Shown: positions 1 through 39,596 of the stretch, piece after piece | How the letters are laid out: each line of letters opens with the position of its first letter | Position numbering within the stretch: the stretch's first letter is position 1 | IMG/VR virus record: IMGVR_UViG_3300040801_002004 | Span: 1 to 39,596 of that record | Origin: a virus | Length of the DNA stretch: 39,596 bases | Direction: 5' to 3' (one strand) | Position numbers and translations under genes: made by a program | Notes under the pieces: generated by a model | The model's input: only the letters and a program-made list of their open reading frames with translations | The model's database searches: none | Told to the model about the DNA's origin: nothing

Positions 1-42
1 CGGGAACCGACAACCTACAAACGCATGGCTGTCATCGTCGGC
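1..42. repeat. Left copy of 42-bp terminal duplication (circular overlap)
   Basis: Bases 1-42 are identical to 39555-39596. The duplication lies inside a leftward gene that stays in frame when the two ends are joined through one copy. This fits an assembler overlap on a circular or circularly permuted molecule better than a genuine short terminal repeat. Confidence 0.95.
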
Positions 43-276
43 TAAGTTGTCGCCACTCCGACGCCATTCCATGTTTTTGCGGATGTATCTATAACGCTCT
101 GCATCCTCCCGCAGCCTCGCTATCTGCGCGTCTTTCTCAGCACACCGCTCGCAGCCCTGCCTTTCGTCGTAGTTAGTTGATGTCATATTCTTTTCGATCT
201 CACAGTACGGGCAATGCTCACTGGTGAGGGAGTCATCATCTATAACCACTCCATGCTTGCACTCTGCTCTACCCAT
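1..276 (-). CDS. Junction-spanning small Cys-rich protein, N-terminal part
   Basis: This is the first part of a leftward gene cut by the window ends; it continues at 39554-39468. Joined, it encodes 120 aa. I do not recognise a family. Visible features are three Cys motifs in the N-terminal half (C6, CPYC at about 22-25, CERC at about 42-45), which suggest zinc binding, then a charged helical stretch and a C-terminus ending in ALQESRDE. The start at 276 is preceded by GGAGAG, the same ribosome site used by the next genes of this micro-operon. The frame stays open further upstream to an ATG at 429 that overlaps the stop of the preceding gene as TAATG, which would give a 171-aa product. I prefer 276 because of its ribosome site and the atypical composition of the extension. 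Confidence 0.7.
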   Translation of the reverse strand, partial: MGRAECKHGVVIDDDSLTSEHCPYCEIEKNMTSTNYDERQGCERCAEKDAQIARLREDAERYRYIRKNMEWRRSGDNLADDDSHAFVGCRFP

Positions 277-428
277 CACTCTCTCCAAAATGGCGGCAAC
301 CAGAGCAGGCAGTGACACTCGTGAGAATGTCGAAGGGATTGCATCCTGTTGGTTGCCAAAAAAGGCGACAGACACCCCGGCCCCAAGTATTGAAGGTCGT
401 CGCCACCCGAATGCCGGGATGCCTGTCA

Positions 429-785
429 TTAACTTTCCATGCGCTTATAGCAGGCCAGCGCACCGGGATCCTTTGGCCGATCATCGACCAGATTACCTGA
501 CGCCTGGGCGTCGATCAGGATCGCCATGCACGCCATGGCGTGGGCGTAGTGCAACTGACCGCTCTCGGGATCGATGTCCTCGCCCAGCTCCGCCAGGGTC
601 AGATGACGCATGGCCGCGGCGATATAGACGCTCTCGCGCACGCTGTTCTCGCGCCAGTTATAGGGGCCGTACTTCTTCGCCCCCAGGCTCATGACCCAGC
701 TCAAGGCCGCGACAGCGACCTTTGGGATGAGATGCAGCGGCGTCTTCGTATCGCCGATAGCGTCCTTGGGGTTAACGCCCTGCAT
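429..785 (-). CDS. DUF5664-type dATP/dGTP diphosphohydrolase-like protein
   Basis: The 118-aa product matches the short phage family named after the N-terminal domain of dATP/dGTP diphosphohydrolases (formerly DUF5664). The recognisable pattern is NPKDAIGDTKTPLHLIP at the N-terminus, then KKYGPYNWRE, an AAAMRHL helix and GEDIDPESGQLHYAHA, a set of conserved acidic and His positions suited to metal-dependent nucleotide hydrolysis. It overlaps thyX by 14 bases and lies just after it and a MazG-like gene, so a role in adjusting the dNTP pool is likely. The family's activity is known from few members; the role here is inferred from name and context. Confidence 0.7.
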   Translation of the reverse strand: MQGVNPKDAIGDTKTPLHLIPKVAVAALSWVMSLGAKKYGPYNWRENSVRESVYIAAAMRHLTLAELGEDIDPESGQLHYAHAMACMAILIDAQASGNLVDDRPKDPGALACYKRMES

Positions 786-1458
786 TATGCGTCTCCCAGG
801 CAGCGATGGCGGCCGGCACGAACGGTTTGATCAGCTCCAGCATGGCCTCGGCGTACACTTTTATTTCATACTGTGCGCCGTCAGCCGTGCGCTCGCTGAT
901 GAACTTCAGCAGGTTGTGCAGATCCACCGTGGCGAACATCTCGCTGTAGGTCGCCACGGGCAGGACGCTACGCGCCAGCTCACGGGGTACGCCGTCCAAC
1001 AGGAGCTGCTTGTACACCCCAAACGCGGCGCGGTTAATGGCACTCATAATATTCACGACGTACTGCTCATGGTCCCGGGTGACCGGGTCCACTTCGATAT
1101 TTCTAGCTTGATGGTTTTTACCATCCTGCTTGCCGACTTTGCCGACCTCTGGCAGGTAGAACTCCTCTGGCAGCTCCGTGTACCGGGCGCTGACCTCGTT
1201 GTAGCTCCAGGTACGGTGCCGATGCCACTGCCGTAAGACGAAGATCGGCGCCTTCACATGGAAGGTGAACACCGGGTGCTCGAAGGGCGACGTATGGCCG
1301 TTCCGATACAGGAAGTCCACCAGCTTGAAATCCGCAGCCGGGTCGTCGCCGGTCTTCTCATTCGCGGCGTGAGAAACGCGCGCCGAGCGCACGATGCTGT
1401 TGTCGTCACCCATGTGATCGACCATACGGATGAAACCGTGATCCAGTAACTTAATCAT
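772..1458 (-). CDS. thyX: FAD-dependent thymidylate synthase ThyX
   Basis: The 228-aa product converts dUMP to dTMP using methylenetetrahydrofolate, NADPH and FAD. The diagnostic ThyX signature RHR-x7-S is intact at residues 80-90 (RHRTWSYNEVS, followed by ARYTEL). HTSPFEH at 55-61 and the RQWHRHR helix supply further flavin and substrate contacts typical of the family. The length is normal for ThyX. It overlaps the MazG-like gene upstream and the dATP/dGTP hydrolase-like gene downstream by a few bases, forming a three-gene nucleotide block directly after the DNA polymerase gene. It would supply dTMP for phage DNA independently of host ThyA. Confidence 0.95.
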   Translation of the reverse strand: MIKLLDHGFIRMVDHMGDDNSIVRSARVSHAANEKTGDDPAADFKLVDFLYRNGHTSPFEHPVFTFHVKAPIFVLRQWHRHRTWSYNEVSARYTELPEEFYLPEVGKVGKQDGKNHQARNIEVDPVTRDHEQYVVNIMSAINRAAFGVYKQLLLDGVPRELARSVLPVATYSEMFATVDLHNLLKFISERTADGAQYEIKVYAEAMLELIKPFVPAAIAAWETHNAGR

Positions 1459-1820
1459 TGGACATCCACCCGCGCCAGACTGGCAGCATCCGAGTAGCCG
1501 TCCGCGTACCGAGCACGCAGCTTGGTGATGTTCAACTGCAGGATGACCTCACGATCCAGATCATAGGTCCGCCGCAGTAGCGACAGGTAGAACTCCAAAT
1601 CGCCAAGCTCCTCCATCAGTTTATTGGTGTCCATGTCCCGACCGTTGATGACGGTCTTCTTGATCAAATCGACCACCTCACCGGCCTCACCGGCAATGCC
1701 GAGCGCCGCGTGCATGGCATCGATCTCGACACCCTCCAGGTTGGCGTCGATTTCAGCCGCCGGTTTAGTCAGGTCCATGACCAGCATACGGTGCTTACGT
1801 TCTGTGCTTGTTTCGTTCAT
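1455..1820 (-). CDS. MazG-like nucleotide pyrophosphohydrolase
   Basis: The 121-aa product has the all-alpha NTP pyrophosphohydrolase signature: GEAGEVVDLIKK at about residues 44-55 (the ExxE metal site, E45 and E48) and EELGDLEFYL at 70-79 (the ExxD site, E71 and D74). Single-domain MazG-like proteins of this size hydrolyse (d)NTPs to monophosphates. The start at 1820 has GAGGA eight bases upstream. It overlaps thyX by four bases (ATGA). Together these suggest dNTP pool control during replication; some phage MazG proteins act on ppGpp instead, which cannot be decided from sequence. Confidence 0.85.
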   Translation of the reverse strand: MNETSTERKHRMLVMDLTKPAAEIDANLEGVEIDAMHAALGIAGEAGEVVDLIKKTVINGRDMDTNKLMEELGDLEFYLSLLRRTYDLDREVILQLNITKLRARYADGYSDAASLARVDVQ

Positions 1821-1838
1821 TGCGTTTTCCTCGCCTTG

Positions 1839-3878
1839 CTACTTACCGTAGCGTTCCATAACTTCTACACTCGCGTGTAGGGGTAAATCCGCAGCCCATT
1901 CAGGTGCGGTGTTCATGATATCCCGCAGGATCTCTTTATCTGCGTCGAGCTGCGCCAGGGGCGTCTCGGCGACAACTTCATCGTGGACGTCCAGAACCGT
2001 CGCCAGCCCCCGGTCGTCCGCCTCCACCAGCGCATAGCGCAGGAGCGAGGCTGCCGTCCCCTGGACAGCGTTTTCAAACAGCAGACCGCCGTAGATACCA
2101 CTGCGCGGCCACTCCTTTTCATCTGCCTTTGGCACGAAGGCCGCCCGTAACGTCGTCAGGGACGGCTGGACGTCGCCCCAGGGCGTCTCCTTCAGTTCTA
2201 TGCGCACGTCTGGATACGTCAGCAGGCGGCCGCAGGGGAGCTGACAGAACAGCGTAGTACCGCCGGCCAGCACACCCTCCACGGCGAAGTAGGACAGCCG
2301 CCCGGCGTCGTACATCTGGCCGGGGTTCTTCACCGCCAGACGGGCCGCACGTTCGATGTCCGCCCAAATAGCCGGCGCCCATGGGTTAATGCGCCGCCAG
2401 GCGTCTTTATACTTCTCCGCTTCAGCGCGGGTGGCCTTCAGGCCGTAGCCCCGGGCCATCGCGAGGAAAGCGTTAGCCCCACCACCGAACTGAAACGCCA
2501 GCTCCTGCACCTTACCGACCTGACGCTCCGGGCTGGGGTTCTTAACATCGGCGACGTCCATGCGGAACGTAGCGGCCGCGGTGATCTCGTAGACCGGCGC
2601 GTTCTCGGCGTACAACTCCAGTTTGGCGTTACCCATGGCGTCGTTGCACAGCCAGGGTGCGACGCGACCTTCAATAGCCGACCAGTCGCTGACCAGAAAA
2701 CGATGGCCGTCAGCCGGGATCAGGGCGCTGCGCAGCATGTGCGACAGGATGGTCATGATCGGCTTACCAAAGTAATCGACCATATCCTCCGCCATGATGT
2801 TGTCGATCATATCCGCGCGAACCGCCAGCGGATCCTTCATGCCGTCGCGAGGGAAGTTATGCACCTGCGCGCCTTTAGACGAGTACCGACCGCTGGCCGA
2901 CGCCCCATTCGCCATGAACGCACCGCGCACGCGGTGGTCCTCTGGGTCCGCCATGCGGCTCATGGCGCGGAACTTACCGACGCTGGACTTCTGTGCGAAG
3001 TCCGAGCATTCGACCACCTCGGCGACGTCAGGGTCCATGTCGTCCAGCGCCAGCAGACGGCCGCGGTTGTATTTGTCGAGGCTGAGTTTGCGCTCGCCAT
3101 TGCGGTACTTAACGAGCAGCTCTTCCTGCTCGGGCGTCAGCCGCTCGACGACCCAATCCTTCAGCTTCTCGCCGCGCGCCTTGGTGACAACGCCCTCGGT
3201 CAGCTCTTCAATGCGCGCGATCAGCTCCGCCTCTTCCTCTTTGGCGTAAATCTGCGCCGCGTCGCACAGCTCCCGGTCAATGCGCACACCCCGGTCATTA
3301 ATGCGGCAGTTGACGTGATAGTCCAGCCACTCCCGCTCGGTCGGCTCGCGTAGCTGCGCCATGACCGCCATCTCGGTGCGCACGTCTTGCAGGCAGTATT
3401 CGTACATCTCTTCCAGCAGGGCGGGGTCCGTGCAGAAGCTGCCGTCAGCCAGGGGGATGCACAACAGTTTGATCAGCTCACGGCCGCGGGTCTGCTTCTG
3501 CTGCGCGACGTTTAAACAGCGCGCGGCGTTACCCAACGCACCGGGCATGTTGTTGCAGCGGCTGGCATACGCCGAGCAATACCACTGCTCCAGGCGTAGC
3601 GGCGGTGCGTCGTACACCTCCGTCATGATCATGTCCCAGATGCAGCGCTCAAAGTCCGCGTTCCAAGCGATGGCGGTTATGTCCTCGCTGAAACACGCCG
3701 GTATAGGGTCGCCGGGGAGCCACAGCTCCGGCTCCGCGCCGTCGATGCTGTACGCCATGCAGAGGACGTCTGTGGACGGGTCACTGGCGTAGTTGTACAT
3801 ACCGGCCAGGTCATCGCGCTTGGGCTGTACGAGCAGGTCAACGGCCGAGCGCGTCTCGAAATCAATCGATGCTCTCAA
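1839..3878 (-). CDS. Family A DNA polymerase with 3'-5' exonuclease domain
   Basis: The 679-aa product is the replicative DNA polymerase. The N-terminus carries a DnaQ-like proofreading domain: Exo I DFET at 6-9, an Exo II-like AWNADFER, and an Exo III-like YCLQD. The polymerase domain has motif A DWSAIEGR at 398-405, a motif B-type helix RQVGKVQELAFQFGG at 452-466, and motif C HDE at 632-634. There is no 5'-3' exonuclease domain. The motif A form (DWSAIEGR) is typical of a phage PolA clade found with VapE-type helicases and primases. It starts by ATGA overlap with the small gene upstream. Polymerases of 2-aminoadenine phages (DpoZ) also belong to family A, but no PurZ gene accompanies it here. 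Confidence 0.95.
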   Translation of the reverse strand: MRASIDFETRSAVDLLVQPKRDDLAGMYNYASDPSTDVLCMAYSIDGAEPELWLPGDPIPACFSEDITAIAWNADFERCIWDMIMTEVYDAPPLRLEQWYCSAYASRCNNMPGALGNAARCLNVAQQKQTRGRELIKLLCIPLADGSFCTDPALLEEMYEYCLQDVRTEMAVMAQLREPTEREWLDYHVNCRINDRGVRIDRELCDAAQIYAKEEEAELIARIEELTEGVVTKARGEKLKDWVVERLTPEQEELLVKYRNGERKLSLDKYNRGRLLALDDMDPDVAEVVECSDFAQKSSVGKFRAMSRMADPEDHRVRGAFMANGASASGRYSSKGAQVHNFPRDGMKDPLAVRADMIDNIMAEDMVDYFGKPIMTILSHMLRSALIPADGHRFLVSDWSAIEGRVAPWLCNDAMGNAKLELYAENAPVYEITAAATFRMDVADVKNPSPERQVGKVQELAFQFGGGANAFLAMARGYGLKATRAEAEKYKDAWRRINPWAPAIWADIERAARLAVKNPGQMYDAGRLSYFAVEGVLAGGTTLFCQLPCGRLLTYPDVRIELKETPWGDVQPSLTTLRAAFVPKADEKEWPRSGIYGGLLFENAVQGTAASLLRYALVEADDRGLATVLDVHDEVVAETPLAQLDADKEILRDIMNTAPEWAADLPLHASVEVMERYGK

Positions 3879-4063
3879 TGTAATGTCCCCCGGTCTGCCT
3901 CAATCTCCGCCAGCGTGCCGGCTATGATCTCGACGTCGTAGACGGCGCCGATGACTTCCAGCGTGTCGTTAATCACAACCTCCAGCGGCATACCTGCCTC
4001 GCGCGCGGCGATAAAATGGCGGATAGCAGCGCAGGCGGTGCAGTCTGGGTTATCGCAGGTCAT
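3875..4063 (-). CDS. Small Cys-containing protein of unknown function
   Basis: The 62-aa product has an N-terminal Cys cluster (MTCDNPDCTACAAIRHF, cysteines at 3, 8 and 11) followed by an acidic C-terminal half. It may bind a metal. Its start overlaps the methyltransferase stop and its stop overlaps the polymerase start, both as four-base ATGA junctions, so it is translationally coupled within the replication operon. That coupling is the main evidence that it is real. No family recognised. Confidence 0.6.
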   Translation of the reverse strand: MTCDNPDCTACAAIRHFIAAREAGMPLEVVINDTLEVIGAVYDVEIIAGTLAEIEADRGTLH

Positions 4064-5391
4064 GCGAAAAACCTCGTGAACTCTTCCCAGCTACCGCAGT
4101 CAGGCGCTAGTGATAGATCGTCTATGCCTTCGCCTATCCACCGCATCACCGGGACAGCCATTGAGTTGCCCAAAGCCTTGTAGCGAGGGCCGCCCGGGCA
4201 TTGGGCCGCTGGTTTGTTGCGGTAGGGAATCTGCGTGAAATCGTCGGGAAAGCCTTGTAGCCGCTCACACTCACGGGGAGTGAGCCGGCGCACGGCCATG
4301 TCTTGCATAACCGCTGTGCCGCCCTGAGAGCATGTTGGGTTTAACCCGCTAGCTGCGTCTAAGGTCTTAGATGTGGGCTCATTTTCTTTGACGTAAAATC
4401 CGCCCTGCGGCCTGTCCTTGCGCTTATTGCCTCCATAAAAACTCAAGGCCACCGCAGGAGGTGATGCCCTATCCAAAGTTTGAGTTATCTCTTCTGAATA
4501 ATTCTTACCGTTCGCGCCAGTGTTTGCAGTCTGGATGGCAATCGCCGGATACCCTTGCCCCGGCTTGCCGCCGCCCGAGCTCAGTGCGCCGACTGTCTCA
4601 CTGGTGCTAAGTTCGCCGCGCTGGTTCTGAGCGAAGGCGACACAGTTAAAACTATCGGCCCTGCTGTAATCGTGGCAGGTTGTCTCCAGCGTCCCGGCTA
4701 CGTCTGTTTGCTGGTTTCCGCTGAACGTCATCGGAACTAACGGCGTCCCTCGCCCGGTTCCGTCCTCGCTGGCGTCGAAGCCCTCGCCTCTAAGGCTATG
4801 CGTAACGCCTCCGGCAATGCCTTGCCCCTTTTCTCGGCTCGGCGCAGGATTCCCTGACAGGCTTTCGCGCTCAAAAAGAACCGCTGCGGCACGCTCTGCA
4901 CCTCCAAGACATCCGACAACAAACACACGGCGGCGGCGCTGGGCCACTCCGAAGTATTGAGCGTCCAGGACTCGGTAGGCCCACCCATACCCGAGCTCTG
5001 CCAACGCCCCGAGGAAGGAACCAAAGTCCCGTCCTCGTCCGCTGGACAAGACGCCGGGCACGTTTTCCCAGACCACGTACTGGGGTCGGTATCGGTCAGC
5101 GATAGCAAGAAACGTAAGGGCGAGGTTGCCGCGAGGGTCTGACAGTCCTTTGCGAAGTCCTGCAACCGAGAACGACTGGCAGGGCGTCCCTCCCACGAGT
5201 AGGTCGAGTTCATAGTCAGGCCACTCCTTGAATTTAGTCATGTCGCCGAGATTCGGCACGTTGGGGTAGTGATGCTCAAGCACGGCAGCGGGGAACGCCT
5301 CAATCTCACTGAAGAACTGCGGCTGCCAGCCCATGTGGTGCCACGCCATCGTCGCGGCCTCAATGCCACTGCAGACAGATCCGTATTTCAT
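4060..5391 (-). CDS. DNA (cytosine-5) methyltransferase
   Basis: The 443-aa product transfers methyl groups from S-adenosylmethionine to C5 of cytosine. Visible motifs are I (GSVCSGIEAA, residues 4-13), IV with the catalytic Cys (GGTPCQSFS, C71), VI (ENV, 109-111), VIII (QRRRRVF, 151-157), IX (RRLTPRECERLQGFP) and X (ALGNSMAVP). The region between VIII and IX is long, about 230 residues, and would hold the target recognition domain. I start it at 5391 because that ATG overlaps the upstream stop as TAATG; an ATG at 5427 in frame would add 12 residues. No cognate restriction gene is seen, so protection against host restriction is the likely role. A long ORF is open in another frame inside the 5' half. 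Confidence 0.93.
   Translation of the reverse strand: MKYGSVCSGIEAATMAWHHMGWQPQFFSEIEAFPAAVLEHHYPNVPNLGDMTKFKEWPDYELDLLVGGTPCQSFSVAGLRKGLSDPRGNLALTFLAIADRYRPQYVVWENVPGVLSSGRGRDFGSFLGALAELGYGWAYRVLDAQYFGVAQRRRRVFVVGCLGGAERAAAVLFERESLSGNPAPSREKGQGIAGGVTHSLRGEGFDASEDGTGRGTPLVPMTFSGNQQTDVAGTLETTCHDYSRADSFNCVAFAQNQRGELSTSETVGALSSGGGKPGQGYPAIAIQTANTGANGKNYSEEITQTLDRASPPAVALSFYGGNKRKDRPQGGFYVKENEPTSKTLDAASGLNPTCSQGGTAVMQDMAVRRLTPRECERLQGFPDDFTQIPYRNKPAAQCPGGPRYKALGNSMAVPVMRWIGEGIDDLSLAPDCGSWEEFTRFFA
4737..5213 (-). CDS. Possible overlapping ORF inside the methyltransferase gene
   Basis: A 158-codon ORF is open in the alternate frame on the same strand, covering the region that encodes methyltransferase motifs IV to VIII. 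Its product would begin MNSTYSWEGRPASRSRL and end with a basic region containing KACQGILRRAEKRGKALP. From memory, very similar stretches occur as annotated hypothetical proteins in other phages, which would mean either real dual coding or repeated annotation of a frame shadow. No convincing ribosome site precedes the ATG at 5213. Treated as uncertain. Confidence 0.25.
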   Translation of the reverse strand: MNSTYSWEGRPASRSRLQDFAKDCQTLAATSPLRFLLSLTDTDPSTWSGKTCPASCPADEDGTLVPSSGRWQSSGMGGPTESWTLNTSEWPSAAAVCLLSDVLEVQSVPQRFFLSAKACQGILRRAEKRGKALPEALRIALEARASTPARTEPGEGRR

Positions 5392-5579
5392 TAGTAATAC
5401 CCCGGCGGGCATTGGCAGGTCGGGCAAACAATCGCGACCTTCGTTGGGAAACTGGAGCGGTCATAGCAATAGCGGACCTGCTCTTGGGGCTGGGCGTCGG
5501 CGTCATCCGTCAACACGATAGTCAGTAGGATAATAAGCACGCCAAAAACCAGCGCTGCTTCGATAGCATCTCTAAACAT
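5391..5579 (-). CDS. Small membrane or secreted protein
   Basis: The 62-aa product has a short N-terminal segment, one hydrophobic helix (about residues 8-24, AALVFGVLIILLTIVL) and then an acidic and Cys-containing tail (YCYDRSS, VCPTCQCPPGYY). This looks like a signal anchor with a small extracytoplasmic Cys-rich domain. ADA-QPQ after the helix could also be a signal peptidase site. It lies after a leftward terminator and its stop overlaps the methyltransferase start (TAATG). Function unknown; a superinfection-exclusion type role is only a guess. Confidence 0.6.
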   Translation of the reverse strand: MFRDAIEAALVFGVLIILLTIVLTDDADAQPQEQVRYCYDRSSFPTKVAIVCPTCQCPPGYY

Positions 5580-5598
5580 AAGTACCTCGCCAAAGGTG

Positions 5599-5620
5599 AA
5601 AAACGCCCCCCGAAGGGGGC
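5599..5620 (-). terminator. Rho-independent terminator, leftward
   Basis: On the minus strand a perfect six-bp GC stem (GCCCCC/GGGGGC) with a TTCG tetraloop is followed by a five-T run. It lies directly after the stop of the gene at 5628-6296, so it ends or attenuates transcription between the recombination genes and the methyltransferase/polymerase genes. Confidence 0.85.
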
Positions 5621-5627
5621 TTCCAGG

Positions 5628-6296
5628 TTATGCCGCCTTACGACGACGACGACGTGCAGGCTTTTCCGCAGGCTCGACTTCAGCCACTTCAGCCTCCTCG
5701 GCAGAAACGCCGTCCATCGTCGTCCATCCGACGATCTTCAGCTCTGGGGCAAAGATCTTGCCGTAGGTCTTGTGGGTGTAGCTATCCGCACCCAGTTCAA
5801 CCAGCGGGACAAAATCCGCCTTGCCTTTGCCGATACGCTCCGCCACCGGCTGCAGCAGTGCAGCGTAGGCCTTGCGTGCGCCCAGGCTGTTACCCTTCCA
5901 CAGGCACTGGATGCCCTCATCTTCACCGTTGGTGCAGCGCAGGGTCATGGCAATCGCCTTCGACCACTTGCCTGCAACCTCCGGCAGGTCAGCTTCAGCA
6001 GGCAGCGGACTGCCAGCGTTCACCATCACTTCACCTGTCGGACCCTGGGACGTGTTGCTCTGGTCCCAAGCGATGAACCCATGCATGAACTGCATAGGAT
6101 TGACGGCCCAGATGGACCCCTCTTCCGGCTCGGTCTTATCCGTGCCGTAGACCCACTCACCGAACTTGGTGAACTGCATGTACAACTCACCGCCGCCGGC
6201 AGCACCGGCCGCTACGGAGGATTGGACAAGCGCAGCAGCCATGTTCTGGATGTTGGCAGGAAGGTTGTTGCCGGACGTGCTTACTTCATTACTCAT
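5628..6296 (-). CDS. Putative ssDNA-binding protein of the replication module
   Basis: The 222-aa product has a Gly/Ala N-terminus, a central conserved-looking core (FTKFGEWVYGTD, WAVNPMQFMHGFIAW, SYTHKTYGKIFAPELKIVGW) and a tail that is acidic then strongly basic (PARRRRRKAA). I do not recognise a named family with certainty. Its position between a Cas4-like nuclease and the polymerase genes, and its beta-rich core with a low-complexity tail, resemble phage single-strand binding proteins, but the basic rather than acidic C-terminal end is unlike SSB. The function is inferred from context. It is followed immediately by a strong terminator, consistent with high expression as a separate unit. 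Confidence 0.5.
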   Translation of the reverse strand: MSNEVSTSGNNLPANIQNMAAALVQSSVAAGAAGGGELYMQFTKFGEWVYGTDKTEPEEGSIWAVNPMQFMHGFIAWDQSNTSQGPTGEVMVNAGSPLPAEADLPEVAGKWSKAIAMTLRCTNGEDEGIQCLWKGNSLGARKAYAALLQPVAERIGKGKADFVPLVELGADSYTHKTYGKIFAPELKIVGWTTMDGVSAEEAEVAEVEPAEKPARRRRRKAA

Positions 6297-6318
6297 GGTC
6301 TAAGACCCTCACTCAATT

Positions 6319-6341
6319 GCCTGACTACAAGGCCGTCAGGC
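6319..6341 (-). other. Short intergenic hairpin
   Basis: A perfect 7-bp stem (GCCTGAC/GTCAGGC, 9-base loop) lies in the 58-bp gap between the nuclease gene and the gene at 5628-6296. There is no T-run on either side, so it may modulate mRNA processing rather than terminate. Confidence 0.35.
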
Positions 6342-6354
6342 GTAGGCCAATCGA

Positions 6355-7488
6355 TCACCTGATCGAATTCAATGCCGCGTGCAGCGCGTCCGCAGACAGT
6401 ACCGCCTCGCGTTTGTCGCTCTCGGGCGCCAGGGTCAGACCCTTTGGCTCGGGGCGATGGGTTATCTCGTCAAGGAAGTCCGTGGCGACCTCAACCTTCT
6501 TCAGCAGCGACTTCGCCTGCGTCGGTGAGATGAGCTTCTTCGTCTCCAGCAGCGTCCCCACACGGACGTCATCAATCTTCAGGCCGCGGGTCAGACGCTT
6601 CAGCTTCGCCAGCGCCGCCTGCTCGTCGTCCCAGGTGGTGTTACCCGGGCGGCCGCGGACCAGTTTCCAGCCGGGGATCTCCTGCCCGATTTCCAGCGCG
6701 TCATACGCCTTCTTCTCAATGGCCTTGATCGTCTGCTTGACCTCTTCAATCATGCTCAGACCCCAGACTAACTGCTCAACGTCATCAGGGTCCAGCTGCT
6801 GCATGCGCAACAGGTTGCCCGTCGTCGCGTCGCACAGGCCGTTGGCCGGGCAGAAGCGGCAGTGGTCGCCAGCAACGAGGTCGCCCTCGCCCTTGCGCGC
6901 CAGTTCGATGTTCTTCATGTGCTGCTTCCAGAACGCTTGCACATCGCCAAACGTGAACTCCCACGCGCGGCTCTCAATATCACCGGCACGGTTGGGCTGC
7001 ATGATGACGCCGATGAACTTCTCTTTCTCGGCGACCAGATCATGCGCCGTGCTCTTACCCCACAGCATGTTGGCCGCGGCGAAGAGGATCTGCTTGTTGT
7101 TCACCGGGCTGACCTGCACACCAGCGCCCGACTTATAGTCGAGTAAGATCGCCGCGTCAGGGCTGGACAGCACCAGGTCCAGCGTGCCGCCAACGTCTTC
7201 CGCCGTGCTGGCCGTGACTTCCGGCTCCCACTCCAGCGCACCGTACTTGGCGATGACTTTCTCCGTCTCCGCCCACATGTCCTTGGCGAGCTGCACCAGA
7301 TCCGGCCGGCCTTCCATCTCAAAGACGTAATTGTCGTCCAGGGCGCGCTTCTCCAGCATGTCATGCACCGCCGTGCCGTCCTGGGCAAACTCAGAGTCCT
7401 TACGGGGTACGCCTTCAGACTGAGCGCGCCACTGCTGGCAGATGTCCGTGCGCGCGGCAGTGGATGATCCATGGGTAAAATGCTTCAT
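6355..7488 (-). CDS. Cas4/RecB-like PD-(D/E)XK nuclease (DUF2800-like)
   Basis: The 377-aa product resembles the phage DUF2800 family of RecB-type nucleases. Visible elements are an N-terminal GTAVHDMLE motif (the His of motif I), GGTLDLVL and ILLDYKSG (acidic residues and the D-x-K catalytic core), a Gln/Tyr-type helix near NNKQILFAA, and a Cys group CRFCPANGLC that with the N-terminal Cys could hold a Cas4-like iron-sulphur cluster. The C-terminal third is helical and charged. It overlaps the upstream regulator gene by four bases. Its likely role is DNA end processing or recombination during phage replication. Confidence 0.8.
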   Translation of the reverse strand: MKHFTHGSSTAARTDICQQWRAQSEGVPRKDSEFAQDGTAVHDMLEKRALDDNYVFEMEGRPDLVQLAKDMWAETEKVIAKYGALEWEPEVTASTAEDVGGTLDLVLSSPDAAILLDYKSGAGVQVSPVNNKQILFAAANMLWGKSTAHDLVAEKEKFIGVIMQPNRAGDIESRAWEFTFGDVQAFWKQHMKNIELARKGEGDLVAGDHCRFCPANGLCDATTGNLLRMQQLDPDDVEQLVWGLSMIEEVKQTIKAIEKKAYDALEIGQEIPGWKLVRGRPGNTTWDDEQAALAKLKRLTRGLKIDDVRVGTLLETKKLISPTQAKSLLKKVEVATDFLDEITHRPEPKGLTLAPESDKREAVLSADALHAALNSIR

Positions 7489-7667
7489 ACCTGTCGCTCC
7501 AGCATCTGGGCTTTAATCTTGGGGCCGTACAACTCAATCAACGCTTCAATCACTCGGCTCGCGTTGGAATCGTGCATCTCAGCCAATTCCTCCACCAGTT
7601 CGATGTTGGCCGGCTTCATCGTGAACGACCGAGTGATGCGCCTTTCATTACCTTGAATCTTCAGCAT
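7485..7667 (-). CDS. Ribbon-helix-helix DNA-binding protein
   Basis: The 60-aa product fits the Arc/MetJ/CopG plan: an N-terminal strand rich in Arg and Thr (RRITRSFTMKP) followed by two amphipathic helices (IELVEELAEMHD and NASRVIEALIELYG). Such proteins dimerise and bind palindromic operators. The start at 7667 is chosen because GAGGAG stands seven bases upstream; an in-frame ATG at 7688 has no such site. It is the first gene of the leftward early operon and faces the rightward replication genes across a 39-bp gap. A perfect inverted repeat covers its start codon, so it probably controls its own divergent promoter region. Confidence 0.75.
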   Translation of the reverse strand: MLKIQGNERRITRSFTMKPANIELVEELAEMHDSNASRVIEALIELYGPKIKAQMLERQV

Positions 7668-7675
7668 GTTATGCT
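7663..7675. promoter_or_regulatory. Palindromic operator candidate with extended -10 element
   Basis: AGCAT-GTT-ATGCT is a perfect 5-bp inverted repeat with a 3-base spacer, covering the start codon of the ribbon-helix-helix gene. On the plus strand TGTTATGCT (7667-7675) resembles an extended -10 element, 31 bases before the VRR-NUC start. A near-identical sequence occurs at 14837-14848. On the minus strand a separate possible promoter is TTGCAA (7727-7722) and TTCAAT (7704-7699) with a 17-base spacer. Confidence 0.4.
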
Positions 7676-7706
7676 CCTCAATGCACATTCGAGGGGCGAT
7701 TGAAAC

Positions 7707-8000
7707 ATGTTAGAAAGTGCGTTGCAAGCGAAATTATTGAAATATTGTAAATCATGTGGTCTACTTGGCCGTGCGGTCGCTTGGCGGGGCCGCCGGGGCT
7801 GCCCTGACGTTGTCATTATGGGGGACGGGCATTGCCTTTGGATAGAACTAAAACGCCCGGACGGCAAAGGCCGCCGGTCAACCTGGCAAATACGCGAACA
7901 TGAAAGGATGCGCGAGCATGGAATCACAGTGTACACAGAACATCGATACGACAGACTACTCGAAATACTCGAAATCGAGTTCCCTAACCATTGCGGCTGA
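7707..8000 (+). CDS. VRR-NUC domain nuclease
   Basis: The 97-aa product is a stand-alone VRR-NUC nuclease, a PD-(D/E)XK subfamily related to the FAN1 nuclease domain and common in phages beside a SNF2 helicase. The catalytic set is visible: GCPDVVI (D34), WIELKRP (E47, K49) and Q61 in the following helix. The length is typical of the stand-alone form. It opens the rightward replication operon and its end overlaps the helicase gene. It is expected to cut branched or flap DNA structures during replication or recombination. Confidence 0.9.
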   Translation: MLESALQAKLLKYCKSCGLLGRAVAWRGRRGCPDVVIMGDGHCLWIELKRPDGKGRRSTWQIREHERMREHGITVYTEHRYDRLLEILEIEFPNHCG

Positions 8001-9306
8001 CCTCTCACCCGCACAAACAGCCGCCGTGGAACACTGCCTCGACCACGATTACACCCTCCTCATAGCCGATAAGGGCGCTGGTAAGACGAGGCTGGGCCTC
8101 GTGGTGGCGCATGAGACGGAGGGCCGGACCTTGGTCCTCTGTCCTAACAAAGTGCGCTCAGGCTGGCAGGCTGAAGGCGTCAAGCTGGGTATCGACGTCG
8201 TACTGTGTGAAGGCTCACCCAAAGACCGTGAGTTCACCATCATCAACACACAACACCGCATCGTGGTGATGGGCGTCGATCTCGTGCCGTGGCTCATCGA
8301 TCACTTCCGCGGCCAGATACCCTTCATCGAAGGCCTCATCATCGATGAGACAACCCGCTTCAGCGCGCCCGGCAGCGCAGGCGTGCGTAAGCTACGCCGC
8401 GCCCATAAGCACCTGACCTGGGTGCTGGGCCTCACCGCATCGCCGGTCATGGAGAATCCCCTCGCCCTGTACGGCCAGGCGCTGGTGATCGACGGCGGAC
8501 AGGCGCTCGGCACTAACTTCGACCGCTTCAAACAAACCTACTTCTTCCCGACCGACTTCGAGCAACGCAACTGGGAACTGCGGCCGGGGTCGGACAAGAT
8601 CATCGCCGCAAAGGTGCGGCAGTTGGTCTACCACATGGCCGACCGCAGCTATGAAGAGTCACTCGTGCCGCTCACCGAAGAGATCGTCGAGGTGGACGTC
8701 CCCGCGTCGTTCTATAAGGTCTACGGCGAACTGGTCGATGAACAATACGTCGAGCTGGACGGCTATGAGATCGACCCCGCGAACATGGCCGTCCTATCCG
8801 GCAAACTGGAGCAACTGTGTCAGGGGGCCATCTATGACGACGTCAGTGAACCGCGCTTCCATAACAACTACAAGATGCTCGCCCTCCAGAAACTGGTGGC
8901 GGATATGGCCGGTGAGCCGGTCATCATCTGCTACCAATACAAATACGAACTGGAAGCGCTGCGCCTCATGCTGCCCGAAGGGATGGACCTGAAGGAAAAC
9001 GGCGCGCTGGAAGCGTTTAACAACGGTGCGATCGACATCCTATTCATGCACCCGCGCAGTGGAAGCCATGGAATATGCGCGCAGGAACGCTGTGCAGAAA
9101 TGATAATGCTTTGCCCGATATGGTCGGCCGACGCCTTTGATCAAGTCATTGGTCGTATTCGGCGCCGGGGCCAGACACGGCCGTGCCGACGCCGGACGCT
9201 GGTCATACCAAACACCGTGGATGAGGTAAAAATTGACAGGGTAAACGGGAAAGAGCAGACTGGTTCGGCGCTGCTGGATCACATAAAAGCCGCAGCGCGG
9301 AAATGA
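7918..9306 (+). CDS. SNF2-type superfamily 2 DNA helicase
   Basis: The 462-aa product has the helicase motifs in order: a Q-like SPAQTAAVEHC, Walker A DKGAGKTR (51-58), motif Ia LVLCPNKV, DExx motif IIDET (141-145), motif III GLTASP (171-176) and motif VI QVIGRIRRRGQ (about 409-419). This is the short phage form without extra domains. The start at 7918 has AAAGGA nine bases upstream and overlaps the VRR-NUC gene by 83 bases; an in-frame ATG at 7900 lacks a ribosome site. Its pairing with VRR-NUC suggests joint action in DNA remodelling at replication or recombination intermediates. Confidence 0.9.
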   Translation: MESQCTQNIDTTDYSKYSKSSSLTIAADLSPAQTAAVEHCLDHDYTLLIADKGAGKTRLGLVVAHETEGRTLVLCPNKVRSGWQAEGVKLGIDVVLCEGSPKDREFTIINTQHRIVVMGVDLVPWLIDHFRGQIPFIEGLIIDETTRFSAPGSAGVRKLRRAHKHLTWVLGLTASPVMENPLALYGQALVIDGGQALGTNFDRFKQTYFFPTDFEQRNWELRPGSDKIIAAKVRQLVYHMADRSYEESLVPLTEEIVEVDVPASFYKVYGELVDEQYVELDGYEIDPANMAVLSGKLEQLCQGAIYDDVSEPRFHNNYKMLALQKLVADMAGEPVIICYQYKYELEALRLMLPEGMDLKENGALEAFNNGAIDILFMHPRSGSHGICAQERCAEMIMLCPIWSADAFDQVIGRIRRRGQTRPCRRRTLVIPNTVDEVKIDRVNGKEQTGSALLDHIKAAARK

Positions 9307-9308
9307 AA

Positions 9309-9328
9309 AAGCCCCCTTGCGGGGGCTT
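9309..9328 (+). terminator. Intrinsic terminator after helicase gene
   Basis: AAGCCCCC-TTGC-GGGGGCTT forms an 8-bp stem three bases after the helicase stop, followed by a weak T-rich tract (TTCAATTT). It marks the end of the first replication transcript or an attenuator ahead of the HNH gene. Confidence 0.75.
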
Positions 9329-9388
9329 CAATTTCTAGATCCTGGCGAGGGTCTAAGCACTACCAACCAACTAGGAAGGAAATACTGA

Positions 9389-9943
9389 ATGAAGAATACA
9401 GACAATCTACCCTCCGCGCAACGTCTGCGCGAGCTACTAGCATACGACCCTGACACAGGTATTCTGACCTGGAAGCGGCGTCGTAACCTGCACCCTAAAG
9501 ACAGGTTTAATCTGAAATACGCTGGCAGTGTAGCCGGGTGCGTAGCGCCTGGAATGGGCCGCCGGCAGCCGTACATCAAGGTCCGCATAGACAACCGTCT
9601 ACAGCAGGCGCACAGAGTGATCTGGTGCATGGCCCACGGTGTGTGGCCGACGCAGCCGATAGACCATATAAACGGCGTTGGTACAGACAACAGGCTAGTT
9701 AACCTGCGTGTTGTGTCCCACCAAGAAAACAGCCGGAACCGCCCGATGAACCGCAACAATAGTTCAGGCGTGGTCGGCGTGCATTGGGATAGCGGCCGGG
9801 AGTGTTGGGTGGCTAGTCTTAAATCTGGGTACTCAAAAGTCTTACAGAAACGATTCGACAGCTTCCTGGACGCCGTCGCTGCGCGCAAGTCAGCCGAGAA
9901 CAGCCACGGTTTCCACCCCAACCACGGGAGGACTGCCGGATGA
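9389..9943 (+). CDS. HNH homing endonuclease with AP2 domain
   Basis: The 184-aa product has an N-terminal region of the type that precedes phage HNH domains (LLAYDPDTGILTWKRR), an HNH core (HRVIWCMAHG, then DHINGVGTDNRLVNLRVVS with the DHING and Asn motifs) and a C-terminal AP2-like DNA-binding domain (NNSSGVVGVHWDSGRECWVA). The architecture is that of free-standing phage homing endonucleases. A strong AGGAAGGA precedes the ATG. It sits between the helicase and primase genes, just after a terminator, and overlaps the primase start by four bases. Confidence 0.92.
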   Translation: MKNTDNLPSAQRLRELLAYDPDTGILTWKRRRNLHPKDRFNLKYAGSVAGCVAPGMGRRQPYIKVRIDNRLQQAHRVIWCMAHGVWPTQPIDHINGVGTDNRLVNLRVVSHQENSRNRPMNRNNSSGVVGVHWDSGRECWVASLKSGYSKVLQKRFDSFLDAVAARKSAENSHGFHPNHGRTAG

Positions 9944-10884
9944 TCACACCAGAAACATTTTTGAACACTGTATTTGAGGTCGAGCCTGGATGTTCAAGCT
10001 CCGAGATCATATACACAATCAAGACGCCTGACGATAAATGGCGAAACTACTACCACCTGCGTTCACGGCGCAAAATCCCCGTCGGTACGGCAGCGACCTA
10101 TTACTGCGTCTCATCCTGCGCATACGACCCCGAATACCCACGCCGTAACCAGAAAACCGTCCGACAGGCATGGGTCGTACCACTGGACGACATCGGCACG
10201 AAGGCGACCGCCCCCGGCCTGCAGCCGAGCTACAAGATCGAAACGTCAGCCGGTAACTTCCAATGGGGCTACCTCATCGAACCGTTCGACGTCTCAACAC
10301 CCGAAGGACGGCTCGAATACGACGCCGTGCTCTACTCCGCCGTGAAAGCCGGCCATAACGACCCCGGCTGCCGATCGGCGACCCGCGTCGTCAGGCTGCC
10401 CGGCTCACTCCACAAGACAGGATTCGTCGCTCGCGTCACCGAGTGGAACCCCGAGCGAATCTGGAACCTGGAGGATCTACTCAGCGCACTGGCAATCGAA
10501 AAGGTCTACCCCTCCGCCGCCGTGTCGTCGGAACCCGGCAAGTACACACGTCTCGAAGACGTCAAAGACCCCGTCTATAAGTGGCTGTGCGATTCCCAGT
10601 TAACAACGGGACATAACCAGGACTGGGTGCATATACTCTGCCCGTGGCGCGATCAACACACAGGCGGACTCCAGGGCGAAGGCGCAACCGGCTACTCACC
10701 TGAAGACTACTCCACCATGACCCCCGCGTTTAAGTGCTTCCACGGCCACTGCGCCGAACGCACCACACGCGACTTCCGCGACTGGCTGGTGGCGCAAGGC
10801 TGCCCCGTCGAATGGGGGGAAATGGACATGGACGAAGACGAGATACGCCAGCGCATCGCACAAATAACAGGAGCACAATCGTGA
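9940..10884 (+). CDS. RepB/AEP-like DNA primase
   Basis: The 314-aa product resembles archaeo-eukaryotic primases of the RepB-like phage group. Signs are an acidic motif after a hydrophobic strand (WVVPLDDIG, D83-D84), the substrate-binding stretch ETSAGNFQWGY (101-111), and RLPGSLHKTG (152-161), a common primase motif. The C-terminal third has a Cys/His region (CPWRDQH at 234-240 and FKCFHGHCAER at 265-274) that looks like a zinc-binding primase-associated module. It overlaps the next gene, a VapE-type helicase, by four bases (GTGA). The pair would form a primase-helicase unit for starting DNA replication. Confidence 0.8.
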   Translation: MITPETFLNTVFEVEPGCSSSEIIYTIKTPDDKWRNYYHLRSRRKIPVGTAATYYCVSSCAYDPEYPRRNQKTVRQAWVVPLDDIGTKATAPGLQPSYKIETSAGNFQWGYLIEPFDVSTPEGRLEYDAVLYSAVKAGHNDPGCRSATRVVRLPGSLHKTGFVARVTEWNPERIWNLEDLLSALAIEKVYPSAAVSSEPGKYTRLEDVKDPVYKWLCDSQLTTGHNQDWVHILCPWRDQHTGGLQGEGATGYSPEDYSTMTPAFKCFHGHCAERTTRDFRDWLVAQGCPVEWGEMDMDEDEIRQRIAQITGAQS

Positions 10885-12131
10885 AGAAGAGCCAATTACC
10901 CGACCAGAAAAAGACCGCCAACGGCAACCTAGCCGGCAGTCAAAACCTCACCGTACCCAACCTGCAGTTCGTCCTCAGCGGCATGGGCATCGGCGTCAGA
11001 CACAACATGATGACCAACACCATCGAATACAGCGGCGTCGCACAAGACGCACTCACACAAGACGCCACACGCCTCACCGTGCAAGACATGTTATTGGGGT
11101 TGGACATCAACAACCTGGGCCGCTACGACGAGATAGTCGGCGCACTCGGGCGGCGATCACCCTACCACCCCATGGAAGAATGGATGAAAACGCTGCCGCC
11201 AGCCTCAGGCGACCCCATCGGCGACCTCATCGCCTCCGTGAAGACCGATAACCCACTCTGGCCCGTCTACCTGGAAAACTGGCTCATCCAGGTCGTCGAG
11301 GCCGTCTGCGGCTGGCGCGGCAAGGAGAAAGCCTCCATCCCCCACGTCCTGGTGCTGGCCGGCGCACAAGGGGCGGGGAAATCGTTCTGGCTCAAGCGCC
11401 TCGGAGGGCCATGGTTCAAAGGTGAGGCCGAACTGCACTTATCGACAAGCAGCGGCAAAGACCACCAACTGGAGGCGCTCAAGTACCCCATGGTCGAACT
11501 ATCCGAACTGGACGGCATCTTCCGTAAGGCCGATATCGCCCACATGAAGTCATTCATCTCACGCGAGATCGACTCCATACGCTCACCCTACGAACGGAAA
11601 GCCACCATCCGACCCCGCATGACCTCCTTCTGCGCCTCCGTCAACGAGGCCGAGTTCCTCAACGACCCCAGCGGCTCGCGACGCTTCTGGCCGGTGTCCG
11701 TGGACGCTATCGACTGGAGCTATAAGGCGGACCTGGAAGGCATCTGGTCAGAAGCCTACCGACTGTGGCGCGTGGACCCCAATTTCAACCTCACCGCGGA
11801 TGAAGACGCACAGCGCGCATCGATGGCCCTGGACGTCCACACCATGTCCTCAGAGATGGAAGAAACCATCACGGAATACTACCGCCGGCACGTCGAGGTG
11901 GAGCGTTTTAAAGAGGCTCCAATGAACCGCACAGAGATCCTGAAAATGCTGTTCGGGAACCGCGCTTTTAGCCCAAAAGACATATCACATGCCGGAAAAA
12001 TCATTGCTGATATCAGGGGGAAACACAAAACACTGGACGGAAAGCAGCGTGCATGGATGTTCCCATATAACGAATTTGCCATCGACAGGGCCACTTGGCC
12101 TGATAAAAATCACATGAAAATCGTCAAGTGA
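10881..12131 (+). CDS. VapE/VirE-family AAA+ replicative helicase
   Basis: The 416-aa product belongs to the virulence-associated E family (superfamily 3-like ATPases). It has Walker A GAQGAGKS (161-168), Walker B MVELSELD (204-211), a sensor-like SFCASVNE (249-256) and the arginine-finger region DPSGSRRFWPV (262-272). The N-terminal 150 residues are family-specific. The GTG start at 10881 is preceded by CAGGAG and overlaps the primase stop (GTGA). It is expected to unwind the replication fork with the upstream primase. This is the last gene of the replication block; a terminator follows within 15 bases. Confidence 0.88.
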   Translation: MKKSQLPDQKKTANGNLAGSQNLTVPNLQFVLSGMGIGVRHNMMTNTIEYSGVAQDALTQDATRLTVQDMLLGLDINNLGRYDEIVGALGRRSPYHPMEEWMKTLPPASGDPIGDLIASVKTDNPLWPVYLENWLIQVVEAVCGWRGKEKASIPHVLVLAGAQGAGKSFWLKRLGGPWFKGEAELHLSTSSGKDHQLEALKYPMVELSELDGIFRKADIAHMKSFISREIDSIRSPYERKATIRPRMTSFCASVNEAEFLNDPSGSRRFWPVSVDAIDWSYKADLEGIWSEAYRLWRVDPNFNLTADEDAQRASMALDVHTMSSEMEETITEYYRRHVEVERFKEAPMNRTEILKMLFGNRAFSPKDISHAGKIIADIRGKHKTLDGKQRAWMFPYNEFAIDRATWPDKNHMKIVK

Positions 12132-12141
12132 TAACCACGCA

Positions 12142-12176
12142 AACCCGCGAGTTCATTGGGTTTGCGGGTTCTTTTT
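12142..12176 (+). terminator. Intrinsic terminator after replication block
   Basis: AACCCGC (12142-12148) pairs with GCGGGTT (12164-12170), followed by CTTTTT. It lies about ten bases after the VapE-type gene stop and closes the rightward replication operon before the oppositely oriented island. Confidence 0.85.
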
Positions 12177-12300
12177 ATCATTATCAGATAGATACAGAAG
12201 AATTATATATATATATTTTGTATAGTCTAATAGGGAATTTGATCGTTGCTGATGATATTTGGGGCCGAGCGAGGATCCGCGCGCTCGCCCCCGACGACCG

Positions 12301-12367
12301 GGGGGACCGCTATGGCAAATGTTTTCAGGCTCCCGAAAATGGGGGGAACCGCTATGGCAAATCTTTT
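12301..12367. repeat. Two-copy direct repeat, 42-bp period
   Basis: ACCGCTATGGCAAAT occurs at 12306-12320 and 12348-12362. Each copy is preceded by a run of five or six G and followed by a T-rich tetrad (GTTTT/CTTTT). The second copy overlaps the end of the leftward gene at 12352. A tract rich in alternating T and A (about 12200-12225) lies just upstream. Function unknown; an operator, iteron or processing site are possible. Confidence 0.6.
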
Positions 12368-12687
12368 GAATCTTTCAACTGACGACCGAACAACTTCCCC
12401 CGGTTGCGCGCGCCGCGCCCCTGCCCGGCGACCGCCGGATCCGTCCGCGGGTCAATGCCGCGCTGCCGGCGGCGCCAGGCGCGCGCCGCACGCGCTTGCG
12501 GCGTCTGCACGCGGCCGGCGTACTCGCGCAAACCCTCCGCCAGGTAATCCGCGGCTTTTTGTTCATGCCGCTCCGCCAATACCTCAAAAGACGGACCGCG
12601 GCCGCCCGGCCGGATCTCGCCGGCTTCCAGGCGTGCGCGTGCGATTGCCGCGCGTTCTAGGTGGTAGCGTATCTTGTAAAGCTTCAT
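12352..12687 (-). CDS. Arg-rich small protein of accessory island
   Basis: The 111-aa product starts at 12687, where AGGAG stands six bases upstream; an in-frame start further up would run through a terminator hairpin. It is strongly basic: MKLYKIRYHLERAAIARARL, then helical Glu/Arg/Ala repeats and RAARAWRRRQRG. It is probably a helical nucleic-acid-binding or structural protein, but no family is recognised. It is the last gene of the leftward island and is separated from the gene before it by a strong terminator, so its expression needs read-through or a separate promoter. Confidence 0.5.
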   Translation of the reverse strand: MKLYKIRYHLERAAIARARLEAGEIRPGGRGPSFEVLAERHEQKAADYLAEGLREYAGRVQTPQARAARAWRRRQRGIDPRTDPAVAGQGRGARNRGKLFGRQLKDSKDLP

Positions 12688-12703
12688 TCTGGCTCCTGAG
12701 TGC

Positions 12704-12731
12704 AAAAAAATGCCCGACATATAGTCGGGCA
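12704..12731 (-). terminator. Intrinsic terminator, leftward, inside accessory island
   Basis: On the minus strand TGCCCGAC pairs with GTCGGGCA around a five-base loop and is followed by seven T. It lies 25 bases after the gene at 12756-13253 and only a few bases before the ribosome site of the next gene. Confidence 0.9.
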
Positions 12732-12755
12732 TAGGGTAGCACTTGCGGCCGTCTG

Positions 12756-13253
12756 CTAGGCTAAGGCGCGGCCGTAGCGCGCCGCGCGTGTTTTACCCAT
12801 ACCGCGCCGGTACTTTGCGCAAACTAGCGCGACGGCGCCGGGCATATTCTCGCACGTTATTTTTATGTGCGGCCGGCCGGTAGACTGCCCCGGCGTGCCG
12901 CCAGTAAATACGCGGAATTGAATCCGGCCATCCGCCAACGTGTCGAATAAACCCTCGCTGTACAGTTTCTCAATTTCCCCGGCGATATCCTGCAGCATGC
13001 GCGGCGCATTAGCGCCAGGCTTGCGCATAGTCGCGTGTCGCTCTACTTTCGCCAGCGCGGCTAATACCTCAGGAATGTGAAAATAGCGCCGCGCCAGGTC
13101 GCGCATGAAACATTCCAGCGCCAGGGCTAGAGACGCATTACCCGCAAGCTTCGCCTGTAGGTGATCATCGGCAATGGTGGCCGGCGGAATATGCGCGTCC
13201 AGGCTTGCGTATATCCGCGCGGCTTTCGGATCGTTCATTAATTTATTGATCAT
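12756..13253 (-). CDS. Accessory island protein of unknown function
   Basis: The 165-aa product is not recognised. The N-terminal two thirds look alpha-helical (KLAGNASLALALECFMRDLA, EVLAALAKVERHA), the C-terminal part looks like a small mixed domain with RIQFRVFTGG and HIKITCENM strands, and the end is basic (KYRRGMGKTRAARYGRAL). GGGAG precedes the ATG. It follows the GP88-like gene by 17 bases in the same direction, so the two are probably co-transcribed and may work together. A strong terminator follows it. Confidence 0.6.
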   Translation of the reverse strand: MINKLMNDPKAARIYASLDAHIPPATIADDHLQAKLAGNASLALALECFMRDLARRYFHIPEVLAALAKVERHATMRKPGANAPRMLQDIAGEIEKLYSEGLFDTLADGRIQFRVFTGGTPGQSTGRPHIKITCENMPGAVALVCAKYRRGMGKTRAARYGRALA

Positions 13254-13270
13254 GGTAGAAACTCCCGCGC

Positions 13271-14089
13271 TTAGTGCGCTGCTATGATGATATCGACATT
13301 GTTAAACTTATCGGATCCGCACGCATGCCCGCCCGGCGTACACTCGCCACACTTACCCGGGCAAGTAAAGCACGCGCCGCCATATGCTGCGCGCAGCTCT
13401 GCCTGATGCGCGCGATCGCCATGATCCGCGCTCTTCACTGCGCGCCCAAGGTCTACCGCTACAAACCGGCCGCGCGTCATCGGTAGCGCCGCAATTTTCG
13501 CGACGGTAGCCGCGCTGTGATTGTGACCGCTCGAAAGGTTTAGCCGGTAGTTAGGCGGTGCAGGATCAGCCGCTAGCAGCTCATAAAAAGATTTAGAATA
13601 ACCATAACATTTTATATGTTGTACTTTACCCAGTATTTTCCACCATGTATTGACGGTCGCGACGCTATCAAAATCGCCGTCAACATAAAGTCTAAAATCG
13701 ATAGGGTCTTGGTACTTGTCAAAGGCGGCCGCCACTAGATCGGGGCGCTTGCGGATTAACACTAGATTTTGCGCTTGTCGCGCAAATGCCGCGGGATAGC
13801 GCCAGCTCTTAAATGAATAGCAAAAGCTTAGACAATCGCCAGCTCCAGGGCATGCTGCACCCGGCAAGCCGGAAAAGCTTAGGAACGGCAGTTTATCGTT
13901 TCCAAGCGTTAAGATACTGGCAAAAGGTTCGTGCGATGGATCGCGCAAGAATATGGCCAGCCGCGCTAGAAATCGATTCCATGCCGGCCCCGGCTCAGAC
14001 TCCAGCGCTTTATCTATGCGCCGCGCTGCAGCCGCTAGGCGGCCGCGTGCGATGTCATTAGCGATTGTGTGTAGGGTTGATATTTTCAT
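13271..14089 (-). CDS. GP88-like cysteine-rich phage protein
   Basis: The 272-aa product resembles the phage family named gene product 88. The matching core is LPGAACPGAGDCLSFCYSF (Cys 80, 86, 90), a Tyr and Arg/Gln-rich helix (RYPAAFARQAQN), a strand FRLYVDGDFDS (133-142) and CYGYSKSF (161-168). Near the C-terminus is a second group of five cysteines (240, 243, 247, 250, 257). The two clusters suggest metal or iron-sulphur binding, and the alternating strands and helices would suit a barrel fold. No activity is established for the family to my knowledge. It starts by ATGA overlap with the small gene upstream. Confidence 0.6.
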   Translation of the reverse strand: MKISTLHTIANDIARGRLAAAARRIDKALESEPGPAWNRFLARLAIFLRDPSHEPFASILTLGNDKLPFLSFSGLPGAACPGAGDCLSFCYSFKSWRYPAAFARQAQNLVLIRKRPDLVAAAFDKYQDPIDFRLYVDGDFDSVATVNTWWKILGKVQHIKCYGYSKSFYELLAADPAPPNYRLNLSSGHNHSAATVAKIAALPMTRGRFVAVDLGRAVKSADHGDRAHQAELRAAYGGACFTCPGKCGECTPGGHACGSDKFNNVDIIIAAH

Positions 14090-14316
14090 GAGTGCGCCTC
14101 TATGTGAGCTAACGTCAATTTTCCGTAGTGCATGCCAGCGCGAACAATCGCCAGTTTGCCGTCGTGATTTGGAAGACTATATCCCCAGGATGAATCCACC
14201 GCGGTACATACGCGCCGGCCGTCAATCGTGAATGCATAGCGCGGATTACCATTTAGACTGCTAGGCATGCGCCGCACATCCAATACAGTACCGCTCAAAG
14301 TGATGATGTTTTTCAT
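14086..14316 (-). CDS. Small beta-rich island protein
   Basis: The 76-aa product is dominated by predicted strands (ITLSGTVLDVRRM, RYAFTIDGRRVCTAV, GKLAIVRAGMHYGKLTLAHIE), suggesting an OB-like or SH3-like barrel, though this is inferred only from the pattern. GGAG precedes the ATG and its stop overlaps the start of the GP88-like gene (ATGA), so the two are coupled. Unknown function. Confidence 0.55.
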   Translation of the reverse strand: MKNIITLSGTVLDVRRMPSSLNGNPRYAFTIDGRRVCTAVDSSWGYSLPNHDGKLAIVRAGMHYGKLTLAHIEAHS

Positions 14317-14339
14317 AAGGTTTTACTCCGCCAAGAAAT

Positions 14340-14357
14340 GGCCGCCGGATAGCGGCC
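14340..14357 (-). other. Hairpin between island genes, possible attenuator
   Basis: On the minus strand a 6-bp stem (GGCCGC/GCGGCC, six-base loop) is followed by ATTTCTT. It lies between the first and second island genes and could be a weak terminator or attenuator. Confidence 0.35.
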
Positions 14358-14364
14358 GGATGGT

Positions 14365-14769
14365 TCACCAATTAATCACCAGACCATTAGCGCGCCGCAA
14401 ACCTTCAGCAAGTATCACGCGCCAAACCGGAAGAGTGAAAAAATCCAAACAATTAAAATCAGAATCATGCACGCCAATAGTGCCGGCGTTATCGTGGATC
14501 ACTACCAGGCGCTCGCCGGTGGCGCTTAGATAACCATGCTCCGCGGCATGAGCTGCTTTAGTCGCAGCGCGATGCTTGATAGTGCAGGCTTCCACGATGT
14601 AATAGTCTTTTTCAGCCGGCGTGTGCTCGCCGTTACAATTCACGCAAGAGCCGCGCGGCATATCATCCAATAAATACTTATCTGGCGTGCGCGTGGGTAT
14701 TCCTTCAATACAGTATTGGCAATATGGCTCGTTATTGGTGTTTATGTAGTGAGGTGTAATGTTATCCAT
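14365..14769 (-). CDS. Zinc-ribbon-like island protein
   Basis: The 134-aa product begins MDNITPHYIN and contains two CxxC pairs, CQYC and CVNC, about 25 residues apart, a classic zinc-ribbon spacing. The rest is helical in the middle (TKAAHAAEHGYLS) and has short strands (RLVVIHDNAGTIGVHD). The start at 14769 is chosen for the AAGGG element about ten bases upstream; the longer frame to 14865 has no ribosome site and crosses the putative promoter. It is the first gene of the leftward island. It could be a nucleic-acid-binding regulator; this is inference. Confidence 0.6.
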   Translation of the reverse strand: MDNITPHYINTNNEPYCQYCIEGIPTRTPDKYLLDDMPRGSCVNCNGEHTPAEKDYYIVEACTIKHRAATKAAHAAEHGYLSATGERLVVIHDNAGTIGVHDSDFNCLDFFTLPVWRVILAEGLRRANGLVINW

Positions 14770-14836
14770 GATGCTAAACCCTTCATTTGCTTTCGTTATG
14801 GCCCTATACCGGCCGCCACCCCCTAGGGGAGCGTAA

Positions 14837-14848
14837 AGCATAACACGC
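14837..14848 (-). promoter_or_regulatory. Candidate leftward promoter/operator of accessory island
   Basis: On the minus strand TGTTATGCT resembles an extended -10 element, with TTGTGT or TGTGTT 18-19 bases upstream as a weak -35. The plus-strand form AGCATAACACGC differs at one base from AGCATAACATGC over the ribbon-helix-helix gene start (7675-7664). It lies about 70 bases before the island's first start codon. Confidence 0.35.
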
Positions 14849-14887
14849 ATTACAATATAAAACACAACATATTTAATATTTATTTAT

Positions 14888-14922
14888 CAGGCTGCAGCCC
14901 GTCGGCCGTCGGCCGCAGCCTG
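14888..14922. repeat. GC-rich hairpin in control region
   Basis: CAGGCTGC (14888-14895) pairs with GCAGCCTG (14915-14922), and the stem extends inward by three more pairs after one mismatch. There is no T-run in either direction, so it is not a standard terminator. Its loop side carries CGGCCGTCGGCCG, whose reverse complement recurs at 15036-15048. Confidence 0.6.
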
Positions 14923-15186
14923 GTAGTCAATTGGCTTGTGTCGCTAACGTGCAGAGTGCGTATTTAACATAATGCCCCTTACGCGCAGTGCAGGCGGAAC
15001 GTCGAGAAACGTGCAAGCCGGCGCGCGCCTGGTTCCGGCCGACGGCCGCGGAGCGACGGCCGACGTCCCCGGCCGCCTTTCTAAAAACAGCGCTAGTACT
15101 TGTACGGAGGGGCATCTATAAATTTTTTCTGGATTTGAGAAACCACCCCCTGTAGGCTGCAGTTTCTGAATTAAAGGCGCACAACC

Positions 15187-15711
15187 ATGTATACACCCCT
15201 GGAAGAGTTCCCGGCCTGGGAGATAAGCCCAAAAGGCGACATACGTCACCGCAAGACGAAGAAGCCGAAGTATTTCGAGTTAAGGGACGGGTATCCCCGC
15301 ACCACGTTCGAGGTCAAAGGAAAGCGCGCGCGGAGAATGGTTCACCGGCTTGTGGCGCAGACGTTCATCCCCAATCCTGACGGCAAAGAGACGGTTAATC
15401 ACATCAACGGCGTTAAGGACGATAACCGGGCAGAGAACTTGGAGTGGGCTACCTTTGCGGAGAACGTCCAGCATGCGTGGGCTACTGGACTTAACGAGAA
15501 TGTATCTAAGATGAAATGCACCAAGTACGCCACACAACTAACGCTGCCAGGCTCCGGCCGCGGATTGGTGCTGTTCGGGTGGAAAGAGATACGCGCGGCG
15601 GGGTTCAACGACCAGGTGGTGTCGATACACGCCAACAGACCGGGGTTCCTGAAACTACACAAAAAACATGAAGTGGCTATCATACCGATAGAGAAAACCG
15701 TGAACTGGTGA
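15187..15711 (+). CDS. HNH homing endonuclease with NUMOD4-like domain
   Basis: The 174-aa product has an N-terminal NUMOD4-like segment (FPAWEISPKGDIRH), an HNH core (HRLVAQTFIPNPDGK then NHINGVKDDNRAENLEWAT) and a C-terminal DNA-binding tail with a short NUMOD-like repeat (LVLFGWKEIRAAGF). This is the usual layout of free-standing phage HNH enzymes. AAAGG stands nine bases before the ATG. It sits at the boundary between the control region and the packaging genes, a frequent location for such elements. Confidence 0.9.
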   Translation: MYTPLEEFPAWEISPKGDIRHRKTKKPKYFELRDGYPRTTFEVKGKRARRMVHRLVAQTFIPNPDGKETVNHINGVKDDNRAENLEWATFAENVQHAWATGLNENVSKMKCTKYATQLTLPGSGRGLVLFGWKEIRAAGFNDQVVSIHANRPGFLKLHKKHEVAIIPIEKTVNW

Positions 15712-15759
15712 CTTTTCGCATACAGGCGTACTATTGCACCCAGCAACAGGAGGCGTAAC

Positions 15760-16026
15760 ATGCCCAAACCACCAGCCAAGCAACAGAAAGACCTCATAAC
15801 GACCCTCAAAGAGGGAACGCCGATGCAGCAGCTGTTCGGCCAAACCTTCGAGGAACTTGGCGGACAGGCTTTCTTCACGGATTGGGCGGAGGAGAACCCG
15901 GGGACGTTCATCCAGATGATGATGTCGCTGATGCCGCAGCACTCGCCCTCGGGCAACACGGCCAACGTCATTAACATTCACCCGGGGCTGGCGCCCGGCC
16001 CCCTTGACGTGGTTAGCGAGCAGTGA
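15760..16026 (+). CDS. Putative small terminase subunit (short form)
   Basis: The 88-aa product precedes the large terminase and overlaps it by four bases (GTGA). Its middle part (GQTFEELGGQAFFTDWAEENPGTF, then MMMSLMPQ) resembles the C-terminal region of many phage small terminases, where a Gly-Gly, a Trp-Ala and an Asn-Pro precede a hydrophobic helix. The N-terminal helix-turn-helix of longer small terminases is missing. A clear AGGAGG precedes the ATG. The role in recognising the packaging site is inferred from position and this resemblance. Confidence 0.55.
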   Translation: MPKPPAKQQKDLITTLKEGTPMQQLFGQTFEELGGQAFFTDWAEENPGTFIQMMMSLMPQHSPSGNTANVINIHPGLAPGPLDVVSEQ

Positions 16027-17411
16027 TTGACCTCCCCTACGAGCCGCGCGATCAGTTTCTGGACTTCCACCAGCGGCAGGAGCGTAACGCCTTGATGGTG
16101 TGTCATCGGCGTATGGGGAAGACGGTGGGGTGCATTGGCGATTTGGTGGTGCGCGCCCTGCACACGTCCAAACCGAACGCCCGATTTGGCTATGTGGCGC
16201 CGTTTCGCCAGCAGGCGAAGGAGATTGCCTGGACGTACCTGAAGAACATGACTGAGGGGATCCGCGTTGAGAAGGCCCGGGAGTCCGAGCTGCGGGTGAA
16301 GCTACCCAATGACGCCTGGATCACGCTGTACGGCGCCGATAACCCCGATGCGCTGCGCGGCTTGTATTTTGACGGTCTGATTCTGGACGAGTTTGGGGAT
16401 ATGAAGCCCAGTCTGATGGGTGAGGTCATCCTGCCGTGTCTGGCCGATCGTGAAGGGTTCATGGTTCTTATTGGCACGGCGAAGGGCCGGAATCAGTTTT
16501 ACGATTACAAGCTGAAGGCCGAGGATCCGGCCAGCGGGTGGTTCTATAAGAATCAGAAGGCGTCTGAGACGGGCATTATCCCGCAGGATGAGCTGGACCG
16601 CATGCGCGAGGTTATGGGTGAGGCGCAGTACGCCCAGGAGATGGAGAACGATTTTGACGCCGCCTTACCGGGCCGGTACTACGCGGACCTGATCAACACG
16701 ATTGAGGAAGACGGCCGCATCACCGAGGACGACCTCTACGACCCGAATCAGAAGGTGCATGTGGCGGCTGATGTCGGGCTACGCGATTCCACCGCCTGGT
16801 GGTTTTGGCAGCCGCGCAAAGACGGCATTGCGGTGATTGATTATTACGAGGCCTCGGGCGTTCACGTTGACCACTACCTGGGTATGCTCAAGGAGAAGGG
16901 GTATGAGTACGCCGAGGTGTGGCTGCCGCACGATGCGAAGGCCAAATCCTTAGCCACGCGCCGCTCGACGATGGAGCAGATACGCATCCCGTCGATTGTG
17001 CGCCCTGATCTGTACGACGGTGGATTTGTGATGCCGGTGCGGATGGTGCCAAAGCTCTCCGTTCAGCACGGTATCGACGCGGTGCGCCTCATTTTGCCGA
17101 AATGCTACATTTCGACGGCCAGGGGTACGCCCCGCGGCCTTGACTGTCTGCGCAGTTATCGACGGCAGTGGCACGAGCACACGCAGAGTTTCAGTGACAC
17201 GCCGCTACATGACTGGGCCAGCAACGGTGCGGACGGTTTCCGCTACCTGGCGTTGGTGGCGGAAAAGTCGTCGGGAGAGTTTCTGGAGCGGCCTGCTGGA
17301 TTGGGTTCGCTGGGCCTCGGTCGCCACGGCAACAGTGAAGGGTATACACTAGAGCAGTTGTTTGAGGACCGAAACTCTGGTAATTGGAGGCAATCTGTCC
17401 TCCGCATATAG
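16023..17411 (+). CDS. terL: Large terminase subunit
   Basis: The 462-aa product is the packaging motor. The ATPase half has a variant Walker A CHRRMGKT (27-34), Walker B LILDEFGD (119-126) and the coupling motif GTAKGRNQFY (151-160). The RNase H-like nuclease half has acidic residues in AADVGLRDST (D250), LPHDAKAK (D304) and DWASNGADGFRY near residue 410. The GTG start overlaps the small subunit stop. The neighbouring P22-like portal suggests headful packaging, but the packaging type is not provable from this alone. Confidence 0.95.
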   Translation: MIDLPYEPRDQFLDFHQRQERNALMVCHRRMGKTVGCIGDLVVRALHTSKPNARFGYVAPFRQQAKEIAWTYLKNMTEGIRVEKARESELRVKLPNDAWITLYGADNPDALRGLYFDGLILDEFGDMKPSLMGEVILPCLADREGFMVLIGTAKGRNQFYDYKLKAEDPASGWFYKNQKASETGIIPQDELDRMREVMGEAQYAQEMENDFDAALPGRYYADLINTIEEDGRITEDDLYDPNQKVHVAADVGLRDSTAWWFWQPRKDGIAVIDYYEASGVHVDHYLGMLKEKGYEYAEVWLPHDAKAKSLATRRSTMEQIRIPSIVRPDLYDGGFVMPVRMVPKLSVQHGIDAVRLILPKCYISTARGTPRGLDCLRSYRRQWHEHTQSFSDTPLHDWASNGADGFRYLALVAEKSSGEFLERPAGLGSLGLGRHGNSEGYTLEQLFEDRNSGNWRQSVLRI

Positions 17412-17422
17412 GGAAATTGACC

Positions 17423-17662
17423 ATGATGCCACAAGGAATGCCCCCGATGGGCGGCCAGCAGGAGCCACAGCAGGCATCCGGCCAAATCGCGCCACAGCAA
17501 AAGCCGCCCATGCACATGATGCCTGACGGTAGCATGATGCCCGGGCCCGCCACGCCCGGCATGAAGCCTGCGCAACCCATGCAGATGCAGCAGATGCAGG
17601 CACAAATGCTTCGACAGGGCGGCATGCCGCCGCAGCCTGGCCCGATGGGGCCGATGGGGTAA
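17423..17662 (+). CDS. Met/Pro/Gln-rich small protein
   Basis: The 79-aa product is low-complexity: 17 of its 79 residues are Met, and Pro, Gln and Gly make up most of the rest (for example MPQGMPPMGGQQ and MQMQQMQAQM). No fold or family is recognised. I start it at 17423, where AGGGA stands about nine bases upstream; the same frame is open to a TTG at 17384 inside terL. It lies between the terminase and portal genes, so it may be a minor packaging or capsid factor. Such Met-rich tails may be disordered. Confidence 0.5.
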   Translation: MMPQGMPPMGGQQEPQQASGQIAPQQKPPMHMMPDGSMMPGPATPGMKPAQPMQMQQMQAQMLRQGGMPPQPGPMGPMG

Positions 17663-17665
17663 GTC

Positions 17666-19834
17666 ATGGAACAGGAATACGAGATGGGCGCGAAGGTGGT
17701 CGATATTGACGCAGCCGAGAAGCGCCAGAAAACCCCGGCCCAGTGGCATAAGCACTGGCAGCGAGAGATGGCGGCCGCCAATAAGCGCCTGCGCACCTAT
17801 TTGCGTCAGGGCAATAAGGTTGTCCAGCGATACCTTGATGAGCGCGGCAGTGCCGAGCCGAATCAGGGTAACGTCCCGTCTCGACTTAACCTGTTCCACA
17901 AGAATATCTCGACGCTGGAATCCATGCTCTATGGGCAGGCGCCGCAGATTGATGTCATGCGCGAGCACTATGACCCCGACGATGACGTCGCCCGGGTCGC
18001 CGCGCTGCTGATTCAGCGGATGTTGCAGGCTGATGTTGAACCCTCCGGCGAAGACCTGGGGGCGGTGGCTCGCGCCACGCTTCAGGATCGGCTGCTCCCG
18101 GGCATGGGTATCGCCCGGGTTCGCTATGAGTTCGAGACGGATACCGTCAGCACGATTGATCCCGTAACGATGGAGCCGGTTGAGGTTGAGCAGGTCACGG
18201 ACGAAGAGGCGCCGATTGATTACGTCCACTGGCAGGACGCTCGCTGGGGCTGGGGGCGCACCTACAAGGAGATTCCTTGGTGGGCGTTCAGGAATTGGCT
18301 GGATAAGGACGCGGTGACGGAGCGATTTGGCTCGAAAATCGCGGCCGCGATCCAGTACAAGCACCAAACCCCGACCGGCAGCACTGAGGATGAGGACACT
18401 TACGACGGTGACCAGAAGGATAACGTCCAGAAGGCCGAAATCTGGGAAATCTGGGATCGCACCACGGAAAAAGTGTTTTGGTACTGCGAGGGTGCCGACC
18501 TGATTCTGGATGTGAAAGACGATCCGCTTGGTTTGAAGGGCTTTTTCCCCATGCCACGGCCGATGATGGCGAACTGCACGACGACGCTGTTCGTACCTAA
18601 GGCGGATTTCATCCTTGCGCAGGATTTATACAATGAAATTGACGAACTCCAGTCGCGTATTAGCATCATTACTCGCGCAATCAAGGTTGTGGGCGTGTAC
18701 GACAAATCCGCCGGCGACTCTGTCGGTCGAATGCTCAAAGAAGGCGTCGAAAACGACCTCATCCCCGTTGATAACTGGGCCATGTTTGCCGAAAAAGGCG
18801 CCCTGAAGGGTGTGATCGACTGGTTCCCGGTGGAAACCGTCGTTGGGGTGCTTCAGGTGCTTCAGCAAGTCCAGAACGTCAAGAAAGAAGAACTGTACGA
18901 AGTGACAGGCATGAGTGACATCATGCGCGGCGGTAATACCGACCAATACACGGCCGCAGCGACCCAGGGCATGAAGGCCAAGATGGGCAGCATCACGATT
19001 CAGGCGCTTCAGGAGGAATTTGCGCGGTTTGTGGGCGATCTGGAGGCGGTGAAGGCCGAGGTAATCTGCAAGCACTTCTCCAAAGAGTCGATTGTGGCGC
19101 AATCGAACGCTGGATTCTTGCCGGAAGCGGATAAGGACAAGGTGGCAGCAGCCCTCGACCTGTTGCAGTCGGAAGATGTGTCATGGCGCGTCAATATCAA
19201 GCCAGAATCTCTGGCGATGATCGACTACGCCCAGATCAAGATGGAGCGCACCGAGTTCCTGACCAGCATGGCGACGTATATCCAAAGCGCCACCGCCGCG
19301 GTACAGGCCGTCCCCGGGTCATTACCGATCCTGCTGGAACTGATGAAGTGGGGCATGACCGGCTTCAAGGGCGCCGAGTATCTGGAAGGCACGATGGATC
19401 AGGCGATTGAGGCCGCGTCCAACGCACCGCCGCCTGGCGAGAACAAAGACAACGGGGATCAGCTCAAACTGCAGCTTGAGCAGCTCAAACAGCAGGGGCA
19501 GCAGCAGAAGCAGCAAGGTGAGATCCAGAAGCTGCAGCTGAAGGCGCAGATCGATATGGCGAATCAGCGTTCCAAGCTGCAGGGCGAAATCCAGAAGATT
19601 CAGGTCGATGCCCAGCGCGATATGACGCTTGAAGAGCGCCAGGCGAATAACCGGCTGCTGGAGATCACCCGGGACATGGAAGCGAGCCTGGCTGAGATTC
19701 AGGCCAGCATGCAGGCTGACATCGCTGTGGAGACGGCGCAGGCGGAGTATGACATCGCCTCGCAGACGGTAGAGCATGAGCACAACATGAAAGAGATCGC
19801 GGCGCAGGGGCGAAGCAGGGGGTCCAATGGCTAG
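17666..19834 (+). CDS. Portal protein
   Basis: The 722-aa product is the dodecameric portal of the capsid vertex, of the long P22-like podovirus type. Supporting features are its position right after the terminase, its length, a central mixed core (RARVRYEFETD-like strands, WWAFRNWLDKDAVTERFG, and DLYNEIDELQSRISIITRAIKVVG typical of portal stem-helix regions), and a long C-terminal coiled coil rich in Gln (LEQLKQQGQQQKQQGEI onward, about residues 600-715) comparable to the P22 portal barrel. It overlaps the next gene by eight bases. Confidence 0.9.
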   Translation: MEQEYEMGAKVVDIDAAEKRQKTPAQWHKHWQREMAAANKRLRTYLRQGNKVVQRYLDERGSAEPNQGNVPSRLNLFHKNISTLESMLYGQAPQIDVMREHYDPDDDVARVAALLIQRMLQADVEPSGEDLGAVARATLQDRLLPGMGIARVRYEFETDTVSTIDPVTMEPVEVEQVTDEEAPIDYVHWQDARWGWGRTYKEIPWWAFRNWLDKDAVTERFGSKIAAAIQYKHQTPTGSTEDEDTYDGDQKDNVQKAEIWEIWDRTTEKVFWYCEGADLILDVKDDPLGLKGFFPMPRPMMANCTTTLFVPKADFILAQDLYNEIDELQSRISIITRAIKVVGVYDKSAGDSVGRMLKEGVENDLIPVDNWAMFAEKGALKGVIDWFPVETVVGVLQVLQQVQNVKKEELYEVTGMSDIMRGGNTDQYTAAATQGMKAKMGSITIQALQEEFARFVGDLEAVKAEVICKHFSKESIVAQSNAGFLPEADKDKVAAALDLLQSEDVSWRVNIKPESLAMIDYAQIKMERTEFLTSMATYIQSATAAVQAVPGSLPILLELMKWGMTGFKGAEYLEGTMDQAIEAASNAPPPGENKDNGDQLKLQLEQLKQQGQQQKQQGEIQKLQLKAQIDMANQRSKLQGEIQKIQVDAQRDMTLEERQANNRLLEITRDMEASLAEIQASMQADIAVETAQAEYDIASQTVEHEHNMKEIAAQGRSRGSNG

Positions 19835-20168
19835 ATGGCGGCAGGTCTGGGATGAGGAAAATCAGAAGTATGTCATGGTGCCGCGTGACGAATCCGCGGC
19901 TGCGCGTGACGCCAGTAACGGCATCATCGTTCGCGGTAACTTCGACGCCTTCAAGTCGCCCATTGACGGCTCTATCATACGAAATCACCGAGACTACGAG
20001 AACCATTGCAAGAAGCACAACGTCGTACCCGCGGCCGAGTTCAGCCCCGAGTATTACGCGAGGAAGGAGCGTGAGCGCGAGAGCACGTTTTTAGGTAAGC
20101 ACGACAGAGAGGCCGAGTGGAAACGCAAGGCCCAGATCAACGAGATCATTAATAACCTGGGGCAGTAA
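19827..20168 (+). CDS. Conserved small protein downstream of portal
   Basis: The 113-aa product has a pattern seen in small phage proteins that follow portal genes: NFDAFKSPIDGSIIRNHRDY, then ENHCKKHNVVPAAEFSPEY and a charged C-terminal helix. The SPIDG and HCKKHN parts recall degenerate zinc-ribbon proteins. Function unknown; it may help head assembly. It overlaps the portal gene end and ends two bases before the scaffold gene. Confidence 0.65.
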   Translation: MARWRQVWDEENQKYVMVPRDESAAARDASNGIIVRGNFDAFKSPIDGSIIRNHRDYENHCKKHNVVPAAEFSPEYYARKERERESTFLGKHDREAEWKRKAQINEIINNLGQ

Positions 20169-20170
20169 CT

Positions 20171-21175
20171 ATGGACATTGAAGAGAACGATACGCTGATG
20201 GAGAACCTCTCCGCGGCGTGGGATGCCGTTGAGGCTGAAGGCACTGATGAGCCGGCCGTTGAAGATGAGCCGGCCGTTGAAGCGCCTGAAGGTGATGCGC
20301 CTGAAATTGAAGCACCTGAAGGTGAAGCGCCGGCTATGGAAGCTTCAGAAGAGCCTCCAGCGGCGCCCAAACAAGCTAGCGACCTGGAAACGCCGCCTGC
20401 CGGGCTACCGCCGGAAGCACGGGAAGTGTGGAAGGACGTACCCCCTGCCGTCAAGGCTGCCATCGCAAAACGCGAAGAGGACTACTCTCGCGGCGTCAAG
20501 ATGTACGCCGACAACGCGAAACGTGCCGAGGCGATGGATCGGACGCTGGCACCATACCAGCAGCTATTCGCTATGAACGGCGGCCCCCAGAACACGATCC
20601 CCGGGCTGCTTCAGACCGCTTCGATCCTGCAAATGGGCGCCCCGGCACAGAAAGCGCAGATGGTCGCCAATCTTATTAAACAGTTTGGCGTTGACGTCCG
20701 TGCGCTGGATAACGCCCTGGTCGGCCAGGCACCGCCGAAAGAGATGCAGCAGAATTCGCAGTTTGAGCAACTGCTGAACGAGAAGCTGACGCCGCTGCAG
20801 CAGCAGCTGCAGCAATACCAGCAGCGCGAGCAGATGGAGCAACAGCAGCAGCAGCAGCAGATTCAGACTGAGCTGCAGCAGTTCGCCGCCAGCAAAGAGT
20901 TCTACGCCGATGTTCGCGCTGATATGGCCGATCTCATGGATATGGCGGCCAACCGCGGCCGGCAGATGAGTCTGGAGGAGGCGTACAACACGGCTTGCGC
21001 GGCGCACCCGCAGATATCGAAGATCCTCAACGGGCGTAAGAGCGCGGATGAGGTTGGACGCCGCCGCACGGCTGCGTCCAGCATCCATGGCGGCCCAGGC
21101 GGGTCGATGACGGCCGAACACAAGAGTTTATCTGCGGCACTTCATGACGCATGGGACAATGCTGGACGTATGTAG
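20171..21175 (+). CDS. Scaffolding protein
   Basis: The 334-aa product lies between portal and coat genes. It has an acidic, Pro/Ala/Glu-rich N-terminus with imperfect repeats (EAPEGDAPEIEAPEGEAP), a helical middle, a Gln-rich coiled coil (LQQQLQQYQQREQMEQQQ) and a short basic C-terminal part (KILNGRKSADEVGRRR) that could be the coat-binding end, as in P22. No catalytic motif is visible, so a protease role is unlikely. Assignment rests on position, composition and coiled coil. Confidence 0.8.
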   Translation: MDIEENDTLMENLSAAWDAVEAEGTDEPAVEDEPAVEAPEGDAPEIEAPEGEAPAMEASEEPPAAPKQASDLETPPAGLPPEAREVWKDVPPAVKAAIAKREEDYSRGVKMYADNAKRAEAMDRTLAPYQQLFAMNGGPQNTIPGLLQTASILQMGAPAQKAQMVANLIKQFGVDVRALDNALVGQAPPKEMQQNSQFEQLLNEKLTPLQQQLQQYQQREQMEQQQQQQQIQTELQQFAASKEFYADVRADMADLMDMAANRGRQMSLEEAYNTACAAHPQISKILNGRKSADEVGRRRTAASSIHGGPGGSMTAEHKSLSAALHDAWDNAGRM

Positions 21176-21238
21176 GAAATAGGAGTACATTCGGGGTTCT
21201 GGAGTCCAGTCAAGCGGACTTCACCCCGATTTCAGATA

Positions 21239-21281
21239 GCCATTCACGCGGTTATCTCCAAGCAAACGGCCATTCACGCGG
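21239..21281. repeat. Two-copy direct repeat upstream of HNH gene
   Basis: GCCATTCACGCGG occurs at 21239-21251 and 21269-21281 (30-bp period). The first copy is flanked by AGATA and TATCT, forming an inverted repeat. The block lies in the 156-bp gap between the scaffold and HNH genes. Confidence 0.65.
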
Positions 21282-21331
21282 CGTTTGAAAAGTAGTGTTT
21301 GTGAAGTTGTTTTTGTGGTACATTTTGCTGC

Positions 21332-21652
21332 ATGGAAAAACTATGTAGCAAGTGCAAAGACAGACCACCAAGGAAAAGTGGTAGATATTGTAAGCCGTGT
21401 CATGCGGAGTACATGAGAGAGAACAGGAAGGAATATAAATTCCTTACTGAAGAACAGAAAAAGAGAAATCTCGCTCGTTCTTATCTCAATGTGTATATTC
21501 GGCGCGGAAAGGTTGTACGGCCCACAAGCTGTCCAGTCTGCGGGGTGGAAGGCAAGATAGAAGCCCACCACCACGATTACGATAAGCCGCTTGACGTTGA
21601 ATGGCTATGTCGAAGCTGCCACCTAAGACGACATCATGGAACATTGATGTAA
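21332..21652 (+). CDS. Small HNH endonuclease with zinc fingers
   Basis: The 106-aa product has an N-terminal zinc-finger-like region (CSKCKDRPPRKSGRYCKPCH), a basic helical middle, and a C-terminal HNH-type core CPVCGVEGKIEAHHHDYD followed by CRSCHLRRHHG, with two CxxC pairs and the AHHHDYDKP motif. It interrupts the spacing between scaffold and major capsid genes and is visibly richer in A and T than its neighbours, which suggests recent insertion. It ends 22 bases before the capsid gene. Probably a mobile homing-type endonuclease. Confidence 0.85.
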   Translation: MEKLCSKCKDRPPRKSGRYCKPCHAEYMRENRKEYKFLTEEQKKRNLARSYLNVYIRRGKVVRPTSCPVCGVEGKIEAHHHDYDKPLDVEWLCRSCHLRRHHGTLM

Positions 21653-21674
21653 CTTTGACTTAGGAGATAGCCAA

Positions 21675-22652
21675 ATGGCCTTCCCAAATATCAGCGATAT
21701 CATCGCGACCACCATAGAATCCCGCACTAAAACTATTGCGGATAATGTTACTAAAAATAACGTACTGCTGATGAAACTGAAGCAGCGCGGGAACATCAAG
21801 ACGTTCTCGGGCGGCTACAAGATTCTTCAGGAGTTGTCGTTTGCCGAAAACAGCAATGCTGGCTGGTACTCAGGGTATGACATCCTGCCGGTTGGCGTCA
21901 GCGACGTAATTTCGGCTGCTGAGTTCAACATCAAGCAGGCGGCTGTGCCGGTTGTGATCTCTGGTCTGGAAATGCTCCAGAACAGCGGCAAAGAGCGCAT
22001 GATCGACCTGATGGACTCCCGCATCACCGTTGCCGAGTCTACGCTTGCCAACCTGATCGCTGGCGGTCTGTACTCAGACGGTACGGCAGCAGGCGGTAAG
22101 CAGATCGACGGCCTGAACGCGGCAGTCCCTGTTGACCCGACTACCGGCACTTACGGTGGTATTGATCGTGCTACCTGGACGTTCTGGCGTAGCCAGATCA
22201 GTGACCAGACTGCGGCCAACGGCCTTGATCCCACGCAGATTCAGGGCTTCTGGAACGATCTGTGGGCCTCAATGGTCCGCGGTACGGATCGTCCTGACCT
22301 GATCGTGTGTGACAGCACTGTTTGGGCGGCGTACATGCAGTCGCTTCAGGCGCTCCAGCGATTCACTTCGCCAGAGACAGGCAACCTCGGCTTCCCCACG
22401 ATTAAGTTCATGGACGCTGATGTGTGTCTGGACGGTGGTATCGGTGGCTTCTGTCCCGCTGGAACGGCGTTCTTCCTGAACACCAAGTACATCCACTATC
22501 GTCCCCATGCGGATCGCAACATGGTTCCGCTGTCTCCGAACCGTCGTTATGCAACAAATCAGGACGCCGAGGTACAAATCATGGCTTGGGCGGGCAACTT
22601 GACCACCTCGGGTGCTCAGTTCCAGGGTCGCTACGACGCCAACGGCGTATAA
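21675..22652 (+). CDS. Major capsid protein
   Basis: The 325-aa product forms the capsid shell. It begins MAFPNISDIIATTIESR, a typical N-terminus of this podovirus coat group, has a GGYKILQELSF and PVVISGLEMLQNSG region, a helix with RMIDLMDSRI, and a C-terminal strand region (IHYRPHADRNMVPL, VQIMAWAGNLTTS). A strong TAGGAGA ribosome site precedes it and a UUCG-capped terminator follows it, both marks of a very highly expressed gene. An HK97-type fold is expected by family. Confidence 0.9.
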   Translation: MAFPNISDIIATTIESRTKTIADNVTKNNVLLMKLKQRGNIKTFSGGYKILQELSFAENSNAGWYSGYDILPVGVSDVISAAEFNIKQAAVPVVISGLEMLQNSGKERMIDLMDSRITVAESTLANLIAGGLYSDGTAAGGKQIDGLNAAVPVDPTTGTYGGIDRATWTFWRSQISDQTAANGLDPTQIQGFWNDLWASMVRGTDRPDLIVCDSTVWAAYMQSLQALQRFTSPETGNLGFPTIKFMDADVCLDGGIGGFCPAGTAFFLNTKYIHYRPHADRNMVPLSPNRRYATNQDAEVQIMAWAGNLTTSGAQFQGRYDANGV

Positions 22653-22661
22653 GGACTGAAC

Positions 22662-22683
22662 GGGGGCTTCGGCCCCCTTGTTC
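22662..22683 (+). terminator. UUCG-loop terminator after major capsid gene
   Basis: GGGGGC-TTCG-GCCCCC followed by TTGTTCCTT lies nine bases after the capsid gene stop. The stem is perfect; the T-rich tail is moderate, so partial read-through to the tail genes is likely. Confidence 0.85.
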
Positions 22684-22700
22684 CTTGAGGGAGAACGAAT

Positions 22701-23099
22701 ATGGCAAATCCAAACGTAACCTACAGCACTGCATTGGCGGCCTCTATCGTCGCTCGCAAGGCTGAAGTCCCCGCGGCTGACTTTGACGCCGGCTGCAACC
22801 TGGGCGCCTCCAATGCCCCGGGCGTCGGCATCAATATCGGTGGTGGTGCGGTGGTCGGCACTGCCGCGCAGTTCACGCTGCTGGATCAGGCCGGTGCTGC
22901 ACGAACCCCGCAGGACAGCTCTGTGCTGGGCGGCGAAGGTCTGACCACGGCGGCTGAATATCCGTCCTCGGGCGGTGCGGCCGGTGCCGGTGTTGAGCCG
23001 ATCCAATCGGGCGTTCCGACGACCACTGGCGATGGTGATGTGACGGTGGGCGGTGACGCAACGCTGGCATCGCTGGCGGCAGGTTGGGTAGAAGTTTAA
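22701..23099 (+). CDS. Putative head decoration protein
   Basis: The 132-aa product follows the major capsid gene and is bracketed by two terminators, which suggests separately tuned expression. The composition is Gly/Ala/Val/Thr-rich without long helices (GVGINIGGGAVVGTAAQFTLL, TGDGDVTVGGDATLASLAAGW), a pattern of beta-rich capsid-surface proteins. GAGGGAGA precedes the ATG. Assignment as decoration or cement protein is from position and composition only. Confidence 0.5.
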   Translation: MANPNVTYSTALAASIVARKAEVPAADFDAGCNLGASNAPGVGINIGGGAVVGTAAQFTLLDQAGAARTPQDSSVLGGEGLTTAAEYPSSGGAAGAGVEPIQSGVPTTTGDGDVTVGGDATLASLAAGWVEV

Positions 23100-23119
23100 C
23101 CACGGTAACCCCCGTGCTT

Positions 23120-23153
23120 GGCGCTGCGGCTTCACTGCTGCCGCGCCTTTTTT
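23120..23153 (+). terminator. Intrinsic terminator before next structural gene
   Basis: An 11-base arm at 23120-23130 pairs with 23137-23147 (one mismatch, one wobble, TTCACT loop) and is followed by six T. It lies about 20 bases after the stop of the preceding gene. Confidence 0.85.
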
Positions 23154-23166
23154 GTAGGTGATAGGC

Positions 23167-24453
23167 ATGAATGAAGTAGTAATCTACACACGGCAGAACC
23201 TCAGTGAAGGCCGTATGCCTGTCAACGGGAGTAACCCGCTCCCTGTCGTTGTCCAAGCGGAAGCGTCCAGTACCAACCCCGCCGCAGATGCCTTCGGTCG
23301 GCAGCGGGTGTCTGAGCTATTCACGCTGTTTGACTCCCAGTACCAGTACGACAAGCAGCCTCTGCTGTGGGATGAGCGGCTGGCGGGTGATGGTGCAGCG
23401 ACACACCTTCCCAACGAGTCAGCGATAGATATGACGGTGGGTGCCGCCTCGGGCGCATCGGTCATTCGACAGACCCGTGAGTATTTCCGTTATCAGCCTG
23501 GAAAGTCGCAGCTTATTTTCTGCACGTTTGTCCTTGGGCCTGCTGTTGAGAACAACCTGAAGCTGGTGGGCTATGGGGACGCCGAGAATGGCGCGTTCAT
23601 TGGTCAGGATGGCGGCGGGGTGTTTGTCCTGCTGCGCTCATTCACCAGTGGTGTGGTGTCTGATGCCCGTAAGGTCTATCAGGCAAATTGGAACATCGAC
23701 CCGATGGACGGTACGGGCAATTCAGGCATTGACATCGACCCCACCACCACGCAGATTTTGGTCATTGACCTTGAGTGGCTGGGTGTAGGTCGGGTGCGTA
23801 TTGGCCTCAACATTGACGGCAACACCTACTACGTCCATGAGTTCCTGAACGCCAACATTCAGACCACGACGTACATGACCACGGCGAACCTGCCGATCCG
23901 CTATGAGAACACCAACACGGGCGCGGCTACCGCTTCAACGCTCAAGGCCATCTGCTGCCAGGTAGCGTCAGAGGGTGGCCTTACTGAGACTTCACCCAAC
24001 CCGTTTAGTAGCACTCCGCGTCTGGATGTGACTATCCCTGATGCCAACCCTGTTCCATTGGTGGCTATTCGCCCCGCGCTGCTGTTCAACGGTGTTGCCA
24101 ACCGCTCCAAGATCATCCCTGAGTCATTGGATGTGCTGGTGCAGTCGGGTGAGGCTGTGGTCGAAATTTACTACAACCCGACGATCACTGACGGTGCATG
24201 GGCGTCGGTTGATCCAAGCTCATCGGTTGAGGAGAACACCACCCTCACCGCCTTTACAGGCGGGACGGTAATTGCGCGGTTACTGGGTGCGGCGGGAGGT
24301 ACAGCCGTGGCATCGGGGAGGCCGTTACTAGAACGCCTGCCGTTTGGTATTGGCATCGACGCTGATGACCCTACGGTACTGATGATTGCGGCTTACGAGA
24401 TCACAGGAAACCCCGCGGTGAGCGCCAACATAAGCTGGCGGGAGATACGGTAG
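23167..24453 (+). CDS. Virion structural protein, beta-rich
   Basis: The 428-aa product matches a recurrent phage structural pattern: RQRVSELFTLFDSQYQYDKQ, PLLWDERLAGDG, and SVIRQTREYFRYQPGKSQ, followed by mostly strand-forming sequence (VRIGLNIDGNTYYVHEF, PRLDVTIPDANPVPLVAIRP). Similar proteins are virion surface or fibre components in many tailed phages. The start at 23167 is supported by TAGGTG seven bases upstream; a GTG at 23158 is possible. Its place between capsid and tail-adaptor genes fits a head-associated fibre or large decoration protein. Confidence 0.6.
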   Translation: MNEVVIYTRQNLSEGRMPVNGSNPLPVVVQAEASSTNPAADAFGRQRVSELFTLFDSQYQYDKQPLLWDERLAGDGAATHLPNESAIDMTVGAASGASVIRQTREYFRYQPGKSQLIFCTFVLGPAVENNLKLVGYGDAENGAFIGQDGGGVFVLLRSFTSGVVSDARKVYQANWNIDPMDGTGNSGIDIDPTTTQILVIDLEWLGVGRVRIGLNIDGNTYYVHEFLNANIQTTTYMTTANLPIRYENTNTGAATASTLKAICCQVASEGGLTETSPNPFSSTPRLDVTIPDANPVPLVAIRPALLFNGVANRSKIIPESLDVLVQSGEAVVEIYYNPTITDGAWASVDPSSSVEENTTLTAFTGGTVIARLLGAAGGTAVASGRPLLERLPFGIGIDADDPTVLMIAAYEITGNPAVSANISWREIR

Positions 24454-24517
24454 CGATGTGCTGCGATCTGGTACACTCCACAGTGCCGACTGACGGCGTA
24501 ATAACTTGGAGAGAATT

Positions 24518-25138
24518 ATGTTAGCAGAAGCAGATATGGGGATGACCCGTGCCGCTATGGGCGATGGCTCTGGCGACGAACAGTTGTTGGTGCGGTTCTA
24601 TACGCACCCCAAACAGAACATGACGAAGACCAAAGAGATGGGCAGGCCCATTTTCGAGGATAAGGAATACATTGAGATAATCCAGCCCGGCAATAAGGAC
24701 AGCATCGTCCGACGCCCGGCGTCAGAGCTTGATCTGCAGCGTTTCCCAGAGCACTACCGCAAGTGGAAAGCACGCCAGAACGATGAAGACCACATCGAAG
24801 GCACGCTGCTTGAGCATTGGCCGGCGGTGACTCGCTCCCAGGTGGCAGAGTTGAAATATCTCAACGTCTTCACTGTAGAGCAGCTGGCTAATCTGGCCGA
24901 TAACCACGCCCAGGGGATGATGGGTGTGAACCTGCTGAAGAAGAAGGCCACGGAGTATCTGGACGCTTCTAAGACGCAGGCAGCCGCGGAAGAGATCGCC
25001 AGCCTGAAGGCGGCGAACGAGCAGTTGCAGAAGCAGATGGCGGCGTTGGCGGCCAAGATGGAAGATGACACTGAGGAAGAGGAAGAAGCCCCCGCGCCTC
25101 GACGTCGCACACGCAAGAGCACTCCCGCAGCGGAGTAA
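24518..25138 (+). CDS. Virion-module protein with C-terminal coiled coil
   Basis: The 206-aa product has an N-terminal domain (LVRFYTHPKQNMTKTKEMGRP), a short region like a helix-hairpin-helix (ELKYLNVFTVEQLANLADNH) and a C-terminal coiled coil (IASLKAANEQLQKQMAALAA) ending in an acidic then basic tail. I do not recognise a named family, though proteins of this build recur in phage head-tail gene clusters. The start at 24518 is preceded by GGAGAG; the TTG further upstream is less likely. Confidence 0.6.
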   Translation: MLAEADMGMTRAAMGDGSGDEQLLVRFYTHPKQNMTKTKEMGRPIFEDKEYIEIIQPGNKDSIVRRPASELDLQRFPEHYRKWKARQNDEDHIEGTLLEHWPAVTRSQVAELKYLNVFTVEQLANLADNHAQGMMGVNLLKKKATEYLDASKTQAAAEEIASLKAANEQLQKQMAALAAKMEDDTEEEEEAPAPRRRTRKSTPAAE

Positions 25139-25151
25139 TTAGGAGCATGGC

Positions 25152-25877
25152 ATGGCCCGACAGGAGACAGCAGGAACCATAATCAACCGTGTGGCGGTTG
25201 AGATCGGGCTAAAACCAGTCTCGGACCCCTTTTCCTCGCAGGATGAGGGGTTTTCTCAGATGGTCGGGCTGATTAACTCGGCCGGCCAAGAGTTAGTCGA
25301 ACTGCATGATTGGGAAGTCCTGCTCATGCCGTTCACACAGGTCACATCGAACCTGGATTCCGGCATTTATCCCCTCCCCGACGACTATGACCGCTTCGCG
25401 GGGCAGACCGGCTGGGATCAGAGCAACGATGTGCCGGTTATTGGCCCCCTATCGCCGCAGGACTGGGCGTATCTTGAGGGCCGCGATCTGGCGTCTGACA
25501 GCATCTACGTCAGCTATCGCATCTATCAGAATCAATTTGAGGTCTACCCGCAGCCGCCCCCCGATGGGGTGAATATCTCGTTTTCGTATATCTCGCGCAA
25601 CTGGGTGCTGCCGGGAGATCAGGTACGAACGGATACCTGTACCGCCTCGGGCGACACCGTGTTGCTGGATCCGCTGTTGGTGCAGAAGTTTTTGAAGTTC
25701 AAATACCTGACGGCGAAGAACCTGCCGTCGCAGGCCGCGGCGTTGGAGTTTGAAACCGTCCTCCAGAACCGAAAGGGTAACAGCAACGGAGCACCGATCC
25801 TGTCAGCGTCACGCAGCCGGTACTACCCGTACCTGGATGCGTTCTACAATACGAGTGATACGGGGTACGGCAGGTAG
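25152..25877 (+). CDS. Head-to-tail adaptor (gp4-like)
   Basis: The 241-aa product has the layout of podovirus adaptor proteins next to the portal ring: helical N-terminus (TIINRVAVEIGL, MVGLINSAGQELVELHDWEVL), then SGIYPLPDDYDRFAG, VIGPLSPQDWAYLEG, YRIYQNQFEVYPQPP and ISFSYISRNWV. The strand-rich second half matches this family. By position it corresponds to P22 gp4 or T7-type gp11. AGGAG precedes the ATG. It would form the ring that connects portal to the tail hub. Confidence 0.7.
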   Translation: MARQETAGTIINRVAVEIGLKPVSDPFSSQDEGFSQMVGLINSAGQELVELHDWEVLLMPFTQVTSNLDSGIYPLPDDYDRFAGQTGWDQSNDVPVIGPLSPQDWAYLEGRDLASDSIYVSYRIYQNQFEVYPQPPPDGVNISFSYISRNWVLPGDQVRTDTCTASGDTVLLDPLLVQKFLKFKYLTAKNLPSQAAALEFETVLQNRKGNSNGAPILSASRSRYYPYLDAFYNTSDTGYGR

Positions 25878-25879
25878 CG

Positions 25880-27496
25880 ATGTATTTCCGTCAGAACACA
25901 TTGGGCAGGCTGGGGCAGGGTAGCCCGGGCGTAGCGCAGAACTACACCATCCCCGCATCGGTGGGCGGTGTAAACGCGCTCGACCCGCTGATCGCCATTC
26001 CTCCGCAGGACTGTTTCTACACGTTCAACCTGATGCCGTCCGAGTACGGCCTGCGTCTGCGTAAGGGCTATCAGGAGTGGGCCACTGGCGTTGGTACGTC
26101 CAATACGGAAGTGCGGTCTATCATCCCGTTTGAGGGGCTTAATCCGGCCAATAACAAGCTGTTCGCTGCCACGGCCGATGGGATTTACGATGTCACGACG
26201 CAGGGGACGACGGCGCCGACTGAAGTAGTCACGTTCGCGTCCCAGGCTGGGAACGCCGGTTACACGAACTGGACGGAAATGACCATCGACACGGGCGAGC
26301 AGAAGCTGTTTGTCGCCGATGATGAGAACGGCCTGTTCATGTACGACGAAACGACGGATACATGGTCGGTTCCGGCGTTCACTGGCGGCATAAGTTCGGC
26401 CGATGTCTGCTTCGTCACGCTCCACAAGCAGCGTCTGTGGGTGATTGAGCGCGGAACAGGCGATGCCTATTACGGGCCGGTGGATTCTATTGCCGGGACG
26501 TTCACCAAATTCACGTTTGGCTCCAAGTTCAAGTATGGCGGCGAGCTATTGCTGCTGACGACCTGGACGCTGGACGGCGGTAACGGCCTTGATGACTATC
26601 TGGTGGGTATCTCCCGCGGTGGTGACGTACTGACCTATCAGGGGAGCGATCCGTCGCAGCCGGATTGGAATCTGACTGGCTCGTTCTTTGTCGGCCAGAT
26701 GCCAGCGTCACGGAAGAGCACTAAAGCCTACGCAGGCCAGCTTTACATTCTGTCCACCTTCGGCATCACTTCGCTTCAGGATTTGGTGCAAGGCGTTGAT
26801 CCATCTGACATGGGTAAGTCTCAGTCGGCTAAGATCAACCGCATCCTGCGCGGTCAGGTAATCGCCCAGAAAGATAGCCCGGGCTGGGAATTGACCATTC
26901 ACCCTGCGGATGGATTCATGCAGGTCATTCAGCCGTGGGAGTTTGCCAATAACGCGATCCAGTACAACCAGAACCTGCTGACAAAGGCGTGGGGGTACTG
27001 GAACTCGGTGCCGATGAAGTGCGCTGAGACATGGCAGGCCGAATATTACATGGGCGGTACGGACGGCCGCGTGTATCAGTATTTCGGGTCACGGGATGAA
27101 GTCACCATCGCCGGCTCGACAGGTGTTTCCATCCCATTTTCCATTCTGACCTCGTTTCAGGCGGTGGGCGATCATGCGACCTGGAAGCAGAACGGCTTAA
27201 TCCGTGTCGTCGGCGTCGTCGGCGGTGATGTCGTCTACAACATGAAGTCGATTTACGATTACAACGTGATCGCAGAAGCTAACCCACCTTCGGGCGGCAT
27301 TTCCATTGTCCCGGCGCTCTGGGATGCGGCTATCTGGGATAGCGGGGTGTGGGACGGTGAGCTTACGGGTAACTACAAAACTGAAGGCGGTCAGGGCATT
27401 GGTCGGACGCTGGCGGTGGCGATGAAGGGCGAGAGCCAGTCGCGCATCACGATTGTAGGCTGGGATTTGACGGTGACAGGCGGGGGCTTCCTGTGA
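25880..27496 (+). CDS. Tail hub protein, beta-propeller type (P22 gp10-like)
   Basis: The 538-aa product follows the adaptor gene by two bases. Its sequence is built of repeating strand groups (KLFAATADGIYDVTTQG, QKLFVADDENGLFMYDET, DVCFVTLHKQRLWVIERG, GQLYILSTFGITSLQD), like the propeller-like packaged-DNA stabilisation or hub proteins of P22-type phages. The N-terminus (IPASVGGVNALDPLIAIPP) is also common to this group. It should close the tail after packaging and anchor the fibre. Confidence 0.75.
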   Translation: MYFRQNTLGRLGQGSPGVAQNYTIPASVGGVNALDPLIAIPPQDCFYTFNLMPSEYGLRLRKGYQEWATGVGTSNTEVRSIIPFEGLNPANNKLFAATADGIYDVTTQGTTAPTEVVTFASQAGNAGYTNWTEMTIDTGEQKLFVADDENGLFMYDETTDTWSVPAFTGGISSADVCFVTLHKQRLWVIERGTGDAYYGPVDSIAGTFTKFTFGSKFKYGGELLLLTTWTLDGGNGLDDYLVGISRGGDVLTYQGSDPSQPDWNLTGSFFVGQMPASRKSTKAYAGQLYILSTFGITSLQDLVQGVDPSDMGKSQSAKINRILRGQVIAQKDSPGWELTIHPADGFMQVIQPWEFANNAIQYNQNLLTKAWGYWNSVPMKCAETWQAEYYMGGTDGRVYQYFGSRDEVTIAGSTGVSIPFSILTSFQAVGDHATWKQNGLIRVVGVVGGDVVYNMKSIYDYNVIAEANPPSGGISIVPALWDAAIWDSGVWDGELTGNYKTEGGQGIGRTLAVAMKGESQSRITIVGWDLTVTGGGFL

Positions 27497-27921
27497 AGTT
27501 CCGCATGATCGAAACCAACGAGGACTGGCGGTGGTTCCAGGAGCGAACGCACGTTATTCGCTGTGAGGACACCCAGGGGATCGTGGCTTATGACGAACGC
27601 GGTATACAAGCTATGTGCGTGGCTGATAGTTGGAGTGTGGATAGTTGCAATGTGCATTTCGCTGTTCCTAATCCTCTTGCGATCCGCTCTGGTATTTTCA
27701 CTGTGTTCGCCGATTGGGTCTTTGACGCAGTGGGTAAAAAGCGAATGTTCGGGCTTGTACCCGACAACAACGAGAAGGCATTGAAATTGGATAAGCACAT
27801 CGGCTTCCACGAAGTCGCCCGAGTTCCAGACGCGATCTGTGATGGTGTCGGCTACATCGTCATGCGACTGGACAAAGAGAACTGCCGGTGGCGCACGAAC
27901 TATGAGAAGAGGGCCGCGTAA
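27493..27921 (+). CDS. GNAT-fold protein (P22 gp14-like position)
   Basis: The 142-aa product resembles small GNAT-fold phage proteins: a strand and helix start (RMIETNEDWRWFQE), GIVAYDERGIQAMCVADSW, then the helix FTVFADWVFDAVGKKRMFGLVPDNNEKALKLDKHIGF with the N-acetyltransferase-like Gly-Phe ending. It lies where P22 has gene 14, a head assembly/DNA ejection factor of comparable fold. The GTG start overlaps the hub stop (GTGA). Whether it still binds acetyl-CoA cannot be told. Confidence 0.65.
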   Translation: MKFRMIETNEDWRWFQERTHVIRCEDTQGIVAYDERGIQAMCVADSWSVDSCNVHFAVPNPLAIRSGIFTVFADWVFDAVGKKRMFGLVPDNNEKALKLDKHIGFHEVARVPDAICDGVGYIVMRLDKENCRWRTNYEKRAA

Positions 27922-28991
27922 TGGCTGATTATTCGCTACAGGCGTATCTGGACAGCATTGGCTGGGATGGCACCCGGGATATGTATGGCCGATCTGCACA
28001 GCAGGTCGCGTACAGCATCGGTGAGAGTGGCATTGACGGCGGCCAGTTTGGTTTTGACGAAACCGCTGCTGCCGACTACTTCAACAACCTGGTCGCACAG
28101 CCTGTTGGAATACCTGTCGATAGCGGCATGGCCCCGGGCGGCTCCCAGAACTACGACACCCCTACGGGTGCGCCGGTCATCGCCGATCCCGTAGGTAACG
28201 CGGGTGCAGACCTGACCGGCCAGCCAGCGTGGAATCAAGGCCAGCAGATGGGCGGTGGTGCCTATCAGGGTAACGGCGGCATCGACTGGAACTGGGGCGA
28301 GCCAACCACCCAGCAGCCCGGCCCGGCGCCGGTAGACATCGGCCCGACGCAGGGGCTGCCCGGGCAGGACTCGCCGTGGGGAAATCCGAATCTTGAGGGT
28401 GGAAACGAGCAGTTCTATCAGCAGCAGTTTGCCAATCTGTTGCGTCAGGATCAGCAGTTCCAGGCAGATCAGGCAGCAGCAATCGCAGCGCGAGCGGAGG
28501 CGCAGGCTAATCCGCAGCCGGTAGCCCCAAATGACTGGTCATGGCTGGAGGGCGGCTTGCCAAATGTCTCAGTAGGTGGAGCAGAGCCGTCATGGGACTG
28601 GGCGAGCGGTATAGAGCGTGGCGATGGGACGACCAATCAGGAGTTGTACAGCCAGATCAGCAGTAATCTGACGCCGCAGACGCGACAGTTCTTCCAAGAT
28701 CATTGGTCAGCGTACCCAGAGCAAGCGACCCAGACATTCTGGAACTCGTTTAATAACCCTGATGATTTAATGTCCAGCACAGGCCATACAGGTGCAGGGA
28801 TGGCTGCTGTGCGCGACGTTGCGAATAATCTTTACGCCAACACCAACGCCAGCAGCGCCCCGGTAGGCTACGCATCACCCGTACCCGGGCTGGGCGACGG
28901 CCGTGGCAGTTTCGGCTACCAGCAGGGCGGTGCAACTTCATATTTTAATCCGATGACCGGCGCTTGGGGCGCTGGGGGAGCGATAGTCTAA
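27921..28991 (+). CDS. Putative ejection or internal virion protein 1
   Basis: The 356-aa product is rich in Gly, Gln, Pro, Asn and Trp (WNQGQQMGGGAYQGNGG, PNDWSWLEGGLPN), with a few helices (QQQFANLLRQDQQFQADQAA). It is the first of four proteins between hub and fibre genes, the place of P22 ejection proteins gp7, gp20 and gp16. It starts by TAATG overlap with the GNAT-like gene. Its last bases overlap the stop of the antisense HNH gene. Function is inferred from position. Confidence 0.55.
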   Translation: MADYSLQAYLDSIGWDGTRDMYGRSAQQVAYSIGESGIDGGQFGFDETAAADYFNNLVAQPVGIPVDSGMAPGGSQNYDTPTGAPVIADPVGNAGADLTGQPAWNQGQQMGGGAYQGNGGIDWNWGEPTTQQPGPAPVDIGPTQGLPGQDSPWGNPNLEGGNEQFYQQQFANLLRQDQQFQADQAAAIAARAEAQANPQPVAPNDWSWLEGGLPNVSVGGAEPSWDWASGIERGDGTTNQELYSQISSNLTPQTRQFFQDHWSAYPEQATQTFWNSFNNPDDLMSSTGHTGAGMAAVRDVANNLYANTNASSAPVGYASPVPGLGDGRGSFGYQQGGATSYFNPMTGAWGAGGAIV

Positions 28992-29467
28992 TGGATATGG
29001 CTATACGTTCGCCCTTTGACCATATCGCTAATGCAGGTTCTCGACACGCCATGCTTCCTCGCAAGATCAGCTTGACGCGACTCTCCGCTAAACACGGCGC
29101 GAAGAATTTCGATAGCCTCTTCGTCAGTAAACTTGGCGTTGTAGACCTGCTCACCCTTGTAGTCGGCAGCATTGCGACCCTTTGCAGCGCGGTCAGCATT
29201 GTTATCGGCCCACGATCCTACCCACAAGTGTTCGGGGTTTACGCAGGACGGGTTATCACAGGTATGGCATACCGCTTTGCCTTCAGGTATCGGGCCATTG
29301 AACAGGCGGTACGACACACGGTGAGCCAGAGTCTCAGTTTCGCCACGAAGGGTATGTTTACAGGTTCCGTATCCTTGAGGGGTGGTGTACCCAGTCCAGT
29401 TCCAGCAAGAATTTTCGTCAACGACGTATTTGGTATGAAATCGCTTAATGTAGTTTTCAAGTCTCAC
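28988..29467 (-). CDS. Antisense HNH endonuclease with C-terminal HTH
   Basis: The 159-aa product has an HNH domain with the usual Cys motifs (SCWNWTGYTTPQGYG, then HRVSYRLFNGPIPEGK, CHTCDNPSCVNPEHLWVGS) and a C-terminal helix-turn-helix (RQADLARKHGVSRTCISDMV). It is a free-standing homing-type enzyme. The GTG start at 29467 has AGGAG seven bases upstream; an ATG at 29524 is less well placed. It lies antisense in the late operon, and its stop codon shares bases with the stop of the gene at 27921-28991. Confidence 0.88.
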   Translation of the reverse strand: MRLENYIKRFHTKYVVDENSCWNWTGYTTPQGYGTCKHTLRGETETLAHRVSYRLFNGPIPEGKAVCHTCDNPSCVNPEHLWVGSWADNNADRAAKGRNAADYKGEQVYNAKFTDEEAIEILRAVFSGESRQADLARKHGVSRTCISDMVKGRTYSHIH

Positions 29468-29522
29468 AGCGGTTCTCCTGTTATTGTTACGGAGAATGGT
29501 ACAACAAAAGGAGAAGCCTGTC

Positions 29523-30512
29523 ATGGGAGGTAAGTCTCAGCCTAATATGACCCAAGCCGCTGTAGCGCAGGGCGAAGCAAACAGGGAAGTGACCCGCGAT
29601 CAAACTTGGGCCAACCGCCCCGACCAGTACACGCCGTGGGGCTATACCCAGTGGAACCCCTACTCCTCTGTCGATCCCTCCACGGGCGAGGCGACTACCG
29701 CATGGGAGCAGGTACAGGGGCTGACGCCAGAGCTTCAGGACATCCTGAACAAGCAGATCGCCATTCAATCCGGCCGCAGTGACATCGCCGGCACGTTGAC
29801 CGGCCGACTGGGGGAAGAGTTTGGCACCCCGATGGATTGGACTGGGCTTACTCCGATGGGGCAGGTGCCTGTCAGCCAGTTCACGCTGCCTGAAGGTGGT
29901 GTGGATGACCCGTACCAGACGCGGCAACGCGCTGAAGACGCGATGTACAACTCGTTCGCGTCCCGGGCAGCCCCGGCACAGGCGCAGGAGCGTCAGGCGC
30001 TTGAGATCAAGATGCGGAACCAGGGGCTGGGGCCGGAAGATGAGGCATGGCAGGCACAAGTTTCTGCTCTCGGGTTGAAGCAGAACGACCAGAACAATCA
30101 GGGTATCTGGCAGAGCGTCGGTGAAGGCCGATCCGAGTCGGGGCAGATGTTTGGGCAGCAGCTTCAGGATAACCAGAACCGCTTCAGTCAGTCTCTCAGC
30201 GCGAATCAGCAGAACTTTGGGCAGGCGATGCAGGGGTCGGCCTATGCCAACCAGTTGCGTCAGCAGCAGTTGACTGAAGAAATGCAGAAGCGCGGCTTCA
30301 GCCTGAACGAGATCAACGCGCTGTTGAGTGGTCAGCAGGTCGGGACGCCGCAGATGCCGAACTTCAGCCAGGCGCAGGCGGCACAACCGGCGCCGATTTA
30401 CACCGCGGCCGCAGATCAGGCGAGCCTTGCAGCGGCGTCTAGCCCGTGGAACGCACTTATTGGTGCTGGCGGTACGGCTCTCGGTGGCTGGGCTTCAGGA
30501 GGATTTCAGTAA
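29523..30512 (+). CDS. Internal virion or ejection protein 2
   Basis: The 329-aa product begins MGGKSQPNMTQAAVAQGEAN and contains ANRPDQYTPWGYTQWNPYSS and GLTPELQDILNKQIAIQSG, a start that recurs in podovirus internal proteins. The rest is Gln/Asn-rich and helical (NRFSQSLSANQQNFGQAM), ending in small residues. The start at 29523 has AAGGAG nine bases upstream. It overlaps the next gene by one base (TAATG). By order it matches the P22 ejection-protein group. Confidence 0.6.
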   Translation: MGGKSQPNMTQAAVAQGEANREVTRDQTWANRPDQYTPWGYTQWNPYSSVDPSTGEATTAWEQVQGLTPELQDILNKQIAIQSGRSDIAGTLTGRLGEEFGTPMDWTGLTPMGQVPVSQFTLPEGGVDDPYQTRQRAEDAMYNSFASRAAPAQAQERQALEIKMRNQGLGPEDEAWQAQVSALGLKQNDQNNQGIWQSVGEGRSESGQMFGQQLQDNQNRFSQSLSANQQNFGQAMQGSAYANQLRQQQLTEEMQKRGFSLNEINALLSGQQVGTPQMPNFSQAQAAQPAPIYTAAADQASLAAASSPWNALIGAGGTALGGWASGGFQ

Positions 30513-31798
30513 TGGCTTACCCAAGACCAATGACGCCTGAAGAGCGGTACGCAATGGCGATTCGCCAGCAGGCGCAGGGGGGCATGGCTATTGCGCCACC
30601 CGATATGGCGGCAAAAGAGGCTGCGCTACAGAAGATGGCGCGCTCTACCGGCGGCATGGAGTCACGGCTGAAGAGCCAGCAGGCGTATGCGGACTCACTG
30701 CGCGGAACTCCAAGCGCCAAACTTCAGCGCGTAGGGCCGTCCAATATCGCCGTGGCGAATCCGTGGGAAGGTCTGGAGGTTGGCTTTAACCGCGCTCTGG
30801 GCGGCTATATGTCGGGCAAGATGGGCGATAAGTACGGTGAGCTGGACACAGCGAAAAGCGAGCAGGCTCGCGCAGCAGCGGAGTACGCTGATTTACTGGC
30901 GCAGGAAGAGCGAGCCGCAGCGGCGGCAGAGGCTGCTAAGGATCGTGGCCTTCGTAAAACTATCGCTGACCAAAGCAATACCACTGCTATACGCGGCCAA
31001 GACATTACGGCGGCTACCGCCGCTGCTGGGCAGGCCGGGCAGGACGCGCGCGATGTAGCCACATTGTCGTTCTTTAACCCGAATGCCGGTGAGCCAGGCG
31101 AGCCGCAGGTACTTACCTATCGTCAGATGGGCGCGGATGTCGTAGACGCTAACGGTAACCCGGTAGATGTCACCGGGCTGACGCCGTACAGCGCACGCGC
31201 TAATAACGCGCTTGATCCTATGTCTGCTAAACCGACTGCGGCGCAGATAGAAGACGCTGCGGATGCTGAAAGTGCATTAGCTAAGGCCACAGGTCGTTTC
31301 GCCAATATCGATAATCTTGCCGGGTACTCTCTCGAAGACGCGAACAGATTCAGCGGCATGAACCCGCAGGCATTAGGCGGTAAGTTCGCGCTCGGCCCAG
31401 ACGGAAAGCAAGCGCAGCGGTTCAATAAGATGTTGGACGTTGAGCAGATTGGCGGTTTGTTGCCGGCGATCTCAGAAGCGAAATTGACGCCGGTATCGGA
31501 CAGCGACGTTAAGTTGGTAGCGCAGCAGTACGTCGATGCTATGGACCAGCCAGAAACTATCGGGCAGTTCTACGCCTATAACGGTCGTCAGTTCATTGAG
31601 CGTACTATCGCGGCTAACATCGGCAAGAGCATAACTGCGGAAGAAGGCGCGCAGTTCCAGCGTGACTACGACCTGAAGACGGCGAACCTGGCGCTACGCT
31701 GGGGTCTGCCGGCTAAAGACCTGCTCACTGCCGGGTATGACCCTAGATTAGTGGCCTATATGGCAGAGAAGATACGCCGCGAGAAAGAGGGCCAATAA
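30512..31798 (+). CDS. Putative ejection or internal virion protein 3
   Basis: The 428-aa product is Ala/Gln-rich and helical in its first half (AEYADLLAQEERAAAAAEAA), with a more folded second half (YRQMGADVVDANGNPVDV, FIERTIAANIGKSI, ALRWGLPAKDLLTAGYDPR). AGGAGG precedes an ATG that overlaps the preceding stop (TAATG). A longer frame back to 30446 is a run-in from the upstream gene. The role in DNA ejection is inferred from position among four large proteins before the fibre gene. Confidence 0.55.
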   Translation: MAYPRPMTPEERYAMAIRQQAQGGMAIAPPDMAAKEAALQKMARSTGGMESRLKSQQAYADSLRGTPSAKLQRVGPSNIAVANPWEGLEVGFNRALGGYMSGKMGDKYGELDTAKSEQARAAAEYADLLAQEERAAAAAEAAKDRGLRKTIADQSNTTAIRGQDITAATAAAGQAGQDARDVATLSFFNPNAGEPGEPQVLTYRQMGADVVDANGNPVDVTGLTPYSARANNALDPMSAKPTAAQIEDAADAESALAKATGRFANIDNLAGYSLEDANRFSGMNPQALGGKFALGPDGKQAQRFNKMLDVEQIGGLLPAISEAKLTPVSDSDVKLVAQQYVDAMDQPETIGQFYAYNGRQFIERTIAANIGKSITAEEGAQFQRDYDLKTANLALRWGLPAKDLLTAGYDPRLVAYMAEKIRREKEGQ

Positions 31799-34512
31799 TG
31801 TCCATGACCGACGAAGAATTCCGGCGGCTACAGGCTGAATTTGAAGGCGGCCCAAAACCGCCGTCTGTTGTGTCCACAGAGGCCATGGCGCCCGAGACAT
31901 TTGAGGCGCTGCAGGCGGAATTCGAGCCGACAGGTGGCGCTGACTACATGCAGGTAGCGGCGGACAACCTGGGCGCACCGCAGCAGGCCACCACTATGGA
32001 GAACATCCGCTATGGCGCCGGTGGCGTCCCGCAGGGCTATGCGGACATCGCTGACATGCGGTACTTCACCGGGCAGGCGATGGACGCTGCGGCGGACTAC
32101 ATCCCTTCAGCCGTTGGGCAGACATTCCGCAGCATGGCACCGACGACAGCTGCGGCGCTGGATCTATACCGAGTGACCTCACAGCAGGCGGGGCAGATAT
32201 CCGAGCGCCCAGGGCTGAAAGAGACGAAAGAAGTGCTAGCGCCGGAGTTTGAGGGTAAGGTTAAAAGCCCCTGGGCGGAAGCGGCGCGGACCTTTGGTGA
32301 ATGGGCCGGCCCCGGTGCGACGGCCAAAGCACCCAAGCTGGCGACGCAAGGCGTCAAGGCGCTGCCGAAAATAGCACGGAGCGTTGTACCTGACGTCACT
32401 ATGGGTACAACCGCGGCAGCGGGTGAGGCCGCCATTGGCTACCTGTCGCCTGAATACGCCTGGGTGGGCGAGCTAGGCGGTGGTCTGGGTGGGCTGGCAT
32501 TGGCGCTGGCTACCGGCAAGCGTGCAGGGCTTACCAAAGAACAGATGATCGTGCTGCGGTCGCTTGATGAGATCTACGACGATCCTAAACAGGCACTGGC
32601 AGAGCTGAAGCGACGCACGGATGCCGGCGAAATCGGCACCATAGGCGATTTAACCCGTGATGACGGTGTGTTCGACGTCGAGAACTGGTCCGCTAAAGCG
32701 ACGCCAAAAGGACGACGTCAGGCTAAAGCGACGGCACGCGACCGCATAGACCAAATCTATGACGAGGTCACCGCGCCGATGCGGCCGCCAGAAGGTGTTA
32801 CCGCCGCACAAGCGCCGTATCGCGCCGGTCTGGCTATTGAGAGCGAACTGGCTGGCGCCAGGGCGGCGACTGAGCGCGCCAAGGTGGGGCTGGAGGCTGA
32901 AGCTACAGCGGCCAATGAGGCGGCCGCTACCGCGCGTGCGGAAGCTGAAAACGCCGCAGCAGCGGTGGATCCGACACGCCAGGCGCTGGACCCGGGCGCA
33001 CGCCCAGACGTCTACAGTACAGAGGCGGCCGGGCGGTACGCGAGGGAGCAGAAAGACTACATCGATAACGTCAGTCAGCCGTTGTGGGATACGTTTGACA
33101 ATGGGCCTGACATAAACGTGCAGCCGCTGCGCATGGCAGCCAATGACATCTACCGAAAGATGACGCCGGAAGAGCGGCTGCGTATGAACGACACCTACGG
33201 GCCGCTGGTGTCAGAGGTTACAGCCTGGCGCGGTGATGTATCACCGCGTGCCATCACGCTGACGCTGCAGGAGATGAAGGACACCATCGCTAAAGCCGAC
33301 AAGATGGGCTGGAAAGAGCGGAAACTGCAAGAGATCGTGGATGCGCTAGAAACCACGCTTGACGACCCCAACGTCAGCCAGAGCTACGCTGACGCTGTTG
33401 CGGCCACCAAAGAAGGCTATGACCGTTTTGGCCCTGCCTTCGTCGGTGATGTGCGTAAAGCCAATCGTGAGACACCAGAGACGCTGCTGCAGAACCTGGG
33501 CATCACTGGCGACCGTGGCGCAGCAACGATACGCCTGATCGGCGCGTCTAAAGTACCAGAGCTGAAGGCCGATGTAGCGAAGTACATCCGCGCTAGAGCT
33601 GTCCGTGAGCCGAATATCAACGAGTCTTTCCTAATTGAATATGAGGCGGTGCTGGATAACCTAGATCCGTCAGTACGACGCGAAATACAGGGTCTGATCG
33701 ATGCGGAGGCTGCCGCTAAGGCTACAGATACCGCCGCTACCGCTGCGGGGCGTACTGCCGACCGCACAGCGAAGGACGTCGAGCGGCGTCAGGGCGGTCT
33801 GCAGCGCACGTTGGCGCAGACAGAGTCGGGGCTAAAGGGCGACATCCGCGGACAGTACGCGGCGGAGCCAAACGCTACCATTGACCGGCTGCTAGCGAAA
33901 CCTGATGGCGCTACTGAGCTTAAATCGCTCATGGATGAGATCACGGATCTTGATGAGGTAGCGTCGTTCAAGGCCAATCTTAACGACCGCATGGAGCGGA
34001 TGCTATTCGAGACGACGAAAGACGTCGATAGCGGTGTGGTGAACAGCGTCAACTCCCGGGCGAATGCCTATCGCGATTACATGGCTATGCAGGACTCTTT
34101 GGTAGAGGCCGGCGTCATCACTCGCGCTGAAGCAAAGAAGATGGAGAACGCGCTGGAGCGCACCAACACCGAGGTGTTGCGTAAAGCGTCTCGCGCTTAC
34201 GACATAACCCAGCAGGCAGATGAGCATATCAACCTGCTCGCGTCGGGCGGTGCGGCGGCAATCCTTGGGCCGATGCCCGGGGCGTATTCTCTGATGGTTG
34301 GTGGTGCGATACGCAGATCGCTCAACACGCTTTTGCGCGGTAAACTAATGGCGAAGCGACTGGACGTGCTGTCTGACTATCTCAACAACCCAAAGAAGTA
34401 CCTGGCTGATTTGGATAGGTTAAATAGCCCAGAAGCAGTGGAACGCGAGTTCCTGACGCGCCTGGTGGGCGCTACGCAAGCGGCAGAGCTAATGGCCGCA
34501 GAAGAGGAATAG
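31798..34512 (+). CDS. Large internal virion/ejection protein
   Basis: The 904-aa product is the largest of the phage. It starts with two similar short segments (EEFRRLQAEFEGG and ETFEALQAEFEPT), followed by Gly/Ala-rich hydrophobic stretches (ELGGGLGGLALALATGK near residue 226) and long Ala/Glu/Arg helices (ERAKVGLEAEATAANEAAAT). No lysozyme or transglycosylase motif is obvious. It matches the position and size of large podovirus ejection proteins that form the transenvelope channel. It overlaps the gene before by one base and ends three bases before the fibre gene. Confidence 0.65.
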   Translation: MSMTDEEFRRLQAEFEGGPKPPSVVSTEAMAPETFEALQAEFEPTGGADYMQVAADNLGAPQQATTMENIRYGAGGVPQGYADIADMRYFTGQAMDAAADYIPSAVGQTFRSMAPTTAAALDLYRVTSQQAGQISERPGLKETKEVLAPEFEGKVKSPWAEAARTFGEWAGPGATAKAPKLATQGVKALPKIARSVVPDVTMGTTAAAGEAAIGYLSPEYAWVGELGGGLGGLALALATGKRAGLTKEQMIVLRSLDEIYDDPKQALAELKRRTDAGEIGTIGDLTRDDGVFDVENWSAKATPKGRRQAKATARDRIDQIYDEVTAPMRPPEGVTAAQAPYRAGLAIESELAGARAATERAKVGLEAEATAANEAAATARAEAENAAAAVDPTRQALDPGARPDVYSTEAAGRYAREQKDYIDNVSQPLWDTFDNGPDINVQPLRMAANDIYRKMTPEERLRMNDTYGPLVSEVTAWRGDVSPRAITLTLQEMKDTIAKADKMGWKERKLQEIVDALETTLDDPNVSQSYADAVAATKEGYDRFGPAFVGDVRKANRETPETLLQNLGITGDRGAATIRLIGASKVPELKADVAKYIRARAVREPNINESFLIEYEAVLDNLDPSVRREIQGLIDAEAAAKATDTAATAAGRTADRTAKDVERRQGGLQRTLAQTESGLKGDIRGQYAAEPNATIDRLLAKPDGATELKSLMDEITDLDEVASFKANLNDRMERMLFETTKDVDSGVVNSVNSRANAYRDYMAMQDSLVEAGVITRAEAKKMENALERTNTEVLRKASRAYDITQQADEHINLLASGGAAAILGPMPGAYSLMVGGAIRRSLNTLLRGKLMAKRLDVLSDYLNNPKKYLADLDRLNSPEAVEREFLTRLVGATQAAELMAAEEE

Positions 34513-34515
34513 AAC

Positions 34516-36777
34516 ATGTCACGCGATTCATCAGGTAACTATTCGCTGCCGGCAGGGAACCCTGTCGTAGCCGGGACTACGATTGAGGCAACGTGGGCCA
34601 ACACCACAATGGCCGATGTCGCTACGGCGCTGACCAACTCGCTGGATCGCACCGGCAAGGGGGGGCTGCTTGCGCCGCTGCTGTTCACGGACGGTACGCT
34701 CGGGCTGCCCTCAATCTCATTCACCGCGGAGCCTACGTCGGGCTTCTATCGTGCCGCGACGAACGATATTCGCCTGTCAATTGGCGGTGTTGCAAGGTTC
34801 CAGCAGACTGCCGCGGCCACTACGCTGAATCAGCAGTTGATTGCGCCGACAGTCACTGTCTCAGGCACTGTGACGGCCAATACGTCGGTTGTGACTCCGC
34901 TGGCGACCATCACTGAAGCGAATATCACCACGCTGAACGCGACCACCGTGGCTGTTCCTAATGCCACCGTTACCGGGACGCTGACGGTAGGGGACATTCA
35001 AGGTACAACAGCCACCATCGGAACCGTGGATGCGACCACCTACCTCATCAACGGCTTCAACTATACGTCGGTCATCCTGACGGCGGTGGAGGATGCTGAG
35101 ACTGCTGAAACCAATGCGGCGGCGAGTGCTGCGGCGGCATCTACCAGCGCCAGCAACGCCTCCACCAGCGAGACTAATGCGGCTGCGAGTGAATCCGCGG
35201 CGAGTGCGTCTGCTGCTGCCGCTGGTGTCAGTGAAACTAACGCTGCGGCAAGCGAGACTGCTGCGGATGCTTCTGCGGTAGCGGCTGCGGCCAGTGCTGC
35301 GAGTATCGTCGGTGATGCGGCGGCGGCTGCTGCGAGTGCGGCGGCGGCTCTGGTCAGTGAGGGTAACGCGGCAACCAGCGAAACCAATGCTGCGGCGAGT
35401 GCTTTAGCGGCCTCCAATAGTGAGGCAAGTGTAGCGGCTGATGCGGCTGCGGCTGCGACATCGGCTGGTAATGCGGCTACCAGTGAAGCAAACGCTGCTG
35501 CGAGTGAAGCGGCTGCGGCTGCATCGTTCGACAGCTTTGACGATAGATACCTTGGAGCGAAGTCTGTACCGCCGACCTTGGATAACGACGGTAATCCGCT
35601 GATCGTTGGGGCGTTGTACTTTGACAGTGTACAAGAGTTGATGAAGGTGTGGAGTGGTACGGCATGGCTCGACGCCTTTGCCTCCATCACTGGCGAGTCG
35701 CTGGATCAGGTCACTACCACGGGCAATACGACCGCCAATGCCATCACGGTAGGTGGTTTGGTGTCTACTGGCAACGTAGGTATTGGTACTGCTAGTCCAG
35801 GCACAAAGCTAGAAGTCGCTGGGGACGTTAATAATAGCGCACTACCTATTGGCTCTCCTTCTTCATCAAACTCTCAGTTAAATCTAATAAACGGGAATCT
35901 AAGCGCGCTTGAAGTAGGGCCAGAGCTGTTGTTTAGCAGCGGCCCATATACGCTCTCTGGAATCCGTGGTGTTTACAGTGACTTTAACGGTGCGGGTGAC
36001 TTAGGCGGCGCACTTACGTTCGGTACTCAGCTTAACCTTGCTGGCGGCATCGTTGAGCGTATGCGTATCGACGCCGCTGGTAACGTGGGGATTGGTACTG
36101 CGGACTTAACCGTAAACGCTGCGGCATCAAGTCTTGTAATTGGCACTACCGACAATAACTACGGCCTAACCATTATGTCTGGGCCTACTGCTGCAAGCTC
36201 TATTCATTTTGGGGATACGTTTGAAACTGGGGCTGGCTCTTATCAAGGAGTAATCAACTACCAGCACACGTCGGACTCTATGGTGTTTTTCACTACCGCC
36301 ACCGAACGCATGCGTATCGACTCAAGCGGTAAATTGCTGGTTGGGACTACTACACCATTCGGAGGGGAAGTTGCAGGTTTTGTCGGGAACTTAGGTGTGG
36401 GTCTAGCGATAGGATGCAACGCTGGGACAAACCGATTTAATCTTGCCTTTTATAACGGGGCCACTCTAGTCGGCTCTGTTGTTACTAACACTACAACTAC
36501 ATCCTTCAACACATCCTCAGACATACGCCTCAAAGAAAACATCCAAGACGCTGCGTCAGTCACCCCGATTGACTCACTGAAAGTAAGACAGTTTGACTGG
36601 AAGGCAGACGGTAGCCATCAAGACTACGGGTTCATCGCGCAGGAGTTGAACGAGTTCTTCCCTGACGCCGTGTCGCAGGGGGAGACATGGAGCGTGGATA
36701 ACTCAAAGCTAGTACCCATGATGGTCAAAGAACTACAACAACTCAGAGCGCGTGTCGCAACATTGGAGGCCCAATAA
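34516..36777 (+). CDS. Tail fibre with S74 intramolecular chaperone domain
   Basis: The 753-aa product has an N-terminal anchoring region (SRDSSGNYSLPAGNPVVAG), strand repeats, an Ala/Ser/Asn-rich segment about residues 191-335 with repeating SETNAAASE units that should form a long coiled shaft, beta-repeats such as ERMRIDAAGNVGIGT and ERMRIDSSGKLLVGT, and a C-terminal peptidase S74 domain (SSDIRLKENIQD near residue 667, then YGFIAQELNEFFPDAV). S74 domains assist trimerisation and then cleave themselves off; the Ser and Lys of SDIRLKEN are the expected catalytic pair. It is the likely receptor-binding fibre or spike. Confidence 0.9.
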   Translation: MSRDSSGNYSLPAGNPVVAGTTIEATWANTTMADVATALTNSLDRTGKGGLLAPLLFTDGTLGLPSISFTAEPTSGFYRAATNDIRLSIGGVARFQQTAAATTLNQQLIAPTVTVSGTVTANTSVVTPLATITEANITTLNATTVAVPNATVTGTLTVGDIQGTTATIGTVDATTYLINGFNYTSVILTAVEDAETAETNAAASAAAASTSASNASTSETNAAASESAASASAAAAGVSETNAAASETAADASAVAAAASAASIVGDAAAAAASAAAALVSEGNAATSETNAAASALAASNSEASVAADAAAAATSAGNAATSEANAAASEAAAAASFDSFDDRYLGAKSVPPTLDNDGNPLIVGALYFDSVQELMKVWSGTAWLDAFASITGESLDQVTTTGNTTANAITVGGLVSTGNVGIGTASPGTKLEVAGDVNNSALPIGSPSSSNSQLNLINGNLSALEVGPELLFSSGPYTLSGIRGVYSDFNGAGDLGGALTFGTQLNLAGGIVERMRIDAAGNVGIGTADLTVNAAASSLVIGTTDNNYGLTIMSGPTAASSIHFGDTFETGAGSYQGVINYQHTSDSMVFFTTATERMRIDSSGKLLVGTTTPFGGEVAGFVGNLGVGLAIGCNAGTNRFNLAFYNGATLVGSVVTNTTTTSFNTSSDIRLKENIQDAASVTPIDSLKVRQFDWKADGSHQDYGFIAQELNEFFPDAVSQGETWSVDNSKLVPMMVKELQQLRARVATLEAQ

Positions 36778-36917
36778 TGGAACGTATGACCGTATCAACT
36801 GAAGTATTAAACAAAGTCCTACAGGTGCTTGGGGCGATGCCCTACGCGCAGGTAGCTTCCGTAGTACAGGAGCTACAACAGGACGCACAACCCCTTGAGA
36901 GCGAGGCAACAGAATGA
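36777..36917 (+). CDS. Small 46-aa protein after tail fibre
   Basis: The 46-aa product (MERMTVSTEVLNKVLQVLG, then MPYAQVASVVQELQQDA) is a short amphipathic helical protein. Its start overlaps the fibre stop (TAATG) and its stop overlaps the next start (ATGA), so it is translationally coupled on both sides; GGAGG lies seven bases before the ATG. Similar small helical proteins are found after fibre genes in other phages, from memory. Function unknown. Confidence 0.7.
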   Translation: MERMTVSTEVLNKVLQVLGAMPYAQVASVVQELQQDAQPLESEATE

Positions 36918-37510
36918 ATATCACAATCAACACAACGGACTTCACGGTAGACGCAGACGGAAACCCTGACCGTATGACAACCATCCACTACACGGCTACT
37001 GAGTCTGTGGACGGTGATGTGGTTGCCAGCACCTACGGCACAGTCGGGGTAGACCTTGAGTACGCCACCACCACTGAACTTGACGCTATTGCTGCGGTAG
37101 AGGCAGGAGTCCCTGACCTACAGGCAACACTGGACGCTCAGATTGCGGCCATTGGCGCACCCGTAGTCGGCACAGGCAAGCCGTGGGAAGAACAGTTTCC
37201 TGTATGGCGCTCAGGTGTGGCTTATGCAGTAGGCGAAAAGGTGAACTATCAAGGTACGGCCTACGACGTTATCCAGGCGCACACTTCTCAGGCCAACTGG
37301 ACACCGCCAGCGGTTCCTGCCTTGTTCACGGTAATTACCGATCCTGGCGTTGTTGATAAGCCATGGGTAGCGGGTGAGGCCGTAGAGGTAGGTGATGTTC
37401 GCTTCTACCCGACGGTCAATGACGTTTCGTATACCTGTCTACAGGCGCATACGACTCAAGCTGGGTGGGAGCCGCCTAACGTACCTGCTCTGTGGGAAGT
37501 CACTCCGTAA
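36914..37510 (+). CDS. Protein with two carbohydrate-binding (CBM5/12-like) modules
   Basis: The 198-aa product has an N-terminal strand-rich part and two C-terminal modules of the chitinase-C-type binding fold: FPVWRSGVAYAVGEKVNYQG with YDVIQAHTSQANWTPP, and KPWVAGEAVEVGDVRFYP with YTCLQAHTTQAGWEPP. Each has the conserved aromatic and QAHT-W-PP signature. It sits after the fibre gene and is probably a fibre accessory or tip protein that binds surface polysaccharide. Confidence 0.8.
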   Translation: MNITINTTDFTVDADGNPDRMTTIHYTATESVDGDVVASTYGTVGVDLEYATTTELDAIAAVEAGVPDLQATLDAQIAAIGAPVVGTGKPWEEQFPVWRSGVAYAVGEKVNYQGTAYDVIQAHTSQANWTPPAVPALFTVITDPGVVDKPWVAGEAVEVGDVRFYPTVNDVSYTCLQAHTTQAGWEPPNVPALWEVTP

Positions 37511-37717
37511 ATGGATGAGGCGCTACAGGAGGCCTACGAGAAAGGTAAGCGTGAGGGTGAACTGCACTCGCTGCAAGAAGCCATCATGCGCGCCCATAAC
37601 AGGCTGGATAAGCATGATGTTCGCGTCACTGCATTGGAGCGGGTGATGTACGCAGGCATGGGGGTGCTGACCATTGTGCAAGTGTTGCCGTCGATAGCCG
37701 TATGGATAGCGAAATGA
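37511..37717 (+). CDS. Putative holin, XhlA-like
   Basis: The 68-aa product has a charged N-terminal coiled-coil helix (EALQEAYEKGKREGELHSL, then AHNRLDKHDVRVTALE) and one C-terminal hydrophobic segment (YAGMGVLTIVQVLPSIAVWI). This order of coiled coil followed by one membrane helix resembles haemolysin XhlA-type phage membrane proteins of lysis cassettes. It starts directly after the preceding stop. Holin function is inferred. Confidence 0.55.
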   Translation: MDEALQEAYEKGKREGELHSLQEAIMRAHNRLDKHDVRVTALERVMYAGMGVLTIVQVLPSIAVWIAK

Positions 37718-37905
37718 AATACCGTGACGGTCTGCCGATTGAGTGGCGCGTCACGCTGTTTTATGTCACCGCCGCCTCGGTTCTCACGCTGGCGATCATT
37801 GCGGCAGACTACAAAGGTTCAGCGATTGTGGCTGACGAGATCGCAGCACTGAAGCAGGAGATTCGTGAGCTAAAGGAGATACCACTATGCGTACCACCAT
37901 CCTGA
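37714..37905 (+). CDS. Small membrane protein, candidate inner-membrane spanin or holin
   Basis: The 63-aa product has one N-terminal membrane helix (VTLFYVTAASVLTLAIIAA) and a short C-terminal coiled coil (EIAALKQEIRELKEIP). It starts by ATGA overlap with the gene before; an ATG at 37702 would add four residues. The next gene, a lipoprotein, starts inside its 3' end in another frame, as in Rz/Rz1 spanin pairs. At 63 residues it is short for an i-spanin, so a second holin or antiholin is also possible. Confidence 0.5.
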   Translation: MKYRDGLPIEWRVTLFYVTAASVLTLAIIAADYKGSAIVADEIAALKQEIRELKEIPLCVPPS

Positions 37906-38129
37906 TTCTGTTCGTTACACTCACTGGCTGCGCGACTCAGGGCGACAACCCCAATGCCAGCTACTTCCTTGTCAGCAAGGGCGAGGCGAGCTTTCTCTAC
38001 CGCATGTTCATGGGTGGTGTGGACTACTGCAAGGTGACGCAGTACAACCTCGGCAGCACTGAGTTCGTCATAGACGTGAAGTACGACGGTGAGGACTGCA
38101 AGGTGGAGGCATCGGCAGCCGATGAATGA
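37887..38129 (+). CDS. Small lipoprotein, candidate outer-membrane spanin
   Basis: The 80-aa product begins with a lipoprotein signal: MRTTILILFVTLTGC, lipobox LTGC with the acylated Cys at 15. The mature part contains two further Cys (DYCKVTQ and EDCKVE) that could form a disulphide. AAGGAG precedes the ATG. It overlaps the membrane-protein gene by 19 bases and the next gene by 8. It may be the o-spanin partner, but it lacks the Pro-rich sequence of Rz1, so an unrelated small lipoprotein is possible. Confidence 0.6.
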   Translation: MRTTILILFVTLTGCATQGDNPNASYFLVSKGEASFLYRMFMGGVDYCKVTQYNLGSTEFVIDVKYDGEDCKVEASAADE

Positions 38130-38520
38130 GTTTCCTCAGTACACGGTTCACTGGAAGTCAGGGCAGGGTGAGCTTATCCGGCCAGCCCAGTATGCGACGA
38201 CGATCTTCCGACATGAGGCATCCACTCCCCACATCACTTTGTCGGGCAGCGGGTATCTGCACCTGGAACCTGGCTATGTGTGGGATTTTGGTAGCGGCCC
38301 CGCTATCGACACTCCTGATATGGTTTACGCTTCTCTGGCTCACGATGCGCTCTATGAGTTGATGCAGAAGAACCTGCTGCCGTGGAGTCTACGCAAGAAG
38401 GTTGACCAGTATTTCAGAGGGCTGCTGAAGCAGGCCGGCATGGGCTGGCTGCGGCGCCAATGGGTGTACGCCGGGGTGCGCCTGGGCTATCCTTTGACGC
38501 AACTATTTAAGAAGAAGTAG
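38122..38520 (+). CDS. Conserved phage protein near lysis genes (DUF1353-like)
   Basis: The 132-aa product starts at 38122, overlapping the lipoprotein stop. Its core GYVWDFGSGPAIDTPDMVYASLAHDALYEL resembles DUF1353 family phage proteins, which have a Trp-Asp-Gly/Pro stretch and a helix with a conserved His-Asp. The C-terminus is basic and helical (RRQWVYAGVRLGYPLTQL). Its function is unknown; the family is often encoded near lysis or tail genes. The family match is tentative. Confidence 0.5.
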   Translation: MNEFPQYTVHWKSGQGELIRPAQYATTIFRHEASTPHITLSGSGYLHLEPGYVWDFGSGPAIDTPDMVYASLAHDALYELMQKNLLPWSLRKKVDQYFRGLLKQAGMGWLRRQWVYAGVRLGYPLTQLFKKK

Positions 38521-38522
38521 CC

Positions 38523-38831
38523 ATGTTCCTCAAGGCTGGCGTAAAGGTGAACGGCATCCAGCCAGAGATCATCATGGCGATGCTCATCACAGAGCAGGTG
38601 TTCAAAGATGCCGGCCGCACCCTGACGATCACCTCGATCACGGACGGCAAGCATTCCAGAAACTCCCTGCATTACGCTGGTCTTGCATTCGACGTTCGCA
38701 CCTGGAACATGACGGTAGACCAGAAGCATGAGATAGCGCGGAAGATTGCGGATGCGCTGGGCGATGAGTTTGATGTGGTGGTCGAGGATACCCATATCCA
38801 TATTGAGTTCGATCCTGACCTCAAGGCTTAA
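38523..38831 (+). CDS. M15-type peptidase endolysin
   Basis: The 102-aa product is a compact D-Ala-D-Ala carboxypeptidase/endopeptidase-like enzyme of the M15 family. The zinc site is visible as SLHYAGLAFD (residues 48-57; H50 and D57) and HIH at 91-93, with an HSRNS segment before it. It lacks a signal peptide, so it would rely on the small membrane proteins upstream to reach the peptidoglycan. It is the last rightward gene; a stem-loop follows. Confidence 0.85.
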   Translation: MFLKAGVKVNGIQPEIIMAMLITEQVFKDAGRTLTITSITDGKHSRNSLHYAGLAFDVRTWNMTVDQKHEIARKIADALGDEFDVVVEDTHIHIEFDPDLKA

Positions 38832-38834
38832 AAC

Positions 38835-38875
38835 CGGCGGCCCTCCTGCGAGGGGACATGACCCCAGGGCCGCCG
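38835..38875. terminator. Large stem-loop between convergent operons
   Basis: CGGCGGCCCT (38835-38844) pairs perfectly with AGGGCCGCCG (38866-38875), with an inner GGGG/CCCC pair. It lies between the end of the late operon and the end of the leftward operon. There is no T-run, so it may be a factor-assisted or bidirectional terminator. Confidence 0.55.
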
Positions 38876-38879
38876 ATAC

Positions 38880-38960
38880 TCACCAGTTCCAGTAGATGAC
38901 GCAAAACGCGACTACAGCCGCGGAAAGGATTAGCGCCCCTGCTGGCTCAAGATTGTCCAT
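38880..38960 (-). CDS. 26-aa single-pass membrane peptide
   Basis: The 26-aa product is MDNLEPAGAL followed by ILSAAVVAFCVIYWNW, that is, a short acidic head and one hydrophobic helix ending in aromatic residues. AGGAG stands nine bases before the ATG, and the start overlaps the end of the gene before by 14 bases, as in the rest of this micro-operon. It is probably a real mini-protein and the last gene of the leftward operon. Function unknown; a membrane-targeted inhibitor is one possibility. Confidence 0.5.
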   Translation of the reverse strand: MDNLEPAGALILSAAVVAFCVIYWNW

Positions 38961-39267
38961 TGCCGCTCTCCTGTAGGGCTTCTACCGCAGTTCGGTACAT
39001 CTCCTGCACTAACCGAAGGACATAAGCCTCTGCTGCGGTTTCAGGATTAGGTATTCCCTCTGAGCCTGTATAAATTTCGCGTATCTCCGACAGAGCCTCC
39101 CGCAGCCTGCGCTGATCTGCCTTCAGCTTTTCGTTTTGCTTGAGCAGTGAATAAGACGATGCCTTTTCTAGCTCGGCATTGATTGCCTTTAGCTCTGCTA
39201 TGCGCTTGTCTGCATAGTCATCCGTGCCGCTTATTTCTCCATTTGCATGGAACGTTACTTCACTCAT
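38947..39267 (-). CDS. Small coiled-coil protein
   Basis: The 106-aa product is mostly a charged coiled coil (KRIAELKAINAELEKASSY, LKQNEKLKADQRRLREAL) with a helical C-terminal part ending in VEALQESGNGQS. The start at 39267 has GGAG seven bases upstream and overlaps the gene before by eight bases. Its last codons repeat those of the junction-spanning gene (shared 17 bp). No family recognised. Confidence 0.6.
   Translation of the reverse strand: MSEVTFHANGEISGTDDYADKRIAELKAINAELEKASSYSLLKQNEKLKADQRRLREALSEIREIYTGSEGIPNPETAAEAYVLRLVQEMYRTAVEALQESGNGQS
38965..38981. repeat. 17-bp repeat, copy 1 (leftward micro-operon)
   Basis: GCTCTCCTGTAGGGCTT is repeated exactly at 39480-39496. In both places it encodes the ALQES end of one gene and also contains the AGGAG ribosome site of the next. 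Confidence 0.9.
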
Positions 39268-39475
39268 CACCGCTCTCCGGCGTTATTTCAACGGTCGCTC
39301 TCAATTTTGTAGTGATGGCTGAATCCTTAGCGTAATCCAAAGTCCACTCTACACGTCGCACTATGTAATCCACCCCAACGATCTGAATTCGCTCACCTTC
39401 CCTTGGTACACAAGGCGACTTGGTAAAGAATGTTTCATCTTCAGAGCAATAATTGACTTCGATCACATCACTCAT
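39260..39475 (-). CDS. Small beta-rich protein of leftward micro-operon
   Basis: The 71-aa product (MSDVIEVNYCSEDETFF, then RIQIVGVDYIVRRVEWTL and LRATVEITPE) is strand-rich. It begins with AGGAGAG upstream and overlaps the stop of the junction-spanning gene. Function unknown. Confidence 0.6.
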   Translation of the reverse strand: MSDVIEVNYCSEDETFFTKSPCVPREGERIQIVGVDYIVRRVEWTLDYAKDSAITTKLRATVEITPESGDE

Positions 39476-39596
39476 CTCTGCTCTCCTGTAGGGCTTGAAT
39501 CATTTTGTCGATGTTGTAATCAAGCATTGCTTGGCAGCTAAAGTTCGCCAAGTACGGGAACCGACAACCTACAAACGCATGGCTGTCATCGTCGGC
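39468..39596 (-). CDS. Junction-spanning small Cys-rich protein, C-terminal part
   Basis: This is the continuation of the leftward gene that starts at 276; bases 39555-39596 duplicate 1-42. The stop TGA at 39468-39470 overlaps the start of the next leftward gene (ATG at 39475), as expected for translational coupling. The last codons share a 17-bp sequence with the end of the gene at 38947-39267. Function unknown. Confidence 0.7.
   Translation of the reverse strand, partial: ADDDSHAFVGCRFPYLANFSCQAMLDYNIDKMIQALQESRDE
39480..39496. repeat. 17-bp repeat, copy 2 (leftward micro-operon)
   Basis: This is an exact copy of 38965-38981, at the end of the junction-spanning gene and just before the start at 39475. 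See the first copy. Confidence 0.9.
39555..39596. repeat. Right copy of 42-bp terminal duplication (circular overlap)
   Basis: This is an exact copy of bases 1-42. Removing one copy gives a circle of 39,554 bp and restores the junction-spanning gene (start 276 minus strand, stop 39468). Confidence 0.95.

Follow-up and report, generated by a model that had tools for sequence, protein, structure and literature searches.

Proteins of the GP88 family (PF17338, 'Gene product 88', phrog_1392) are known from mycobacteriophages and Streptomyces phages, and the literature searched on PF17338 yielded no functional study of GP88. Nearest to the present GP88 protein in predicted fold are the radical-SAM enzymes, in which a Cys motif follows strand 1 and a GGE motif follows strand 2. 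Two further systems bear on the locus described here, the single-stranded DNA-binding proteins SSB and PriB of bacteria and TreK (PF24229). TreK is encoded in the terminal repeats of staphylococcal phages (PMC5618024), which hold early host-takeover genes (PMC6445280).

In this work we focused on a 39.6-kb virus record, analysed over its full length (the window), whose ORF list contains five consecutive leftward genes, here called g5 to g1 from right to left. An initial annotation had put them forward as a candidate for one undescribed five-gene system. We propose instead, as a tentative reading given slightly less than an even chance, that an early or accessory operon encodes an Fe-S, radical-SAM-like enzyme, g3, coupled to a nucleic-acid-binding partner, g4. 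The GP88 family of phages has a name but no assigned function. The present analysis supplies it with a fold hypothesis including candidate ligands, and ties one of its subfamilies to a probably coupled OB-fold protein in the present phage.

Organisation of the leftward island

As initially described, the five leftward genes lie between the replication and the packaging genes. They are bordered on the left by a rightward gene for a VapE-type helicase, ending at position 12131, and this side of the window also carries the genes for ThyX, MazG, PolA, a cytosine-C5 methyltransferase, an exonuclease, helicases and a primase. The right border is formed by the rightward HNH, TerS and TerL genes, from 15187 on, with the structural genes on the same side. 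These are an HNH endonuclease (15187..15711, plus strand; PF13392, E 2e-10), a putative small terminase subunit (15760..16026, plus strand), which precedes terL and is kept upstream of it in the relatives L002-L008, and the terminase large subunit (16023..17411, plus strand; phrog_2, E 7.3e-31), which is 80% identical to that of L002. The terL gene is on the strand opposite to the island and starts 1.9 kb upstream of g3.

The strong internal terminator and the internal hairpin noticed at the outset were both located on the minus strand. The former is rho-independent and lies between g2 and g1 (12732-12710), with a 9-bp stem, a T run and a fold z of -6.0; the latter, between g5 and g4 (14357-14340), is smaller and weaker (z -2.6). 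The promoter-like region also attributed to the island did not hold up, since a scan of the minus strand upstream of g5 found no sigma-70-like site and only an AT-rich intergenic region. This divergent region, from g5 to HNH/TerS (14866..15186), contains GTCGGCCG repeats and a hairpin rich in GC, at about 14885-14926. Two short elements within it (14962-14989 and 15078-15128) recur ahead of TerS in related phages. Most contigs of the terminase relatives break in the repeat-rich region just upstream of TerS, which is why the island was not recovered in them. A near-DNA search of cultured phages gave no match, and a scan of IMG/VR with the VapE helicase gave no relatives.

Three of the genes are orphans. 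The first gene of the operon, g5 (14365..14769, minus strand; 134 aa), is read from an ATG at 14769 with GAAGGG upstream, and an in-frame alternative start, GTG, lies further upstream at 14865. Its product contains a zinc-ribbon-like CxxC ... CxxC pattern near the N-terminus, and had no family match above noise; neither IMG/VR nor cultured phages yielded relatives of it. The 165-aa product of g2 (12756..13253, minus strand; GGGAG upstream) gave only a weak family match (phrog_34060, E 0.005) and no relatives in the IMG/VR scan or by tblastn against cultured phages. For g1 the annotated ATG at 12732 falls within the terminator hairpin, so that the start is most likely the ATG at 12687, judged also by the SD sequence CAGGAG ahead of it. 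With this correction g1 (12352..12687, minus strand; 111 aa) sits past the terminator, and the transcription unit is therefore g5-g4-g3-g2. The searches gave no family matches for g1. The count of two Cys-rich products and one Arg-rich product was right, with nine cysteines in g3, six in g5 and 20 arginines in g1. That none of the five has a clear function holds for the orphans g5, g2 and g1; g3 and g4 are assigned below to the GP88 family and to a predicted OB-fold, respectively.

The same five-gene order was sought in other phages. Only one other contig, IMGVR_UViG_3300027752_000048, carries g4 together with a close GP88, the two families being usually apart, and no homologues of g1, g2 or g5 were present in the GP88 and g4 loci examined. 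The set does not recur, and as far as the data show the five genes are not a heritable unit, which speaks against a single five-gene system. A DNA-modification pair of GP88 and cytosine-C5 methyltransferase was also considered and rejected, the association (5/35 versus 0/25 contigs) being insufficient, with phage type as a confounding factor.

A recurrent position divergent from the terminase genes

The close GP88 loci comprised 99 non-redundant cases, 61 of them with at least 4 kb of upstream sequence and 46 with 4 kb downstream. The terminase large subunit lay on the opposite strand, no more than 4 kb upstream, in 38 of the 61 loci and on the same strand in none; within 4 kb downstream it was found in 0/46. 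For other GP88s an opposite-strand upstream terminase was seen once in 28 cases. Since the terminase seeds had been drawn from the same loci, the test was repeated on whole contigs with an independent profile, phrog_2, the positions relative to GP88 being worked out by hand. All 12 subfamily contigs with a match had the terminase upstream on the opposite strand, at 1.4-8.4 kb (one case requiring a circular contig), versus none of ten other-GP88 contigs within 10 kb. The g4 family showed the same arrangement in 16/44 cases, with no terminase on the same strand and none downstream (0/43). The gene content at this position varies between phages, and what recurs is the site itself, from which early or accessory genes are read divergently to the packaging genes.

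A weak likeness of the g4 family to TreK was also found. PF24229 was weakly matched by 22 of 37 family members, with a best E of 0.0024; g4 itself reached 14.2 bits, below the gathering cut-off of 22 bits, and the phage type differs from that of the TreK phages. In view of the recurring position and of the weakly TreK-like g4 family, it is plausible that the island is an operon of accessory, early type that has control signals of its own, as initially suggested.

These results also bear on an alternative to which we give roughly one chance in three, that of an anti-defence or host-takeover island whose small genes act separately, the position being a hotspot where early genes start beside the packaging genes. 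It would account for the varying gene content, for the independent use of the position by the g3 and g4 families, for the TreK matches and for the presence of g5, g2 and g1, orphans being typical of fast-changing accessory genes. However, none of the five genes matched a PADLOC model, no anti-defence family or inhibitor-like homologue was found among them, and the active-site-like conservation of g3 favours a fixed enzymatic role.

The GP88 protein g3 and its predicted fold

By its profile match g3 (13271..14089, minus strand; 272 aa) is a member of the GP88 family, scoring 67.6 bits against PF17338 (E 1.9e-18) where the gathering cut-off is 24.4. The match spans the Cys motif, the GD motif, the YxYTK/YGYSK-like motif and the last strands, and the CPGAxxCxxxCY, GD and YxYxKS motifs of the family are all present. 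Along its length g3 carries Cx5Cx3C (C80, C86, C90), VDGD, YGYSKS, Cx3Cx2Cx6C (C243, C247, C250, C257) and a C-terminal His. In 30 divergent aligned sequences 40 residues are invariant, among them all seven of these cysteines, D137-D139, YGYSKS and the last residue, H272.

Relatives were gathered by a scan for the CPGAxxCxxxCY pattern and then by an alignment-guided scan of IMG/VR, which returned 407 relatives of g3. PF17338 was matched by 42/42 aligned g3 relatives, and the first Cys motif is common to all 42 aligned GP88 members. The close subfamily, of about 290 aa, aligns with g3 at 36-48% identity, and differs from other GP88s by the extra C-terminal Cx3Cx2Cx6C (66/71 subfamily members versus 0/51 further GP88s that the same motif retrieved) and by its location divergent from the terminase. 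The terminal His also ends the long GP88 clade and is not confined to the g3 subfamily. No close match to g3 or to one subfamily member, and at most distant ones, were obtained by tblastn against cultured phages, and a plasmid search gave only distant Streptomyces matches. A large uncultivated GP88 subfamily is thus defined by the extra Cys cluster, the C-terminal His and the conserved genome position.

The AlphaFold2 model of g3, built from 42 aligned sequences (pLDDT 92.7, pTM 0.88), predicts a partial TIM barrel. The matches returned by Foldseek were re-ranked with VIA-align, and among the 999 chains compared, which include many other TIM barrels, radical-SAM enzymes occupied 13 of the 14 best rows (Z 5.0-7.6). 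Spore photoproduct lyase (SPL; 4fhe) came first, with Z 7.6 and an rmsd of 4.6 over 188 residues at 11% identity, and lysine 2,3-aminomutase (LAM, 6.4), lipoyl synthase (LipA, 5.8), viperin (5.5) and TYW1 (5.5) were also among the matches; all these Z values are below 8, the level under which a match is not safe alone, and may reflect a common barrel arrangement. Foldseek against the PDB was weak (best E 0.047) and ranked N-acetylneuraminate lyase first. In BFVD the structural neighbours listed soon after the GP88s were Gp37/Gp68, a protein named 'Fe-S oxidoreductase' and radical-SAM phage proteins.

The radical-SAM likeness rests on the VIA-align ranking and on motifs that lie where radical-SAM motifs lie: in the AlphaFold2 model the three cysteines of the first motif follow strand 70-73, and the acidic VDGD ends strand 131-137. 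Unlike radical-SAM enzymes, g3 lacks the canonical Cx3Cx2C after strand 1 and has Cx5Cx3C there instead, its only Cx3Cx2C being near the C-terminus (C243, C247, C250). PF04055 (Radical_SAM) had no match in the window at E up to 10, and was absent from the matches listed for the 42 aligned GP88 members. A sequence search of solved structures with g3 found none. With DUF5131 (Gp37/Gp68, PF07505) g3 shares a phage association, a GC...C..CY-type motif and the BFVD neighbourhood (probability 0.97), but not a significant profile-profile match; local comparisons of the g3 family with DUF5131, SPL and LipA were not significant and no better than a TIM-barrel control. We conclude that g3 may function in the manner of a radical-SAM enzyme, without assigning it to that superfamily. 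That it uses SAM appears a little more probable than the contrary.

A metalloprotein with a barrel fold, binding Zn or a structural Fe-S cluster and making no use of SAM, for instance a hydrolase or a host-binding protein, would resemble radical-SAM enzymes merely through the shared barrel arrangement. This alternative, which we rate at just under a third, would agree with the non-canonical Cys spacing, with Z values below 8, with the weak first rank of N-acetylneuraminate lyase and with the lack of a sequence-profile link to radical-SAM families. It explains less well why radical-SAM enzymes fill nearly all the top VIA-align rows in spite of the many TIM barrels compared, why three invariant cysteines stand at the place of the radical-SAM cluster, and why the BFVD neighbours are what they are.

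The OB-fold protein g4 and the proposed operon

The 76-aa product of g4 (14086..14316, minus strand; phrog_20597, E 1.4e-10) is predicted to form a mini OB-fold of the SSB/PriB type. Its AlphaFold2 model (pLDDT 94.1) shows a five-stranded OB barrel and superimposes on PriB (4fdb) with a VIA-align Z of 10.0 and an rmsd of 1.9 over 73 of the 76 residues; SSB or PriB make up most of the top VIA-align rows. In contrast to bacterial SSB and PriB, g4 is shorter, has no SSB tail and belongs to no matching sequence family, as neither g4 nor its relatives, 74 in IMG/VR, match an SSB or PriB Pfam family. A sequence search of solved structures returned antibody-chain noise only, and tblastn against cultured phages distant matches or none. 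The stop of g4 and the start of g3 overlap as ATGA, so that the two genes are probably translationally coupled. The idea that a g4 homologue always occupies the small ORF directly ahead of GP88 was rejected, the ORFs at that place differing between loci.

The initial annotation had named a known virion or replication role as a result that would speak against it, and the SSB/PriB-like fold, a possible replication role, goes part of the way in that direction. It could mean that g4 simply serves this phage as its SSB/PriB-like protein in replication, the island being an opposite-strand part of the replication module; polymerase, helicases and primase lie to the left of the island, and no other SSB was recognised among the genes searched. 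We regard this as rather unlikely: the g4 family is found divergent from the terminase and not among replication genes, and the protein has only 76 aa and lacks the acidic SSB tail and any SSB or PriB Pfam match.

In the radical-SAM-like reading that we favour, g5-g4-g3-g2, then the terminator and then g1, would be transcribed away from the terminase genes, with the GP88 protein of the recurrent, terminase-divergent subfamily as the core. The Cx5Cx3C of g3, located in the loop that follows barrel strand 1, would bind one Fe-S cluster, and the C-terminal Cx3Cx2Cx6C, possibly together with the terminal His, a second metal or Fe-S site. Radical-SAM-type chemistry would follow, while g4 would bind single strands of nucleic acid and may offer the substrate to g3. 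Nucleic acid or nucleotides would thereby be modified or repaired in early infection, which could protect phage DNA or RNA or alter the host. The parts of this scheme differ in strength. The link of g3 to nucleic acid consists of g4 and the SPL-like fold only, and on the coupled OB-fold and that barrel a nucleic-acid or nucleotide substrate is a doubtful proposition. The functional partnership of g3 and g4 is weak, since they co-occur in only one other phage. The wider claim, that a widespread, undescribed GP88 subfamily of radical-SAM-like architecture, with two Cys clusters and divergent from the terminase across unrelated phages, modifies nucleic acid of the phage or the host by a new radical reaction early in infection, here with the help of a dedicated mini-SSB, seems improbable, at about one chance in five. 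If the radical-SAM reading is true, an enzyme of radical chemistry occupies an early-gene position in hundreds of phages from the environment.

That the ORFs are mostly spurious products of GC-rich, CGCG-dense sequence is very improbable: g1, g2 and g5 have no relatives and the plus strand has overlapping ORFs, but g3 has hundreds of relatives and g4 dozens, and SD-like sequences, tight spacing and a coding-like GC content by codon position all argue for genes. The density itself was rightly noticed, as GCGC and CGCG together occur 126 times in the island, against a mean of 39 (sd 14.5) and a maximum of 71 in equal windows elsewhere in the genome. This excess is not above second-order Markov expectation, and is explained by trinucleotide and codon use rich in GCG and CGC. 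The codon-use distance of the island is 0.205, with a mean of 0.121 and a maximum of 0.226 elsewhere in the genome; its codon use is atypical, yet neither unique nor the most extreme in the genome.

Relatives of the g3 product

The g3 product belongs to the GP88 family (PF17338), and the histidine that forms its very last residue is kept even in the long GP88 clade, with the endings LLIH and LMFH (L132 1774-2931, L107 403-2082 and similar loci). Short GP88s carry instead an internal YHG, which looks to lie on the same strand as the terminal histidine of the long clade. Close GP88 genes were also found on bacterial MAG contigs (L141-L145) from Planctomycetaceae, Rhodospirillaceae, Pirellulaceae, Marinimicrobia and Acidiferrobacter, and these are probably viral contigs or prophages. 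The window contains a cytosine-C5 DNA methyltransferase gene (4060-5427, minus strand; phrog_116); C5 methyltransferases were present in 5 of the 35 contigs with subfamily GP88s, the close relatives of g3 with a second Cys cluster, versus 0 of 25 other GP88 contigs.

Non-coding elements and repeats

Two short non-coding elements lie 5' of the small terminase subunit gene TerS (window 14962-14989 and 15078-15128; 11-38 and 147-197 in L002, the locus of a terminase relative), reading ATTTAACATAAT...TTAcGCGCA and ...AGTACTTGTaC.... Both are kept in related phages, whose contigs break in this repeat-rich region, and they possibly represent a packaging/cos or control site. A 39-nt direct repeat containing ACCGCTATGGCAAAT, whose two copies are 82% identical and lie 42 bp apart, overlaps the 3' end of g1 (window 12287-12367).

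Neighboring genes

The HNH endonuclease gene at 9389-9943 (plus strand) is mobile and of the homing type, since its relative in another terminase locus (L005 3088-3588) stands between TerS and the large subunit gene TerL. A nucleotide-metabolism set is found beside PolA, where a gene for a ThyX-type thymidylate synthase directly neighbors one for a MazG-like pyrophosphatase (772-1820, minus strand).
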